Made by a program: the position numbers and the translations under genes
The notes under the pieces: generated by a model
Database searches by the model: none
What the model was told of the DNA's origin: nothing
What the model saw: only the letters and a program-made list of their open reading frames with translations
Shown: positions 1 to 45,950 of the stretch, one piece after another
Position numbering within the stretch: the stretch's first letter is position 1
Layout: each line of letters starts with the position of its first letter
Source of the DNA: a virus
Reading direction: 5' to 3' (one strand)
Length of the DNA: 45,950 bases
Virus record (IMG/VR): IMGVR_UViG_3300045107_000294
Span: 1-45,950 of that record

Positions 1-441
1 TCGCTGGCGCACGACAAGCGCATCACGTTCTACATCCCGGAGGGGTCGGATGCGTCGTACCGTGTGTTCGGTTACAAGTACCTGCTGACGCACGGCGACC
101 AGTTCCGCGGCGGCGACGGCATGATCGGCGCGCTCGGGCCGATCCTGCGGGGCGACCACAAGAAGCGGTCGCGCAACTCGCAGGTCGGCATGGATTACGA
201 TACGATGGTGATCGGCCACTGGCACCAGCGCATCATGCTGAACCGGGTGATCGTGAACTCGTCGCTCAAGGGCTATGACGAGTACGCGTTCACGAACAAC
301 TTCCCGTTCGAGCAGCCCTCGCAGAACCTGTGGATCACCAATCCGAAGTACGGAATCACCTACTCGATGCCGGTCTACGTGGACCCGCAGCACAAGGTGA
401 AGCCCGAGGACTGGATCAGCATCCCGAAGGGAGCGCGCTAA
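1..441 (+). CDS. Metallophosphoesterase, C-terminal part (5' truncated by window edge)
   Basis: The reading frame is open from base 1, so the true start lies outside the window; the GTG at 64 is internal. The visible 146 residues hold the two C-terminal metal-binding motifs of the calcineurin-like phosphoesterase fold: a THGD segment (near bases 88-99) and a GHWH segment (near bases 214-225), corresponding to the HG and GHxH motifs. The N-terminal DxH, GD and GNHD motifs would lie upstream. Such enzymes hydrolyse phosphomono- or diesters with two metal ions; in phage replication operons they are usually annotated as DNA-repair or nucleotide-processing enzymes, but the substrate here is unknown. 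The stop overlaps the next start by one base (TAATG), which suggests translational coupling. Confidence 0.8.
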   Translation, partial: SLAHDKRITFYIPEGSDASYRVFGYKYLLTHGDQFRGGDGMIGALGPILRGDHKKRSRNSQVGMDYDTMVIGHWHQRIMLNRVIVNSSLKGYDEYAFTNNFPFEQPSQNLWITNPKYGITYSMPVYVDPQHKVKPEDWISIPKGAR

Positions 442-695
442 TGCCGTACATCAAGCCCGAGGAGCGCGCGTCGATTGACAACCTGCTGGCGTTCCGGCCG
501 GTGACGCCCGGCGAGCTGAACTATGCGATCACGAAACTCGTGAACGAGTACGTCACCGCGCACGGCAAGAACTACGCAACGCTCAACGCCGTCGTCGGCG
601 CGCTTGAGTGCGCGAAGCAGGAGTTCTATCGTCGCGTTGTCGCGCCGTACGAAACTCAGAAGGCTTTGGAGAACAGCGATGTCTATCCGCGGTAA
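441..695 (+). CDS. DUF6899-like conserved small protein
   Basis: This 84-residue protein starts at the ATG overlapping the preceding stop. It matches the pattern I know from the DUF6899 family of phages and bacteria: an N-terminal MPYIKPEER, a central ELNYAITKLV helix, and a highly conserved C-terminal block with ALECAKQEFYRR followed by a short NSDVY tail. The family has no established function. It typically sits among phage nucleotide-metabolism and replication genes, as here. Its last 17 bases overlap the DUF4406 gene. Family assignment rests on recalled motif similarity; the role is unknown. Confidence 0.75.
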   Translation: MPYIKPEERASIDNLLAFRPVTPGELNYAITKLVNEYVTAHGKNYATLNAVVGALECAKQEFYRRVVAPYETQKALENSDVYPR

Positions 696-1101
696 GAAAC
701 GGTGGTATCTGTGCGGCCCGATGTCGGGCATCCCGCAGTTCAATTTGCCGGCGTTCGACGCCGCAGCGGAGTACCTGCGCGGGCGCGGGCTGCAGATCGT
801 CTCGCCGGCCGAGCTCGATAGCTGGAAGGTGCGCCGGCATTGTCTCGCCTCGCGCGACGGGCGCGACATGCCGGTCGGGCACACGTGGGGCGACTTCCTT
901 GCGCGCGACGTGAAGATCGTCGCCGACCAGGTGACCGGCTTGATCCTGCTCGACGGCTGGATGGGGTCCCGGGGGGCGCGCCTCGAGGTGTTCGTGGCCT
1001 TGCTGGCCGGGCGCGAGTTCATGCGGTACAAGACCGGCAAGCCGCCGGAAGACCTGCACCCCGACACCGTGCGTGGCTACCTGAGGAGCAACCTGCCGTG
1101 A
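679..1101 (+). CDS. DUF4406 domain protein (nucleoside deoxyribosyltransferase-like)
   Basis: A 140-residue protein beginning MSIRGKKRW. The N-terminus carries YLCGPMSGIPQFN, the signature of DUF4406, a Rossmann-like family related to nucleoside 2-deoxyribosyltransferases. A second conserved stretch, ending in LLDGWMGSRGARLE, matches the family's C-terminal phosphate- and base-binding region, including the acidic residue expected after the SxGA motif. Known relatives act on nucleosides or nucleotides; the reaction of phage DUF4406 proteins is not established. The ATG at 679 is preferred to an upstream TTG at 604, because it places the conserved motif near the N-terminus and overlaps the previous gene only slightly. 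The stop overlaps the next GTG start. Confidence 0.8.
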   Translation: MSIRGKKRWYLCGPMSGIPQFNLPAFDAAAEYLRGRGLQIVSPAELDSWKVRRHCLASRDGRDMPVGHTWGDFLARDVKIVADQVTGLILLDGWMGSRGARLEVFVALLAGREFMRYKTGKPPEDLHPDTVRGYLRSNLP

Positions 1102-1499
1102 GCCTGTTTCCCCCCGACGACCGCGGTCGGAAGAACCTGCCGGTGTTCAAGATGCTCGTGCGGTACTTTCCGAAGGCGGTGCGCGAGATCACGAAAGTCT
1201 GTGTCGTGAACAACGTTCGCTACAACCCGGAGCGGGCGCCGGCGGACATCAACTGGGCGCGCGGCAAGAGCCCGGACCAGCTCGGGAGCGCGTTCCGGCA
1301 CATGCTGGAACGGGAAGTCGACGGCCGTGTGTTCGAGGAGGTCCCGGCGGCCGTTGCCGAGGTGACCGGGTTCGACAAGGTGTATGTGCTGGCCGAGGCC
1401 GCTTGGCGGGCGCTGGCCGCGTTGGAGTTGGAGATCGAGAACCAGGAGGCCGTCTCTACGGAAGCGCCGGCCGTGTTCCCCATTGCAGAGGAGATGTGA
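1098..1499 (+). CDS. dATP/dGTP diphosphohydrolase-like protein
   Basis: This 133-residue protein starts at a GTG that overlaps the preceding TGA (GTGA). The region with LARYFP-like MLVRYFPKAVREITKV, the YNPE segment, INWARGKS and a final RHMLERE helix resembles the phage family annotated as dATP/dGTP diphosphohydrolase (formerly DUF5664). It is an all-alpha, MazG-like fold in which acidic side chains bind Mg2+ and dNTPs are hydrolysed to dNMP and pyrophosphate. Such enzymes adjust the dNTP pool, and relatives are found in phages that replace a normal base. Its neighbours (DUF4406 and polymerase genes) fit nucleotide-pool control. The substrate cannot be read from sequence. Confidence 0.72.
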   Translation: MSLFPPDDRGRKNLPVFKMLVRYFPKAVREITKVCVVNNVRYNPERAPADINWARGKSPDQLGSAFRHMLEREVDGRVFEEVPAAVAEVTGFDKVYVLAEAAWRALAALELEIENQEAVSTEAPAVFPIAEEM

Positions 1500-1501
1500 T
1501 C

Positions 1502-2191
1502 ATGTCGTTTGACGTTGTGCGTATTGCGGCCGCCCTCCGGGTTCTGGCCGACGCGATCGAGAACACCCCGGCCCCGGGCGACAGCGCCCCCGTGCCGGCC
1601 GGCACGCCCCCGGCGGCGCCCGCGGCGGCACCCAAGCCGCGTGGCCGGCCGCCCAAGGCTGCGCCCACCCCTGAGCCGACAGCGGCGCCTGCGCCCGCTC
1701 CGGCGGCCGAGGACCCGTTCGCGACCGAGGCCCCGGCTGCCCCGACGGCCACGATCGAGGAGGTCCGGAGCGCCCTGACGGCCCTTAAGGCCGCGACCAG
1801 CCAGGAGACGGCGGTCGGCGTCCTTAAGTCGGCCGGAGGCGCCGAGAACCTGACGGCGCTCAGCCCGCAGAAGTACGGCGCGGTGGTCGCGGCGGCCAAG
1901 GCGGCGCTGCCGGTCAAGGCGGCCGAGCCCGAGGACCCGTTCGCGACGCCTGCGGCCATCCCGGCGCCCGCGGCGGCGGCGGAGAAGGCCCCGAGCCTCG
2001 AGGACGTCCGGGCGGCGGTCGTGGCGGCCCAGAAGCGCACCTCGCCGGCGACCGTGCAGAAGGTGGTCATGGACCACGGCGGTAAGGCCCCCGGTGCGAA
2101 CGGGGCCGAGGGCCCGTCCCTGAAGGCCCTGCCGGCATCGGCGTACGCCACCACGATCGCTGCGCTTGCGGCATTGCCGAGCACGAAGTGA
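1502..2191 (+). CDS. Ala/Pro-rich protein with duplicated helical module
   Basis: The 229-residue product has a short N-terminal helix, a long low-complexity Ala/Pro linker holding an AT-hook-like PRGRPPK segment (around residues 44-50), and two related C-terminal modules. Each module follows an EDPFAT or similar acidic motif and has the pattern EEVRSAL...AxxxAxxxL...GG...L..L.P..Y..V..AA..AL. Comparable proteins in other phages sit next to recombination or ssDNA-binding genes and have been given misleading names such as rrp5. The AT-hook-like motif and the position between nucleotide and nuclease genes suggest a nucleic-acid-associated accessory role, but this is inference. ATG at 1502 was chosen over longer alternatives because only this reading starts with a plausible MSFDVVRIAA helix. 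Confidence 0.8.
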   Translation: MSFDVVRIAAALRVLADAIENTPAPGDSAPVPAGTPPAAPAAAPKPRGRPPKAAPTPEPTAAPAPAPAAEDPFATEAPAAPTATIEEVRSALTALKAATSQETAVGVLKSAGGAENLTALSPQKYGAVVAAAKAALPVKAAEPEDPFATPAAIPAPAAAAEKAPSLEDVRAAVVAAQKRTSPATVQKVVMDHGGKAPGANGAEGPSLKALPASAYATTIAALAALPSTK

Positions 2192-2955
2192 GCGAGGTTC
2201 TCGTAATCCCCGAGGGCGCGCACAGCGTCCTCGGCCCGTCCTCCGCCGAGCGCTGGCTGAACTGCGGCGCCGGGACCGGGGGCGGGGCGACCGAGTACGC
2301 CGCGGAGGGGACTGCGGCGCACACCCTGTCCGAGTGGGTGCGGGAGGGCAAGCCGCTCAGCAGCTTCAAGGGGAAGCTGCTGAAGGTCGGGGATTACGAG
2401 TTCAAGGTCGGGAAGAACATGATGGAGAGCGTGCAGACGTTCGTCGATCATGTGAACGCGGAGGGGCCGGGCGTCGCTCTCACCGAGGAGCGCGTCGGGT
2501 ACGAGGAGATTGTGCCCGGCGGGTTCGGCACGACCGACCACGCCCGGCTCCGCGACGGGCAGAGCATCATCCGCGACTTCAAGCACGGCAAGGGGGTGGT
2601 GGTTCCGGCTAAAGAGAACCCGCAGTTGATGCTGTACGCGCTCGGGACGTGGTTCAAGTACGGCTGGATGTACGAGATCGACTCGTTCGAGCTGGCGATC
2701 TGCCAGCCGCGTGTGCGACACTTCGACTCGTGGGAGATCTCGGTGGGGCGGTTGCTCGAGTGGGCGTACGACGTTGTGCGCCCGCGAGCCCGGCTGCTGC
2801 TGAGCGGACAGATCAAGGGTGATGCGAAGGCTGGGCCGTGGTGCAAGTTCTGCGGGCTGAAGGATAGCTGCAGCACTCGCGCCGCGTACAAGGTGCAGTA
2901 TGAGCGTTCGCCGGATAGACCGGAGGATGCGTTCGTGAACTTGGAGCGGTCGTAA
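2188..2955 (+). CDS. DUF2800 protein, PD-(D/E)XK (RecB/Cas4-like) nuclease
   Basis: A 255-residue protein with a GTG start overlapping the previous stop. It begins with the LGPSSAERWLNC segment typical of DUF2800. The nuclease core is visible as GTTDHARL (metal-binding Asp), followed by IIRDFKHGKG (the D-x-K pair) and then ENPQLMLYALG. Near the C-terminus, CKFC...DSC gives the cysteine arrangement often linked to an Fe-S cluster or zinc site in Cas4/AddB-like nucleases. The family is thought to act as an exonuclease in phage replication and recombination, and often lies beside a DUF2815 ssDNA-binding protein, as it does here with the HNH region in between. Function is inferred from family. 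Confidence 0.85.
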   Translation: MSEVLVIPEGAHSVLGPSSAERWLNCGAGTGGGATEYAAEGTAAHTLSEWVREGKPLSSFKGKLLKVGDYEFKVGKNMMESVQTFVDHVNAEGPGVALTEERVGYEEIVPGGFGTTDHARLRDGQSIIRDFKHGKGVVVPAKENPQLMLYALGTWFKYGWMYEIDSFELAICQPRVRHFDSWEISVGRLLEWAYDVVRPRARLLLSGQIKGDAKAGPWCKFCGLKDSCSTRAAYKVQYERSPDRPEDAFVNLERS

Positions 2956-3521
2956 TGCCACGAATGTGCTCGCGCGGTCATGCGTCAAGTCTGACAGTTT
3001 CCGGCCGATATAACGGAGGCACCGGGAAGTGTAAAGAGTGTTGCGTGGAGCGTGCAAAGGAATGGAACAACGCCAAGCGTAACACGGATCCCGAAGCGTA
3101 CAACCAGTGGCGCAATCAACAGCAGAGGAAACGCTAAGCTGCGAACCCCGATCAATTCCGGGCAAGGAGCCGAAAGTACGCCCAATATAATCGCCGGAAC
3201 GACCCGCGCGGATTTCTCCTCAGAGGAGCGCGCGAGCGAGCTCGCCGAAAAGGACTCCCTTTTGATCTCACCCTTGAGAACATCACTATCCCAGCTGTGT
3301 GTCCGGTGCTGGGGCTTCCCCTCTTTCCCGGTAGGGGGCAACCGACAGCGAACTCTCCGTCGATAGATCGCGTGGATCCTAGCCTCGGATACGTGCGCGA
3401 CAACGTCTGGGTGATCAGCAACCGAGCGAACATGATCAAGAACGACGCGACTCTCGAAGAACTTGAGGCACTTGTATGCGCACTGCGCACGAAGTTAGCA
3501 AAGATACAGGAGATCGAGTAA
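2955..3521 (+). pseudogene. HNH-type endonuclease gene interrupted by an in-frame ochre codon
   Basis: Frame 3 encodes a single recognisable protein from ATG 2955 to TAA 3519-3521, broken only by TAA at 3135-3137. The first part has a zinc-ribbon-like CSRGH...CKECC. After the stop, the frame continues without further stops through AANPDQFRARS, then ERARRKGLPFDLT, CPVLGLPL, SPSIDRVDPSLGYVRDNV and ISNRANMIKNDAT. This is the canonical order of phage homing-type HNH endonucleases of the CPVLG/SPSLDR family. The junction context (QRKR-stop-AANP) would fit a lost Tyr, Gln, Lys or Glu codon. A GTG at 3297 could allow only a short C-terminal fragment. Base composition here is visibly less GC-rich than in the neighbours, consistent with a mobile insertion between the DUF2800 and DUF2815 genes. 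A sequencing error cannot be excluded. Confidence 0.82.
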
Positions 3522-3562
3522 TGTTTACGCAAGATCCCGGAGACCAGCAGGACACTTAACGA

Positions 3563-3787
3563 GTGAATCAATTCCTTGCTGCGGACTCCGCGAACGCGGC
3601 GCGGATCATCGTCGCATTCTCGTGGGAGGTTCCTTCGGAGATCAGAAAACTCCGCAACTTGGTCGAGAAGAATCGCGTGCTGTACGAAGGAAATTTGCTG
3701 ACGGCGGAGAATCATTTTGTGCAAGACAAAGCCGGCTCTGGCTTTGCTGCGCGTATCGTGGACAAGTTCCACTTGGCGAAACGTTAA
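3563..3787 (+). CDS. Hypothetical protein, 74 residues
   Basis: A GTG-started frame lying between the broken HNH gene and the ssDNA-binding protein gene. The product is mixed charged and hydrophobic, with a central helix containing REI/RKLRNLVEKN and a C-terminal KFHLAKR. I do not recognise a family. A 12-codon frame at 3521-3559 overlaps the HNH stop in the TAATG style and ends just upstream, so the segment may be a remnant of the insertion that brought the HNH gene. The less GC-rich composition is shared with that region. The call rests on gene packing; an AGGA-like ribosome site lies upstream at a rather long distance. Confidence 0.45.
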   Translation: MNQFLAADSANAARIIVAFSWEVPSEIRKLRNLVEKNRVLYEGNLLTAENHFVQDKAGSGFAARIVDKFHLAKR

Positions 3788-3800
3788 ACGAGGAAACGAC

Positions 3801-4460
3801 ATGACGACCGAAACGACGAAACCGCAGGCTGAGATCATCGTTGTACCGCGAGCCCGGCTCGCGTTCGCGCGGATCCACAAGGCGGAGCAGAGCAAGGACC
3901 GGGCCGGCAACCCGGTGGGCACGGCGAAGTTCAGCGCGACGCTGCTGATCGACCCGAGCAGCAAGGAAGGCCAGGAGACGATTGCAAAGGTGAAGGCCGC
4001 GGCGTTGAAGGCGATCGAAGCGCAGTGGGGGCCGAAGGCCGGTGGCGGCTGGCCGAAGCCGAACCCGGCGACGGGGATGGGCGGCCTGATCTTCTGCTTC
4101 GGCAACGGCAACGATCTGCCGAAGGTGTACGACGGCTACAAGGACATGTTCTACGTCAAGGTTGCGGACACGTTGCGACCGCTTCTCGGCAACAGGGCGG
4201 GTCAGCCTGTCATTGAGGGGGATACGCAGTGTCCGTACGCCGGCTGCTACGTGCGTGCACGCATCAGCCCGTGGGTGTACTTCCCGACGCCCAAGCGCCC
4301 GCAGAGCGCCAGCGGCGTGAACTTCAACCTCCGGTCCCTGCAGTTCGTCGAGGACGGCCCGGGCTTCGGTGGCGGCGGTTCCCGCTCTGCCGAGGAGGAG
4401 TTCGAGAAGATGGCCGGGGACGCCCCCGGCGCGGGTGTGCCCAGCGACGACCCGTTCTGA
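3801..4460 (+). CDS. DUF2815 (Enc34-type) single-stranded DNA-binding protein
   Basis: The 219-residue protein matches the DUF2815/Enc34 ssDNA-binding family, an OB-fold analogue of T7 gp2.5. Seen features are an N-terminal VPRARLAFARIHKA strand, KFSATLLIDP, a central YDGYKDMFYVKV segment, a conserved CPYAGCYVRARI block and a disordered glycine-rich linker. It ends in an acidic tail, SDDPF, that closely resembles the C-terminal tip of bacterial SSB proteins used to recruit replication partners. It should coat ssDNA during replication and recombination together with the DUF2800 nuclease and polymerase. ATG 3801 follows AACGAGGAAACG, a good ribosome-binding context. A terminator-like hairpin follows. 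Confidence 0.85.
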   Translation: MTTETTKPQAEIIVVPRARLAFARIHKAEQSKDRAGNPVGTAKFSATLLIDPSSKEGQETIAKVKAAALKAIEAQWGPKAGGGWPKPNPATGMGGLIFCFGNGNDLPKVYDGYKDMFYVKVADTLRPLLGNRAGQPVIEGDTQCPYAGCYVRARISPWVYFPTPKRPQSASGVNFNLRSLQFVEDGPGFGGGGSRSAEEEFEKMAGDAPGAGVPSDDPF

Positions 4461-4480
4461 CACTGTAGGGGTGCACAGTT

Positions 4481-4513
4481 GCCCGGGGAGGGGGAAGATC
4501 CCCGGGCTCTTTT
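4481..4513 (+). terminator. Rho-independent terminator-like hairpin after the SSB gene
   Basis: A perfect 9-bp GC-rich stem (4481-4489 with 4499-4507) closes a 9-base purine-rich loop and is followed directly by TCTTTT. It lies 20 bases after the SSB stop, in the only sizeable gap of the replication operon. It may attenuate rather than end transcription, since the next genes point the same way. Confidence 0.65.
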
Positions 4514-4525
4514 CCGGAGAGACGA

Positions 4526-4783
4526 ATGGGCAAGTACCACGCGAAGTTCCTGCGCTTGTTCGAGGTCGAGATCGAGGCGGACGGTATCGACGCGGCCAAG
4601 GCGGCGGCGCAGCGGATCGTGTCGCAGTTCCCCGCGGGCACCTGCAAGCCGCTGTCGGTGATCGCGCACGACTACGTCGAGCCGCCTGAGCCGCCCACGC
4701 CGAAGCCGGACCCGGCCACGAAGCGGAACGAGGAGCTCGCGCGCAAGGTTGACACGCTTTCCGGGCCGAAGGACGCGGCATGA
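4526..4783 (+). CDS. Hypothetical protein, 85 residues
   Basis: It begins MGKYHAKFLRLFEVEIEADG, suggesting a beta strand followed by an alpha-helical DAAKAAAQRIVSQFP, then a proline-rich stretch (PPEPPTPKPDP) and a charged C-terminal helix. The N-terminal half resembles small phage proteins beginning KFxVxVEVEADSxxEAxxxA, but I cannot name a family. It overlaps the DNA polymerase start by four bases (ATGA), so it is probably translated together with it. A GGAGAG ribosome site lies just before ATG 4526. Confidence 0.7.
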   Translation: MGKYHAKFLRLFEVEIEADGIDAAKAAAQRIVSQFPAGTCKPLSVIAHDYVEPPEPPTPKPDPATKRNEELARKVDTLSGPKDAA

Positions 4784-6981
4784 GCTGTCTGCACGTCGAC
4801 ATCGAGACGTACTCCGAGGCGGACCTCGGATCGGCCGGCGTGTACCGCTACGCCGAGCACCCGAGCACGTCTCTCAACTGCCTCGGCTGGGCGGTCGACG
4901 ACGGCCCGATCCACCAGTGGATCCCGTTCGACGACGTGCCGCAAGCGATCCTCGACGACGTCCAGAAGCAGCGGCCGAACGCTATTCTGCACGTCGGCCG
5001 GAAGATGCCCGCGGAACTCGACGCGGTGTGGAGTCTGCCGAAGCGTGCGCACAACGCCCAGTTCGAGCGCGTCGTGATCAACGGCCGCGCCGGTGAGGCG
5101 CTCGTGATCCCCCGAACCGAGATTTCCGAGTGGGCCTGCACCGCCGCCAAGGTTGCGGCGATGGGCCTGCCGCGCGCCCTCGGCGACGCAGCCAAGGCTC
5201 TCGGCACGGCCGCAAAGGACGACGCTGGCCGCATTCCGATGCTGCAGCTATCGAAGCCGCGCAAGCCGACGAAGGCGGACCCGAGCACGCGCTGGACGTT
5301 CGCCAACGCCCCCGAGAAGTGGGTGGCGATGCTGGTTTACAATATCGATGACGTGCAGGCCGAGCGCGAGATCGACGACGCGGTGCCTGACCTCGAGCCG
5401 AACGAGCAGCGGCTGTACGAGCTCGACCAGAAGATCAACGAACGCGGCTGGAAGGTGGACCTCGACACCGTCCACAACATCCTCGCGGTCGTCGAGGAGT
5501 ACAAGGAAAGCCTGGCCAAAGAGTGCGAGGAGATCACGCGCGACTGGCTCACGGGCGAGGGCTTGAAGCCGACGCAGCGCGAGAAGATCGGCGACTGGGT
5601 ACGCGCGAACGGCTACCCGGAACTCGTCGACATGACGGCCGACCGGATCCGCGATCTCGTCACGCGCGAGGAGATCCCCGCGGTCGCCCGGCGGCTGCTG
5701 CTGATCTACAGCACGTACAACGCCAAGTCGGTGAGCAAGCTGCAGGCGATGCTCGACGCGGTCTGCGCCGACGGGCGCCTGCGCGGGATGTTCATGTTCT
5801 ACGGCGCCGGCACCGGCCGCTGGTCGTCGTTGATCGTGCAGCTTCAGAACATGATGCGGCCGGTGATCAAGGACCCGAACACGGCGATCGAAGCGTTCGC
5901 CGAGCGCAGCCTTGCCGCGATCCAGTTCCTGTACCCGGGCGTCGACCCGATGAAGGTTGCGGGCTCCTGCATCCGCGGGTGTCTCATTGCCGAGGATGGG
6001 CGACGCCTGCTGTTCCCGGACTATTCCGGGATCGAAGACCGCGTCAACGCCTGGTTCTTCGACGAGGAGTGGGTGCTCGAGGCGTACCGGGCGTACGACG
6101 CCGGCAAAGGCCGCCACCTCTACAGCATCACCGCGTGCCGGACGTTCGGACTTGACCTCGATACGTTCAGCGACGAGGACCCGCGCCGGCAATACGGCAA
6201 GGTGCAGCGTCTTGCGCTCGGGTACGAGGGCGGCGCGAGTGCGTTCGGGACGATGGTCGAGACGTACGGGATCAGCCTCGATGAGCTGGTCGAGGCGGTC
6301 CTGCCGGCGTTGCCGCCCGAGGCGCTCGACCATGCCGACTGGATGGAGAAGAACCACCCGGCTAGCGGCATGACGCCCGAGCAGGCCCGCGCGTGCAACG
6401 GTCTCAAGTACCTGTGGCGCCAGCAGCACCCCCGGATCGTGCAGGGTTGGAAGGACCTGAAGGAAGCGGCCGAGCGTGCGGTCGAGTTCCCGGGCAGCGT
6501 GTACTGGCTGCCCAACAAGAAGATCGCGTTCAAGACCGAGGATCACAACGGCCGGCGCTGGCTGGCGATGCGCTTGCCGTCCGGGCGGAAGATCCGGTAC
6601 TATGACCCCAAGTGGACGCCGCCGCGGGAGAGCGAACGCTGGCTCAACGGCGAGCTCGTGCCGTACACGGTCCCGGGGTTCATGGACTACATGGGCACCG
6701 ATACCTACACGCGCCAGTGGATGCGCCTGCAGACGTACGGCGGGAAGCTGGACGAGAACGCCGACCAGGGGTTCAGCCGCGATCTGCTCTGCAACGCGAT
6801 GCTGGCGCTTGACGCGACAGGTTACGACATCGTAGGATCCGAGCACGACAAGGTGATCCTCGAGGTGCCGCCGGACACGTCGGTGGCGAAGGTGAAAGAG
6901 TTGATGACGACGCAGCCGGCGTACGCGGCGGGGTTGCCCCTCGCGACCGACGGCAAGCTGCAGATGCGATACGGAAAATAA
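4780..6981 (+). CDS. Family A DNA polymerase with 3'-5' exonuclease domain
   Basis: A 733-residue replicative polymerase. The exonuclease domain shows motif I as VDIET (D7, E9), a motif II-like HNAQFE and motif III YNIDD. The polymerase domain has motif A as PDYSGIEDR (D414), motif B as R470..K474..Y482, and motif C as EHDK (H689, D690). Compared with Klenow, the residue four after the motif B lysine is Leu478 rather than Phe or Tyr, and the acidic residue after the catalytic Asp in motif C is Lys691 rather than Glu. Neither change removes a metal ligand (D414, D690). The ATG at 4780 overlaps the upstream gene. It lacks an obvious 5'-3' exonuclease domain and should copy the phage genome with the SSB, helicase and nucleases encoded nearby. 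Confidence 0.92.
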   Translation: MSCLHVDIETYSEADLGSAGVYRYAEHPSTSLNCLGWAVDDGPIHQWIPFDDVPQAILDDVQKQRPNAILHVGRKMPAELDAVWSLPKRAHNAQFERVVINGRAGEALVIPRTEISEWACTAAKVAAMGLPRALGDAAKALGTAAKDDAGRIPMLQLSKPRKPTKADPSTRWTFANAPEKWVAMLVYNIDDVQAEREIDDAVPDLEPNEQRLYELDQKINERGWKVDLDTVHNILAVVEEYKESLAKECEEITRDWLTGEGLKPTQREKIGDWVRANGYPELVDMTADRIRDLVTREEIPAVARRLLLIYSTYNAKSVSKLQAMLDAVCADGRLRGMFMFYGAGTGRWSSLIVQLQNMMRPVIKDPNTAIEAFAERSLAAIQFLYPGVDPMKVAGSCIRGCLIAEDGRRLLFPDYSGIEDRVNAWFFDEEWVLEAYRAYDAGKGRHLYSITACRTFGLDLDTFSDEDPRRQYGKVQRLALGYEGGASAFGTMVETYGISLDELVEAVLPALPPEALDHADWMEKNHPASGMTPEQARACNGLKYLWRQQHPRIVQGWKDLKEAAERAVEFPGSVYWLPNKKIAFKTEDHNGRRWLAMRLPSGRKIRYYDPKWTPPRESERWLNGELVPYTVPGFMDYMGTDTYTRQWMRLQTYGGKLDENADQGFSRDLLCNAMLALDATGYDIVGSEHDKVILEVPPDTSVAKVKELMTTQPAYAAGLPLATDGKLQMRYGK

Positions 6982-7009
6982 CGGTTTAACACACGAAGGG
7001 AGATGACGT

Positions 7010-7453
7010 ATGAAGCGGATGTTCTTTGGCCTGGTGCTTTCGCTGGTGGCGGGGCTTGCGATCGCCGACACCATCAACCTGCAGCCCGAGCAGTGCGGGA
7101 CGCTCAAGCAGTGCATCGCCGTGCCTAACGATTCGACCACCACGGTCGATATCTACGGCGCGCCTGGTTACAACTGGTTCTATGTCTACCTGACCGACGT
7201 GGACGCGGCAGGCGTTCCGCACACCGTCGAGTACCGCGCCGAGGTCGCGAGCGGCGTGGCGCCGTTGGCGAACGTGCCGATGATCCCCGGCTCTCTCGTC
7301 TGCGGCCCGCAGTGCGTGTGGGTGCCGAGCGGGCAGCCGTCGATCTTGTTCAACAGCGATGGCTTTACCAGCTACCGCACGTGCAACCGCTCGGGTCGCG
7401 GCCAGTATTGCATCACGCACTGGTCGTTCCTCGGCGGCAGCATCGTCCGGTGA
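7010..7453 (+). CDS. Secreted cysteine-containing protein of unknown function
   Basis: The 147-residue product has a classic Sec signal peptide: positive MKR, a hydrophobic core (FFGLVLSLVAGLA) and an AIA cleavage site before DTINLQPEQ. The mature part contains several cysteines (QCGTLKQC, CGPQC, TCNRS...YC) that could form disulphides in the periplasm, and looks beta-rich. I recognise no family. A GAAGGGAGATG ribosome site precedes ATG 7010. An exported protein in a replication-type operon is unusual. Host-envelope modification, superinfection exclusion or a moron gene are possibilities, none shown. A strong GC hairpin follows the stop. Confidence 0.72.
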   Translation: MKRMFFGLVLSLVAGLAIADTINLQPEQCGTLKQCIAVPNDSTTTVDIYGAPGYNWFYVYLTDVDAAGVPHTVEYRAEVASGVAPLANVPMIPGSLVCGPQCVWVPSGQPSILFNSDGFTSYRTCNRSGRGQYCITHWSFLGGSIVR

Positions 7454-7458
7454 ACCGC

Positions 7459-7485
7459 GCGGGGGCGGTTGTGAGCCGCCCCCGC
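7459..7485 (+). terminator. Perfect 10-bp GC hairpin, terminator-like without U-tract
   Basis: Bases 7459-7468 pair perfectly with 7476-7485 around a 7-base loop, six bases after the stop of the secreted-protein gene. The downstream sequence (TTCAAGG) has no run of T, so it may slow transcription, stabilise mRNA or act as a Rho-dependent element. It lies just before the ribosome site of the pentapeptide gene. Confidence 0.45.
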
Positions 7486-7503
7486 TTCAAGGAGATCAGC
7501 GCA

Positions 7504-8232
7504 ATGAAATTTGAGATAAAACATCGCGGGAACGGCTCTGTGCTGTTCTCTCTTGAAACGACTTCGCTCAAGCTGTGTGTGGAGGCGGCGGTTAAATCCG
7601 GCGTCAACCTGCACGGCGTCAACCTGCACGGCGCCAACCTGTCCGGCGCCTACCTGTCCGGCGCCTACCTGTACGGCGCCAACCTGTCCGGCGTCAACCT
7701 GCACGGCGCCTACCTGTACGGCGCCAACCTGTCCGGCGCCAACCTGTACGGCGCCAACCTGTACGGCGCCTACCTGCACGGCGCCTACCTGTACGGCGCC
7801 AACCTGTCCGGCGCCAACCTGTCCGGCGCCAACCTGTCCGGCAATCGCCTCGTCGGCGAGCGCCCGTTCCTTTCAATCGGCCCAATCGGCAGCCGCGCCG
7901 AGTACCTGAATGCGTTTCTGACGGAGGCCGGCGTGCGCGTCAAGACTGGGTGCTTCTTTGGCACGCTCGATGAATTCGCCGAGGCCGTCAAGACAAAGCA
8001 CGGCACTAATGTTCACGCCGACGAGTACGAAGCTGCGCGTCGCCTCATCTTGTGGCACGCGCATCACTGGACGCCGACCGCCGATGCCCTGTCAGCAGAG
8101 CGCGCTGAGTGGGAGCGGAAGGACAAAGAGCTGAGCGAGAAGCGCACGGCGGAGAAAGCAGCAGGACCTACCGACTCACCAAACTCAACGCCGATGGCAG
8201 CGACCTTCCGAACGACGCGACCGGCCACTTAG
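7504..8232 (+). CDS. Pentapeptide-repeat protein
   Basis: A 242-residue protein. Residues 32 to about 116 are 17 consecutive pentapeptides of the A(N/Y)L(S/H/Y)G type, which fold as a right-handed quadrilateral beta-helix. The N-terminal 30 residues (KFEIKHRGNGSVLFS) and the region after the repeats (RAEYLNAFLTEAGVRVKTGCF...EFAEAV) match a known phage and bacterial protein type in which a short regulatory-looking domain flanks the repeats. The function of such proteins is mostly unknown; some mimic DNA. The last 25 or so residues (from about EKAAGPTDSPN) look like out-of-frame reading of the following DUF1566 gene, suggesting loss of the original stop. Ribosome site AAGGAG at 7490-7495. Confidence 0.85.
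   Translation: MKFEIKHRGNGSVLFSLETTSLKLCVEAAVKSGVNLHGVNLHGANLSGAYLSGAYLYGANLSGVNLHGAYLYGANLSGANLYGANLYGAYLHGAYLYGANLSGANLSGANLSGNRLVGERPFLSIGPIGSRAEYLNAFLTEAGVRVKTGCFFGTLDEFAEAVKTKHGTNVHADEYEAARRLILWHAHHWTPTADALSAERAEWERKDKELSEKRTAEKAAGPTDSPNSTPMAATFRTTRPAT
7597..7845 (+). repeat. 15-bp minisatellite encoding pentapeptide repeats
   Basis: About 17 tandem copies of a 15-bp unit of the form GGCGYCWACCTGYNC. Variation is confined to a few positions and synonymous drift is almost absent, so the array looks recently expanded or homogenised. All copies keep the reading frame of the pentapeptide protein. Confidence 0.95.
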
Positions 8233-8576
8233 CCGTGCGCCTCGATCACCCGCTGCTCAAGCGGCCGGTCATCTGGACCGCTCACCGCTCCAAGGAGCGA
8301 ATGACGTGGGCCGAGGCGAAGGCGTGGGCCGAATCTCTCGACATCAACGGCTGGTCATGGCGCCTGCCGACGGCCGAGGAAGCGTTCCTGCTGCCGGACC
8401 GTTCGCGCCCCGGTTACCCCGCGCTCGACACGTCGTTCTTCCCAGACTGCGACGGCGAATGGATCTGGACCGGCACGGAGTACGCGTCAGATCCCGGCCA
8501 CTCCGGCTGCGCGTGGGGCGTCGGCCTCTACGGCGGCTACTCCAGCGCCTACCCGAGGGGGACGTTTGCCGAATAG
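8109..8576 (+). CDS. DUF1566 (Lcl-type) protein with non-canonical 5' end, probably truncated
   Basis: The conserved part starts at TYRLTKLNADGSDLP and continues with WAEAKAWAESLDINGWSWRLPT, LPDRS...ALDTSFFPD and WIWTGTEY, a typical DUF1566/Lcl C-terminal domain of the C-type-lectin-like fold. Homologues begin at about TYRLTKL, but here the expected ATG position reads AGG (near 8166), and the only in-frame start upstream is GTG 8109, inside the pentapeptide gene. The frame also stops at GTFAE before the usual VRAVR ending. So both ends deviate. The gene may be translated from GTG by coupling with the pentapeptide gene, or may be decaying. Function of the family is unknown; several members are displayed or ligand-binding proteins. 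Confidence 0.6.
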   Translation: MGAEGQRAEREAHGGESSRTYRLTKLNADGSDLPNDATGHLAVRLDHPLLKRPVIWTAHRSKERMTWAEAKAWAESLDINGWSWRLPTAEEAFLLPDRSRPGYPALDTSFFPDCDGEWIWTGTEYASDPGHSGCAWGVGLYGGYSSAYPRGTFAE

Positions 8577-8616
8577 CCTCGGGACTTTACTCCTTCCGCC
8601 GATCATTAGGTGATTG

Positions 8617-8973
8617 ATGAAAACGCTTGACGAGTTGACGGTTCCCGCGACGCCCGCCCGGCGATTGCTAGAGCGGGACATCCAGGAGAAGTGCGTCGAA
8701 TGGGCTCGCCGGCGCGGCTACTGGGCGCGGAAGTTCTCGAGCATCAGCCAGCGCAGCGTGCCCGACTACCTGTTTGCGAGGGCCGAAGATCTGGGCTTCC
8801 GCGGCCCGGTAAAGTTCGCCGTCGAATTCAAGGCCCCCGGCAAGACGAGCACGGCCGCGCAAAAGGACGAGCAACAGGTCATGCGCTCGGCAGGCTGGGA
8901 CGTCTTTGAATGCGATAGTTTCGACGGTTTTGCCGAGCGGGTCAGGAAGCTGGAAAATGCGGCAGCGGTCTGA
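8617..8973 (+). CDS. VRR-NUC domain nuclease
   Basis: This 118-residue protein carries the compact VRR-NUC (PD-(D/E)XK) core: an ERDIQEKCVEWARRRG helix, QRSVPDYLFA (catalytic Asp), FAVEFKAPGK (E-x-K pair) and a following QKDEQQVM helix. Stand-alone phage VRR-NUC proteins are structure-selective or Holliday-junction nucleases in replication and repair. ATG 8617 was preferred to TTG 8614. An AGGTGA at 8608-8613 is the ribosome site. Its 3' end overlaps the helicase gene by 17 bases, an association common in phages (VRR-NUC followed by an SNF2 helicase). Confidence 0.87.
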   Translation: MKTLDELTVPATPARRLLERDIQEKCVEWARRRGYWARKFSSISQRSVPDYLFARAEDLGFRGPVKFAVEFKAPGKTSTAAQKDEQQVMRSAGWDVFECDSFDGFAERVRKLENAAAV

Positions 8974-10357
8974 CTTGTATCGCTACCAGCGGCACGCCGT
9001 CGACTTCGTGAAGTCGCGGAAGAACTGTGCGTTGTGGGTGGACATGGGGCTCGGCAAGACGGTGTCGACGCTCACCGCGTTCGCCGATCTGCAAGACGAG
9101 ATGCAGGCACACCGGGCACTCGTCATCGCCCCGAAGCGAGTGGCGCGCAAGGTGTGGAGTGACGAGATCCAAGCGTGGGAGCACCTGTCGCACCTCAAGG
9201 TAGTGCGCGTCGTCGGAGACGCGAAGCAGTGTTTTGAGGCGCTGAAGGAACCTGCCGACATCCACACGATCGGCCGCGACCGGATGGCGTGGCTGCACGC
9301 CCAGTTCATCCGCGACGGCAAGCAGGCGGTCGAGTGGCCGTGGGACACCGTCATCGCGGACGAGGCGCAGTCTTTCGCCTCGCACTCAAGCCAACGGTTC
9401 AAAGCGCTGGCGGACCTGCGCGTGCAGACCCGATTTGCCCGCATGATCGAGTTGAGCGGCACACCGATGCCGAACGGCTACATGAAGCTGTGGAGTCAGA
9501 TCTGGCTGCTCGACCGCGGCCAGCGGCTGGGCCACAAGCCGACGACGATGCGCGATCGGTGGTTCACGCCGCCCGTCGGCATCTTTGCGAAGTGGAACAT
9601 CCGGCCGACGGCGCCGGCCGAGATCCAGCACAAGCTGCGCGACATCGTGCTCGTGCTGCGCGAGGAAGACTACCTCGACCTGCCGCCGGTCGTCGACAAC
9701 TTCGTCCGTTGCGAGCTCAGTCCGGCGGCGATGGCGACGTACAAGAAGTTCGAGCGTGAGTTCATCGCCGAGGTGGCCGGCAAGAAACTGACCGCGGTGA
9801 ATACCGGCGTGCTCGACGGCAAGCTACTGCAGTTGGCCAACGGCGCGGTCTACCATGCGGACAAGCAATGGGTGCCGTTCCATGATGCAAAACTTGAAGC
9901 GCTCGAGGAGACCCTTGAGGGGATCTCGGGCAAGGTGCTGATCGCCTATGGATACAAACACGACCTCGCGCGCATGCGTCCGGTTCTGGACCGAATGGCG
10001 GCGGCAGATGGCCGCGTCTGGCGTGTGCTCGATACGGACAAGGACTTTCAGGACTGGGCGGAGGGGCGGATCGACTGGGGTGTCCTTCACCCTGCAAGTG
10101 CCGGGCACGGGCTCAACGATGTCTACAAGGCGGGTGCTGAGGATCTCGTCTGGTTCGGGCTTACCAACAACCTCGAGTATTATCAGCAAGCCTGCGCTCG
10201 ACTCACCGGGGGCCATCGCCGCGCAGGTCGCAGCATTAGGATCCATCATCTCGTCGCGGACGGCACGCGGGATGACAACTACGTCCGGTTGATCCAGAAC
10301 AAGGCGCTTGATCAGGACAATCTTACGGCAGCTCTTGCAAGGATGATCAACACATGA
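8957..10357 (+). CDS. SNF2/DEAD-type superfamily 2 DNA helicase
   Basis: A 466-residue helicase. Motif I (Walker A) is DMGLGKT, motif II is the DEAQ box in VIADEAQSF, motif III is LSGTPMPN, and the C-terminal lobe ends in QQACARLTGGHRRAGR, an altered motif VI, followed by IHHLVADGT. The order and length fit phage SNF2-like helicases that serve replication, or fork or junction processing alongside a VRR-NUC nuclease. It overlaps the nuclease gene upstream. Its stop overlaps the ATG of the first sugar-nucleotide gene (ATGA), so the helicase and the sugar cassette seem to be on one message. Confidence 0.88.
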   Translation: MRQRSDLYRYQRHAVDFVKSRKNCALWVDMGLGKTVSTLTAFADLQDEMQAHRALVIAPKRVARKVWSDEIQAWEHLSHLKVVRVVGDAKQCFEALKEPADIHTIGRDRMAWLHAQFIRDGKQAVEWPWDTVIADEAQSFASHSSQRFKALADLRVQTRFARMIELSGTPMPNGYMKLWSQIWLLDRGQRLGHKPTTMRDRWFTPPVGIFAKWNIRPTAPAEIQHKLRDIVLVLREEDYLDLPPVVDNFVRCELSPAAMATYKKFEREFIAEVAGKKLTAVNTGVLDGKLLQLANGAVYHADKQWVPFHDAKLEALEETLEGISGKVLIAYGYKHDLARMRPVLDRMAAADGRVWRVLDTDKDFQDWAEGRIDWGVLHPASAGHGLNDVYKAGAEDLVWFGLTNNLEYYQQACARLTGGHRRAGRSIRIHHLVADGTRDDNYVRLIQNKALDQDNLTAALARMINT

Positions 10358-11157
10358 AGATCCTGGTATTCGGTGGCGCCGGCATGCTGGGCCACCAGCT
10401 CGTGAAGACACTGCACCGAGCGGGACACGAGGTACAAGCCCCGTCGAGCGATGCGGTGGACATCCGCCGTTTCGTGGACCTTGCAAACATCGCTCACGCG
10501 TTCCGGCCGGAGGTCATCATTAATTGCGCCGGGATCGTGAAGTCGCAGCGGGTCTCCCGCGAGACCATGATTGAAGTCAACGCGCTCGCACCGCACACGA
10601 TACATTACGTGGCGCAAGTTGCCGGTGCGCGGATGATCCACATCAGCACGGACTGCGTCTTCAGTGGAAACACGCCGCTGGGAAATCTGTACACCGAGCA
10701 CGCCGTCCCCGATCCGCGCGACACCTACGGGCAGACGAAGTTGCTCGGCGAGGTTACTGATCGTGGGTGCGTGACTCTGCGCACGTCCATGATCGGCCGG
10801 GAGAACAGGGTGCAACCGCACGGCCTGCTTGAGTGGTTTCTTGCGCAACGGGGAACGGTGACCGGCTGGTCGAATGCTTGGTTCAACGGGCTGACAACGC
10901 AGGCGCTGAGCCGGGCGATCTTGCACGTTCTGGTTCGCCCCCAGCATTCGGGGCTGTACCACGTCGGCACCGTACCGATCACGAAGGCGATGCTGCTTTG
11001 CATGCTGGCGGCGCACTACCGCGGGTCATACGCCCCGGCGGACATCAAACTCGCTGCCGAGCCGCGCATCAATCGCGCCCTCGACCCGACGAAGTTTAGG
11101 CGCGACTTCGACTGGACCCCGCCGACGTGGGGCCAGATGATAGGGGAACTCGAATGA
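10354..11157 (+). CDS. RmlD-like NAD(P)-dependent sugar-nucleotide reductase
   Basis: A 267-residue short-chain dehydrogenase/reductase of the extended type. Seen features are the Rossmann glycine motif GGAGMLG (residues 7-13), the ISTDCVFSG active-site serine region, and YGQTK (catalytic Tyr and Lys). It belongs with RmlD, WbvR and the N-terminal half of CapF/WbjC, which reduce a 4-keto-6-deoxy sugar nucleotide. The C-terminal cupin domain of CapF/WbjC (about 370 residues in total) is absent, so the WbvR-like type leading to UDP-L-RhaNAc and UDP-L-QuiNAc is the better fit. It is coupled by 4-base ATGA overlaps to the helicase upstream and the dehydratase downstream. Confidence 0.85.
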   Translation: MKILVFGGAGMLGHQLVKTLHRAGHEVQAPSSDAVDIRRFVDLANIAHAFRPEVIINCAGIVKSQRVSRETMIEVNALAPHTIHYVAQVAGARMIHISTDCVFSGNTPLGNLYTEHAVPDPRDTYGQTKLLGEVTDRGCVTLRTSMIGRENRVQPHGLLEWFLAQRGTVTGWSNAWFNGLTTQALSRAILHVLVRPQHSGLYHVGTVPITKAMLLCMLAAHYRGSYAPADIKLAAEPRINRALDPTKFRRDFDWTPPTWGQMIGELE

Positions 11158-12131
11158 CGTTCTACGCCGGCCGGACTCTGCTCGTCACCGGAGGCACCGG
11201 TTCATTCGGCCGTACGATGGTCGAACACTTCCTGAAGACCGACATCGAGCGGATCGTCGTGTTCAGCCGCGACGAGAAGAAACAGTTCGACATGCAGGTC
11301 GAGCTCGGTGATCCGCGACTGCACTACGTGCTCGGCGACGTGCGGGACTACGGCAGCATTCGCGCCGCGCTGGTCGACGTCGACTACGTGTTCCACGCAG
11401 CGGCGCTCAAGCAGGTGCCGTCGTGCGAACGGCAGCCGGACGAAGCGTTCAAGACGAACGTGCTGGGCGCAGACAACGTCATGCGTGCCGCGATCGACGC
11501 GCAGGCGCACAAGGTAGTGCTGCTGAGCACCGACAAGGCGGTGTACCCGGTCAGCGCGATGGGGATGTCGAAGGCGATGATGGAGAAGTTGATGCTCGCC
11601 CGGTCGCTTGAGTCGCGCGTGACGACGATCTGCGCCACGCGCTACGGCAACGTCATGGGCTCGCGGGGCAGCGTGATCCCGTTGTTCGTGAAGCAGCTAC
11701 TTGAGGGCAAGCCGCTCACCGTGACGAACGGGGGCATGACGCGCTTCTTGATGTCGCTGCAGGAGTCGGTCGACCTGGTGCTGCACGCGTTCGCGTGCGG
11801 CGGCCCGGGGGATCTCTTCGTGCGCAAGGCCGACGCGTGCACGATCGAAGATCTGGCTGCCGCTGTGCGGGAGATCGTCGGGGAACCGACAAGTCCGATC
11901 GTTGTGACGGGAACTCGCCCCGGGGAGCGGATGCACGAGACGCTGCTGTCGCAGGAGGAGATGGCGCGCGCGGTGTCTCACGAGCAGTATTTCCGGGTGC
12001 CCCGGGACACCGGCGGCTTTTCCGGCTCGTGGGTTCCGTATGCGTCCAACAATAGCTACCGGCTGCGCGGCCCGATGCTTCGCAACGTGATTCGCCCCGT
12101 CGTCGAGGAGGTGCTCGCATGCTCAAGGTAA
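11154..12131 (+). CDS. UDP-GlcNAc 4,6-dehydratase/epimerase (CapE/WbjB family)
   Basis: A 325-residue extended SDR enzyme. TGGTGSFG (residues 12-19) binds the nucleotide, and FHAAALKQVPSCE, LSTDKAV (D127, K128) and ATRYGNVMGSRGSVIP are diagnostic for the polysaccharide-biosynthesis dehydratase family FlaA1/CapE/WbjB. The usual YxxxK is MGMSK, with Met136 and Lys140. I recall a methionine at this position in CapE, so it points to that branch, with inversion at C5, rather than to a dead enzyme. Expected reaction: UDP-D-GlcNAc to a UDP-4-keto-6-deoxy-hexosamine, with epimerisation. Gene order reductase-dehydratase-epimerase, with overlapping ends, marks a dedicated pathway. Confidence 0.88.
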   Translation: MTFYAGRTLLVTGGTGSFGRTMVEHFLKTDIERIVVFSRDEKKQFDMQVELGDPRLHYVLGDVRDYGSIRAALVDVDYVFHAAALKQVPSCERQPDEAFKTNVLGADNVMRAAIDAQAHKVVLLSTDKAVYPVSAMGMSKAMMEKLMLARSLESRVTTICATRYGNVMGSRGSVIPLFVKQLLEGKPLTVTNGGMTRFLMSLQESVDLVLHAFACGGPGDLFVRKADACTIEDLAAAVREIVGEPTSPIVVTGTRPGERMHETLLSQEEMARAVSHEQYFRVPRDTGGFSGSWVPYASNNSYRLRGPMLRNVIRPVVEEVLACSR

Positions 12132-13198
12132 TGACGTTCGTCGGAACGCGCCCGGAGATCATCAAGCTGAGTTGCGTGCTGCCGGCGCTCGACAAGGCGT
12201 TCGAGCATACGCTCGTGGACACCGGCCAGAACGGCGCGGTGGAACTCAACGGGAATTTCTTCGACGAGTTGGGGCTTCGGCACCCGGACCTGTGGTACGC
12301 GCCGTGGCACTACGAAGGCCCCTGCGGGGCCTTGGCAGAGATGCTTACATGCTGCGATGACGCGCTTCGGTCACGCAAGCCCGACGCCGTGTTGATCCTC
12401 GGCGACACGAACTCGGCCGTCGCGGCCGCGTACGCCGCGAAGCGCGCGCACGTTCCGATCTTCCACATGGAGGCCGGCAACCGTTGCTTCGATGAACGTG
12501 TACCGGAGGAGGCCAACCGGCGCGTGGTCGACCACCTCGCCGACATCAACATGCCCTACACCGAGCACGCGCGCACGAACCTCCTGCGCGAGGGCATCGC
12601 GCCGGACCGGATCATCAAAACCGGGTCGCCAATGCTGGAAGTGCTGAGCAAGCACATGCCCGACTTGGGGGCCTACCCCCGGTCGGAGTTCGTGGTGAGC
12701 TGCCACCGGGAAGAGAACGTCGACGACCCCGCCCGGCTGGCAGCGCTGGTGTCGACGATCAACGCGCTGGCGGCTCGCGGGACAGTGCTGTTCTCCTGCC
12801 ACCCCCGCACGCGCTCGCGGCTGGGAGACGTGACCTTCCCGGCGAACGTCGAAGTTCTTCCGCCGCTCGGGTTCAAGGCATACGTCGCCGCGCAACACGG
12901 CGCCGGATGCGTCATTTCCGACAGCGGCACGCTCACCGAGGAGGCGGCGATTCTCGGATTCCCGGCCGTGATGATCCGCCAGGCACACGAGCGCCCGGAA
13001 GGGATGGATGAAGGGGTTGTGGTGATGTCCGACCTGAACGCGCAGGAAGTGCTGGCTGCGGTCGACTTGGCGGTCTCAAAGCCGCGCGGGCACCGCGTGA
13101 CGCCGCATGATTACAGCGTCTGGCATGTTTCGGACAAGGTCGTGAATACGATCGCGAGCTACACCGGCTACGCGCGCCGGACGGTGTACCGGAAATGA
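12119..13198 (+). CDS. UDP-N-acetylhexosamine 2-epimerase (WecB/CapG/WbvD family)
   Basis: A 359-residue non-hydrolysing UDP-HexNAc 2-epimerase. Family marks are FVGTRPEIIKL at the N-terminus, DTGQN, LGDTNSA, FHMEAGNRCFDERVPEE, VSCHREEN and SDSGTLTEEA near the C-terminus. In pathways with a CapE/WbjB-type dehydratase and a reductase, the third enzyme (CapG, WbjD, WbvD) inverts C2 to give UDP-L-FucNAc or UDP-L-QuiNAc. The start overlaps the dehydratase by 13 bases. This is the last large gene of the rightward block; the end product would need a dedicated transferase, for which the glycosyltransferases at 29.0-31.5 kb are candidates. Confidence 0.9.
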   Translation: MLKVMTFVGTRPEIIKLSCVLPALDKAFEHTLVDTGQNGAVELNGNFFDELGLRHPDLWYAPWHYEGPCGALAEMLTCCDDALRSRKPDAVLILGDTNSAVAAAYAAKRAHVPIFHMEAGNRCFDERVPEEANRRVVDHLADINMPYTEHARTNLLREGIAPDRIIKTGSPMLEVLSKHMPDLGAYPRSEFVVSCHREENVDDPARLAALVSTINALAARGTVLFSCHPRTRSRLGDVTFPANVEVLPPLGFKAYVAAQHGAGCVISDSGTLTEEAAILGFPAVMIRQAHERPEGMDEGVVVMSDLNAQEVLAAVDLAVSKPRGHRVTPHDYSVWHVSDKVVNTIASYTGYARRTVYRK

Positions 13199-13302
13199 GA
13201 GACCCGGAGAAGTATAGCTGGTTCCCGTCGCCAGGGCCGGAGCCTCGCTGGCTTCGGTGGCTACGTTCAGCCCTCGAGCGCCTCGCTCGTAAAGCCTATT
13301 GA
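13195..13302 (+). CDS. Possible 35-residue peptide coupled to the 2-epimerase gene
   Basis: An ATG overlaps the epimerase stop (ATGA), the same junction used between the other genes of the cassette. It opens a frame for a tryptophan- and arginine-rich peptide (MRDPEKYSWFPSP, then PRWLRWLRSALERLARKAY) that would form a strong amphipathic helix. The 3' end overlaps the convergent gene by 36 bases. It could be a real small membrane-associated peptide or chance; no homologue comes to mind. Confidence 0.4.
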   Translation: MRDPEKYSWFPSPGPEPRWLRWLRSALERLARKAY

Positions 13303-13767
13303 CGAGAACACGTAGTCGTACGGGAACGACTGGAAGCCCGTCAGATTGGCGAGGATCGTTGCCGCGCGCGTGCCGGCGGGCGTCGTCATGATGTAGTCGA
13401 CGAGCTCGGTCTGCTTCTGGTACAGGTACTGCTGGTAGACCTCGAGCGGGCTGACGATCCCGTCGGCACGCGGATCCGCGGGCGGCGCGTTGGTCACGAG
13501 CGTCTGTGCATCCGTCACGAGCTTCAGCAGCGCCGCGCCCGTCTTGTCGCCAACAGGCGCCGTGTAGGTCGCGAGGATCGTGCCGGCGTTAAGCCAGCCC
13601 GTCGACATGTAGTGGTCGACCGCCTGGATCTGCAGCGCGTTCAGTAGCTGCTGGTTCTGGTACAGCACGGCAGGGTTGGCGTTGGCTGTGACCAGCGCCT
13701 GCACGGTGGCGATCTGCGCGTCGAGCAGCGCACCTTGCGTGTCGAGCGGCGGGGCGGTGACCGTCAT
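13267..13767 (-). CDS. MTVT-family protein with two copies of a small helical module
   Basis: A 166-residue protein, last in the leftward late block. It starts MTVTAPPLDTQG like the small proteins at 31863-32072 and 32936-33190. It contains the shared pattern of a Gln/Leu-rich helix, a (Y/L)-x3-G turn and (A/S)xTILA twice: around YQNQQLL...YMSTGWLNAGTILA and again around YLYQKQTELVDYIMTTPAG...ATILANL. I know no function. The distribution through the structural block suggests a virion-associated or assembly role, but this is inference. The start overlaps the end of the SprT-like gene by four bases. Confidence 0.75.
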   Translation of the reverse strand: MTVTAPPLDTQGALLDAQIATVQALVTANANPAVLYQNQQLLNALQIQAVDHYMSTGWLNAGTILATYTAPVGDKTGAALLKLVTDAQTLVTNAPPADPRADGIVSPLEVYQQYLYQKQTELVDYIMTTPAGTRAATILANLTGFQSFPYDYVFSSIGFTSEALEG

Positions 13768-14285
13768 GCTTTCCTCACGATCCTCTCAAGCCGGTCGAGC
13801 GAGTTAGACACGCCCGGGTCCAGGTACTTCACTTTCCACGCATCGCAGATGGCGCGCATGCCAACGACCGGGATCATCCGGCAGGTGTCCAGGATGCTGA
13901 TGTGGCAAGCCATGAACTGCGGGCCGTGCGGTTCCTGCTCCCACTTGTCGTCGGCGAGGAAGTGGTGCACCTGATGCGCCAGCTCGTGGGTCACCGTCAA
14001 CGGGTGGCGGGCCCCTTCCTTGGCCGGGTTGAACGCGATCGTGGTGCGGCCTTCGTCGCTGATTGACCACTCCGCGCCCCACCGGCCAAGGGGGCGCCAC
14101 ACGACTCGCGGAACCGGTACACGGTAGTTCCGGCACACCCGCCGGACGAGTTCCTCGATCTTGGCGTTCGTCATGCCGCGGTAGGCCCGCGCCCCGATCG
14201 CCTCGTTCTCCATGCGATACACGCGAAACCGCTGGGGATCTGATCGCGGACTCCGCGCGATCGGCATCCGGTACTTCTCCGCCAC
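13764..14285 (-). CDS. SprT-like zinc metalloprotease
   Basis: A 173-residue protein with the zinc-protease motif HELAH (H100, E101, H104) followed by HGPQF (H120, probable third ligand). The spacing and surrounding TIAFNPA strand fit SprT-like and related minimal metallopeptidases. The GTG start is supported by a strong GGGAGG ribosome site four bases upstream on the coding strand. It lies between the holin genes and the end of the late block. Roles known for SprT-type domains include DNA-protein crosslink repair, but in a lysis or virion block it could process a virion or host protein. Substrate unknown. Confidence 0.78.
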   Translation of the reverse strand: MAEKYRMPIARSPRSDPQRFRVYRMENEAIGARAYRGMTNAKIEELVRRVCRNYRVPVPRVVWRPLGRWGAEWSISDEGRTTIAFNPAKEGARHPLTVTHELAHQVHHFLADDKWEQEPHGPQFMACHISILDTCRMIPVVGMRAICDAWKVKYLDPGVSNSLDRLERIVRKA

Positions 14286-14294
14286 GCTACCTCC

Positions 14295-14537
14295 CTAACG
14301 CTTGCTCTTTGCCCGACGACGCCGAGCTGCCTCGGCCTCTTCTTTGCGGCGCACGCGCCGCCACATGACGAAATAGTAACCCGCAGTGGCGAGCGCTACG
14401 AGGATGCCGCAGAGCAGGGACACCGCTTGCAGGATCGGCAGGCCGTCGGCCGTGATCCACGCCACGATCCCGGCCACGCCAACGGCACAATTCCCGATGA
14501 TCCCCGGCACCGTCTCTTTCACATGGTCGGTGATCAT
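14295..14537 (-). CDS. Small two-helix membrane protein, holin-like
   Basis: 80 residues with two hydrophobic segments (IIGNCAVGVAGIVAWIT and AVSLLCGILVALATAGYYFVMW) and a very basic C-terminal tail (RRVRRKEEAEAARRRRAKSKR). This is the layout of class II holins. It starts on the last base of the neighbouring 3TM-holin frame and follows it in the operon. It could be a second holin, an antiholin, or another membrane accessory of lysis. The choice of ATG 14537 gives a short, holin-like N-terminus. Confidence 0.65.
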   Translation of the reverse strand: MITDHVKETVPGIIGNCAVGVAGIVAWITADGLPILQAVSLLCGILVALATAGYYFVMWRRVRRKEEAEAARRRRAKSKR

Positions 14538-14968
14538 CAGTGGTTCCCCGCCACACCCTGCGCCTTTTCCCACGTCCGCAGGCCGAACCCGAGGCCAAGC
14601 ATACCCGCCAGCGTCGACTCAAGCAAGGGGTTGTTGAGCACCGGGAACGTGACCGGGTGCCCGGCCAGGGTGCTCAACCACGTTCCCAGTGGCGCGATGA
14701 TGACCTCCATCGCCAGCCCGAACCCGCAGACCCAGCCGACGAACGGCCGCCAGCCGGCGACGAAGACGCTCGTGCTGGCCGCCTCGACCTTGTTGATGTC
14801 GGACTGGGCGGTCGTGACCGCCTCGAGCTGCTTGAGCTCTTCCTGAAGCGCGCCGGAGGCAGCCATCTTCTGCAGCTCGACCTGGGCGGCAGCCGCTGCG
14901 GTCTTGTCCGGGATGATCTTGTTGATCATGGCGAGGACGGGCCCCGCGACGAGGTTCCAGATAGGCAT
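14537..14968 (-). CDS. Phage holin of the 3TM family
   Basis: A 143-residue protein with an amphipathic N-terminal region (MPIWNLVAGPVLAMINKIIPD), a charged helical stretch, the characteristic WRPFVGWVCGFGLAMEV segment, and further hydrophobic helices (IIAPLGTWLSTLAG; LESTLAGMLGLGFGLRTWEK). The pattern 'ARxWRPFVGW...' followed by 'LLGMLGLGxxRTxEK' is the mark of the 3TMs holin family. It should form the inner-membrane lesion that frees the adjacent GH19 endolysin. It is nine bases from the endolysin stop. Confidence 0.85.
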   Translation of the reverse strand: MPIWNLVAGPVLAMINKIIPDKTAAAAAQVELQKMAASGALQEELKQLEAVTTAQSDINKVEAASTSVFVAGWRPFVGWVCGFGLAMEVIIAPLGTWLSTLAGHPVTFPVLNNPLLESTLAGMLGLGFGLRTWEKAQGVAGNH

Positions 14969-14976
14969 GAGGACTC

Positions 14977-15684
14977 CTACAGGTTACGGTTGGCGGCGGG
15001 GTCCATCACCCCGTCAATCACGGGCGGCACCGCACGCCGGGCCGCCTCGGCAGCAGCCTGGGGCGAGATCGCCCCCAGCACCACCACCAGTTTCTGCCAC
15101 AGCGCCCGCCGCTCGTCTTTCCCGAGCATGGCACTGCCGTTGATCCGGCGAGTCGTGTAGTCGAAATCCACGGCGTCCGCGGCTGCGTTGAGATCGTTCT
15201 GCTTCCAGAAGAACCCCGCCGTGCGGGCGGCGATGGGCGGCAGCTCGATCTGGTTCGGCCGGATCTCGAGGTCGAGCCCCAGCGCATCGCCGACGCCCTT
15301 GTAGTTCGCCCGGCCCGTGAGCTGTATCAGACCGCCGCCGCGGTAGCGAAGGCCGTCGCCGCTCGCCACGTCGCCGTTCCCGAGCCGGTTGGCGTACACG
15401 TAGTTCGCCAGCTTGTCCGGCACGAGAACGTACGGGCGCGCGTCGTCCTCCGTCTTGAAGTGCGCCGGAAATGTCGCCAGCAGGGCCGCCGCCGTACGGT
15501 AGCTCATGCGCTCCCGCAGCACGTTGAAACTCTGCGACTCGTACCCGGTCTGCGCAAGAAACATCGCCAGCCGGTGCGGCGGGCGGAGCTCGAACTCGTC
15601 GACCATCTGGTCGAACGTGCGGCACCACATGCCGGGGTCGCGGCAGGCTGGGAACACTTGCTTGAGCTGAACGGGCGTGATCAT
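14977..15684 (-). CDS. GH19 chitinase-like endolysin
   Basis: A 235-residue glycoside hydrolase family 19 protein. It opens MITPVQLKQVFP. The catalytic region is AQTGYESQSFNVLRERMSY, with Glu49 as likely acid and Glu58 as second acidic residue, followed by YVYANRLGNGDVASGDG and YRGGGLIQLTGRANY, both diagnostic for phage GH19 endolysins, which cut peptidoglycan glycan strands. No signal peptide is seen, so export would depend on the holin. ATG 15684 was chosen over an upstream start because it has the family N-terminus. A GGGAGAAG ribosome site precedes it on the coding strand. Confidence 0.9.
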   Translation of the reverse strand: MITPVQLKQVFPACRDPGMWCRTFDQMVDEFELRPPHRLAMFLAQTGYESQSFNVLRERMSYRTAAALLATFPAHFKTEDDARPYVLVPDKLANYVYANRLGNGDVASGDGLRYRGGGLIQLTGRANYKGVGDALGLDLEIRPNQIELPPIAARTAGFFWKQNDLNAAADAVDFDYTTRRINGSAMLGKDERRALWQKLVVVLGAISPQAAAEAARRAVPPVIDGVMDPAANRNL

Positions 15685-15694
15685 GGCTTCTCCC

Positions 15695-16948
15695 TTACGA
15701 AGCTGCGGCCTTGATGACCGCGAAGTTGAACACCGGCGAATCACTGGCCGTGCCGCCGGTGGTGTTGAACGTGATGTTGAAGCTGCCTGCGGCGACCGCG
15801 GTGACGTACGCAAGGTAGACGTTCGTCCCGGATTTCACCGAGACCACAACGGTATCGGTCGCGGCGACGGTCGAGTTGGAGACCGTGAACGTCGTGTACG
15901 CTGTGGTGCCGGCGGCAGCGAACAGCGTGATGGCGCCCGTGATCTTGTTCAGCGTCACGCTGGTCGAGCGGCTCGTGAGCTGCGTCACCGCGCCGCCGGC
16001 GCCCGCCGCGTATCCCAGCGCGCTGTTCGCGGCGTTGCCGAGGAAGTTGTTGCTGAAGTTGAACGCCCCGGACGCCGACCACTGAATCCCGGACGTCGAC
16101 GTGTTGCCCAGCGTGCCGTGGCCGTCACCGAACACCTGCAGGTAGTTCGCCGTGTTGGCCTGGTTGTTGATCCGGAAAGCAAAGTCGGACGCGTTCGTAC
16201 CGGCCTGGATTGAGACGCCGCTCGAGAACCCCGCGGCGCTGCCACCGACGAACGCCGCGACGAACGCGTTGCTGACGTTGGAGTTGCTGCCGACGACCCG
16301 TAGCCCCTGCGTCGTTGCAACGCAGTTGATCGTGACCGCGATGCCGGACCCGGGCGTGTACGTATGCTGGCCGGTCCACGTCGGGGCGATCGCTTGACTC
16401 AGCGCCGGCGCACCGTCGCTGCGCATGAAGGTCGCCGCCGAGCCGTTGACTGTTGCGAGACCGACCGAGGCGGTCGGATTCGCTGCGGCAGGAATTGACG
16501 GCGCCCCCGACAAGTCGCTGTACGCTCCGGTGTGCGCTACAGTCGCCAACCCGGACACGTCGGTATAGGCAATCGCCAGGGAAGCCTTGAACGCAGCGTA
16601 GGTTACGCTCGCCAGGTTCCGGCTACCGTCGGTGACTACCGGTTCCGACGCGGTGAGGAACGTGGCCTTGATGCCCGTGCCGAATGTATGCACCGCCGTC
16701 CACGTCGGAGCGATTGCTTGGTCGAGCGGCGGTGCGGCGTCCGACCGCATGGCCGTCGTCGCCGCGCCGTTGACCGCAGCCAGCCCCACCTTCGCGGTCG
16801 GGTTGGCGAACCCGGTCGCGCCGCCCCCGGCCGTCAGCGTGAGCGTGTTGGTGCTCTTGTTGAACGCCCAGATCGCGCTCGCACTGTCCGCGAGTATCAG
16901 CCCGCGGGCGTTCGAGAGGAACTTGTTGGTGAGGTTGACGCGCGTCAT
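15695..16948 (-). CDS. Tail fibre-like protein with internal repeat
   Basis: A 417-residue Ala/Gly/Thr/Ser-rich fibrous protein. Two copies of a block of roughly 40 residues (ANPTAKVGLAAVNGAATTAMRSD... and ANPTASVGLATVNGSAATFMRSDGA..., each ending APTWTxxHT(F/Y)) form the shaft. This VGLxxVNGxAxTxMRSD motif is common in phage tail fibres. The C-terminal region (VTQLTSRSTSVTLNKITG...DTVVVSVKSGTN) is a widespread fibre-tip or tailspike-associated domain. It overlaps nothing and lies directly downstream of the tailspike gene, so it may be a second adsorption protein or attach to it. Receptor unknown. Confidence 0.8.
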   Translation of the reverse strand: MTRVNLTNKFLSNARGLILADSASAIWAFNKSTNTLTLTAGGGATGFANPTAKVGLAAVNGAATTAMRSDAAPPLDQAIAPTWTAVHTFGTGIKATFLTASEPVVTDGSRNLASVTYAAFKASLAIAYTDVSGLATVAHTGAYSDLSGAPSIPAAANPTASVGLATVNGSAATFMRSDGAPALSQAIAPTWTGQHTYTPGSGIAVTINCVATTQGLRVVGSNSNVSNAFVAAFVGGSAAGFSSGVSIQAGTNASDFAFRINNQANTANYLQVFGDGHGTLGNTSTSGIQWSASGAFNFSNNFLGNAANSALGYAAGAGGAVTQLTSRSTSVTLNKITGAITLFAAAGTTAYTTFTVSNSTVAATDTVVVSVKSGTNVYLAYVTAVAAGSFNITFNTTGGTASDSPVFNFAVIKAAAS

Positions 16949-19057
16949 TTACGCCGGGAACTTGCTCAGATGCTCGACCACGATACGCTGGTAGGCGTTT
17001 GCGTTGCTGTAGACCGTAGTCGATACCGTGATATTCGCCCCGCTCGTCCCGACGGTGATCGACGGCGCGGCGCCCACGTCCATCGTGGCAAGCGTGGACT
17101 GGTTGATCGTCACTATCCCCGCGTTGTTGTAACCGAGCACGAGGAACTCGCGGTAAGCGTTTTGCGTCGAGCTGAGCGTGTACTGCGCTTCCTGGTAGAC
17201 CTTGATCTTCAGCGCGAACAGGCGCTGCAGGTACGGCGTCATGTCGAACGAGACAGCCGCCGCGGTGAGGTCGCCAGTCTTCGTGTACACGTACGCGTTT
17301 GGGGCAATCTTGACTGCAAAGCCCGGGAAGTGCTGGCGATCGAGCGTCTGGATATTGAAAAAATCGGGTCCCAGCGAAAGCTGCCCCGTCGTCGTTGGGA
17401 CCGAGCCGATGCGGATCGGGATGTTCGTATTGTTCGCCGGCCACGCGCCGACGTCGCCGCGGAAACTGATGCGCTTGAAGACGGCGCTGGTCGTCGCCTG
17501 CTCGGTACCGCCCGTGACGTCGCGGATTTGCAGCGGGAAGCCGAGGTTGCTGCCGCTGACGGTCGAGTCGGCGAGCCGGGCATCCATGTCGATACTGTCG
17601 AACACCGCGGGCGAGTTTGAAGTGACGTCGGCTTCGATATTGAAGATCGCGCCCCACACGCTCGAGTCGCCACTGACGGCGCAGCGGACCTTGATGCTCT
17701 TGGTGTCGCGATCGTACCGCTTGATGTCGATCAGGCCATTCGAGCCGACGTTGGCGTTCGTGCCGTCGTTGATGACCGTGATGTCGACGGTGTGGTTCAC
17801 CACGCCGTACAAGAAGTACGCACGGACCGGGTTGATCGCCACGAAGTTCGTGACCGAGACGTCGTCGCCCTGCTGCTGGAAGTTCAGGCCGTAGATGGTG
17901 TTTTTCGTCCGGCAGTTCCGGAACTGCAGCCCGCGCAACCGGCCGGTGCCGGTCGAGAGCCACCCCGACGCCAGCATGACGCAGCTCGAGGCGCTGCAGT
18001 CTTCCATGGAGAACCCGTAGTAGTTGCCGGTGCCCGTCGTCGTGAGGTACACGCCGACGCAGCCCTGTAGGGTCGGGTTGCCCTTCTGGGTGTTGTCGAA
18101 GCCGGAGTCGGTGAAGTTCAGGTTGGAGAACGCCACCGCGGTCGGGTTTGTCAGGCCGAAGACGGCGCTGTCGACCGCCGCCGTCGTGTTCACCTTGATG
18201 GTTGCGCCGTTGCCGTTGACCCGGACGTTGCTGAGCCCGGTCAGCCCGATCAACGGGTTCGTCTTGCCGGACTGCGTCGCGTTGCCGACGAAGTACGTCT
18301 GGCCCTGCAGGAAGTCGACGGTGCCGCCGCCCTGCGCCGCAACGACCTGAAACGCCGCCGTGATTGCCGACAACATGTTCGTGGTGCCGGGCGTCGTGTT
18401 GGTCGCGTACCGGTCGACAGTGCATACCGGGTGCTGGAAGTTCACCGGCACGACGCCGGCGCTGATCTCGGCCGGCGAGCGCACCTTGTCGGCCGTCGGA
18501 GCGATGCCCGTGATCAGGTTCAGAAGGCCAGCGATCAGGCTGCCGGTGAGCGAGCCGGACGAAGTCAGTACCGCGGGCGTCGGGTTGCCGTTCGCGTCGA
18601 ACGCAAGGTACTTGTTCGCGTACGCCGCCGGCGTTAGCGTCGTGGTCGGTGCCGGGTTGTTCGTGTTCGGCACCTGCAGGCACTGCGCCACGTCGGCCGC
18701 GAGCTGCTGCAGGATCAGGTAGATCTGGTTGTACTCGGCGTTGAAGACCGTGCTCGAGAAGCCGGAGTTCTGGCCGATCTGGCTGATGCGCGAGATCGCG
18801 ATGTTGCGGAAGATCGTGACGATGTCCCCGCCGGTCGAGCCCGAGCTCAGGGTCACGTTGCCGCCGTTGGCCGCGCCCACTCCGGACACCGAGTAACCGG
18901 AATCCGTCGGGAGGGTCGTGCCGTTGATCACGACGACCAGATCGGCGTCCTGCGTGATCGGAAACGGGTACGGATACACCGTCTGGCCGCTCGTCGCTAC
19001 GTACTGGATGTAGGGCGAGACGGCCGGGACGTTGCTCAGGGTTGCGGGAACGGTCAT
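16949..19057 (-). CDS. Tailspike with T7 gp17-like N-terminus and beta-helix
   Basis: A 702-residue protein. Residues 1 to about 125 (SPYIQYVATSGQTVYPYPFPI, VVINGT, IVTIFRNIAISRISQIGQ, FNAEYNQIYLILQQL) match the virion-attachment domain of T7-like tail fibres. The centre, roughly residues 210-480, has a pectate-lyase-like start (ITAAFQVVAAQGGGTVDFLQG) and the regularly spaced Asn, Val and Ile pattern of a right-handed beta-helix. The C-terminal part is a beta-rich domain. Such proteins bind and often depolymerise surface polysaccharide. No catalytic residue is assigned. It is adjacent to a second fibre gene. Confidence 0.85.
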   Translation of the reverse strand: MTVPATLSNVPAVSPYIQYVATSGQTVYPYPFPITQDADLVVVINGTTLPTDSGYSVSGVGAANGGNVTLSSGSTGGDIVTIFRNIAISRISQIGQNSGFSSTVFNAEYNQIYLILQQLAADVAQCLQVPNTNNPAPTTTLTPAAYANKYLAFDANGNPTPAVLTSSGSLTGSLIAGLLNLITGIAPTADKVRSPAEISAGVVPVNFQHPVCTVDRYATNTTPGTTNMLSAITAAFQVVAAQGGGTVDFLQGQTYFVGNATQSGKTNPLIGLTGLSNVRVNGNGATIKVNTTAAVDSAVFGLTNPTAVAFSNLNFTDSGFDNTQKGNPTLQGCVGVYLTTTGTGNYYGFSMEDCSASSCVMLASGWLSTGTGRLRGLQFRNCRTKNTIYGLNFQQQGDDVSVTNFVAINPVRAYFLYGVVNHTVDITVINDGTNANVGSNGLIDIKRYDRDTKSIKVRCAVSGDSSVWGAIFNIEADVTSNSPAVFDSIDMDARLADSTVSGSNLGFPLQIRDVTGGTEQATTSAVFKRISFRGDVGAWPANNTNIPIRIGSVPTTTGQLSLGPDFFNIQTLDRQHFPGFAVKIAPNAYVYTKTGDLTAAAVSFDMTPYLQRLFALKIKVYQEAQYTLSSTQNAYREFLVLGYNNAGIVTINQSTLATMDVGAAPSITVGTSGANITVSTTVYSNANAYQRIVVEHLSKFPA

Positions 19058-19067
19058 CGGGTTGTTC

Positions 19068-22000
19068 CTACTGGTTGAACTTGAGGCGGTTGCGCTCGGC
19101 CGTCCACGCGGTCATGCGCTCTGCGAAATCGGGGTTCTCTTTGAACAGCCGCTCACGGCCGATGCGATCGGCCTGGTTCTGCACGTACTGCAGTATGTCG
19201 TGTCGCTGCGCCGGGGTGGCGGCTTGGTACACCGGCGACGCAATGGTCTGCTCGAGTTTCTCCCGGAACGTCAGCTTGCCGCCATCGAAGATCGGGTCCG
19301 AGCGCGACATGCGGACGTAGTCGTTGTACTCGCTGGCCGTGAGGCGCATGCCCTGCCCGTCCTGCAGGCCGCGACCGTTGCCAAGAAGCGCAAGCTGCTT
19401 CGACGGCATCGTGATCGGCACGGTGCGCGTCTGCTCCATGACGTTCTGGATCTCGTCGGTCACCGCGTCGCGTTTGCCCGGCGAACTCGGCAACGGATTG
19501 AGCGGGCCAAGGATCGACTGGCCGCCGCGGGTATAGCGCGGCTCGCCGAACACGTCGAGGCGCATCGGCAACGTCTTTGAGCCGGCAAGGCCCGGGATCG
19601 TCGGCAGCTCGTCGCGGACCTTGTCGAGCAGCGTGAACGCCTGCCGGAGATACGGATCCTGCTCGTTGCGGACGAACTTCAACATGCCGCTGAACGGCAC
19701 GAACGATGCGCCCGTCTGGGCGGCCCACATGCTGAAGGCGCGCTTCGGATCGTTGTACATCTCCGCAAACGCCGACGCGCCCTGCATGAAGGTCTTGTTG
19801 CCGGTGTTCTCGATAATAGACATCGCGACGTGGGCTGCCGCGTCGTCGAGCGTCTTCTCGTGCGGGCTCAGCGTGTCCGGGTCCTGGTGCACGTACGACA
19901 TCAGGTTGACGATGTCGGCCGTGACGCTGGTGATCGTCGACATCGGCTCGAACCACGAATAGTCGTGCCACGTGTCCTTGCCGGTGATCGGGTCCGTGAT
20001 CCGGATCGAGTTCGGCGTGCGGCCGTCAAGCGACCACAGCGCGCGTTCCTTCGCGTCTTTCGGCGCCGGGCCGGTGACGCGGTCGTGGATCGCCATCCAC
20101 GCGACCATGCCGGCAATCGCGGTGCCGGTGGCGATGCGGGCCTTCGCGAGATCCGCCTCGAGGCCGCCAGCCGCAAGCTGCGCCTGAATGCGCGCCGAGG
20201 CGAGGCCGAGCGGCGTGCGCTCGATCACGCTCTGCTTGAAGATGTTCGTCGCGGTGCGCATGAACGGAAAGATGAAGCGCAGCACCGGCGCCTTGTTAAG
20301 CACGTTCTGGAACGCCTCGCCCAGACCGCCTTCCGGAAACGGCGACTGGAACGTCATGCGGTGAGCCCAGTCCTCTGCGGCCTGCTGGACCTCGGGGCTC
20401 GGGTTGCGCATCAGGTCCTGCATCATCTGCTCGGCGTCGCCCGGGCGCAGAGTGCCCGCCTGCATGCGGGCGCGGACTTCCTTGAGCTGCATCATGGTCA
20501 CGTAGCCGCGATAGCCCAGCGTCTTCGTGAAGTCGTCGATCGAACCGATGACGCGCCCCGGCAGGTCGATCGCGGTGTCGACCGTCTTGGCGATGTGGCC
20601 GAAGTAGCTGTCCTGCAGCTCAGGAATGATGCTCAGGGTGGTGTTCCGCCCGAAGTCCTCCTGTGAACGCAGGATGCCGTCCATAGACTGGCCGGTGCGC
20701 AGGACGCGCCCGCCGACGCGCAGCGCATCCGCGCCGCCCGAGATCACGCCGTGGAAGTGCGCGACCGCGTCCGCGATCGTAGCGCCTTCCGCTGCCGTCG
20801 GGAACTCGCCGAGACGGCTCGCGTAGCCGTAGATCCCGCGGCCAAGGCCAGCGGCGAACAGGTCGAACTGATTGACGGCAAGGTTGACGTTGTTGCCGGC
20901 GAAGATCTTCAGCCACGTCGGCGGCCCGGACAGGATGCCGTTGATGAAGATCCGCTGCAGCAGGTTGAACGACGCCTTGCCTGCGCGCCGCCACATCGGC
21001 ACATTCGCCATGCCGTTGACGATGCTCGCAATCCCGTTCGGGGTCCCTGCGAGTCGGATGGCCTGTGCCTCGGCTTGCATGTCCGGGTTCGCCTGCCGGA
21101 GCACGCTTGCGATGTGGTCCTCGACCTCCGTCGGCAGCCCGACCGGGATCTGCAGGCCGCGACCGGCGCGACCCCACTCTGCCTTCGCGCCCATGAGCTG
21201 CTCGATGTAGCGGCTCACGAGCTGCTTGCGCTGCTGATAGGCGGCCACCTCGGCGGAGGTGGCAGTGCCGTCGGCGACCTTGGCAGCCACCGACGCGAGC
21301 TCGCCGATCTGCTGCTGCTCGACCATGCGCGCGGCGAGCACGACCTCGGGCCGCTGGATGGCGGTCCCGAACTCGCGCGTCAGCACCTGCTTCACGATGT
21401 CCTGATTGGCCGAGATATCCTGCGCCAGCCCGATGAGCTGCTCGTCGGTCACCGTCCCGCGGCGCGCGGCGTCGATCGCGCTCGCGTTGTCGTCCGCGAT
21501 CTGCAGGATGGCCGCCTTCACGCCGTCGGGGGACTGCATGACGTCCACGTTCGGCATGTGGGTCATGTTCAGCCGCTCGGGCGGGAAGCCGTCGAGGTTG
21601 GCCGACAAAAAGCGCTGGGCATCGGCCTGGACCGGGTCAACGGTCGGGGCGGGCGGCAGCCGGTTGGCCGGGGCAACGTCGGTCGGGCCGGGGGGCGGCG
21701 GGGCCGGGGTCTGCGGGATAGGCTCAGGGGGCTCGCCGGAACCCCCCGTAGGCCCGGCGGCGGCCCCGGACCGGGCAAGGTCCGGGCCTGCGGGGGTGGC
21801 CGTGGGCGGCGCCGCAGGGTCGCCAGCGGCGGCCGGCGGCAGGTCCGGCGGGGGCGCCGACGGGTCGACCGGCGGGGCCTGCACGGCGCCCGGGGGTGGC
21901 GTGGACGGCGCTCGAGCGACCGGGGGTGGCGTGGACGGCGCTCGAGCGACCGGGGGCTTGGCCGCGGCCGGGGCGGCCTCCGGGACCGCCGGAGCGGCCG

Positions 22001-22121
22001 CAGGAGGCGCTGTCTTAGCCGCCTGCGCCGCCAGTCGCTGCTCGGCCGGGCGCAGCACCTCGACGTTCTTGCTGGCCTTCAGCGCGGCCGCAAGCGCCTC
22101 AGTCAGTCCGAAATCCGGCAT
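19068..22121 (-). CDS. Large internal virion (ejection) protein, 1017 residues
   Basis: The N-terminal quarter is a Pro/Ala-rich linker. The rest is helical, with hydrophobic segments (FINGILSGPPTWLKIFAGN; GTAIAGMVAWMAIH) and long amphipathic helices (QIGELASVAAKVADG...EVAAYQQRKQLVSRYIEQLMGAK). The FNLLQRIFINGILSGP...NNVNLAVN and DFTKTLGYRG patterns are familiar from the large internal proteins of podoviruses encoded between the tail nozzle and tail spike genes, functionally like T7 gp16, which is ejected to build the trans-envelope channel. No transglycosylase motif was recognised. It contains a tandem 30-bp duplication in the linker. Function is by position and composition. Confidence 0.78.
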   Translation of the reverse strand: MPDFGLTEALAAALKASKNVEVLRPAEQRLAAQAAKTAPPAAAPAVPEAAPAAAKPPVARAPSTPPPVARAPSTPPPGAVQAPPVDPSAPPPDLPPAAAGDPAAPPTATPAGPDLARSGAAAGPTGGSGEPPEPIPQTPAPPPPGPTDVAPANRLPPAPTVDPVQADAQRFLSANLDGFPPERLNMTHMPNVDVMQSPDGVKAAILQIADDNASAIDAARRGTVTDEQLIGLAQDISANQDIVKQVLTREFGTAIQRPEVVLAARMVEQQQIGELASVAAKVADGTATSAEVAAYQQRKQLVSRYIEQLMGAKAEWGRAGRGLQIPVGLPTEVEDHIASVLRQANPDMQAEAQAIRLAGTPNGIASIVNGMANVPMWRRAGKASFNLLQRIFINGILSGPPTWLKIFAGNNVNLAVNQFDLFAAGLGRGIYGYASRLGEFPTAAEGATIADAVAHFHGVISGGADALRVGGRVLRTGQSMDGILRSQEDFGRNTTLSIIPELQDSYFGHIAKTVDTAIDLPGRVIGSIDDFTKTLGYRGYVTMMQLKEVRARMQAGTLRPGDAEQMMQDLMRNPSPEVQQAAEDWAHRMTFQSPFPEGGLGEAFQNVLNKAPVLRFIFPFMRTATNIFKQSVIERTPLGLASARIQAQLAAGGLEADLAKARIATGTAIAGMVAWMAIHDRVTGPAPKDAKERALWSLDGRTPNSIRITDPITGKDTWHDYSWFEPMSTITSVTADIVNLMSYVHQDPDTLSPHEKTLDDAAAHVAMSIIENTGNKTFMQGASAFAEMYNDPKRAFSMWAAQTGASFVPFSGMLKFVRNEQDPYLRQAFTLLDKVRDELPTIPGLAGSKTLPMRLDVFGEPRYTRGGQSILGPLNPLPSSPGKRDAVTDEIQNVMEQTRTVPITMPSKQLALLGNGRGLQDGQGMRLTASEYNDYVRMSRSDPIFDGGKLTFREKLEQTIASPVYQAATPAQRHDILQYVQNQADRIGRERLFKENPDFAERMTAWTAERNRLKFNQ
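21891..21950 (-). repeat. Tandem 30-bp duplication in the ejection-protein gene
   Basis: Two identical head-to-tail 30-bp copies (21891-21920 and 21921-21950) encode the ten-residue repeat VARAPSTPPP twice within the Pro/Ala-rich linker. The absence of any difference between the copies suggests a recent duplication. Confidence 0.9.
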
Positions 22122-22124
22122 GGC

Positions 22125-23735
22125 CTACTTCCCCTTCTCCAAGACCTTGATGTTCTTGCCGTCGAAGACGACCAGATTGCGCGTCCCGCCGCCCGCCTTC
22201 CGAGAGCCGGCGTCGAGGTACTTGATCCCCGGGACCCCGCGAAAATTAAGCAACGCCGACGCCGCCTGGCTGCCCTCGTCCCCGCGCGAGAAGTAGTCGG
22301 ACCCTTCGAGCGGCTTGGGCGTCAGCATGGCCGACAGCTTCCGGTACGCCGCCTTGCCGAGCATAGCCGGGTCCGTCAAGCCGTGAGCCGCAAGGGCCTC
22401 TTGAACCGCCTTTGGCTGCTTGCTGATCGGCTCGTCCCAATCGAGCATGTTAGCTACGTGCTTATCGTCCACTTCGGCCTTGACGATGCTGCCGCCGCCG
22501 CGCTTGGCATTGCCCGCCTTCACGATCTGGGCGGCTGTCTGGTAATGCGCCCGATCGTTCGGATGGTCCGCCGCATCGGCCATCTTCGTCAGGTTCGTGA
22601 CGGCCTTCTGCTCGTCACCGCCTGCCGCGAGCACGCTCTGCCGCGCCAACCGAAGTGCGGCGCTCGTGCGTCCGCCGGCCGTCAGTGTCTGCTGGTAGTG
22701 CCGCGCGACGGTCGGGTCCTCAGCCAGATAGTGGCCGTACCCGTAGACCTGCGCGCCCTCGCCGGAGCCGATCGCCTCGTTGTCGAAACCGCGGGCAGTG
22801 TCGAAGTCGTGCGGCGTACCGTGCCAGCCGATGCTACCACGCTGAGCACGCGCACTGCCGGGAGTCGGGAAGAAATCGCCGAACGACCCGACCCCGTTGT
22901 CAGCCATGTACCGCAGCCCGGCCTGCCCGTGCTTGAGCGTCATCGCCACCGAATGCAGCAGCGGCGTGACAATCAGGTTCGTCCCGAACCCGTCGAGGAC
23001 GTTCTTGAACGTTCCCTCCGCTTCCGTCTCGTTCGTCCGATCCGCGAGGTAGTTGATGTACGCGTTCAGCGCGCTGCCGTCCGGGGCCAGCGTCTGCAGC
23101 GCCGCGCCCAGTTTCCCCTCGGTCTGCCGGCCGGCGGCCAGCACGTCCGCCATCCGCACGTCGTGCGGCTGCAGCGCAGTCGCGTCCGTCAACGCACCGG
23201 CCGCGGCGACATTGGCGAACCCGTGCAGACCCGCCAACGCGCGACTGTACGCCGCGAATGGCACGGCGAGCTGCCCGACGCCCTGGATCAGCGGATCCGC
23301 CCACGTCGGGTCCTTGACGGCGACAGCATCCCGGAAATCGAGGATTGCGCTCTTGGCGTGTTCCCAGATCGGGCTGGTCGGGAACTCCGCCGCGCGCGCG
23401 TCAGCGCCGTGCTCGGGATCTTCGGCCGCCGCCAGCCCTTCCCCGGAAGCCTTCACAGCCGCCCCGGCACGATCCATGATGTTCGTCGCACCGGTGATCG
23501 CACCCGACAGCAGCGAACGTCCGACATGCTCGACCGCAGTGCCCCACTGGTCGGCTTCGGACACCACGGAATCGAGCACCTGCCCAGTGACACGTCCGAG
23601 CGGCGCCGTCCACTTGGCGAGAAGCGAAGGCGGCTGCTCGGGCCGGGCTTTCTGCTGAGCCTCCTGCGCGCGCTGGGCGACGGCCTGCTGGTTGTAGGCT
23701 TCGTCCTGCGCCTGCAGTTCCGCGAGGGTCGGCAT
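22125..23735 (-). CDS. Internal virion protein with C-terminal ADP-ribosyltransferase-type domain
   Basis: A 536-residue protein. The first ~290 residues are helical with small-residue-rich segments (SLLSGAITGATNIMDRAGAAV; FAAYSRALAGLHGFANVAAAGALTDA), like other podovirus ejection proteins. From about residue 296 there is GWHGTPHDFDTARGFD, GSGEGAQVYGYGHYLAED and later GVPGIKYLDAGSR and YLVVFD-like RNLVVFDGKNIKVLEKGK. This is the pattern of the ART domain found in polyvalent proteins of phages (ART-PolyVal). Such domains can transfer ADP-ribose from NAD+ to host targets. Placed in a virion-type protein, it would enter the cell at infection. Activity is inferred. Confidence 0.8.
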   Translation of the reverse strand: MPTLAELQAQDEAYNQQAVAQRAQEAQQKARPEQPPSLLAKWTAPLGRVTGQVLDSVVSEADQWGTAVEHVGRSLLSGAITGATNIMDRAGAAVKASGEGLAAAEDPEHGADARAAEFPTSPIWEHAKSAILDFRDAVAVKDPTWADPLIQGVGQLAVPFAAYSRALAGLHGFANVAAAGALTDATALQPHDVRMADVLAAGRQTEGKLGAALQTLAPDGSALNAYINYLADRTNETEAEGTFKNVLDGFGTNLIVTPLLHSVAMTLKHGQAGLRYMADNGVGSFGDFFPTPGSARAQRGSIGWHGTPHDFDTARGFDNEAIGSGEGAQVYGYGHYLAEDPTVARHYQQTLTAGGRTSAALRLARQSVLAAGGDEQKAVTNLTKMADAADHPNDRAHYQTAAQIVKAGNAKRGGGSIVKAEVDDKHVANMLDWDEPISKQPKAVQEALAAHGLTDPAMLGKAAYRKLSAMLTPKPLEGSDYFSRGDEGSQAASALLNFRGVPGIKYLDAGSRKAGGGTRNLVVFDGKNIKVLEKGK

Positions 23736-23736
23736 G

Positions 23737-25365
23737 TTACTGGCCCTTCGCCGCCGCGCGGCTCTGCGTGATCATGTCGTCGTAGTGCTTCACGCGATCC
23801 TTGAACGTCTTCTCGTCCACCGGCTCCTGACCCTGCGGACCGTGCGTGTCGATATACCGCTGGCGGGCCCGCGAATACACCTCGATGTTCGCTTGCGCCT
23901 CGCGCTGCTTCGCATGCTGGATCGCGGTCTGCGCGGCCGCGGACAGCGCCGCGGGGTTCTGCTGCTCGGACGGCTTCAGGCCGTTGACGATGCCGATGTA
24001 CTCCTGGTGAGCGTCGACGAACGCTCGGCGCTGTTCCTCGCTCATGGCCGCCGTCGGCGTGCCGGGGACGATCTTGAGCGCTGCGCCGATAGCGCCCACA
24101 GCCTGCCGGGACGCCTGTGTGCCCTCCCAGCTATTGCGCCGACTCTGCTGCTCCTGATACGCCTTGAGCCGATCCGCGTCGTTGATGCCCGGGTACGCCG
24201 AGATCTCCTCGAGCGACATGTTCATGAAATTCGGATCGGTGTGCAGCTTGAATAGCGCCCGCGGATCGCTCTTCGCCTGCTGCCGGCCCTGCAAAAGCAT
24301 CATGTGCAGCGACGTCGCGCGCTCCGGCTTGAGGTCGCCGCTACGCACGCCCGCGTCGAGATCCGCGTCGGACAGGTGACCCGACAGCAGCTTGCTCGTG
24401 TAGAGCAGGTCGCCGGCCTCGAACTTGAGCTGCTCGGCGGTCTTGCCCTCGCGCTTGTTCATCGCAACCAGCATGTTCTGTTCACGGATCTTCGTCGTCG
24501 CGTCCTGCATCAGCTTCTGGAACTCGGGCTCCGACAGGATCGGCGGCTCGTTCGGGTTCGAGACGTTGGCGATGTGCGCCTTGCGGAAATTCTCGAGCAG
24601 CCCGATCACGTCGCCATCCGGGCGCGCGAGCTCGCGATCGACCTGCGTCTGGAAGACCTGCGCTGTAATGGTCTTCAGCGCCGTCACGTGCATGGCCGCG
24701 GCTTCGGCCGGGCTATAGAGACCGGCGTTCACGCCGCCGTCAATCATGACAGACAGCTTCGCGTGCTCGTCCAGCGACGCTGCCTGGTCTTGCGGGTTAT
24801 CAGACCCCTGCAGAATGGCGACGCGGCTGGTCTGCCGCGCGACGCCTTCGTCATAGGTCTTGCGGTGCAACTGCTGCAGTTCCGTTGCCTGATCCCCGGA
24901 CAGCGCAGCCATGCCGGAGGCCAACCGCTTGTTGTACAGCTCGGTCAGCATCGGCACCGCAAGCGCCGGCGCGTTCTTCAGAACGGCATCTCGTACTGCA
25001 GAGTAGGTAGCTTGGAAGGTGGCGGGGTTGTTATTGGCTTCGACGCGGAGGCGCGCGGCCGCATCATCCGCTTGGGCTTCCGCTTGTACGAGGTACGCGC
25101 CGGTGGCGGCGTTGTTGAATGCGCGCCCGTAGGCGGTAAGGCGGACGAGCCCCTGTTTGTACTGCGGGTGGCCGGTTGCGCCGGCCGCAGCACCCGCGAG
25201 GGCGCCGGCCTGGGTCCCGAGCTTCTCTGCGACATCTCCCGTTACTCCTGCAAAGTCCTTGAACGTCTGGCTCAGCACCGCTGCGCGCGCGGCGGCACCA
25301 CTGCTCGGCAGGCTGGTGTCAACCTGCTCGGGGGCTTGCAACTGCCGATAGTCAATGCCGGCCAT
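23737..25365 (-). CDS. Internal virion protein, 542 residues
   Basis: Almost entirely alpha-helical and rich in Ala, Gln, Asp and Lys. The N-terminus (MAGIDYRQLQAPEQVDTSLPSSGAA) and the arrangement after a small gp14-like protein match the mid-sized internal core protein position (T7 gp15-like) in podoviruses. The body resembles long tetratricopeptide-like helix stacks (NPATFQATYSAVRDAVLKN..., LFKLHTDPNFMNMSLEEI). It lacks membrane segments. It probably travels in the head or tail and is released with the DNA. No enzymatic motif found. Confidence 0.75.
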   Translation of the reverse strand: MAGIDYRQLQAPEQVDTSLPSSGAAARAAVLSQTFKDFAGVTGDVAEKLGTQAGALAGAAAGATGHPQYKQGLVRLTAYGRAFNNAATGAYLVQAEAQADDAAARLRVEANNNPATFQATYSAVRDAVLKNAPALAVPMLTELYNKRLASGMAALSGDQATELQQLHRKTYDEGVARQTSRVAILQGSDNPQDQAASLDEHAKLSVMIDGGVNAGLYSPAEAAAMHVTALKTITAQVFQTQVDRELARPDGDVIGLLENFRKAHIANVSNPNEPPILSEPEFQKLMQDATTKIREQNMLVAMNKREGKTAEQLKFEAGDLLYTSKLLSGHLSDADLDAGVRSGDLKPERATSLHMMLLQGRQQAKSDPRALFKLHTDPNFMNMSLEEISAYPGINDADRLKAYQEQQSRRNSWEGTQASRQAVGAIGAALKIVPGTPTAAMSEEQRRAFVDAHQEYIGIVNGLKPSEQQNPAALSAAAQTAIQHAKQREAQANIEVYSRARQRYIDTHGPQGQEPVDEKTFKDRVKHYDDMITQSRAAAKGQ

Positions 25366-25368
25366 TGC

Positions 25369-25791
25369 TTAACGCCCGAAGAATTTGGCGGTGCCCTGCA
25401 GCACGTCGCCGATGGCTTGCGCGTTGCCTGCCTGCAGGGCGTTCTCGCCTTGCATGTCGAGCAGGGAGAGTTTGGCCGACGAGTCGGAGCGACTGACCAT
25501 GATGTCGTTCTGCGCCTCGTTGATCTGGCGCATTGCATTGGCGCCGAAACTGGTGCCGAGCCCCGTGCCGATCCCACCGAGGGTGCCAGCGTTCTGCGAT
25601 GCCAACGCCCGCAGCATTTTCTGCCGCATGTCGATCTGCTGCTGGGCCGCGCTGATAGATTCCTGCCGGGCCTTGGCCTTTGCCTCGTTGGCCGTAGCGA
25701 CGCCCTGCAGATGCGACTCGTATGCCGCGGCCCCGGTCGCGGCGACCGAAGCACCAATGGCGACCATCGTCGGGATAGAGATCGAACCCAT
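25369..25791 (-). CDS. Small internal virion protein (T7 gp14-like position)
   Basis: A 140-residue protein with an N-terminal hydrophobic helix (IPTMVAIGASVAATGAAAYES), followed by an Ala/Gln-rich coiled segment (NEAKAKARQESISAAQQQIDMRQKML) and a conserved glycine stretch (AGTLGGIGTGLGTSFGANAMRQ). This is the usual layout of the small core protein of T7-like virions, which inserts into the outer membrane on ejection. Its ATG overlaps the stop of the tail tubular B gene by one base. Confidence 0.8.
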   Translation of the reverse strand: MGSISIPTMVAIGASVAATGAAAYESHLQGVATANEAKAKARQESISAAQQQIDMRQKMLRALASQNAGTLGGIGTGLGTSFGANAMRQINEAQNDIMVSRSDSSAKLSLLDMQGENALQAGNAQAIGDVLQGTAKFFGR

Positions 25792-28394
25792 TACTGGTCA
25801 CTCGCTAGTTCGGTGTCGAGGTACATGAGATGGAACGGAAGCGGATCCACCTGCGTGAACGTGACGGTCTTGTTGTCCGCCTCGTCCCAGTTCGAGGAGT
25901 CTTCGACGGACAGCGTACCGCTGAACGGCGCGGGCGCGGAGTCGAAGTTGATCGTATCTATCGTCGCGGTCGGCAGGATCTCGGCACTCTCGCCGTTGCT
26001 GTTGTACAGCAAGCCAAGGGTGTTCAACACCTTCGCGCGGATCTTTCGGATGCGACGCTTCTGCGCCAAATTTGAGCCCGACGGCCACCGTACCGTTTGC
26101 ACCGGCATCGGCGTGACTTTCGGGTTATAGTTCAACCCGATCTCGTAGGTCGTCGCATTGTAAGCGCGGCCGTCGAGCGTCAGCGAAACGGTGCCGTTAA
26201 CCGGGACGACGTCATCGAGGATGATGCCGCCGTCGACGCGCACCCGACACGTCAGTCCGTTCAGCCAGCTCAGACCCGAGACCGTGTTGACCGTGCCGCC
26301 GGGCGTGACCACGCCCGTGCCGCAGTCCGTAAACGTGCCTTCGGTGGCCTGCTCAAGAATCAATGCGGAAGCACCGCTGCCGAGCGTACGCTGCACGAGG
26401 AAGAACACGTTCTCGACGATCGCGCAGACATTCATGAACTTGCCGCTCGTCTGCCACAACGTCCAGCCCGAGACGTTGGCCTCCTTACGCGTGTTGAACA
26501 CACCGCAAGTGCCGTCCGGCAACGGGTTCGGGTTCACGGGGTCATTTACCCGCCCGTTTACACCGTTGCACACGAAGACGAGGTTGATCTCCTCAAGCGT
26601 CGAGCCGTTCCACGACGCCATGTCCTGCACGTTGTAGACGAGGTTGCCCGCAAAGGACGAGAGACCGAGGGAGTTGAATTGGTCCTGCGTGTAGTCGAAC
26701 TGAAAATCGCGGATCGAATTCTTGTTCCGCTGCACGAAGACGATGTTGCCGTCAATCATGACAGGCTTGATCTTCGCGGTGCCGTACTGGGTCTGGTTGA
26801 TCGGCGCGCTGGCTGGCGTGATCGGCTGCTGGTTTTCGTTCGGGAAGCGGAATTCGCCGCCCGTGGTGAACAGGCACAGCGAACGCCCAGGGAAAAGCGC
26901 GGTGATCGCGTTCAGCGCCACGCCATTGAGCGTGACAAAGATCGCCTGGTCGTCGAGACCCTGATCGGTCGCGAAGTTCAGGATATCGTCGACCCAGCTT
27001 CCGATGACGCTTTCCGGGAGCGACTTGAGACCGGCAAAGTACATGCGGCCTTGGAAAAACGTCACGACGCTCGGGTAACCGCGCGTTGCGCTCCACGCCG
27101 GTTCCTGCCGCGAGACACCCGTCTGCGTGCTCACCGCGGTGGCAGTAGCCGAGGAACTCAACGAGGTGATCGAGATGACGCCCATCGGGCCGGCGGCATC
27201 GTTGGCGAACGTCAGCGTGTAGGTGTACGTGCCATTGCTTGTGCAGCTTACACCGGTGAAACCGTTGACCACCCACAACGCCTGCACCGCCTTCGCGATC
27301 GCGTTGGCGGTGGTCTGATTGTCGCCCGCGTACGTGATCGGCCCGGTCGTGTCGGTCAGGATCGTGAGCGTGAACGTGTCGCCCGGGTTCCAATCGCTCG
27401 TGAACGTCAGCGTCTGGATCTCCGACGTTGGCGTCGGGCTGGCCGAATCAGCAAAGTCCACCTTCGGGATGTTTGCAAAAGTAGGCAGGTACGTTTGAAA
27501 ATTGTAATAGCTGGCGTTTGCAACCCCCGTCGCCAGCGGCGACGACAGCCGGATCAGGAACTGCGGCGCATAGTTCGCGTGCACAATCATCATGGACTCG
27601 GCGGTCGAAGCCGCATCGAGCGCCGCGAGATCGCCGGTCGCATACGGCAGCGCCACGTAGTCGACGACCGCGCCGTTCGATGTGATGATGGCCGAATGAT
27701 CCGACAGCACAGCTACATACTGCTCGCCGGTGGACACCTCGAACGGCAGTAGGCGGCCGGCCGAGAGGCGGCCCGTGTCACCCCAGATGACAAAGTCGGA
27801 AAACGACACTTCCGACGCCAGCGCCGTGCCGCCGATCTTCGCCACGCGCCAGTACCGCGCAGCCGTGTACGTCGCCGGGTAGGTAACACCGGCGGTACGG
27901 CGGTACGTGTACGGCGCCGTGCTGTCGAGCTGAGGGAACGCGGTGCCCAGCGTCGTCCAATTTGTATTGTCGTTGCTATACTGGATTTGAAACTGGGTGC
28001 TCGAGCCGCTGGCGAGCGTGATGTTCAGGCAGTCGGCAAACAGAACGTTCTGGACGCTGCCAAGATCCACGGACACGAGCACCCACGGGTTCGTGGTATT
28101 CGGCGGCGTGGTGGTTGTGAACGTGTTGGTCTGGCTGTTGGTGCCAAGGCCCACCGTCGACACGGGCCCGTTCGGCAGCGCGTAGGTGCCGGTGAGGATT
28201 TGGATCTGGTTCGGGCACACCAGCTTCTGCACCAGCCCGCGGCGGCGCTGCACGCCGCCGAGATGGATCATCTCGACGTTCGTGCCCTCGAGCATGCTCG
28301 AGATGTACGCGTTCGTGTCGACGCGACCCTGCGCCCGCTGATCCAGAACTCCCGAGAGGAAGTTGTTCTGGATACTGTGGGTCTTGATCTCCAC
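25791..28394 (-). CDS. Tail tubular protein B-like nozzle protein
   Basis: An 867-residue protein beginning with IQNNFLSGVLDQRAQGRVD, then NAYISSMLEGTNVEMIHLGGVQRRRGL, the standard N-terminal signature of podovirus nozzle and stabilisation proteins (T7 gp12-like). Later segments (FFQGRMYFAG, LGLSSFAGNLVYNVQDMASW, VYQRTLGSGASALILE-like) fit the same family. It includes inserted Ig- or discoidin-like beta regions (residues ~100-200 with SVDLGSVQNVLFADCLNI), longer than T7 gp12. It starts with GTG at the TAGTG junction with tail tubular A. It should form the tail end through which DNA passes. Confidence 0.85.
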   Translation of the reverse strand: MEIKTHSIQNNFLSGVLDQRAQGRVDTNAYISSMLEGTNVEMIHLGGVQRRRGLVQKLVCPNQIQILTGTYALPNGPVSTVGLGTNSQTNTFTTTTPPNTTNPWVLVSVDLGSVQNVLFADCLNITLASGSSTQFQIQYSNDNTNWTTLGTAFPQLDSTAPYTYRRTAGVTYPATYTAARYWRVAKIGGTALASEVSFSDFVIWGDTGRLSAGRLLPFEVSTGEQYVAVLSDHSAIITSNGAVVDYVALPYATGDLAALDAASTAESMMIVHANYAPQFLIRLSSPLATGVANASYYNFQTYLPTFANIPKVDFADSASPTPTSEIQTLTFTSDWNPGDTFTLTILTDTTGPITYAGDNQTTANAIAKAVQALWVVNGFTGVSCTSNGTYTYTLTFANDAAGPMGVISITSLSSSATATAVSTQTGVSRQEPAWSATRGYPSVVTFFQGRMYFAGLKSLPESVIGSWVDDILNFATDQGLDDQAIFVTLNGVALNAITALFPGRSLCLFTTGGEFRFPNENQQPITPASAPINQTQYGTAKIKPVMIDGNIVFVQRNKNSIRDFQFDYTQDQFNSLGLSSFAGNLVYNVQDMASWNGSTLEEINLVFVCNGVNGRVNDPVNPNPLPDGTCGVFNTRKEANVSGWTLWQTSGKFMNVCAIVENVFFLVQRTLGSGASALILEQATEGTFTDCGTGVVTPGGTVNTVSGLSWLNGLTCRVRVDGGIILDDVVPVNGTVSLTLDGRAYNATTYEIGLNYNPKVTPMPVQTVRWPSGSNLAQKRRIRKIRAKVLNTLGLLYNSNGESAEILPTATIDTINFDSAPAPFSGTLSVEDSSNWDEADNKTVTFTQVDPLPFHLMYLDTELASDQ

Positions 28395-29008
28395 TACCGG
28401 ACCTGCACGAACTGATTGTGCGCGATCGGCCGGTTCGGCCGGCCCTGCGCATCGGCGTGCATCGCGCGATTACGCTGAAGGGTGTACTTCGTTTGCATGG
28501 CCGAGGCCGCAGAATCGCTTTCCGAGATCGGCTTGATCATGTCCTTCGCGAGCGCGTACGTAACGAGCAAGCTGAAGTACGACGGCACGGTCGACGGATC
28601 CGGCTTGAACATGTAGTCGAACGTGAGGTACGCGTTTGACGCGTTCACCGGACCGGGGTTCGACGTGATGTTGGTGTAGATCACGTCCGAGTAGATCTCG
28701 TACGTGCGGTCTGGGCCAACGCCCCAGAAACCGATCGGCAAGAGCATGTCGGTCGGGAGTTGAAAGCAATACTGCCACTCGTTCGGCGGTGTAGCGTTGA
28801 TCTGCGCGAGCTGCGCTTTCTTGCACGCGAATCGCCAGCGGTTGCTCTGCAGCTCATTCTCATAGACCATGTCGAACAGAGCCGCACCGACAGCGGCGCC
28901 GTAGCGCGCATCGGTGAGGCTGTTCATCGGTTTCTCGCCGCAGAGCACCAGCGCAGCCGAGATCATGCTCAGCTTCGTCTGGTTAACAATGGGGGCTGCA
29001 GCAGTCAT
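28394..29008 (-). CDS. Tail tubular protein A-like (gatekeeper/adaptor)
   Basis: A 204-residue protein with the T7 gp11-like order: helical NQTKLSMISAALVLCGEKPMNSL, YGAAVGAALFDMVYENELQSNRWRFACKKAQL, then WQYCFQLPTDMLLPIGFW, ANAYLTFDYMFKPDPSTVPSYF and a final helix. It forms the ring between portal and nozzle. In this genome it is separated from the head genes by the glycosyltransferase cluster, rather than directly following the capsid region as in T7. Confidence 0.85.
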   Translation of the reverse strand: MTAAAPIVNQTKLSMISAALVLCGEKPMNSLTDARYGAAVGAALFDMVYENELQSNRWRFACKKAQLAQINATPPNEWQYCFQLPTDMLLPIGFWGVGPDRTYEIYSDVIYTNITSNPGPVNASNAYLTFDYMFKPDPSTVPSYFSLLVTYALAKDMIKPISESDSAASAMQTKYTLQRNRAMHADAQGRPNRPIAHNQFVQVR

Positions 29009-29011
29009 GGG

Positions 29012-29629
29012 CTACCTATACAGATTGGTGAACGGCGCCGCCTGCCAGGGCCGGGGCTGGCCGTGGAAACATACGACGCGGGCGTCGGGCGGCACTCCAT
29101 GCTGGCAGTGCACTTTGTACGATACCACCTGGCCGGGGAGCACATCCTGCCAACGCTTCGCCGTCTTCAGCCAAAAACGCTCGAACAGGAACTGGTCGCC
29201 GCCGCGGTGGAATGTCATCGCGAACTCCGGATTCGCGGTGAAATAGTCCCACACGGGCTTGCGTGCCGCGGCAGGCAGGTAGATCAGGCCGCCGCCGAGA
29301 CCTTCGCGCAACTTTTTTCCGTCGCGATAGAAGTCGCGCAGCAGCGTCAAGTCCGTCACGCCCTCGAAGTCATCAAGCGGACCGACGATCACAGTGTCGA
29401 GGTCCATGAAAAGGAAGTCGCCCGGCAACGCCGGATCGAACAACTCCATCTTCGACCACCAGCCGGGCCAGTTGCGTTTCAACGGCCGGCAGTCGACGCC
29501 CTCGACGGGCACGTTGGTCAGGCACTCGAAGCTGGCCAGCGGGGCCCAGCGCGCGACCTGCTCTTGCAACGCGCGAACGTGCACCGGGGCAAAGTCGCCG
29601 CCCGACTTGAGGACGGTGACTATGCGCAT
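29012..29629 (-). CDS. DxD glycosyltransferase (GT-A fold), copy 2
   Basis: A 205-residue protein beginning MRIVTVLKSGGDF. The centre reads NWPGWWSKMELFDP...LFMDLDTVIVG, with D76-x-D78 as the metal- and UDP-binding DxD motif, and a C-terminal VVCFHGQPRPWQ, as in GT8/GT32-like transferases. It is clearly paralogous to the protein at 30864-31547. The acceptor is unknown. It overlaps the start region of the gene upstream by 10 bases, so it is co-translated with the GT2, methyltransferase and first DxD gene, in the late block between capsid and tail tubes. Virion or surface-glycan modification are the plausible roles. Confidence 0.82.
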   Translation of the reverse strand: MRIVTVLKSGGDFAPVHVRALQEQVARWAPLASFECLTNVPVEGVDCRPLKRNWPGWWSKMELFDPALPGDFLFMDLDTVIVGPLDDFEGVTDLTLLRDFYRDGKKLREGLGGGLIYLPAAARKPVWDYFTANPEFAMTFHRGGDQFLFERFWLKTAKRWQDVLPGQVVSYKVHCQHGVPPDARVVCFHGQPRPWQAAPFTNLYR

Positions 29630-30336
29630 TGCTGGAACTCCGGCAGGTGGCCCCATTTCTGACGCAGCAGGGCCACGTTGTCTCGGCGCGTCGTCCACCC
29701 ATGCCGGGTGACGTAGTGCCACACGGTAACTGGGGCGAACTTGAAGTTCACGTCGCCAAGCGCGTGCAGGCGCCACAACCAGTCGTTGTCGTCGCAGCCA
29801 GCCCCGGCCCGGTACTCTTCGTCGAACCCGCCAGCGCGCTCAAACAGCTCGCGGTGGAACATGACGCAGAAATGCAGCGTCGTGCCGGTCGGGATCGGCT
29901 GGCGCCCGCCAGTCGGGGCGCGGGGCGCCTCAGGGCCGGCGATCCAGTCGCCGCCGGTGCGCTCGAACAGACCGACTCGCTGAGCGGCGTTGCGGCAGCC
30001 CGCCATCACGTAGTCGTTCGGGCCAGTCAGCATCTCAAGCATCGCCTGCAGCACTGGCTCCCGGTGCTCGATCTCCGGATTGGTCAGGACGATTACGTCA
30101 CGCGTAGACGCGCGGATCGCCCGGTTGATCGGGACGCACGGATTCAACGCTTGCGTCTTCACCGGCAGCTTCGTCAGGATGCAGTTCCGCGGCAAGCGCC
30201 CTGGAGGCTGCGTCGAGCCGTCGTCGCAGATCGAAAACTCGAGGTCCGCGCCGGGGTACGCTTTCGCGTACGACGCAAGCGAGCGCTCGAGTTCGCGCGG
30301 CCGGTTCCAATACGGCATGCAGATCGACAGCTTCAC
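29620..30336 (-). CDS. GT2-family glycosyltransferase
   Basis: A 238-residue protein with GTG start at a GTGA overlap with the methyltransferase stop. It starts KLSICMPYWNRPRELERSLASY, then ISICDD-like FSICDDGST (D38, D39), NRAIRASTRDVIVLTNPEIEHR and FDEEYRAGAGCDDNDWLWRLHALG, giving the canonical order of GT-A GT2 enzymes: the first Asp for UDP, and the ED/DDxxWxxR motif for acceptor and catalytic base. The MAGCRNAA...HFCVMFHRELFERAGGFDE segment is typical of GT27/GT2 galactosyltransferase-C-like domains. Donor and acceptor unknown. Confidence 0.87.
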   Translation of the reverse strand: MKLSICMPYWNRPRELERSLASYAKAYPGADLEFSICDDGSTQPPGRLPRNCILTKLPVKTQALNPCVPINRAIRASTRDVIVLTNPEIEHREPVLQAMLEMLTGPNDYVMAGCRNAAQRVGLFERTGGDWIAGPEAPRAPTGGRQPIPTGTTLHFCVMFHRELFERAGGFDEEYRAGAGCDDNDWLWRLHALGDVNFKFAPVTVWHYVTRHGWTTRRDNVALLRQKWGHLPEFQQCA

Positions 30337-30854
30337 GCGCGGGTCCAGAGCGCAAAGAACTGGTTCACGCCGGCCGGCTCGATCTTCCAGTCCGGAAAGT
30401 CCGCTGGCGTCCACCCGCTGCGGTGCCGCTGCCAATACTCGCCGCCCAGGCCCCACGCATCGCCTTCCTGAGGCAGAAACCCGTTCGGCGTAAACACAAC
30501 GACTTGCTTCGGGCCGAGTGCCTGCGCCATGCTGAGCACCAGCCCGCCGCCGGGACGCGTCATGTGCTCGATCACGTCGAGCAGGTAGACCGCGTCGAAC
30601 TGACCGAGGTCGAGCGAGCTCAGCGCGTCAAACGCCGTTTTCCGCAGCACTTCGTAGCCGGCCTGCTCGAGTCGGTCCGCGTAAGGCGCGAACGGCTCCA
30701 CGCACACATGCCGCTCGGGGCGATACCACGGCATCGGCCGTAGACCCGCGCCAATGTCGAGTACCCGCCGGCCAGGGATCAAGCCCGCGGGCGGCGGCAG
30801 CCCAGATGCGACCAACCCGTTCTCGAGCGTCGCGACCCCGTTTGGTAGAGTCAT
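30333..30854 (-). CDS. Class I SAM-dependent methyltransferase
   Basis: 173 residues. Motif I is VLDIGAGLRP (residues 31-40), motif II falls at HVCVEPFAP, and YLLDVIEHM matches the acidic post-motif seen in small-molecule or sugar methyltransferases of the Methyltransf_11 or 23 type. It is embedded between glycosyltransferase genes, which suggests O-methylation of a sugar or an acceptor, but a nucleic-acid or protein target is not excluded. The N-terminus is short (about 25 residues before motif I), so it has no added recognition domain. Confidence 0.83.
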   Translation of the reverse strand: MTLPNGVATLENGLVASGLPPPAGLIPGRRVLDIGAGLRPMPWYRPERHVCVEPFAPYADRLEQAGYEVLRKTAFDALSSLDLGQFDAVYLLDVIEHMTRPGGGLVLSMAQALGPKQVVVFTPNGFLPQEGDAWGLGGEYWQRHRSGWTPADFPDWKIEPAGVNQFFALWTRA

Positions 30855-30863
30855 CCCCTTCTC

Positions 30864-31547
30864 CTACTCGTACAGACCCATCAGCTTGAAAACGGGCAAC
30901 GTCCACGGGCGCCACGGCTGGTAGCAGAGGAACACCCGAGTCTCCTGCGGGATATCCGCAACCCGCAGCGGCCACAACGAGCGGCGCCACGGCGCGCTCG
31001 CCATCTTCAATTGCGGCGCCAGCAGCGCGATGTTGAAGACCTGACCGGGGAACAGCTCCTCCCAGCACTGCTCGGCAGTGACCACCGAAGCAATAAAGCC
31101 GCCGTCGCCAAAACGATGCTTCACCTCGGCGTTCTCGCGCGCGAACCGGTGCATGTGCCCGGCCGGATCGCGAATCCACTCCGCCCAGATCTTTGCCCGT
31201 GTTGCCGCCGGGTAGAACGCCAGGGCGTTCGACTGCCCGCGTTGCGTCGTGTAAGCGGTAACGCTGAGAATATCGCTCAGCGGCCCGAGGAACACGTTGT
31301 CAAGGTCGGTACACAGCAAGTCGCCTTCGATGTCCGGGCGGAAGAGCTCCATCTTGCTCCACCATCCCGGCCAATTGTACCGGGAGGGGATGCGGGGCAC
31401 CCCGGGGACCTCGACGTCCGAGAGACACTCAAACCGTGCCTCCGGCGCCCAGCGCGCAGCCTGCCGCTGCAACGCCTGCGCATGGCGCGGCTGAAATTCG
31501 CCGCCGCTGCGCAGCACGGCGACGACCCTTCTCCCTTCGGCCGCCAT
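30864..31547 (-). CDS. DxD glycosyltransferase (GT-A fold), copy 1
   Basis: A 227-residue paralogue of the protein at 29012-29629. Shared blocks are VLRSGGEFQPRHAQALQ, RWAPEARFECLSDVE, NWPGWWSKMELFRP, LCTDLDNVFLGP (D81, D83) and a C-terminal VFLCYQPWRPW. The middle differs more, so acceptor choice may have changed. The gene opens the four-gene transferase/methyltransferase run and is 9 bases upstream of the methyltransferase. Family-level function (retaining or inverting transfer from a nucleotide sugar) is secure; donor and target are unknown. Confidence 0.82.
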   Translation of the reverse strand: MAAEGRRVVAVLRSGGEFQPRHAQALQRQAARWAPEARFECLSDVEVPGVPRIPSRYNWPGWWSKMELFRPDIEGDLLCTDLDNVFLGPLSDILSVTAYTTQRGQSNALAFYPAATRAKIWAEWIRDPAGHMHRFARENAEVKHRFGDGGFIASVVTAEQCWEELFPGQVFNIALLAPQLKMASAPWRRSLWPLRVADIPQETRVFLCYQPWRPWTLPVFKLMGLYE

Positions 31548-31550
31548 CGG

Positions 31551-31853
31551 CTAGAAGCCGACCCACTTCCCGTTGGCGCGCAGCTTGCGCACGCCGGGGA
31601 TGGCCGTTACGTCGACCTGCGCGTCCTGCCAATCGTTCGAGCCCTGCGGCGACTTGCGCAGCCACGACGGCAACGCCGCGCCGTTCGACTCGTTGAACAG
31701 CCGCTTGATGGTCACCAGGAATCCGCACTGTGCCTGCTTCGGCGTAGTTGCGCCGGCGCCCTGCGTCGAGCCCTGGCCGCGGCCAGCACGCGCGTAGACG
31801 TTGATGACCTCGGGGAACTTGGAGGCTTTCTTCACACTGATCCAGGTAGCCAT
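31551..31853 (-). CDS. Hypothetical protein, 100 residues
   Basis: It begins MATWISVKKASKFPEVINVYARA, then a Gly/Gln/Thr-rich stretch, a CGFLVTIKRLFNESNGAALPSWL block and a C-terminal beta-like VRKLRANGKWVGF. Not recognised. Position between capsid-proximal small genes and the transferases allows a structural or accessory role only as a guess. Confidence 0.65.
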   Translation of the reverse strand: MATWISVKKASKFPEVINVYARAGRGQGSTQGAGATTPKQAQCGFLVTIKRLFNESNGAALPSWLRKSPQGSNDWQDAQVDVTAIPGVRKLRANGKWVGF

Positions 31854-31862
31854 GATGTCCCC

Positions 31863-32072
31863 TTAGGACAGGGTCGAGAGCACGGTCGCCGCCGTGATAC
31901 GGCCGACCATCAGGTAGTGGAGCACGAGCTCGCGCTGCGCCTGGTCAAGCGCCGCCGCGATCGCCGGGGCGTGCGCTTTACCGCCGGCGCTCGCAAGCGT
32001 CGCCGTGAGGTTAGTCACGATCGTTGCGAGGCGCGCGCCTTCGGAATCGCGCGGGTTGGCAGTCACAGTCAT
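31863..32072 (-). CDS. MTVT-family small protein, 69 residues
   Basis: Starts MTVTANPRDSEGARLATIV and ends in a helix-turn HYLMVGRITAATVLSTLS. It contains one copy of the module that occurs twice in the 166-residue protein at 13267-13767 and once in 32936-33190. It overlaps the stop of the DUF115-like gene by four bases. No function known; see the finding on this family. Confidence 0.72.
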   Translation of the reverse strand: MTVTANPRDSEGARLATIVTNLTATLASAGGKAHAPAIAAALDQAQRELVLHYLMVGRITAATVLSTLS

Positions 32073-32677
32073 TTTGGTTCACCTAAGAGTTGCCGGGTAT
32101 ACCCGGACATTGAAAACACGCGGCCCTTAAATTCGCCTGCCGCTAGCTCCGCGAACCGCGAGCGGTAGGCTTTGATGATCCTCGTTTCCTGCACTGGCAC
32201 CCCCAGCCCGCGGGCAATGCCGTGGTCGCCGATGCGCTGGCACGAAATGTGCTGCGGCACCTTCGCCTCGCCAGGGAAGTACCCCGGCTGGTCGAGCGGG
32301 CACCCGCACAAGATGACCTCGTCTGCACCCAGCAGGAACGCGAGTTTCGCGCCTTTGCTGGCCGACGTGGCTCCGACGCCCACCTCGTGCGGCCACCAGT
32401 CGGTGACCGACGGGAAGAGCTGCTTCGCGGCCGCCACCCTGTGCGGGTGGCTGCACGCGTGCAGCCGCCACGGCGGTGCACCCGGAAAGCGGGCCCGGCG
32501 TTCCCGGGCGAAGAACTCCGCTTTCTCCTCGTGGCCCGCGAGCACGTGCTCGGCGTTTTCGATCGCCGTGCACGCCCCGTTGACCAGCATGATGCTAGCC
32601 AGCGGTCGAAGCGTCAGCGCCCGTTCGACATCGTCGAACAGGCACGGAGCGCTGCCGACCACAAGCATCGTGCTCAC
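32069..32677 (-). CDS. DUF115/Maf- or MptE-like Rossmann-fold protein
   Basis: A 202-residue protein with a GTG start (ATG nine bases on is an alternative). The N-terminal VVGSAPCLFDDV resembles the GxGPSL loop of DUF115 proteins, and TSASKGAKLAFLLGADEVILCGCPLD matches their second nucleotide-binding half (the G.. ALxLGxxxIxLxGxD pattern). DUF115 proteins include flagellin glycosylation (Maf) enzymes and 6-hydroxymethylpterin diphosphokinases; phage homologues are annotated as 'norphogenetic protein' without known role. Placement just ahead of the glycosyltransferases favours a glycan role over pterin metabolism. Inference from weak motifs. Confidence 0.65.
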   Translation of the reverse strand: MSTMLVVGSAPCLFDDVERALTLRPLASIMLVNGACTAIENAEHVLAGHEEKAEFFARERRARFPGAPPWRLHACSHPHRVAAAKQLFPSVTDWWPHEVGVGATSASKGAKLAFLLGADEVILCGCPLDQPGYFPGEAKVPQHISCQRIGDHGIARGLGVPVQETRIIKAYRSRFAELAAGEFKGRVFSMSGYTRQLLGEPK

Positions 32678-32680
32678 GCA

Positions 32681-32932
32681 CTAGCTCGCAATAGGCTTCA
32701 GGAACCCTGGCACATTCGCCGGTTTCACCAGTAGGCATGTGGCCGGGTTGGTCCCCGCAGCGCGCAACACGTTCCACTTTGCAAACGTTTGAGTGCTGTT
32801 GGCATTCGTGATGCACAGCGCCAGCAGGTTCGCGATGTTCTGCTGCGTGTTCCCCACGTTCAGCGATCCCTGCCGCAAGCAGTGCAGGCGGCAGGCGAAC
32901 TGGAACGGGATCCACTGGGTGTAGGACGACAC
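32681..32932 (-). CDS. Hypothetical protein, 83 residues
   Basis: Starts MSSYTQWIPFQFACRLHCLRQGS, mixed hydrophobic with a Thr/Asn-rich centre (NVGNTQQNIANLLALCITN) and a C-terminal PATCLLVKPANVPGFLKP. I recognise nothing. It sits three bases before the next MTVT-family gene and is part of the tight run of small late genes after the capsid gene. Confidence 0.65.
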   Translation of the reverse strand: MSSYTQWIPFQFACRLHCLRQGSLNVGNTQQNIANLLALCITNANSTQTFAKWNVLRAAGTNPATCLLVKPANVPGFLKPIAS

Positions 32933-32935
32933 GGC

Positions 32936-33190
32936 TTACTGGCGGTGCTCGCCGCCGTCCTGCGCGTTCGCGTACGTCTCGTTCGCAAGAATGTTCGACG
33001 GCTGCAACTTGCCGGTGCCGATCAGACTGAGAACGAGCGCGAGCTGCTTCGTCGCTTTCTGCTTAGTCAACTGGAAGACCAGCGGACCGTTGCCGGCGGC
33101 GGTCGCGGCCGTGATCTGCGACGTCAGCGTGGTGATGCCGTTGTACAGCTCATAGTGCACGACATCCGTCGAAGGAACTGTCACCGTCAT
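32936..33190 (-). CDS. MTVT-family small protein, 84 residues
   Basis: Starts MTVTVPSTDVVHYELYNG, with a Gln/Lys-rich helix (LVFQLTKQKATKQLALVLSL) and IGTGKLQPSNILANETY. It is the third member of the family seen in this window. ATG 33190 is preferred to an upstream start at 33247, which would add a basic leader not shared with paralogues and would overlap a hairpin. Function unknown. Confidence 0.72.
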   Translation of the reverse strand: MTVTVPSTDVVHYELYNGITTLTSQITAATAAGNGPLVFQLTKQKATKQLALVLSLIGTGKLQPSNILANETYANAQDGGEHRQ

Positions 33191-33210
33191 CTCAAGCCCT
33201 CCTGAGTAGA

Positions 33211-33233
33211 GGCGCGGTTTGCGGTCCCGCGCC
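33211..33233 (-). terminator. GC hairpin between two small late genes
   Basis: A perfect 7-bp stem (33211-33217 with 33227-33233) closes a 9-base loop in the gap between the genes at 33244 and 33190. On the coding strand it is followed by TCTACTC, so there is no proper U-tract. It could moderate transcription downstream of the capsid and its neighbour. Confidence 0.35.
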
Positions 33234-33243
33234 CCGGGCGCCC

Positions 33244-33552
33244 TCAAGCGCTGTTGATGGTGGTGTTGATCAGCGTGGGGCTGAACAGGTCAACCACGCC
33301 CGACACCGGCGGCATCGCCGCGAGGTTGCGCGTGTTCGACCGCACGATCGCCAGCGCGCCGGTCCACGGCGTGACTGCACTGGTGATGTAGACGAGGTCG
33401 CCGACCTTCAGCTTGCCCGCGAGGGCATTGAAGTAGCCGGACGTGCAGATGGCGTTCAGGGAGTCCGTCGAAATGTACGTCCAGATGGTCGGGCAGTAGT
33501 CGTTCTCGGGACCGACCCGAGTGAACTGCGTGTTGAAGCTCGAAAAGGCCAT
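33244..33552 (-). CDS. Hypothetical structural-type protein after capsid gene
   Basis: 102 residues, beta-rich and neutral: MAFSSFNTQFTRVGPENDYCPTIW, then LNAICTSGYFNALAGKLKVGDLVYITSAV and VSGVVDLFSPTLINTT. Immediately downstream of the major capsid gene. The 'GKLKVGDLVYIT' segment resembles beta-barrel head decoration or stabilisation proteins encoded at this place in other phages, but I cannot assign it. A small virion protein is the likely reading. Confidence 0.7.
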   Translation of the reverse strand: MAFSSFNTQFTRVGPENDYCPTIWTYISTDSLNAICTSGYFNALAGKLKVGDLVYITSAVTPWTGALAIVRSNTRNLAAMPPVSGVVDLFSPTLINTTINSA

Positions 33553-33591
33553 TGAGGTGTCCTCTGTGGGTGTTGGTGGTTACGGCGCCGA

Positions 33592-34467
33592 TCAGGTGCC
33601 GTAGACGTTGACGATCACGACACCCAGCGGGTCGATCACGGCGCTGCCGCCCATGTAGATCGACTGCGAGAGCCACGCGCCGTTCTGCGGGATGAAGTCA
33701 ACCCGCGACTGCGGCTCGATCGCCGTGGCGAGGCCGACCGCGCGCTTGTCGTACGCGAAGCACTCCGTCACGTTGGTCGAACCCGTGGGCAGGCCGCCCT
33801 CGACGCGGTTTTCGATCACCTTGAAGGTGAAGCCGAACGCCTTCTTGTTGTTCATGTCGGCGTCGACGAGAGCGCGCATCGTCTGGTAGTCGGCGCTCGT
33901 TACCTCAACCTCGGCCAGCGCCGTCTCGAGCGCGATGGCGTTGATCGCCATGTAGTGATCGCCGCCCGACGCCTGCTGCTGCACGAGGTACCGCTTCGCG
34001 TGACGGATCTTGTCCGCCGTGAGGCCGGTGTTCGTGCCGCCGTAGCCGGACGTGACGGTGCCCGCCGGGCCGCTCACCGCTGCGAGGGCGTTGATGATGA
34101 GCTGGTCCTCAGCACGGCCGATCGCCTTCGCGTTGTTCTGCGCGAGGAACGAACGCTCGTCGATGTTCGTCTCCGCCTGGTCGAACAGGTCGGTGTAGTC
34201 GCCGACGCGCCAGTTCGTCAGGGTCGCGAAGATCTTCGTGTGGGTCGTGTCGTTCGGCGTGATCTGTTCGGCCGACGTGGTCTGCTGGTAGGCCACCGAG
34301 TAGCCAACCTTGCGGAACGCGTACTGCTGGCCGACGACGCCGGACTTCTGGTAGACGCTCGAACGAAGAACGCCCTCGCCCTGGTAAGCGAGTTTGACTT
34401 CGGTGTCGAACGCAGCGATCGCCGCGTTCGTGGTGGAGCTGTAAGTGCCCCCAAGATGGATGGACAT
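33592..34467 (-). CDS. Major capsid protein
   Basis: A 291-residue protein, directly downstream of the scaffold region. The sequence has the features of an HK97-fold coat protein: an N-arm, a long spine helix (KIRHAKRYLVQQQA), EVTSADYQTMRALVDAD and a beta-rich A-domain-like end (NGAWLSQSIYMGGSAVIDPLGVVIV) finishing the chain. No protease or maturation domain is nearby, as expected for phages with a separate scaffold. A 214-bp leader precedes the gene, the longest gap inside the head genes, and may carry its own promoter or a processing site. Confidence 0.85.
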   Translation of the reverse strand: MSIHLGGTYSSTTNAAIAAFDTEVKLAYQGEGVLRSSVYQKSGVVGQQYAFRKVGYSVAYQQTTSAEQITPNDTTHTKIFATLTNWRVGDYTDLFDQAETNIDERSFLAQNNAKAIGRAEDQLIINALAAVSGPAGTVTSGYGGTNTGLTADKIRHAKRYLVQQQASGGDHYMAINAIALETALAEVEVTSADYQTMRALVDADMNNKKAFGFTFKVIENRVEGGLPTGSTNVTECFAYDKRAVGLATAIEPQSRVDFIPQNGAWLSQSIYMGGSAVIDPLGVVIVNVYGT

Positions 34468-34681
34468 TGCGAATCCTCAGATTCAGTTGAAAGGGAGAGT
34501 CGTAGCCGACTTCCACGGCTTGCAGTTCGATCGGGGTCCCGGTTTCCCGGCCCTCTCTCACCTTGCAGCGTCTCGTGCTGCGTCCGGCGGCGGCTGGTGC
34601 GGGCTCTTGCGAGGTCCCCGCGGCTCACCGCGAATGCTTTATCGAACGCCCTGCATCGGCCAAGGCGTTCTGGAAAGCACT

Positions 34682-34822
34682 CTACTTCGACTTTTTCTTG
34701 AACATCCGCCCGGCCTTGCGCATGGCGACGGCAATGGCCTGCTTCTGCGGCTTGCCCGCAGCCATCTCGGTCCGGATGTTCTCCGAGACCGCCTTGTCGC
34801 TTGAGCCAGACTTGAGTGGCAT
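34682..34822 (-). CDS. Short basic DUF6496-like protein, 46 residues
   Basis: This frame reads [20 protein letters not shown], then [19 protein letters not shown] and a Lys-rich end MFKKKSK. The motif [31 protein letters not shown] is well known in phages and bacteria, usually just beside head genes. It is highly basic and could be a nucleic-acid-binding or accessory head peptide. No role is established. It is too short for usual ORF limits but is well supported by motif. Confidence 0.85.
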
Positions 34823-34825
34823 GGG

Positions 34826-34882
34826 TTAACCCGTCGCGCCGCCGGGGCCCTTGAGATCTGATGCCGGAATCGTCAATGCCAT
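34826..34882 (-). CDS. Possible 18-residue peptide
   Basis: ATG at 34882 to TAA at 34826 gives MALTIPASDLKGPGGATG in the gap between scaffold and DUF6496-like genes. Tight spacing to both neighbours on the same strand is the only support. It may be chance. Confidence 0.2.
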   Translation of the reverse strand: MALTIPASDLKGPGGATG

Positions 34883-34885
34883 GAG

Positions 34886-35854
34886 TTAGGCTCCCTGGGC
34901 CGCGAAATAGTCCTGAAATTCCTTGTCCACCTTCCGGCGGTAATTGGCGTCCGTGTGGATCAGCAACTTGCCGTCGGAGCCCTTCGCCGCCATGCGCGTC
35001 TGGATCGCGGCCAGCTCGTTCTGCGGCTGCGCACTCGTGCTGTCGGCACCCGGCTTCGGCATGCGCACCTGGCCGGTCTTCGCGATCACCTGCTCGAGCA
35101 CCTTGAAGACGGCGTCCGCGTTCTTGCCGGACGTCGCCGCGCGCAGCGTCGCGTAGCCCTCGGGGCCGAGGTTGTTCTTGCCCCACTGGGCTACGGCGGC
35201 GATGCGCTGATCGGCGTTCTCGCCGAGGTTCGCCTTGATCGTCGCCATGTTCGGCGCCTGCGCCAGCTCGTACTGCACGAGCTGCCCGAGAAGCTCGTTG
35301 TAGCCGTCCTGGCTGAGCTGGTTGTCGGCGGCCCACTTCGTGAACGCCTGCGCCATCGGGTGGTCCTGCGCGAACTCGACGCCTTCCGGTGGCGTGAACT
35401 GGTAGGCCACCTCGCCCTTCTCGTTCTTCGGAGCGCCCTTGAACGCACCGAAGCGCGACTCGAGCGCGACGTACGCCTCGGCCTGCGCAGCGACCGTCTT
35501 GTACTTGTCCGCCTTAAACCAGGCCGGCTTCTCTCCGACGCCGAGTATGCCTTCATTCAAAAGCCACTGCTTGCCGGAGTTCGGCCGGGCGGCTTCGTCC
35601 GCGGCCTCCACGAGTTTGCGGGCCGCCTCGATCTTTTCAGCTTCCGTCTGGGGCGCCGGGGCGGCCTCAGGCGGGTTCTCCGGAAGCAGAGAGTCCGTCG
35701 GGGCTGGGGCAGGCGCCGGAGCCGCGGCAGGAGCCGCTGGCGCGGCCGGAGGGGTGGCGGGCGCGGCAGGAGCGGCTGCGGCCGGCGCGGGGGCCGGTGC
35801 GGGGGCTGCTGGTGCGGCCGCAGGTGCCGCGGGCGCGGCTGCGGGTGTCGACAT
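34886..35854 (-). CDS. Scaffolding protein
   Basis: A 322-residue protein with an extreme Ala/Pro N-terminal tail (about 55 residues), followed by acidic helices (TEAEKIEAARKLVEAADE), NEGILGVGEKPAWFKADKYKTVAAQAEAYVALESRFGAFKG and a helical C-terminus ending in HTDANYRRKVDKEFQDYFAA. The motif 'EKPxWFKxDKYKTVAEQAKAY..LEKRFG' is characteristic of podovirus head scaffolds. It starts inside the stop of the Bbp19-like gene (TGATG) and precedes the capsid gene, the standard place. Confidence 0.87.
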   Translation of the reverse strand: MSTPAAAPAAPAAAPAAPAPAPAPAAAAPAAPATPPAAPAAPAAAPAPAPAPTDSLLPENPPEAAPAPQTEAEKIEAARKLVEAADEAARPNSGKQWLLNEGILGVGEKPAWFKADKYKTVAAQAEAYVALESRFGAFKGAPKNEKGEVAYQFTPPEGVEFAQDHPMAQAFTKWAADNQLSQDGYNELLGQLVQYELAQAPNMATIKANLGENADQRIAAVAQWGKNNLGPEGYATLRAATSGKNADAVFKVLEQVIAKTGQVRMPKPGADSTSAQPQNELAAIQTRMAAKGSDGKLLIHTDANYRRKVDKEFQDYFAAQGA

Positions 35855-36153
35855 CAGGTTGTCCTCGGTTTGGGCACATTCTGCCCGTTTTTGGCAAACT
35901 CGATCTGGGCGTGGATGCCCTCGATCATCTCACGGAAAGCGTTGTGGGCGGCGTACTCCTGCACGGTTGCGTTGGCGTGGATGCGCTTGCGACGCGCGAT
36001 TCCAGTCCAGTAGGCCAGCAGATCCCGCGCGCGCGGATCCTGCTCGAACACCAGATACTTCTGCGCAAAGACGAGCGCATTCTCGGTCGCCTTTTCTTTT
36101 TCCTGCTCCGCGGTCGGCCACAGCCAATCCAGCGGTTCCTTCTCCTCGGCCAT
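35854..36153 (-). CDS. Bbp19-like conserved phage protein
   Basis: A 99-residue protein with ARDLLAYWTGIARRKRIHANATVQEYAAHNAFREMIEGIHAQI, matching the compact Bbp19 family of Bordetella phage BPP-1 and relatives (a helix with NATVxEYAAxxA(V/F)R and a final helix). It is found between portal and scaffold. Function is not known. The N-terminal WLWPTAEQEKEKATENALVFAQKYLVFEQDP is typical of the same family. Confidence 0.78.
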   Translation of the reverse strand: MAEEKEPLDWLWPTAEQEKEKATENALVFAQKYLVFEQDPRARDLLAYWTGIARRKRIHANATVQEYAAHNAFREMIEGIHAQIEFAKNGQNVPKPRTT

Positions 36154-36161
36154 CTATCCTC

Positions 36162-37799
36162 CTACTGCGCGGGCACCGGCGGCGGGCCGCCAGGCGGAGC
36201 TCCCCCGCCCTCGGCACCGGCGGCCGCGGCCGCGTGCGCGGCGGTCATTGCAACCTGATTCTGCTGCGCGGCGTTGGCCACTTGCAGCGTCTGCTGAACG
36301 AGCTCTTGCCGATCCGCGTCGGACATGATCAGCGCCTCTGGCACGCCGTTCAGGCGGGCCACGTACGCCGGCAGATCCTTCACCTTCAGACCCGTCTGGA
36401 TCGCCTGCGGGCCGAGGAGCTGCAGCGTCTGCAGCGTCTTCTGCAGCGAGATCAGGTCATCCGCGTTCTGCGTGGTCGCGAACGGCGACGTGTACTTCAC
36501 CGCAACCGACTTGCCGTCCAGCTTGAACTTCGGGATCAGACCCTTTTTCTGCAGGATGAAGACGCCGCGGGCCACGATCTTCGCGAGCAACTCCGCCTGG
36601 ATGCGCGTGTACTCGCCGTTCATCGCCCACAGACGATTGCGATCGGCGACGCTGATCTCGGTCGCGCTCTTCACCGGGCCTTCGCTGGGCTCCGGGCCGA
36701 GCAGCGTACGCCGCACGCGCTCGCGCAGGTCCTTCATCATCTGCTCGGTGATGTTGAAGTTCCCGCCGATCTCGAGCGGCCGCAGCGACGGCGAGTTGTC
36801 CGCGTTGCTGGCGACCGGGATGATCGTGTTCGGCGTCAGAGAGGCCGTGTACGGATTCAACACGCCGTCGCTAACCCCCGTCATCGGGGGCGCGACGCTA
36901 AGCGCGGCCTGCGTGAGCACGAACTCCTGCATGCGATCGAGCGTTCGTGCGTCTGCTAAAGCGAGGAGGACGCGGCCGCGTCCGTAAGTCTCCCCTGCCG
37001 TCTTACTCGCGCGAGCCACGATCGTCGGGTTGCTCGGCCCGAAATCGTAGCGCCAGATGATGGTCGGGCCCGACGCGTCGACCACGACGCCGTAGTATTT
37101 CTTCGTCTCCGGGTCGTAGATCTCACCCTGGACAATCTTGATCTTGGTCTCGGGCGAATCCTTGATGATCTTTTGCGTCTGCGCCGGCAGATCGAACATC
37201 TCGAGCCCGGGGTACATGCGCAGGAGATTACGAGCCTCGGGCTCGCGCTCCATGAACGTCGTCTCGATCGAACCGTTCGGGCCTTCCTCGAGCTCAAGCG
37301 CCGACACCGGGATCGCTTGAAACACGAACGGGTTCTCGGTATCACCCTCGTCGAACGTGATCGCGGCAGTCCCGACCTGCAGGTCGAGCGCGGCCTCGCT
37401 GATCACCGTGTTGAAGTTCGACGCGTTCAGGTAGCTGAAAAACTGCTTCGTCGCCTTCTGCAGCCCGTCGAGAATCTCCGGATGTTTCTCAAGATCGTCC
37501 GAAGTGATCGCGCCGCCGGGCGCAAGCTGCACCCACTCGACCCACGACGGGAAGAGAAGCGCGCACAGCGTGTTGGCCGCAGTGTACGTGGCCTCCTGCA
37601 GCGTCGAATCGAACAGCCGATTGTTCCGGTACTGCCCCTCGGTCTTCCACGTGAACGTTTCGCGCGCGGGCATCGCGTACAGGTACGCGTCGCGGTAGAT
37701 CGTCCGCCACAGCATTTTCTTCGTCTCGGCGGCCTTGCGCCGGCGCATGAGCGCCTCGGCGTCTTCGAGCCCCGACGGCAGCTTCGAGAGAAGCGTCAT
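36162..37799 (-). CDS. Portal (head-tail connector) protein, T7 gp8-like
   Basis: A 545-residue portal. Typical segments are IYRDAYLYAMPARETF, the NNRLFDSTLQEATYTAANTLCALLFPSW block, NPTIVARASKTAGETYGRGRVLLALADARTLDRMQEF (the portal clip and crown signature 'YGRGP...L.D...LN') and SATEISVADRNRLWAMN. The end is a Gln/Ala/Pro-rich tail. It matches the Phage_portal/collar family of podoviruses in length and motif order. The start overlaps the stop of the 155-residue gene by four bases. Confidence 0.92.
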   Translation of the reverse strand: MTLLSKLPSGLEDAEALMRRRKAAETKKMLWRTIYRDAYLYAMPARETFTWKTEGQYRNNRLFDSTLQEATYTAANTLCALLFPSWVEWVQLAPGGAITSDDLEKHPEILDGLQKATKQFFSYLNASNFNTVISEAALDLQVGTAAITFDEGDTENPFVFQAIPVSALELEEGPNGSIETTFMEREPEARNLLRMYPGLEMFDLPAQTQKIIKDSPETKIKIVQGEIYDPETKKYYGVVVDASGPTIIWRYDFGPSNPTIVARASKTAGETYGRGRVLLALADARTLDRMQEFVLTQAALSVAPPMTGVSDGVLNPYTASLTPNTIIPVASNADNSPSLRPLEIGGNFNITEQMMKDLRERVRRTLLGPEPSEGPVKSATEISVADRNRLWAMNGEYTRIQAELLAKIVARGVFILQKKGLIPKFKLDGKSVAVKYTSPFATTQNADDLISLQKTLQTLQLLGPQAIQTGLKVKDLPAYVARLNGVPEALIMSDADRQELVQQTLQVANAAQQNQVAMTAAHAAAAAGAEGGGAPPGGPPPVPAQ

Positions 37800-38263
37800 G
37801 CCCGGAGCGCTGCCGGGCCGCGCGCGCCGCCGCCCGCCCCGCCACCAGGAGCAGCCGTGCCGCCGGACGCACCCGCGCCGCCCGCAGGCGTCGCGCCGGT
37901 GCCGAGGTCAAGCAGGCTCCGTCCGCCGAAGCCGAACAGGTAGCCGCGCGTTTGGCTCGGGCTGGGGCCCGGCGGGGGCGCGGCCACGCCCGGTGTGTTG
38001 CCTGCGACGGCGCGCGACAGCGCCGAGCCGCGGAACACGCGCATGCCGTTCATGGCGTTCAGGATCGTCTTGCGCTGCGCGTTCTCCTCAAGATTCAGGT
38101 TCGCGTTCACCATCGCCTGCTGCGTCAGCAACGCCTGCTGCTGCGGCGTCGGCCCGGGAACGGACGGCTTGGCGAACGCACCCTTCACACCCTGCAGCAC
38201 GGCACCGGCAGGCGGCCCGAGCAGGATGTTCTCCCATTTCTTCGTCGTATCGCCACTGCCCAT
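37796..38263 (-). CDS. Hypothetical protein, Gly/Ala/Pro-rich C-terminus
   Basis: 155 residues with an N-terminal MGSGDTTKKWENILLGPPAGAVLQGVKG, a Gln-rich helix (QQQALLTQQAMVNANLNLEENAQRKT), then a Gly/Pro/Ala-rich disordered tail from about residue 90. Small proteins of this type, with low-complexity ends, often lie between the terminase and portal in podoviruses. No known domain. Stop overlaps the portal start. Confidence 0.72.
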   Translation of the reverse strand: MGSGDTTKKWENILLGPPAGAVLQGVKGAFAKPSVPGPTPQQQALLTQQAMVNANLNLEENAQRKTILNAMNGMRVFRGSALSRAVAGNTPGVAAPPPGPSPSQTRGYLFGFGGRSLLDLGTGATPAGGAGASGGTAAPGGGAGGGARGPAALRA

Positions 38264-38267
38264 CAGG

Positions 38268-38717
38268 CTACCTCGAGTTGATCACGCCGTCGCGCGCAGC
38301 GACGTAGCGGTAGAGTTGGTACGGGGTCCGCACCCAGAATGCGCGAATCCCCAGAAACATCTTGACGACCTCGACGCAGGTCTGCGGGCCGACGTCGAAC
38401 CAGCTCCGCATGCTGCCGACCGTGCGCATCGCCGTCACGCGCTGAACTACGCACCCGGGCCAGCGCACCCACGGCGGCCGCGGGTCGGCGCACAAGTCCG
38501 CGTCGATCATTTCGTACGTCGGCTGCACGTGCAGCCAGGCGACATCTTCGACGCGCGGTCCGTATTGCAACGGCCGCATCAGCTCCACGTGCCGAAATCG
38601 CGGGTTGAGGTACTTGCCCCACCAGCGGTACTGTTCCCGCGCGTGGTAGACCACATACCAGTCGGTGACGCGCTTGCCCGCAGAGTCTAGAAGGCTAGGA
38701 CTCGTAGGGGCTGGCAT
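38268..38717 (-). CDS. Conserved hypothetical protein near terminase
   Basis: 149 residues, beginning MPAPTSPSLLDSAGKR and continuing DWYVVYHAREQYRWW, RFRHVELMRPLQYGPR, WLHVQPTYEMIDADL and VVKMFLGIRAFWVRTPYQLYRYV. The 'WYVVYH...W.. LLKPGFRHV' and 'TPYQLYRHL' patterns recur in phage proteins encoded next to the portal, with unknown function; several have two small alpha/beta halves. ATG 38717 gives a 23-base overlap with the phosphatase-like gene. Confidence 0.75.
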   Translation of the reverse strand: MPAPTSPSLLDSAGKRVTDWYVVYHAREQYRWWGKYLNPRFRHVELMRPLQYGPRVEDVAWLHVQPTYEMIDADLCADPRPPWVRWPGCVVQRVTAMRTVGSMRSWFDVGPQTCVEVVKMFLGIRAFWVRTPYQLYRYVAARDGVINSR

Positions 38718-39363
38718 CTTCGTGGCCGAGCATGACCTCGCAGTGCCAATCACCGTCGACGCAATGCAGAGCCGCGAGGCCGCCTTCGTCGAGGTCGGTC
38801 GCACTCTCGTCCCCGAACAGCTCGAGCCCGATCAGGCGCAACGTCGAGCCCGACAGCACGAGCAGCGGCGTCTGCTCGCCCGCCGCGACTTCGTCAAGCT
38901 CGTCGCGGAACCACGACAGGAACCGATCGCGGAACTCGCCGTACGACTCGCCGCCGAGCGGGCGCTTCGACGGATCTTCCTTCATCAGCTTGACTTTCGG
39001 GCGCCCGTCTTCCTTGCGCATGCCCGCGAGGATCCCGAGGTTCCACGTGCGCGCTTCCGGCGTCTCGACGACTTCCGGCCGCGTCAGCGTGCCCGACTGG
39101 ATGATCTCGGCGGTTTCTTTCGTGCGCTTCAGGTCCGCCGCGTGAATGCGCGTCAGCGGCGCCGTCTTCAGGAGCTGCTGCGCAGGGATCAGCTTGACAC
39201 GCCCCTCGTCCGTCAGCGGCATGTCGAGCCAGCCGTCGGAACGATTCGCACCCATGTCCATCGCCGTGCGGCCGTGCCGCATCAGGTACATGGTGCCCTT
39301 GACGCTCGGCCGCGGATCAACGAGGCTCGAGCCGTCGGATGTGTCGAGCAAGCTACCAGCCAT
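38695..39363 (-). CDS. Histidine-phosphatase-fold protein with altered second catalytic His
   Basis: 222 residues with the full outline of the phosphoglycerate-mutase/histidine-phosphatase superfamily: YLMRHGRT (R29, H30), WLDMPLTDEGR, ADLKRTKETAEII (the phosphate-binding Arg), PEARTWNLGI, GGESYGEFRDRF and LLVLSGSTLRLI. In the last block the usual reading is VSHGGTIR; here the histidine position is Ser171. H30, which would carry the phosphoryl group, is present. It may be an inactive binding protein or work with other residues. It overlaps the terminase stop by 11 bases, an unusual place for such an enzyme. Confidence 0.85.
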   Translation of the reverse strand: MAGSLLDTSDGSSLVDPRPSVKGTMYLMRHGRTAMDMGANRSDGWLDMPLTDEGRVKLIPAQQLLKTAPLTRIHAADLKRTKETAEIIQSGTLTRPEVVETPEARTWNLGILAGMRKEDGRPKVKLMKEDPSKRPLGGESYGEFRDRFLSWFRDELDEVAAGEQTPLLVLSGSTLRLIGLELFGDESATDLDEGGLAALHCVDGDWHCEVMLGHEDASPYES

Positions 39364-40909
39364 CGCGGAACACGCTCCCGTTGCGTGGGTCAAAAGCCGG
39401 TCGCCCGGTCCTGTCGGTCGCATTTTTCACGGGTGGCGCCTGTGGCGTGATCGCCCGGCCGTCCACCGGCCACCGCACTTCCTTGCCGCCGACACCTGCC
39501 CCGACACGGCCTTCGCCGCCGCCAAGCATCAGGTACTGCAGCGCGTCGGCGATGTCGGCGTACGGCGGAATCTTGTCCGGCGTTTCCGTGTACCGTTCCT
39601 CGCCCGCGATCTTCAGCTTGCGGTACTGGTACTTGTGGATGCACGCCGCGCGCAGCGTTTTGCAATCCGGGTGAATCAGGATCGCCGGCTCGCCGTTCAC
39701 CAACCGGCGCATCGTACCGTCCACCGCTTCGATGCGCGTCGCGGGGTCGTTCGTGCGGGCGTTCAGCACGGGCACGCCCGGGAACTGCCTGCTCACGATC
39801 ATCCGCATGTCCAAGTCGTCCGCGCCCTTCGCCTGTCCCGCGGGATCGCACGTGATCTTCTCGATGCGGTACTTCGGGATCTTCTCCGCAAGGAACCGCG
39901 CGAGCTCCGCGGCGTGGGCCTTCATGCCCATGCCCTCGCCGATGAACTCGTATCTGATCCGCCACTGCCCCGCTTCGGTTTTCTGCGAGATGGCCGCGGC
40001 CGGGTTACGACCGGTGTTGTCGTAGCCGATCAGGAGCGGCACCGCGCCGTCCGGCGTCTTGAGCAGTTCAAACGGCTTACAGTGCGCATTGTCATCGTAG
40101 GAAACGAACACCGGTTTGCCGGTGCGCGACAGCCCGTACTTACAGTGCACATAGACATCCGCGTCGTACTTGTTGTAGTCACGCAGCGCGTTGATGTAGT
40201 ACGTGCGGCCCTGCTCACGACGTCGCGGATCGTTCCACGGAAGCAGCAGCGTTTCGCGCGTCTGCTCTAGATTCTCGAGGTTCTCCGCATTGGGATCCAT
40301 GCCGCCAGGCTGCTTGAAGAACTCATACCCGGGGCGCTTGTTCGCAACGAACATCTCGTGTAGATCGCTCGTCGCGGCCCACGGGTTCGTGTCGCCGATC
40401 CATCCACGCCACGTGCACCCGCCAAGATCAGCGCCAGGATAGCGACCCGCACGACGTCCAGCATGAGCCAAGATCTCCGTGTTGATCTCGCGCAGCTCGT
40501 TGAACCAGAAGCCAGTCACCTCGAGCGACAGCAGGTTCGCGACGTCATCCTCGTCGTCCAACGCGCGGAAAATGAACTCGGCATGAATGACGTGCTTTGA
40601 TCCGTTCGGGCGAAACTTCCACGTCTGCGTCTTCGTCGTCGACGTGTACTTGCGATACTTGTTGTCGGTCGGGAAGAGTTTGAACCAACTCTTCATCGTC
40701 GTGTCGTGAAGCTGCGGGCCCGTATTGCGGACGATCGCAAAGCGAGTGCGCGCAACGCCCTCGTACGGTTCCTGCTCGAACGCGTGACGCGCGAGTCGCA
40801 TCGCGGCCGCAGTTGTTTTCGCCGAGCCTACCGGGCCCATAATGACCGCGACTTCGTGGTTGTCGAGGCAAAACGCTCCGGCAATCGGACCGAGCGGGCT
40901 AAGCGCCAT
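39353..40909 (-). CDS. terL: Terminase large subunit
   Basis: A 518-residue packaging motor. ATPase part: Walker A VIMGPVGSAKTT (residues about 23-33), a Q-like FAIVRNTGPQLHDTT, and LLSLEVTGFWFNE as Walker B (with final Glu). Nuclease part: LLIGYDNTGRNPAA, ITCDPAGQAKGADD and ADIADALQYL supply the three acidic residues. The order is that of phage TerL of the P22/Sf6/BPP-1 type. The ATG at 40909 was preferred to TTG 40912. It overlaps the small subunit gene by 11 bases. It cleaves concatemers and threads DNA through the portal. Confidence 0.92.
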   Translation of the reverse strand: MALSPLGPIAGAFCLDNHEVAVIMGPVGSAKTTAAAMRLARHAFEQEPYEGVARTRFAIVRNTGPQLHDTTMKSWFKLFPTDNKYRKYTSTTKTQTWKFRPNGSKHVIHAEFIFRALDDEDDVANLLSLEVTGFWFNELREINTEILAHAGRRAGRYPGADLGGCTWRGWIGDTNPWAATSDLHEMFVANKRPGYEFFKQPGGMDPNAENLENLEQTRETLLLPWNDPRRREQGRTYYINALRDYNKYDADVYVHCKYGLSRTGKPVFVSYDDNAHCKPFELLKTPDGAVPLLIGYDNTGRNPAAAISQKTEAGQWRIRYEFIGEGMGMKAHAAELARFLAEKIPKYRIEKITCDPAGQAKGADDLDMRMIVSRQFPGVPVLNARTNDPATRIEAVDGTMRRLVNGEPAILIHPDCKTLRAACIHKYQYRKLKIAGEERYTETPDKIPPYADIADALQYLMLGGGEGRVGAGVGGKEVRWPVDGRAITPQAPPVKNATDRTGRPAFDPRNGSVFRDGW

Positions 40910-41561
40910 CAACCCACTCCGGCTCGGGCAGTTCGACCGTTACACCGCGCGGCGTCACGTCAATCACGTTGCCAGTCGGCTGCACGACCTGGATCTGGAA
41001 CGAAGGCCCTACTATGCCGACGTTGACCTCAAGATCCCGATCCTTGAGATGGCCGCCCAGCTTCAGCAACACCTCATTCGCGCGCGACGCAACGCCAACC
41101 TCCACTTCCTCGTACCCGGTGTGCTCGCCCTGGTACAAGATCGGCTTCGGCGTCAGCGCAGTTTCGACGATGTCGTCCTGCCGGGCCGCGAGGTTGTCGC
41201 GGTTCAGGATCTCCTCGACCGATGCGGCCCGCAGCGTCGTGCGCGCGAGCTCGAACATCGGGTCGGCGCTCCAACGGCACACCGTCGTTTTCGACGTCGC
41301 GAGCGGCGTGTTTGCCAGCACCCGTATCGCGGCGCGCATGTTGAACCGCTGTTCCCGCCACGTGTTCAGGAACACCTGCTGCTGCGGCGTCAGCGCCGCC
41401 CACGCGGTCAGGAACTGCGCGCGCCGCTCGAGCGTGGTCGTCGCCTGGTCGATCGCCTGCACCGGCAGCCCGGGCACGCCGGCATCGGCCGGCTTGTCCA
41501 GCGGGACGAGTGCGCGGCTGCCGGTGTCTCCGATGTCGAGCCAGTCCTCAGAATCCGACAC
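40899..41561 (-). CDS. terS: Terminase small subunit-like protein
   Basis: A 220-residue protein immediately upstream of terL. It has a helix-turn-helix-like segment TPQQQVFLNTWREQRFNMRAAIRVLANTPLATSKTTVCRWSADPMF, followed by a coiled stretch ARTTLRAASVEEILNRDNLAARQDDIVETAL and a C-terminal EVLLKLGGHLKDRDLEVNV. This is how small terminase subunits recognise the packaging site and assemble as rings. It is larger than most (about 150-180 residues), with a proline- and acid-rich N-terminus and a beta-like tail. Symbol given by position and motif. Confidence 0.82.
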   Translation of the reverse strand: MSDSEDWLDIGDTGSRALVPLDKPADAGVPGLPVQAIDQATTTLERRAQFLTAWAALTPQQQVFLNTWREQRFNMRAAIRVLANTPLATSKTTVCRWSADPMFELARTTLRAASVEEILNRDNLAARQDDIVETALTPKPILYQGEHTGYEEVEVGVASRANEVLLKLGGHLKDRDLEVNVGIVGPSFQIQVVQPTGNVIDVTPRGVTVELPEPEWVDGA

Positions 41562-42225
41562 GCTGCAGCCCGCTCGTGTCGAGGGTCGCGATCACGCCGC
41601 CGCGGGAGATGCCGCGCGCCTTGCGCACGCCGGTGAACCCCTCGTTCACCTCCTTCTCGGTCGGGCCGCCCATCTGCTTGATCTGGATCGCTACCTGGTT
41701 CAACGTGTCGTCCCACACCGTCTTGGCGAACATCGGGTCGCGACCGCTCTTGAGCGCCGTCGCCATCGCGCCGAGGATGTCGTGGTAGTCCGACCAGTTC
41801 CGCTCGCACGCCGCCTTCGCCGCCTGCCGGATGTCACGCCAGTAGTCCGTGCCGATGACGTAGTTTTTCTTGTGCCGGAACGGCGAGCCCTCGAGCAGCT
41901 CGTAGATCTGCACCTCGTCGTACGTGCCGATGTGCCTGTAGTGCCCGGCCGCGATGAAGTCGTTGAACCGCTCGCGCGTACGCGGGTTCACTTCCTTGTC
42001 GAACTCGCGGTTGTACGGCCGGTACGCGAGGTACGAGCCGTCGCAGGCCATCACGCGGTTGGTCCCGCGCATGCACGCGTCGACCAGGTGCTGGAACGCG
42101 AGCGTGACCTGGCCCGCGTTCGGATCCTCGATCTCCGGCCAGTCGGCCTCGGACGGGATCTCGAGCCAGCTCTCGTCCGCGACCGGCTCCGCCGGTGCCG
42201 CGGCTTCAGGCGACGAAGTGACCAA
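41548..42225 (-). CDS. Conserved hypothetical protein upstream of terminase
   Basis: 225 residues. Acidic N-terminal tail, then QVTLAFQHLVDACMRGTNRVMACDG, YNREFDKEVNPRTRERFNDFIAAGHYRHIG and WSDYHDILGAMATALKSGRD, ending TLDTSGLQRVGF. Mixed helical and soluble. I do not recognise a family. The overlap with terS (14 bases) and with the membrane protein gene upstream (20 bases) suggests a packaging-related or late assembly role, by context only. Confidence 0.7.
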   Translation of the reverse strand: MVTSSPEAAAPAEPVADESWLEIPSEADWPEIEDPNAGQVTLAFQHLVDACMRGTNRVMACDGSYLAYRPYNREFDKEVNPRTRERFNDFIAAGHYRHIGTYDEVQIYELLEGSPFRHKKNYVIGTDYWRDIRQAAKAACERNWSDYHDILGAMATALKSGRDPMFAKTVWDDTLNQVAIQIKQMGGPTEKEVNEGFTGVRKARGISRGGVIATLDTSGLQRVGF

Positions 42226-42535
42226 GCACCACCCCGAGTGCGAGCGTCCCGAGCAGCACGGCCGCCACCGTCAGGCGATTGCCGCGGACGTACGTCCAGG
42301 TCGCCTGGATCTCCGCGACCGCCGCATCGTACTCGGCCTTCAGCTTGCGCTGCACGAGCTCGTGCTCGTTCTGGATGTCCGCGAACGCGAGCGTGAAGTG
42401 CGAACTCATCGCGTTGATCTCGTCCTTGATCGCCTGCTCAAGCTCGTTCGCGAGCTCCGGCTTCCCGATCGACTGCGCAACGTTGTGCGCAGCCACGTAC
42501 CCGATCGACATCAACTGACCCGGCTGCTCCGCCAT
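42206..42535 (-). CDS. Coiled-coil protein with C-terminal membrane anchor
   Basis: 109 residues. The N-terminal 85 are helical with long charged heptads (ELANELEQAIKDEINAMSSHF...DIQNEHELVQRKLKAEYDAAVAEIQATW) and the end is one hydrophobic helix (RLTVAAVLLGTLALGVVLGHFVA). A tail-anchored topology is predicted. It is one of four small membrane or helical proteins at the start of the leftward operon. A spanin or membrane-tether role is possible; nothing in the sequence proves it. Confidence 0.7.
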   Translation of the reverse strand: MAEQPGQLMSIGYVAAHNVAQSIGKPELANELEQAIKDEINAMSSHFTLAFADIQNEHELVQRKLKAEYDAAVAEIQATWTYVRGNRLTVAAVLLGTLALGVVLGHFVA

Positions 42536-42563
42536 GCGTGCTTCTCCTGTCCCAACGAATCCG

Positions 42564-42755
42564 TCAGTAGTCGTGGCCCTGCACCGGCGGCTCGCCGATG
42601 TGACCGAGCATCAGCGACGTGGTCCCGCCCGCCGGGGGCGCGCTGACCGGAGCGCTGGCCGGTGCCTCCGCCGCTTTCGCGGCCTCGAGCGCAGCCTCGG
42701 CCTCGTGCAGCGCCGCGAGCGCCACTTCCGTCGGCGTGCTCACAGCTTCAGCCAT
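42564..42755 (-). CDS. Small Ala-rich protein, 63 residues
   Basis: Starts MAEAVSTPTEVALAALHEAEAAL, an Ala/Glu helix, followed by a Pro/Ala linker and a conserved-looking GGTTSLMLGHIGEPPVQGHDY end. It overlaps the upstream frame by 16 bases. Reading frame and codon use fit the neighbours, but no family is recognised. Confidence 0.55.
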   Translation of the reverse strand: MAEAVSTPTEVALAALHEAEAALEAAKAAEAPASAPVSAPPAGGTTSLMLGHIGEPPVQGHDY

Positions 42756-42934
42756 CCGAACTGATGCGCCAGGCTCGCGCCGAGCGCAGCCCACGTCACG
42801 TAGTGCGGCACGTTCGCCTTGACGGCCGCCTTCACCTTCGCCCAGTCGGTGCTCGCTTTCGCCTCGAGCACCGCCAGGCGCGCCTTGACGACGGCGAGCT
42901 CCGCGTCAACCGTCTGTCCGATCGTCTCCGCCAT
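42740..42934 (-). CDS. Small amphipathic protein with hydrophobic end, 64 residues
   Basis: Starts MAETIGQTVDAELAVVKARLAVLEAKA, then a helical segment with a basic stretch (KVKAAVKANVPHY) and a hydrophobic terminal part VTWAALGASLAHQFGWLKL. Possibly membrane-associated. Part of the run of small genes beginning the late operon. Unknown function. Confidence 0.6.
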   Translation of the reverse strand: MAETIGQTVDAELAVVKARLAVLEAKASTDWAKVKAAVKANVPHYVTWAALGASLAHQFGWLKL

Positions 42935-42946
42935 CGTCGCCTCCCG

Positions 42947-43333
42947 TCAGGTCGCTATGTTCCCGGACCGCAGCGTCAGCTTCTGCGCGTTCCCGTCCGC
43001 CAGTCGTGCTTCCACCGCCGCCTTGCACCGCGCATCCGTCGCACACTCGTGCACGCCGGCGACCAGCGTCTGGCCGCTCGTCGACACGAGCACGACCACA
43101 ACGACGTGATTGTCGAGCGCAACGAGCAGCACTCGCGCCGTGGCCTGCACGAACACGTCCACGTTCGTCGGATCCTCGGCCTGCTCGGCCGTCGGTCGCA
43201 CCGTGGACACGTGAACCGGTGGCCGGCACTCGACGGTGATCGGCCGGCGCAGCCACGCATGCGCGTAGAAGCCCGCCGCGAAGTCCGCGGTGGTCAGCAG
43301 GATCGCCAGCAGCAGCGTACGCAGGTTCGACAT
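42947..43333 (-). CDS. Membrane-anchored protein, first gene of leftward block
   Basis: 128 residues with an N-terminal signal anchor (MSNLRTLLLAILLTTADFAAGFYAHAW) followed by RRPITVECRPP and a soluble domain containing VFVQATARVLLVALDNHVVVVVLVSTSGQTLVAGVHECATDARCKAAVE. Two or more cysteines lie in the exported part. As the first gene after the control region, it would be expressed at the head of the late transcript. Not recognised. ATG 43333 gives the anchor at the extreme N-terminus; longer readings run into noncoding sequence. Confidence 0.65.
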   Translation of the reverse strand: MSNLRTLLLAILLTTADFAAGFYAHAWLRRPITVECRPPVHVSTVRPTAEQAEDPTNVDVFVQATARVLLVALDNHVVVVVLVSTSGQTLVAGVHECATDARCKAAVEARLADGNAQKLTLRSGNIAT

Positions 43334-43591
43334 CGGTCTTCTCCGGTAAGGGCGCCCCGCGCGCCGGTGTCCGAGAGCCCACGGTCGCGCATATGGCGTC
43401 GCCGAACCGGGAGAAGGACGGTGGCGTCGCGGGCGAGATCTTCGTGCAACGAGACTCGAGACGGGCCGGCGCGCGGGGCGCGTAAGTTGGCGCCAGCAGT
43501 CCGGCGCCGTTCTGGCATGCCGTCGCGAGTCAACGCGCGGCAGAGGCTGAAGCAGCATATTTTCGTATACCCTTCGCATGACTATGACGGG

Positions 43592-43604
43592 TGGCGCGAT
43601 GTTA
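43592..43604 (-). promoter_or_regulatory. Candidate leftward extended -10 promoter
   Basis: On the minus strand TGCTAACAT gives an extended -10 (TGnTAACAT, -10 at 43599-43604) shortly after an AT-rich stretch that could serve as an UP element. No good -35 is visible at 17 bases. It would start a leader of roughly 260 bases before the first late gene. Confidence 0.3.
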
Positions 43605-43627
43605 GCACAAGAGGGAATCAGCTAAGT

Positions 43628-43722
43628 CGTTGAAATTTTTTAAAATTTAGTTGTTTTGCGGTGAAACGGTGAACCGGGCATTTTCCGTAAATAATTGATT
43701 TTAAAAATATTTTTTACCAAAC
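43628..43722 (+). other. AT-rich patch in a GC-rich genome
   Basis: Runs of A and T (for example GAAATTTTTTAAAATTTAG and TTTTAAAAATATTTTTTACC) flank a short GC stretch. Composition departs sharply from everything else in the window. This is typical of an easily melted origin region or an UP element or curved DNA next to promoters. No choice between these can be made from sequence. Confidence 0.75.
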
Positions 43723-43964
43723 TCTGCGTATGGATCACGCCGACCGGTCAATCGCGATTTCGGGAGGGCCCTTTCCGCTCGCCCGGCCGCACGCGTCATT
43801 TGGGACGGGTCCCATCTGGCCGACTCGGGAGGGTGACCGGGCGCCATCCGTCGCCGGGGCGGCCGCCTGAGGGCATACGCCCGTTTGCCTACCTTTACCT
43901 TGCCGTGGCGCGGTGCCGCACGCGCTGGACCCAAATTCTCGGCAGCTCTCTCGCCGGCTATCAG

Positions 43965-44084
43965 CGGACCCGGGACCCATTTCCCGGACCCATCTAGGGT
44001 GATGGGTCCGGATGGGTCCGGGCCCGGGGCATTCCCGAGACCCAAAAGGGCCCAAATGGGTCCGCGTGGGTCCGCATGGGCCCG
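43965..44084 (+). repeat. Cluster of GGACCCAT / ATGGGTCC repeats
   Basis: The 9-mer ATGGGTCCG occurs in direct copies at 44002-44010, 44012-44020 and near 44056-44064, with variants GTGGGTCCG and ATGGGCCCG just after. The inverse form CGGACCCAT stands at 43985-43993, making a perfect inverted repeat with 44002-44010 (8-base loop). Two more partial inverse copies lie at 43965-43980 and one at about 43806. It resembles a multi-site protein-binding array (iterons or operators). Confidence 0.8.
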
Positions 44085-44095
44085 GCTCTCAATAA

Positions 44096-44128
44096 TTCCG
44101 TTCGCGACACTCTTTGTCGCTTTCGGAA
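44096..44128 (+). promoter_or_regulatory. Imperfect palindrome, operator-like
   Basis: Arms TTCCGTTCGCGACA and TGTCGCTTTCGGAA pair at 11 of 14 positions around CTCTT. The palindrome sits between the GGACCCAT cluster and the 31-bp repeats, about 250 bases before the rightward promoter. It could be a binding site for a dimeric regulator. Confidence 0.45.
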
Positions 44129-44203
44129 TATCCGTAGACGCACGACAGTCGCATTCTGGATGACTCGGTACACGCTACACCGCCAGACCGTGACACCGTT
44201 ACA

Positions 44204-44297
44204 CCGTCCATCCGCCCGCCCAGCCGCTTCTGTGCCGTCCATCCGCCCGCCCAGCCGCTTCTGTGCCGTCCATCCGCCCATCCGTTACACCTCCCAT
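44204..44297 (+). repeat. 31-bp tandem repeat
   Basis: Two identical 31-bp units (44204-44234 and 44235-44265) of the form CCGTCCATCCGCCCGCC...TTCTGTG are followed by a third, partial and degenerate unit and CCATCCG-rich sequence up to about 44340. The unit contains CATCCGCCC submotifs. Noncoding and next to the rightward promoter, so probably iteron-like or regulatory. Confidence 0.85.
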
Positions 44298-44377
44298 CCG
44301 CCCATCCGCCCCTGTGCCGCTCAACCGTTCAGCCGCGCGCCTAGCCAGCCGCCCCAGCTCGCGTGCGTGTTCCGCTA

Positions 44378-44405
44378 TTGACAAGCCTCGAGCGGCCGCT
44401 AGAAT
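44378..44405 (+). promoter_or_regulatory. Strong sigma70-like promoter for the right-hand operon
   Basis: TTGACA (44378-44383) and TAGAAT (44400-44405) are separated by 16 bases, with transcription expected to begin at about 44412. The -35 is a perfect consensus and the -10 matches five of six. A GGAGG ribosome site follows at 44430-44434, ten bases before ATG 44445. It points to early expression by the host RNA polymerase. Confidence 0.8.
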
Positions 44406-44444
44406 TGCGCGCGAGTGATTCAACTAGCTGGAGGACTAGCAACC

Positions 44445-44732
44445 ATGAACAAGCGACACTTCTTGCGCGACATTGCGGCTTTGGTCCGCGATGTGCGCGC
44501 CCAAATTCAGCCCGCGTACCGCGCGTCGGAGGATGACACTCAGCCCGGTATCCAGTTGACCGTCGCCACGGATGACGCGTTTTCGATGTGGTCTTTCCAG
44601 ACCGGCGATAACAGCTACACGGGCGGCGCCTACGGGCTGCCTCACTGGGCGGTAGTCGCCGTCTACCGCGACTCCAATTCGTTCGACGTTGCCCGCGACA
44701 TCTACCAGCAACTTCAGGAGCTACTGCCGTGA
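44445..44732 (+). CDS. Early hypothetical protein, 95 residues
   Basis: First gene after the strong promoter. MNKRHFLRDIAALVRDVRAQIQP begins with a basic helix, followed by GIQLTVATDDAFSMWSFQTGDNSYTGGAYGLPHWAVVAVYRDSN and a final helix DVARDIYQQLQEL. Mixed alpha/beta, soluble. I recognise phage proteins of this general type in early regions but no function. Its last four bases overlap the next GTG start. Confidence 0.8.
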   Translation: MNKRHFLRDIAALVRDVRAQIQPAYRASEDDTQPGIQLTVATDDAFSMWSFQTGDNSYTGGAYGLPHWAVVAVYRDSNSFDVARDIYQQLQELLP

Positions 44733-45778
44733 AAACCGTATTCACCAACCGCCAGTGCGCCCACGTGTGGGCGCAGTTCCGCCAGCCGCACGGCCGGGCC
44801 GGCTCAATGCGTTTCGACGGCGCCGTAGCGTATAGCTACCGCGAACCGGTCGCGCACGCGCTAATCCGGCCGGATGGGTCGCGCATTGTGCTGTTCACGT
44901 CGCGCAATTGGTCCGTCACTACGTCGGACCACGTGCGGGAGTACCGGAGCGCATTGCCCGGACACGTGCCGACGTTCATCGTGCCTGACTTGCTGCTAGA
45001 CCATGCACACACGGCTGGCGTTCCGCCGGGTTGCGCGGGTCACGCGAGAAACCGCAAGCATTTCGAGTCCGCCTATGAGACGGAGCGCGCCGTACTCATG
45101 CGCTGCCCGGCCGACTCGTGGCGCGTGCGGAATCTGACCGAGGATTCTGACGGCGCCTTGCGTGCCAGCGAGCACCCGACCCGCGCGCATCGCGTGCTCG
45201 CCGAATTGGCGGCGCGGGCCGATGAGTACGCAACCGTATTCGGGCTCGACTGGCCGGCGATTGATTGGCGCGCGGACGCGGACAAGGCGATTGCGCGCCG
45301 TGACCGGATCCTGAATGACCCCAAGCGCGCCACGAAACTAGCCGCGGCGGCTGAACAGCGGCGCGCAGCGGAAGCGCGCAAGGCGGCGGAGCTTGCCGAA
45401 AAGTACCGGGAGCGGCTGGCGGAGTGGCTTGACGGGGCTCCGGGTTACTTCAACTACGTAGACCCGGTGACCGGCTCGGCGTATCTGCGCGTCGTTGCGG
45501 CCGGGGCCGTGGTGCAGACTTCGCGTGGCGCGGAGGCTCCGTTGCCGCACGTGCTGCGCGCGCTGAAACTGTGGGAGGCTGTCGTGCGCGCCAACGACTT
45601 GCCTTGGGTTCGCGGCGAGCGCGCGTCGGACGACTCCGCGTCGCGGCTCGGACACTTCACGCTTGACCGCATTGACGCTGACGGGGGCGTGCACGCGGGG
45701 TGCCACTATTTCAGCCGGGCCGAAATTGAGCGGTTCGCGCTGGCGCTGGCGCGGGCCCACATCAACGACAAGGAGTAA
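44729..45778 (+). CDS. Early hypothetical protein, 349 residues
   Basis: Starts at GTG 44729 overlapping the preceding TGA. Sequence outline: MKTVFTNRQCAHVWAQFRQPHGRAGSMRF, SYREPVAHALI, FTSRNWSVTTSDHV, then a charged coiled stretch (AAAEQRRAAEARKAAELAEKYRERLAEWL) and a C-terminal domain with YLRVVAAGAVVQTSRGAEAPLPHVLRALKLWEAVV and CHYFSRAEIERFAL. The N-terminal 'HxWAxxxQ..GR.....F.G...YSY...IA' motif recurs in phage early proteins of unknown role. Not an enzyme I can name. Confidence 0.78.
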   Translation: MKTVFTNRQCAHVWAQFRQPHGRAGSMRFDGAVAYSYREPVAHALIRPDGSRIVLFTSRNWSVTTSDHVREYRSALPGHVPTFIVPDLLLDHAHTAGVPPGCAGHARNRKHFESAYETERAVLMRCPADSWRVRNLTEDSDGALRASEHPTRAHRVLAELAARADEYATVFGLDWPAIDWRADADKAIARRDRILNDPKRATKLAAAAEQRRAAEARKAAELAEKYRERLAEWLDGAPGYFNYVDPVTGSAYLRVVAAGAVVQTSRGAEAPLPHVLRALKLWEAVVRANDLPWVRGERASDDSASRLGHFTLDRIDADGGVHAGCHYFSRAEIERFALALARAHINDKE

Positions 45779-45784
45779 GCCACC

Positions 45785-45950
45785 ATGCGCAAATCCCGAA
45801 TCCTTCATCTGTCTACCCTCGTGGCACACGGCGCGTGCAAGTCGCAAACCGAGCGGTTTCGCGAGCGCTTCGGCGAGTCTGTGAGCGTCACCGAGTCACT
45901 GTGCAGGCGGGTGGCGTCCGACTTCGACTTTGACTGGGCCGCTAGTCGTT
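45785..45950 (+). CDS. Early hypothetical protein, truncated at the window end
   Basis: ATG 45785 follows a GGAGTAAGCCACC context after the previous stop. 55 residues are seen, open to the end of the window: MRKSRILHLSTLVAHGACKSQTERF, then ERFGESVSVTESLCRRVASDFDFDWAAS. It is not recognised. The same operon evidently continues past the window. Confidence 0.7.
   Translation, partial: MRKSRILHLSTLVAHGACKSQTERFRERFGESVSVTESLCRRVASDFDFDWAASR

Follow-up and report, generated by a model that had tools for sequence, protein, structure and literature searches.

The E. coli O98 antigen contains L-QuiNAc, and the donor UDP-L-QuiNAc is made for O-antigen by FnlA-QnlA-QnlB in that organism and by WbvB-WbvR-WbvD in Vibrio cholerae O37. 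The related CapE-CapF-CapG, WbjB-WbjC-WbjD and FnlABC sets make UDP-L-FucNAc. A viral version of the former pathway is known from Megavirus chilensis, in which Mg534-Mg535-Mg536 provide UDP-L-RhaNAc and UDP-L-QuiNAc for fibril glycans (PMC9614988, PMC10117803); the fibrils carry L-RhaNAc, 4OMe-L-RhaNAc and L-QuiNAc (PMC9614988). Among phages, virion glycosylation has been described in mycobacteriophages (Freeman 2023, as cited in PMC12619734), phage P1 has PmgQ, whose function is putative, and Phapecoctavirus ESCO13 carries an rml operon. No phage-made nucleotide sugar of the type considered here was found described for mycobacteriophages or P1, and the literature searched, with subscription papers mostly outside its reach, held no report of the three-gene set (the triad) in phages. 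The enzymes, phage nucleotide-sugar genes and a giant virus producing UDP-L-QuiNAc for use on its particle are already known; new here are the triad in tailed phages, a conserved five-gene module and its two-operon split in the phage under study.

The stretch analysed, referred to as the window, is the full-length IMG/VR virus record IMGVR_UViG_3300045107_000294 (45,950 bases, 65% GC). Like Megavirus chilensis, it encodes the same three steps, with a 2-epimerase, a short-latch dehydratase, a cupin-free reductase of near-equal length (270 aa in Megavirus, 267 aa in the window) and its own glycosyltransferases; Mg534 is likewise reported to lack part of the C-terminal latch region (PMC4691112). 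Donor pathway and transferases lie in one contig in the window and are linked in other viral contigs. Megavirus chilensis differs in being a eukaryotic giant virus with its genes in one cluster, and no methyltransferase has been identified there yet; the methylated sugar on its virion would be a further feature in common with the window phage. Mg534 also has YxxxK where the window dehydratase has MxxxK, and the latter is nearer to bacterial FnlA (345 bits, 4j2o) than to Mg534 (167 bits, 4tqg).

With the O98 and O37 loci the window shares families and catalytic residues, and bacterial clusters with its reductase-dehydratase-epimerase order and overlaps exist (for example, L028 and L039). Unlike those loci, the window belongs to a phage, lacks O-antigen export genes, has a separate late glycosyltransferase/methyltransferase cassette and encodes diverged sequences on long branches. 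The dehydratase and 2-epimerase families are also common to CapEFG/FnlABC, but there the reductase bears a cupin, and the window triad is not a member of that group. As in mycobacteriophages and P1 (PmgQ/PmgO), where phage glycosyltransferases are linked to virion or morphogenesis genes, the window encodes glycosyltransferases among its virion genes. ESCO13 resembles it in carrying a nucleotide-sugar pathway, but that pathway leads to dTDP-L-rhamnose and uses a genuine RmlD, in which Tyr occupies the place of the cysteine.

The triad behind the helicase

The plus strand of the window carries an early operon (DUF2800-like, single-strand binding-like, DNA polymerase, nuclease and SNF2 helicase genes, named from their translations and, for the helicase, additionally by Pfam match), and the late genes are on the minus strand. 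Three overlapping genes at 10354-13198 follow the helicase directly:

8954..10357, plus strand: SNF2-type helicase, last conserved early-operon gene, upstream of the triad (PF00176 4.3e-23)
10354..11157, plus strand: QnlA/WbvR-type NDP-4-keto-sugar reductase, 267 aa, no cupin (PF04321 2.6e-31)
11154..12131, plus strand: FnlA/CapE-type UDP-GlcNAc 4,6-dehydratase/5-epimerase, 325 aa, short latch region (TIGR04130 2.6e-110)
12119..13198, plus strand: CapG/WbvD/QnlB-type non-hydrolysing C2-epimerase, 359 aa (PF02350 4e-79)
13267..13767, minus strand: convergent late-side gene, downstream border of the triad (homologue at the same junction in G041, L249 104-745)
13764..14285, minus strand: SprT-like protein, next border gene (PF10263 7e-4; homologue in L249)

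The helicase/reductase and reductase/dehydratase junctions are ATGA overlaps, the dehydratase starting with ATG at 11154, and the dehydratase and epimerase genes overlap by 13 nt. These overlaps and the common strand suggest co-expression of the triad with the replication genes. A check for promoter-like and terminator-like signals showed no excess.

At the DNA level the sole match to phages was in the helicase (76%). The helicase of G041, a record of 55,390 bases, is 72% identical to that of the window and is followed by one small ORF, then by the convergent and SprT-like genes, with no triad; in G042 (helicase 45% identical) the triad is likewise absent behind the helicase. PF02719 genes are missing from all 12 related records, and no PF01370 gene is present in G041, G042 or G044. 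Because so close a relative has the same junction without it, the triad is cargo at the early-operon end. Its codon usage matches that of the phage (r 0.93-0.98), as does its GC content, and its enzymes sit on long branches in trees, so it was not acquired recently. The epimerase and dehydratase trees combine such branches with weak support near the window enzymes, and we therefore claim no donor lineage. An assembly error, or a piece of host DNA joined to the contig, would fit bacterial-type genes that the closest phage relatives lack. We consider it extremely improbable, since the triad overlaps the phage helicase by 4 nt, ends 69 nt before a phage gene in a neighbour order kept in G041, matches the phage in codon usage on long branches, and has similar counterparts in dozens of viral contigs.

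Three enzymes and their probable product

The dehydratase was matched in profile searches by FnlA TIGR04130 (2.6e-110) and PF02719 (1.8e-97); its nearest solved structures are those of FnlA/CapE, and across the part that aligns it shares 58% identity with PDB 4j2o. Its catalytic residues, D-K and MxxxK, are CapE-like rather than of the YxxxK type; its C-terminus is shortened, the region matching 'NYSKYYEHGDKNLSLVED' of O98 FnlA being absent. A PseB reading was rejected (TIGR03589 280 bits against a cut-off of 408, and MxxxK rather than YxxxK). The best phage-database matches of the dehydratase and epimerase, 'Staphylococcus phage SA 1298/1306 Kay', were dropped as phage evidence; these unannotated records look like bacterial cap loci.

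The reductase is presumed to be a C3-epimerase/C4-reductase. In the same search it scored 136 bits against the QnlA homologue of the E. coli O98 locus versus 42 against a phage RmlD, which is a far outgroup in the reductase tree. It has an STDC motif containing C101, together with Y125 and K129; RmlD has Tyr in place of the STDC cysteine, which is kept in all 18 bacterial and 28 of 35 viral reductase homologues. GDP-fucose synthase is known to have a cysteine that catalyses C3 epimerisation, and the cupin-free Mg535 has kept it (PMC9614988); C101 may well be the equivalent residue. An RmlD reading was rejected (TIGR01214 105.6 bits against a cut-off of 224, with no rml partners adjoining). The only domain matches were of PF04321/PF01370 type, and the absence of a PF14667 cupin (CapF) led us to reject a CapF-type reading as well; no free-standing cupin was recognised among the window genes scanned.

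The epimerase matched PDB 4hwg (4e-95), CapG 7ya2 (6e-86) and O98 QnlB (344 bits), and keeps R11, D96, E118, E131 and H196.

The original prediction had placed three genes after the helicase with stop-start overlaps, and both layout and junctions are as it described, with family matches far beyond chance. Its calls of a CapE/WbjB-like dehydratase, a WbvR-like reductase and a CapG-like 2-epimerase agree with the profiles, structures and tree given above: the families are those claimed, and catalytic residues are present in all three enzymes. Its reading of the cupin-free reductase as pointing to the QuiNAc type is supported by family, architecture and the STDC cysteine.

The donor chemistry of the triad is thus well supported by homology, and its product is probably UDP-L-QuiNAc. 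Early in infection, the dehydratase would take host UDP-GlcNAc to a 4-keto-6-deoxy-L-sugar by 4,6-dehydration and C5 epimerisation, the cupin-free reductase would form UDP-L-RhaNAc by C3 epimerisation and C4 reduction, and the 2-epimerase would convert part or all of it to UDP-L-QuiNAc. It is unlikely, though still worth weighing, that the same pathway ends instead in UDP-L-FucNAc, or mainly in UDP-L-RhaNAc: CapE and CapG are common to the FucNAc pathway, the top identity of the epimerase (51%) is to a cupin-type cluster, and some viruses (L152-L154) have the dehydratase and reductase only, so that their pathway would stop at UDP-L-RhaNAc. The window reductase, however, belongs with the cupin-free enzymes QnlA, WbvR and Mg535, carries the STDC cysteine and matched none of the CapF-type (cupin) reductases of bacterial loci. 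UDP-L-QuiNAc therefore stays the preferred product.

A late cassette among capsid and tail genes

Outside the coordinates of the original prediction, the late operon encodes a methyltransferase and three glycosyltransferases, the presumed users of the sugar, with the major capsid gene on one side and tail genes on the other (29012-31547, minus strand):

33592..34467, minus strand: major capsid protein, upstream border of the late cassette and candidate target (PF19821 3.7e-58)
32069..32677, minus strand: conserved cassette protein with no assigned function (homologues in relatives L174, L175 and L179)
30864..31547, minus strand: glycosyltransferase GTb, DxD, GT8-like (phrog_1962 3.9e-36; 45% to GTa)
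30333..30854, minus strand: SAM-dependent methyltransferase MT (PF13489 4e-4 alone; linkage)
29620..30336, minus strand: glycosyltransferase GT2 (PF00535 1.9e-8, above the gathering score)
29012..29629, minus strand: glycosyltransferase GTa, GT-A fold, GT8-like, homologue of phage P1 PmgQ (phrog_1962 7.2e-49)
28394..29008, minus strand: tail tubular protein A-like, downstream border of the late cassette (phrog_394 4.5e-33)

The MT, GT2 and GTa frames overlap, GT2 starting with a GTG that overlaps the MT stop. GTa is 31.7% identical to P1 PmgQ; its AlphaFold model (pLDDT 95) gave GT8, glycogenin and LgtC as top Foldseek matches, with TM up to 0.70. On its own MT matched PF13489 at 4e-4, below Pfam's cut-off, and 20 of 21 members of its family matched that profile; it had nothing under 0.001 in the PDB. 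Because its model is poor (pLDDT 61), the function assigned to MT depends on the family scan and on linkage. The protein at 32069-32677 had no match in Pfam or PHROG, and the idea that it is a sialyltransferase, after the neighbour gene of phiNP, failed.

The closest relatives (L174, L175 and L179) have one GTa-type gene at the late-cassette position, in L174 beside an FkbM-type methyltransferase. Homologues of the window MT or GT2 were found in none of the three, nor was a PF02719 or PF01370 gene. The cultured relative MEP301 has a single small gene between capsid and tail tubular A, and no glycan gene there. Since these three relatives lack MT and GT2, and G041 and G042 lack the triad behind the helicase, it is in the window that the triad, MT and GT2 occur jointly. 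GTa is also found in relatives without the triad and may for this reason use another donor.

The place of the triad in the early operon, behind polymerase and helicase, would also fit a hypermodification of DNA, with the sugar put on modified phage bases against restriction, and phage glycosyltransferases can modify DNA (work cited in PMC12619734). In the early region, as far as it was read, nothing was recognised as a gene for hydroxylating or hydroxymethylating bases, and the glycosyltransferases themselves belong to the late structural operon, which makes such a use of the sugar very improbable.

Linkage in other viral contigs and the probable target

Viral contigs with CapE-type dehydratases or CapG-type epimerases were located by alignment-based scans; single-protein viral scans with the epimerase and helicase as queries gave no match. 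The whole triad was present in 48 of 93 epimerase-bearing viral loci, which were grouped into 31 clusters by epimerase 5-mer similarity. Within 7 kb of the triad, the MT family was found in 20 and the GT2 family in 22 of the 31 clusters. In the same searches, MT and GT2 homologues were absent from all 49 dehydratase-only viral loci, all 80 bacterial loci and all 75 other, GTa-bearing viral loci. Fisher tests on this linkage (2e-11 and 7e-13) are to be taken as indications only, because neither clusters nor loci are wholly independent of each other. In the control sets, moreover, a large share of the triad records come from incomplete contigs, and some kinship between clusters may persist. A separate whole-record count found PF00535 in 12 of 13 records with the epimerase versus 8 of 27 without it.

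The commonest gene order, GT2-MT-epimerase-dehydratase-reductase, occurred in 25 loci, with overlapping genes in L293. Several of the loci are plainly from phages. Portal, capsid or adaptor genes mark L138, L142 and L145, and phages of their type carry triad genes and glycosyltransferases between capsid and tail genes; UvsX-like, single-strand-binding, helicase or baseplate genes mark L293, L276, L311 and L330. The window holds the five-gene module split in two, between an early and a late operon.

The original prediction had left disguise, a change of the host surface, and a modified virion or DNA side by side as explanations. A modified virion is now favoured, because the glycosyltransferase/methyltransferase cassette is embedded in the capsid and tail region and, in other phages, shows genetic linkage to the triad. 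Pathways to L-QuiNAc and L-FucNAc are normally O-antigen and capsule genes, and a donor made early could act on the host surface ahead of lysis, feeding transferases of host or phage origin that change the LPS or capsule and so prevent superinfection. Yet the window genes that were scanned include no flippase, polymerase or Gtr-type membrane gene, and the only glycosyltransferases are among the late structural genes and tied to the triad by linkage; we judge a host-surface role improbable. The host of the phage may itself already make the sugar of the triad.

We think it reasonably likely that the phage runs its own rare-sugar glycosylation over two operons, from UDP-L-RhaNAc to UDP-L-QuiNAc, with late transfer and methylation on the virion. 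Late in infection, GT2 with the GT8-like GTa and GTb would assemble a short glycan on a virion protein, and MT would O-methylate a sugar. Gene position and the Megavirus precedent point to the virion as the target; we infer the exact product, the timing of expression and the protein modified.

The triad stands on the early strand, apart from the glycosyltransferases, an arrangement that counts against this account.

For phages more broadly, the chances seem to us about even that GT2, MT, epimerase, dehydratase and cupin-free reductase form an undescribed module, widespread among unrelated podovirus-like and T4-like phages and split in the window phage, that decorates particles with O-methylated L-RhaNAc/L-QuiNAc independently of the host, in parallel to giant viruses. 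If so, some phages would need no host sugars for particle modification, having their own donor pathway and transferases, and would offer a phage counterpart to giant-virus glycosylation. A small gene set would then be at hand, the deletion of which is expected to leave the particle without the sugar, and the purpose of virion glycosylation, be it protection, adsorption, or escape from defence or immune recognition, would become directly testable.

Other genes of the window

Outside the three sugar-nucleotide genes, the window also encodes:

7550-8000, + strand, pentapeptide-repeat-like protein of the early operon (ANLSGANLYGA... repeat)
32069-32677, − strand, cassette protein, found at the same place in the phage relatives L174, L175 and L179
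38695-39423, − strand, histidine phosphatase superfamily gene (PF00300, 4.9e-23)

Pfam and PHROG searches returned no match for the cassette protein. The phosphatase superfamily gene lies among the late genes, in the stretch between those for terminase and portal.

Possible intein-like stretches in phage genes

A phage dehydratase of 691 aa is encoded at L167 (6543-8618), with a counterpart at L255 (5927-8002), and its sequence appears to contain an intein-like insertion directly after the catalytic STDKA motif. In the related phage record G042, the reading frame 5' of the helicase (L250, 2-1234) is probably a DNA polymerase, within which the stretch 'CLAGDTEVLTDKGW' seems intein-like.

Related sugar genes in viral and phage-labelled records

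Genes resembling capE and capG were present in OR849864.1 and OR844989.1, unannotated 'Staphylococcus phage' records of the phage collection that look like bacterial DNA. In the phage locus L142, a stand-alone CapF-type cupin (8891-9259; PF14667, 6.9e-31) adjoins the epimerase and dehydratase, an arrangement also found in L258, L260-L263, L266 and L269; no reductase domain was recognised near any of these free-standing cupins. In L013 (LR745206.1, an uncultured phage of 634,780 bases), ~5 kb separate the dehydratase from a WbvR-like reductase, and both are surrounded by many glycosyltransferase- and methyltransferase-like genes. The reductases nearest to that of the window (42%) were those of the large viral records L152-L154, where the reductase and dehydratase genes overlap. 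These three records lack the 2-epimerase, so that their pathway would end at UDP-L-RhaNAc.
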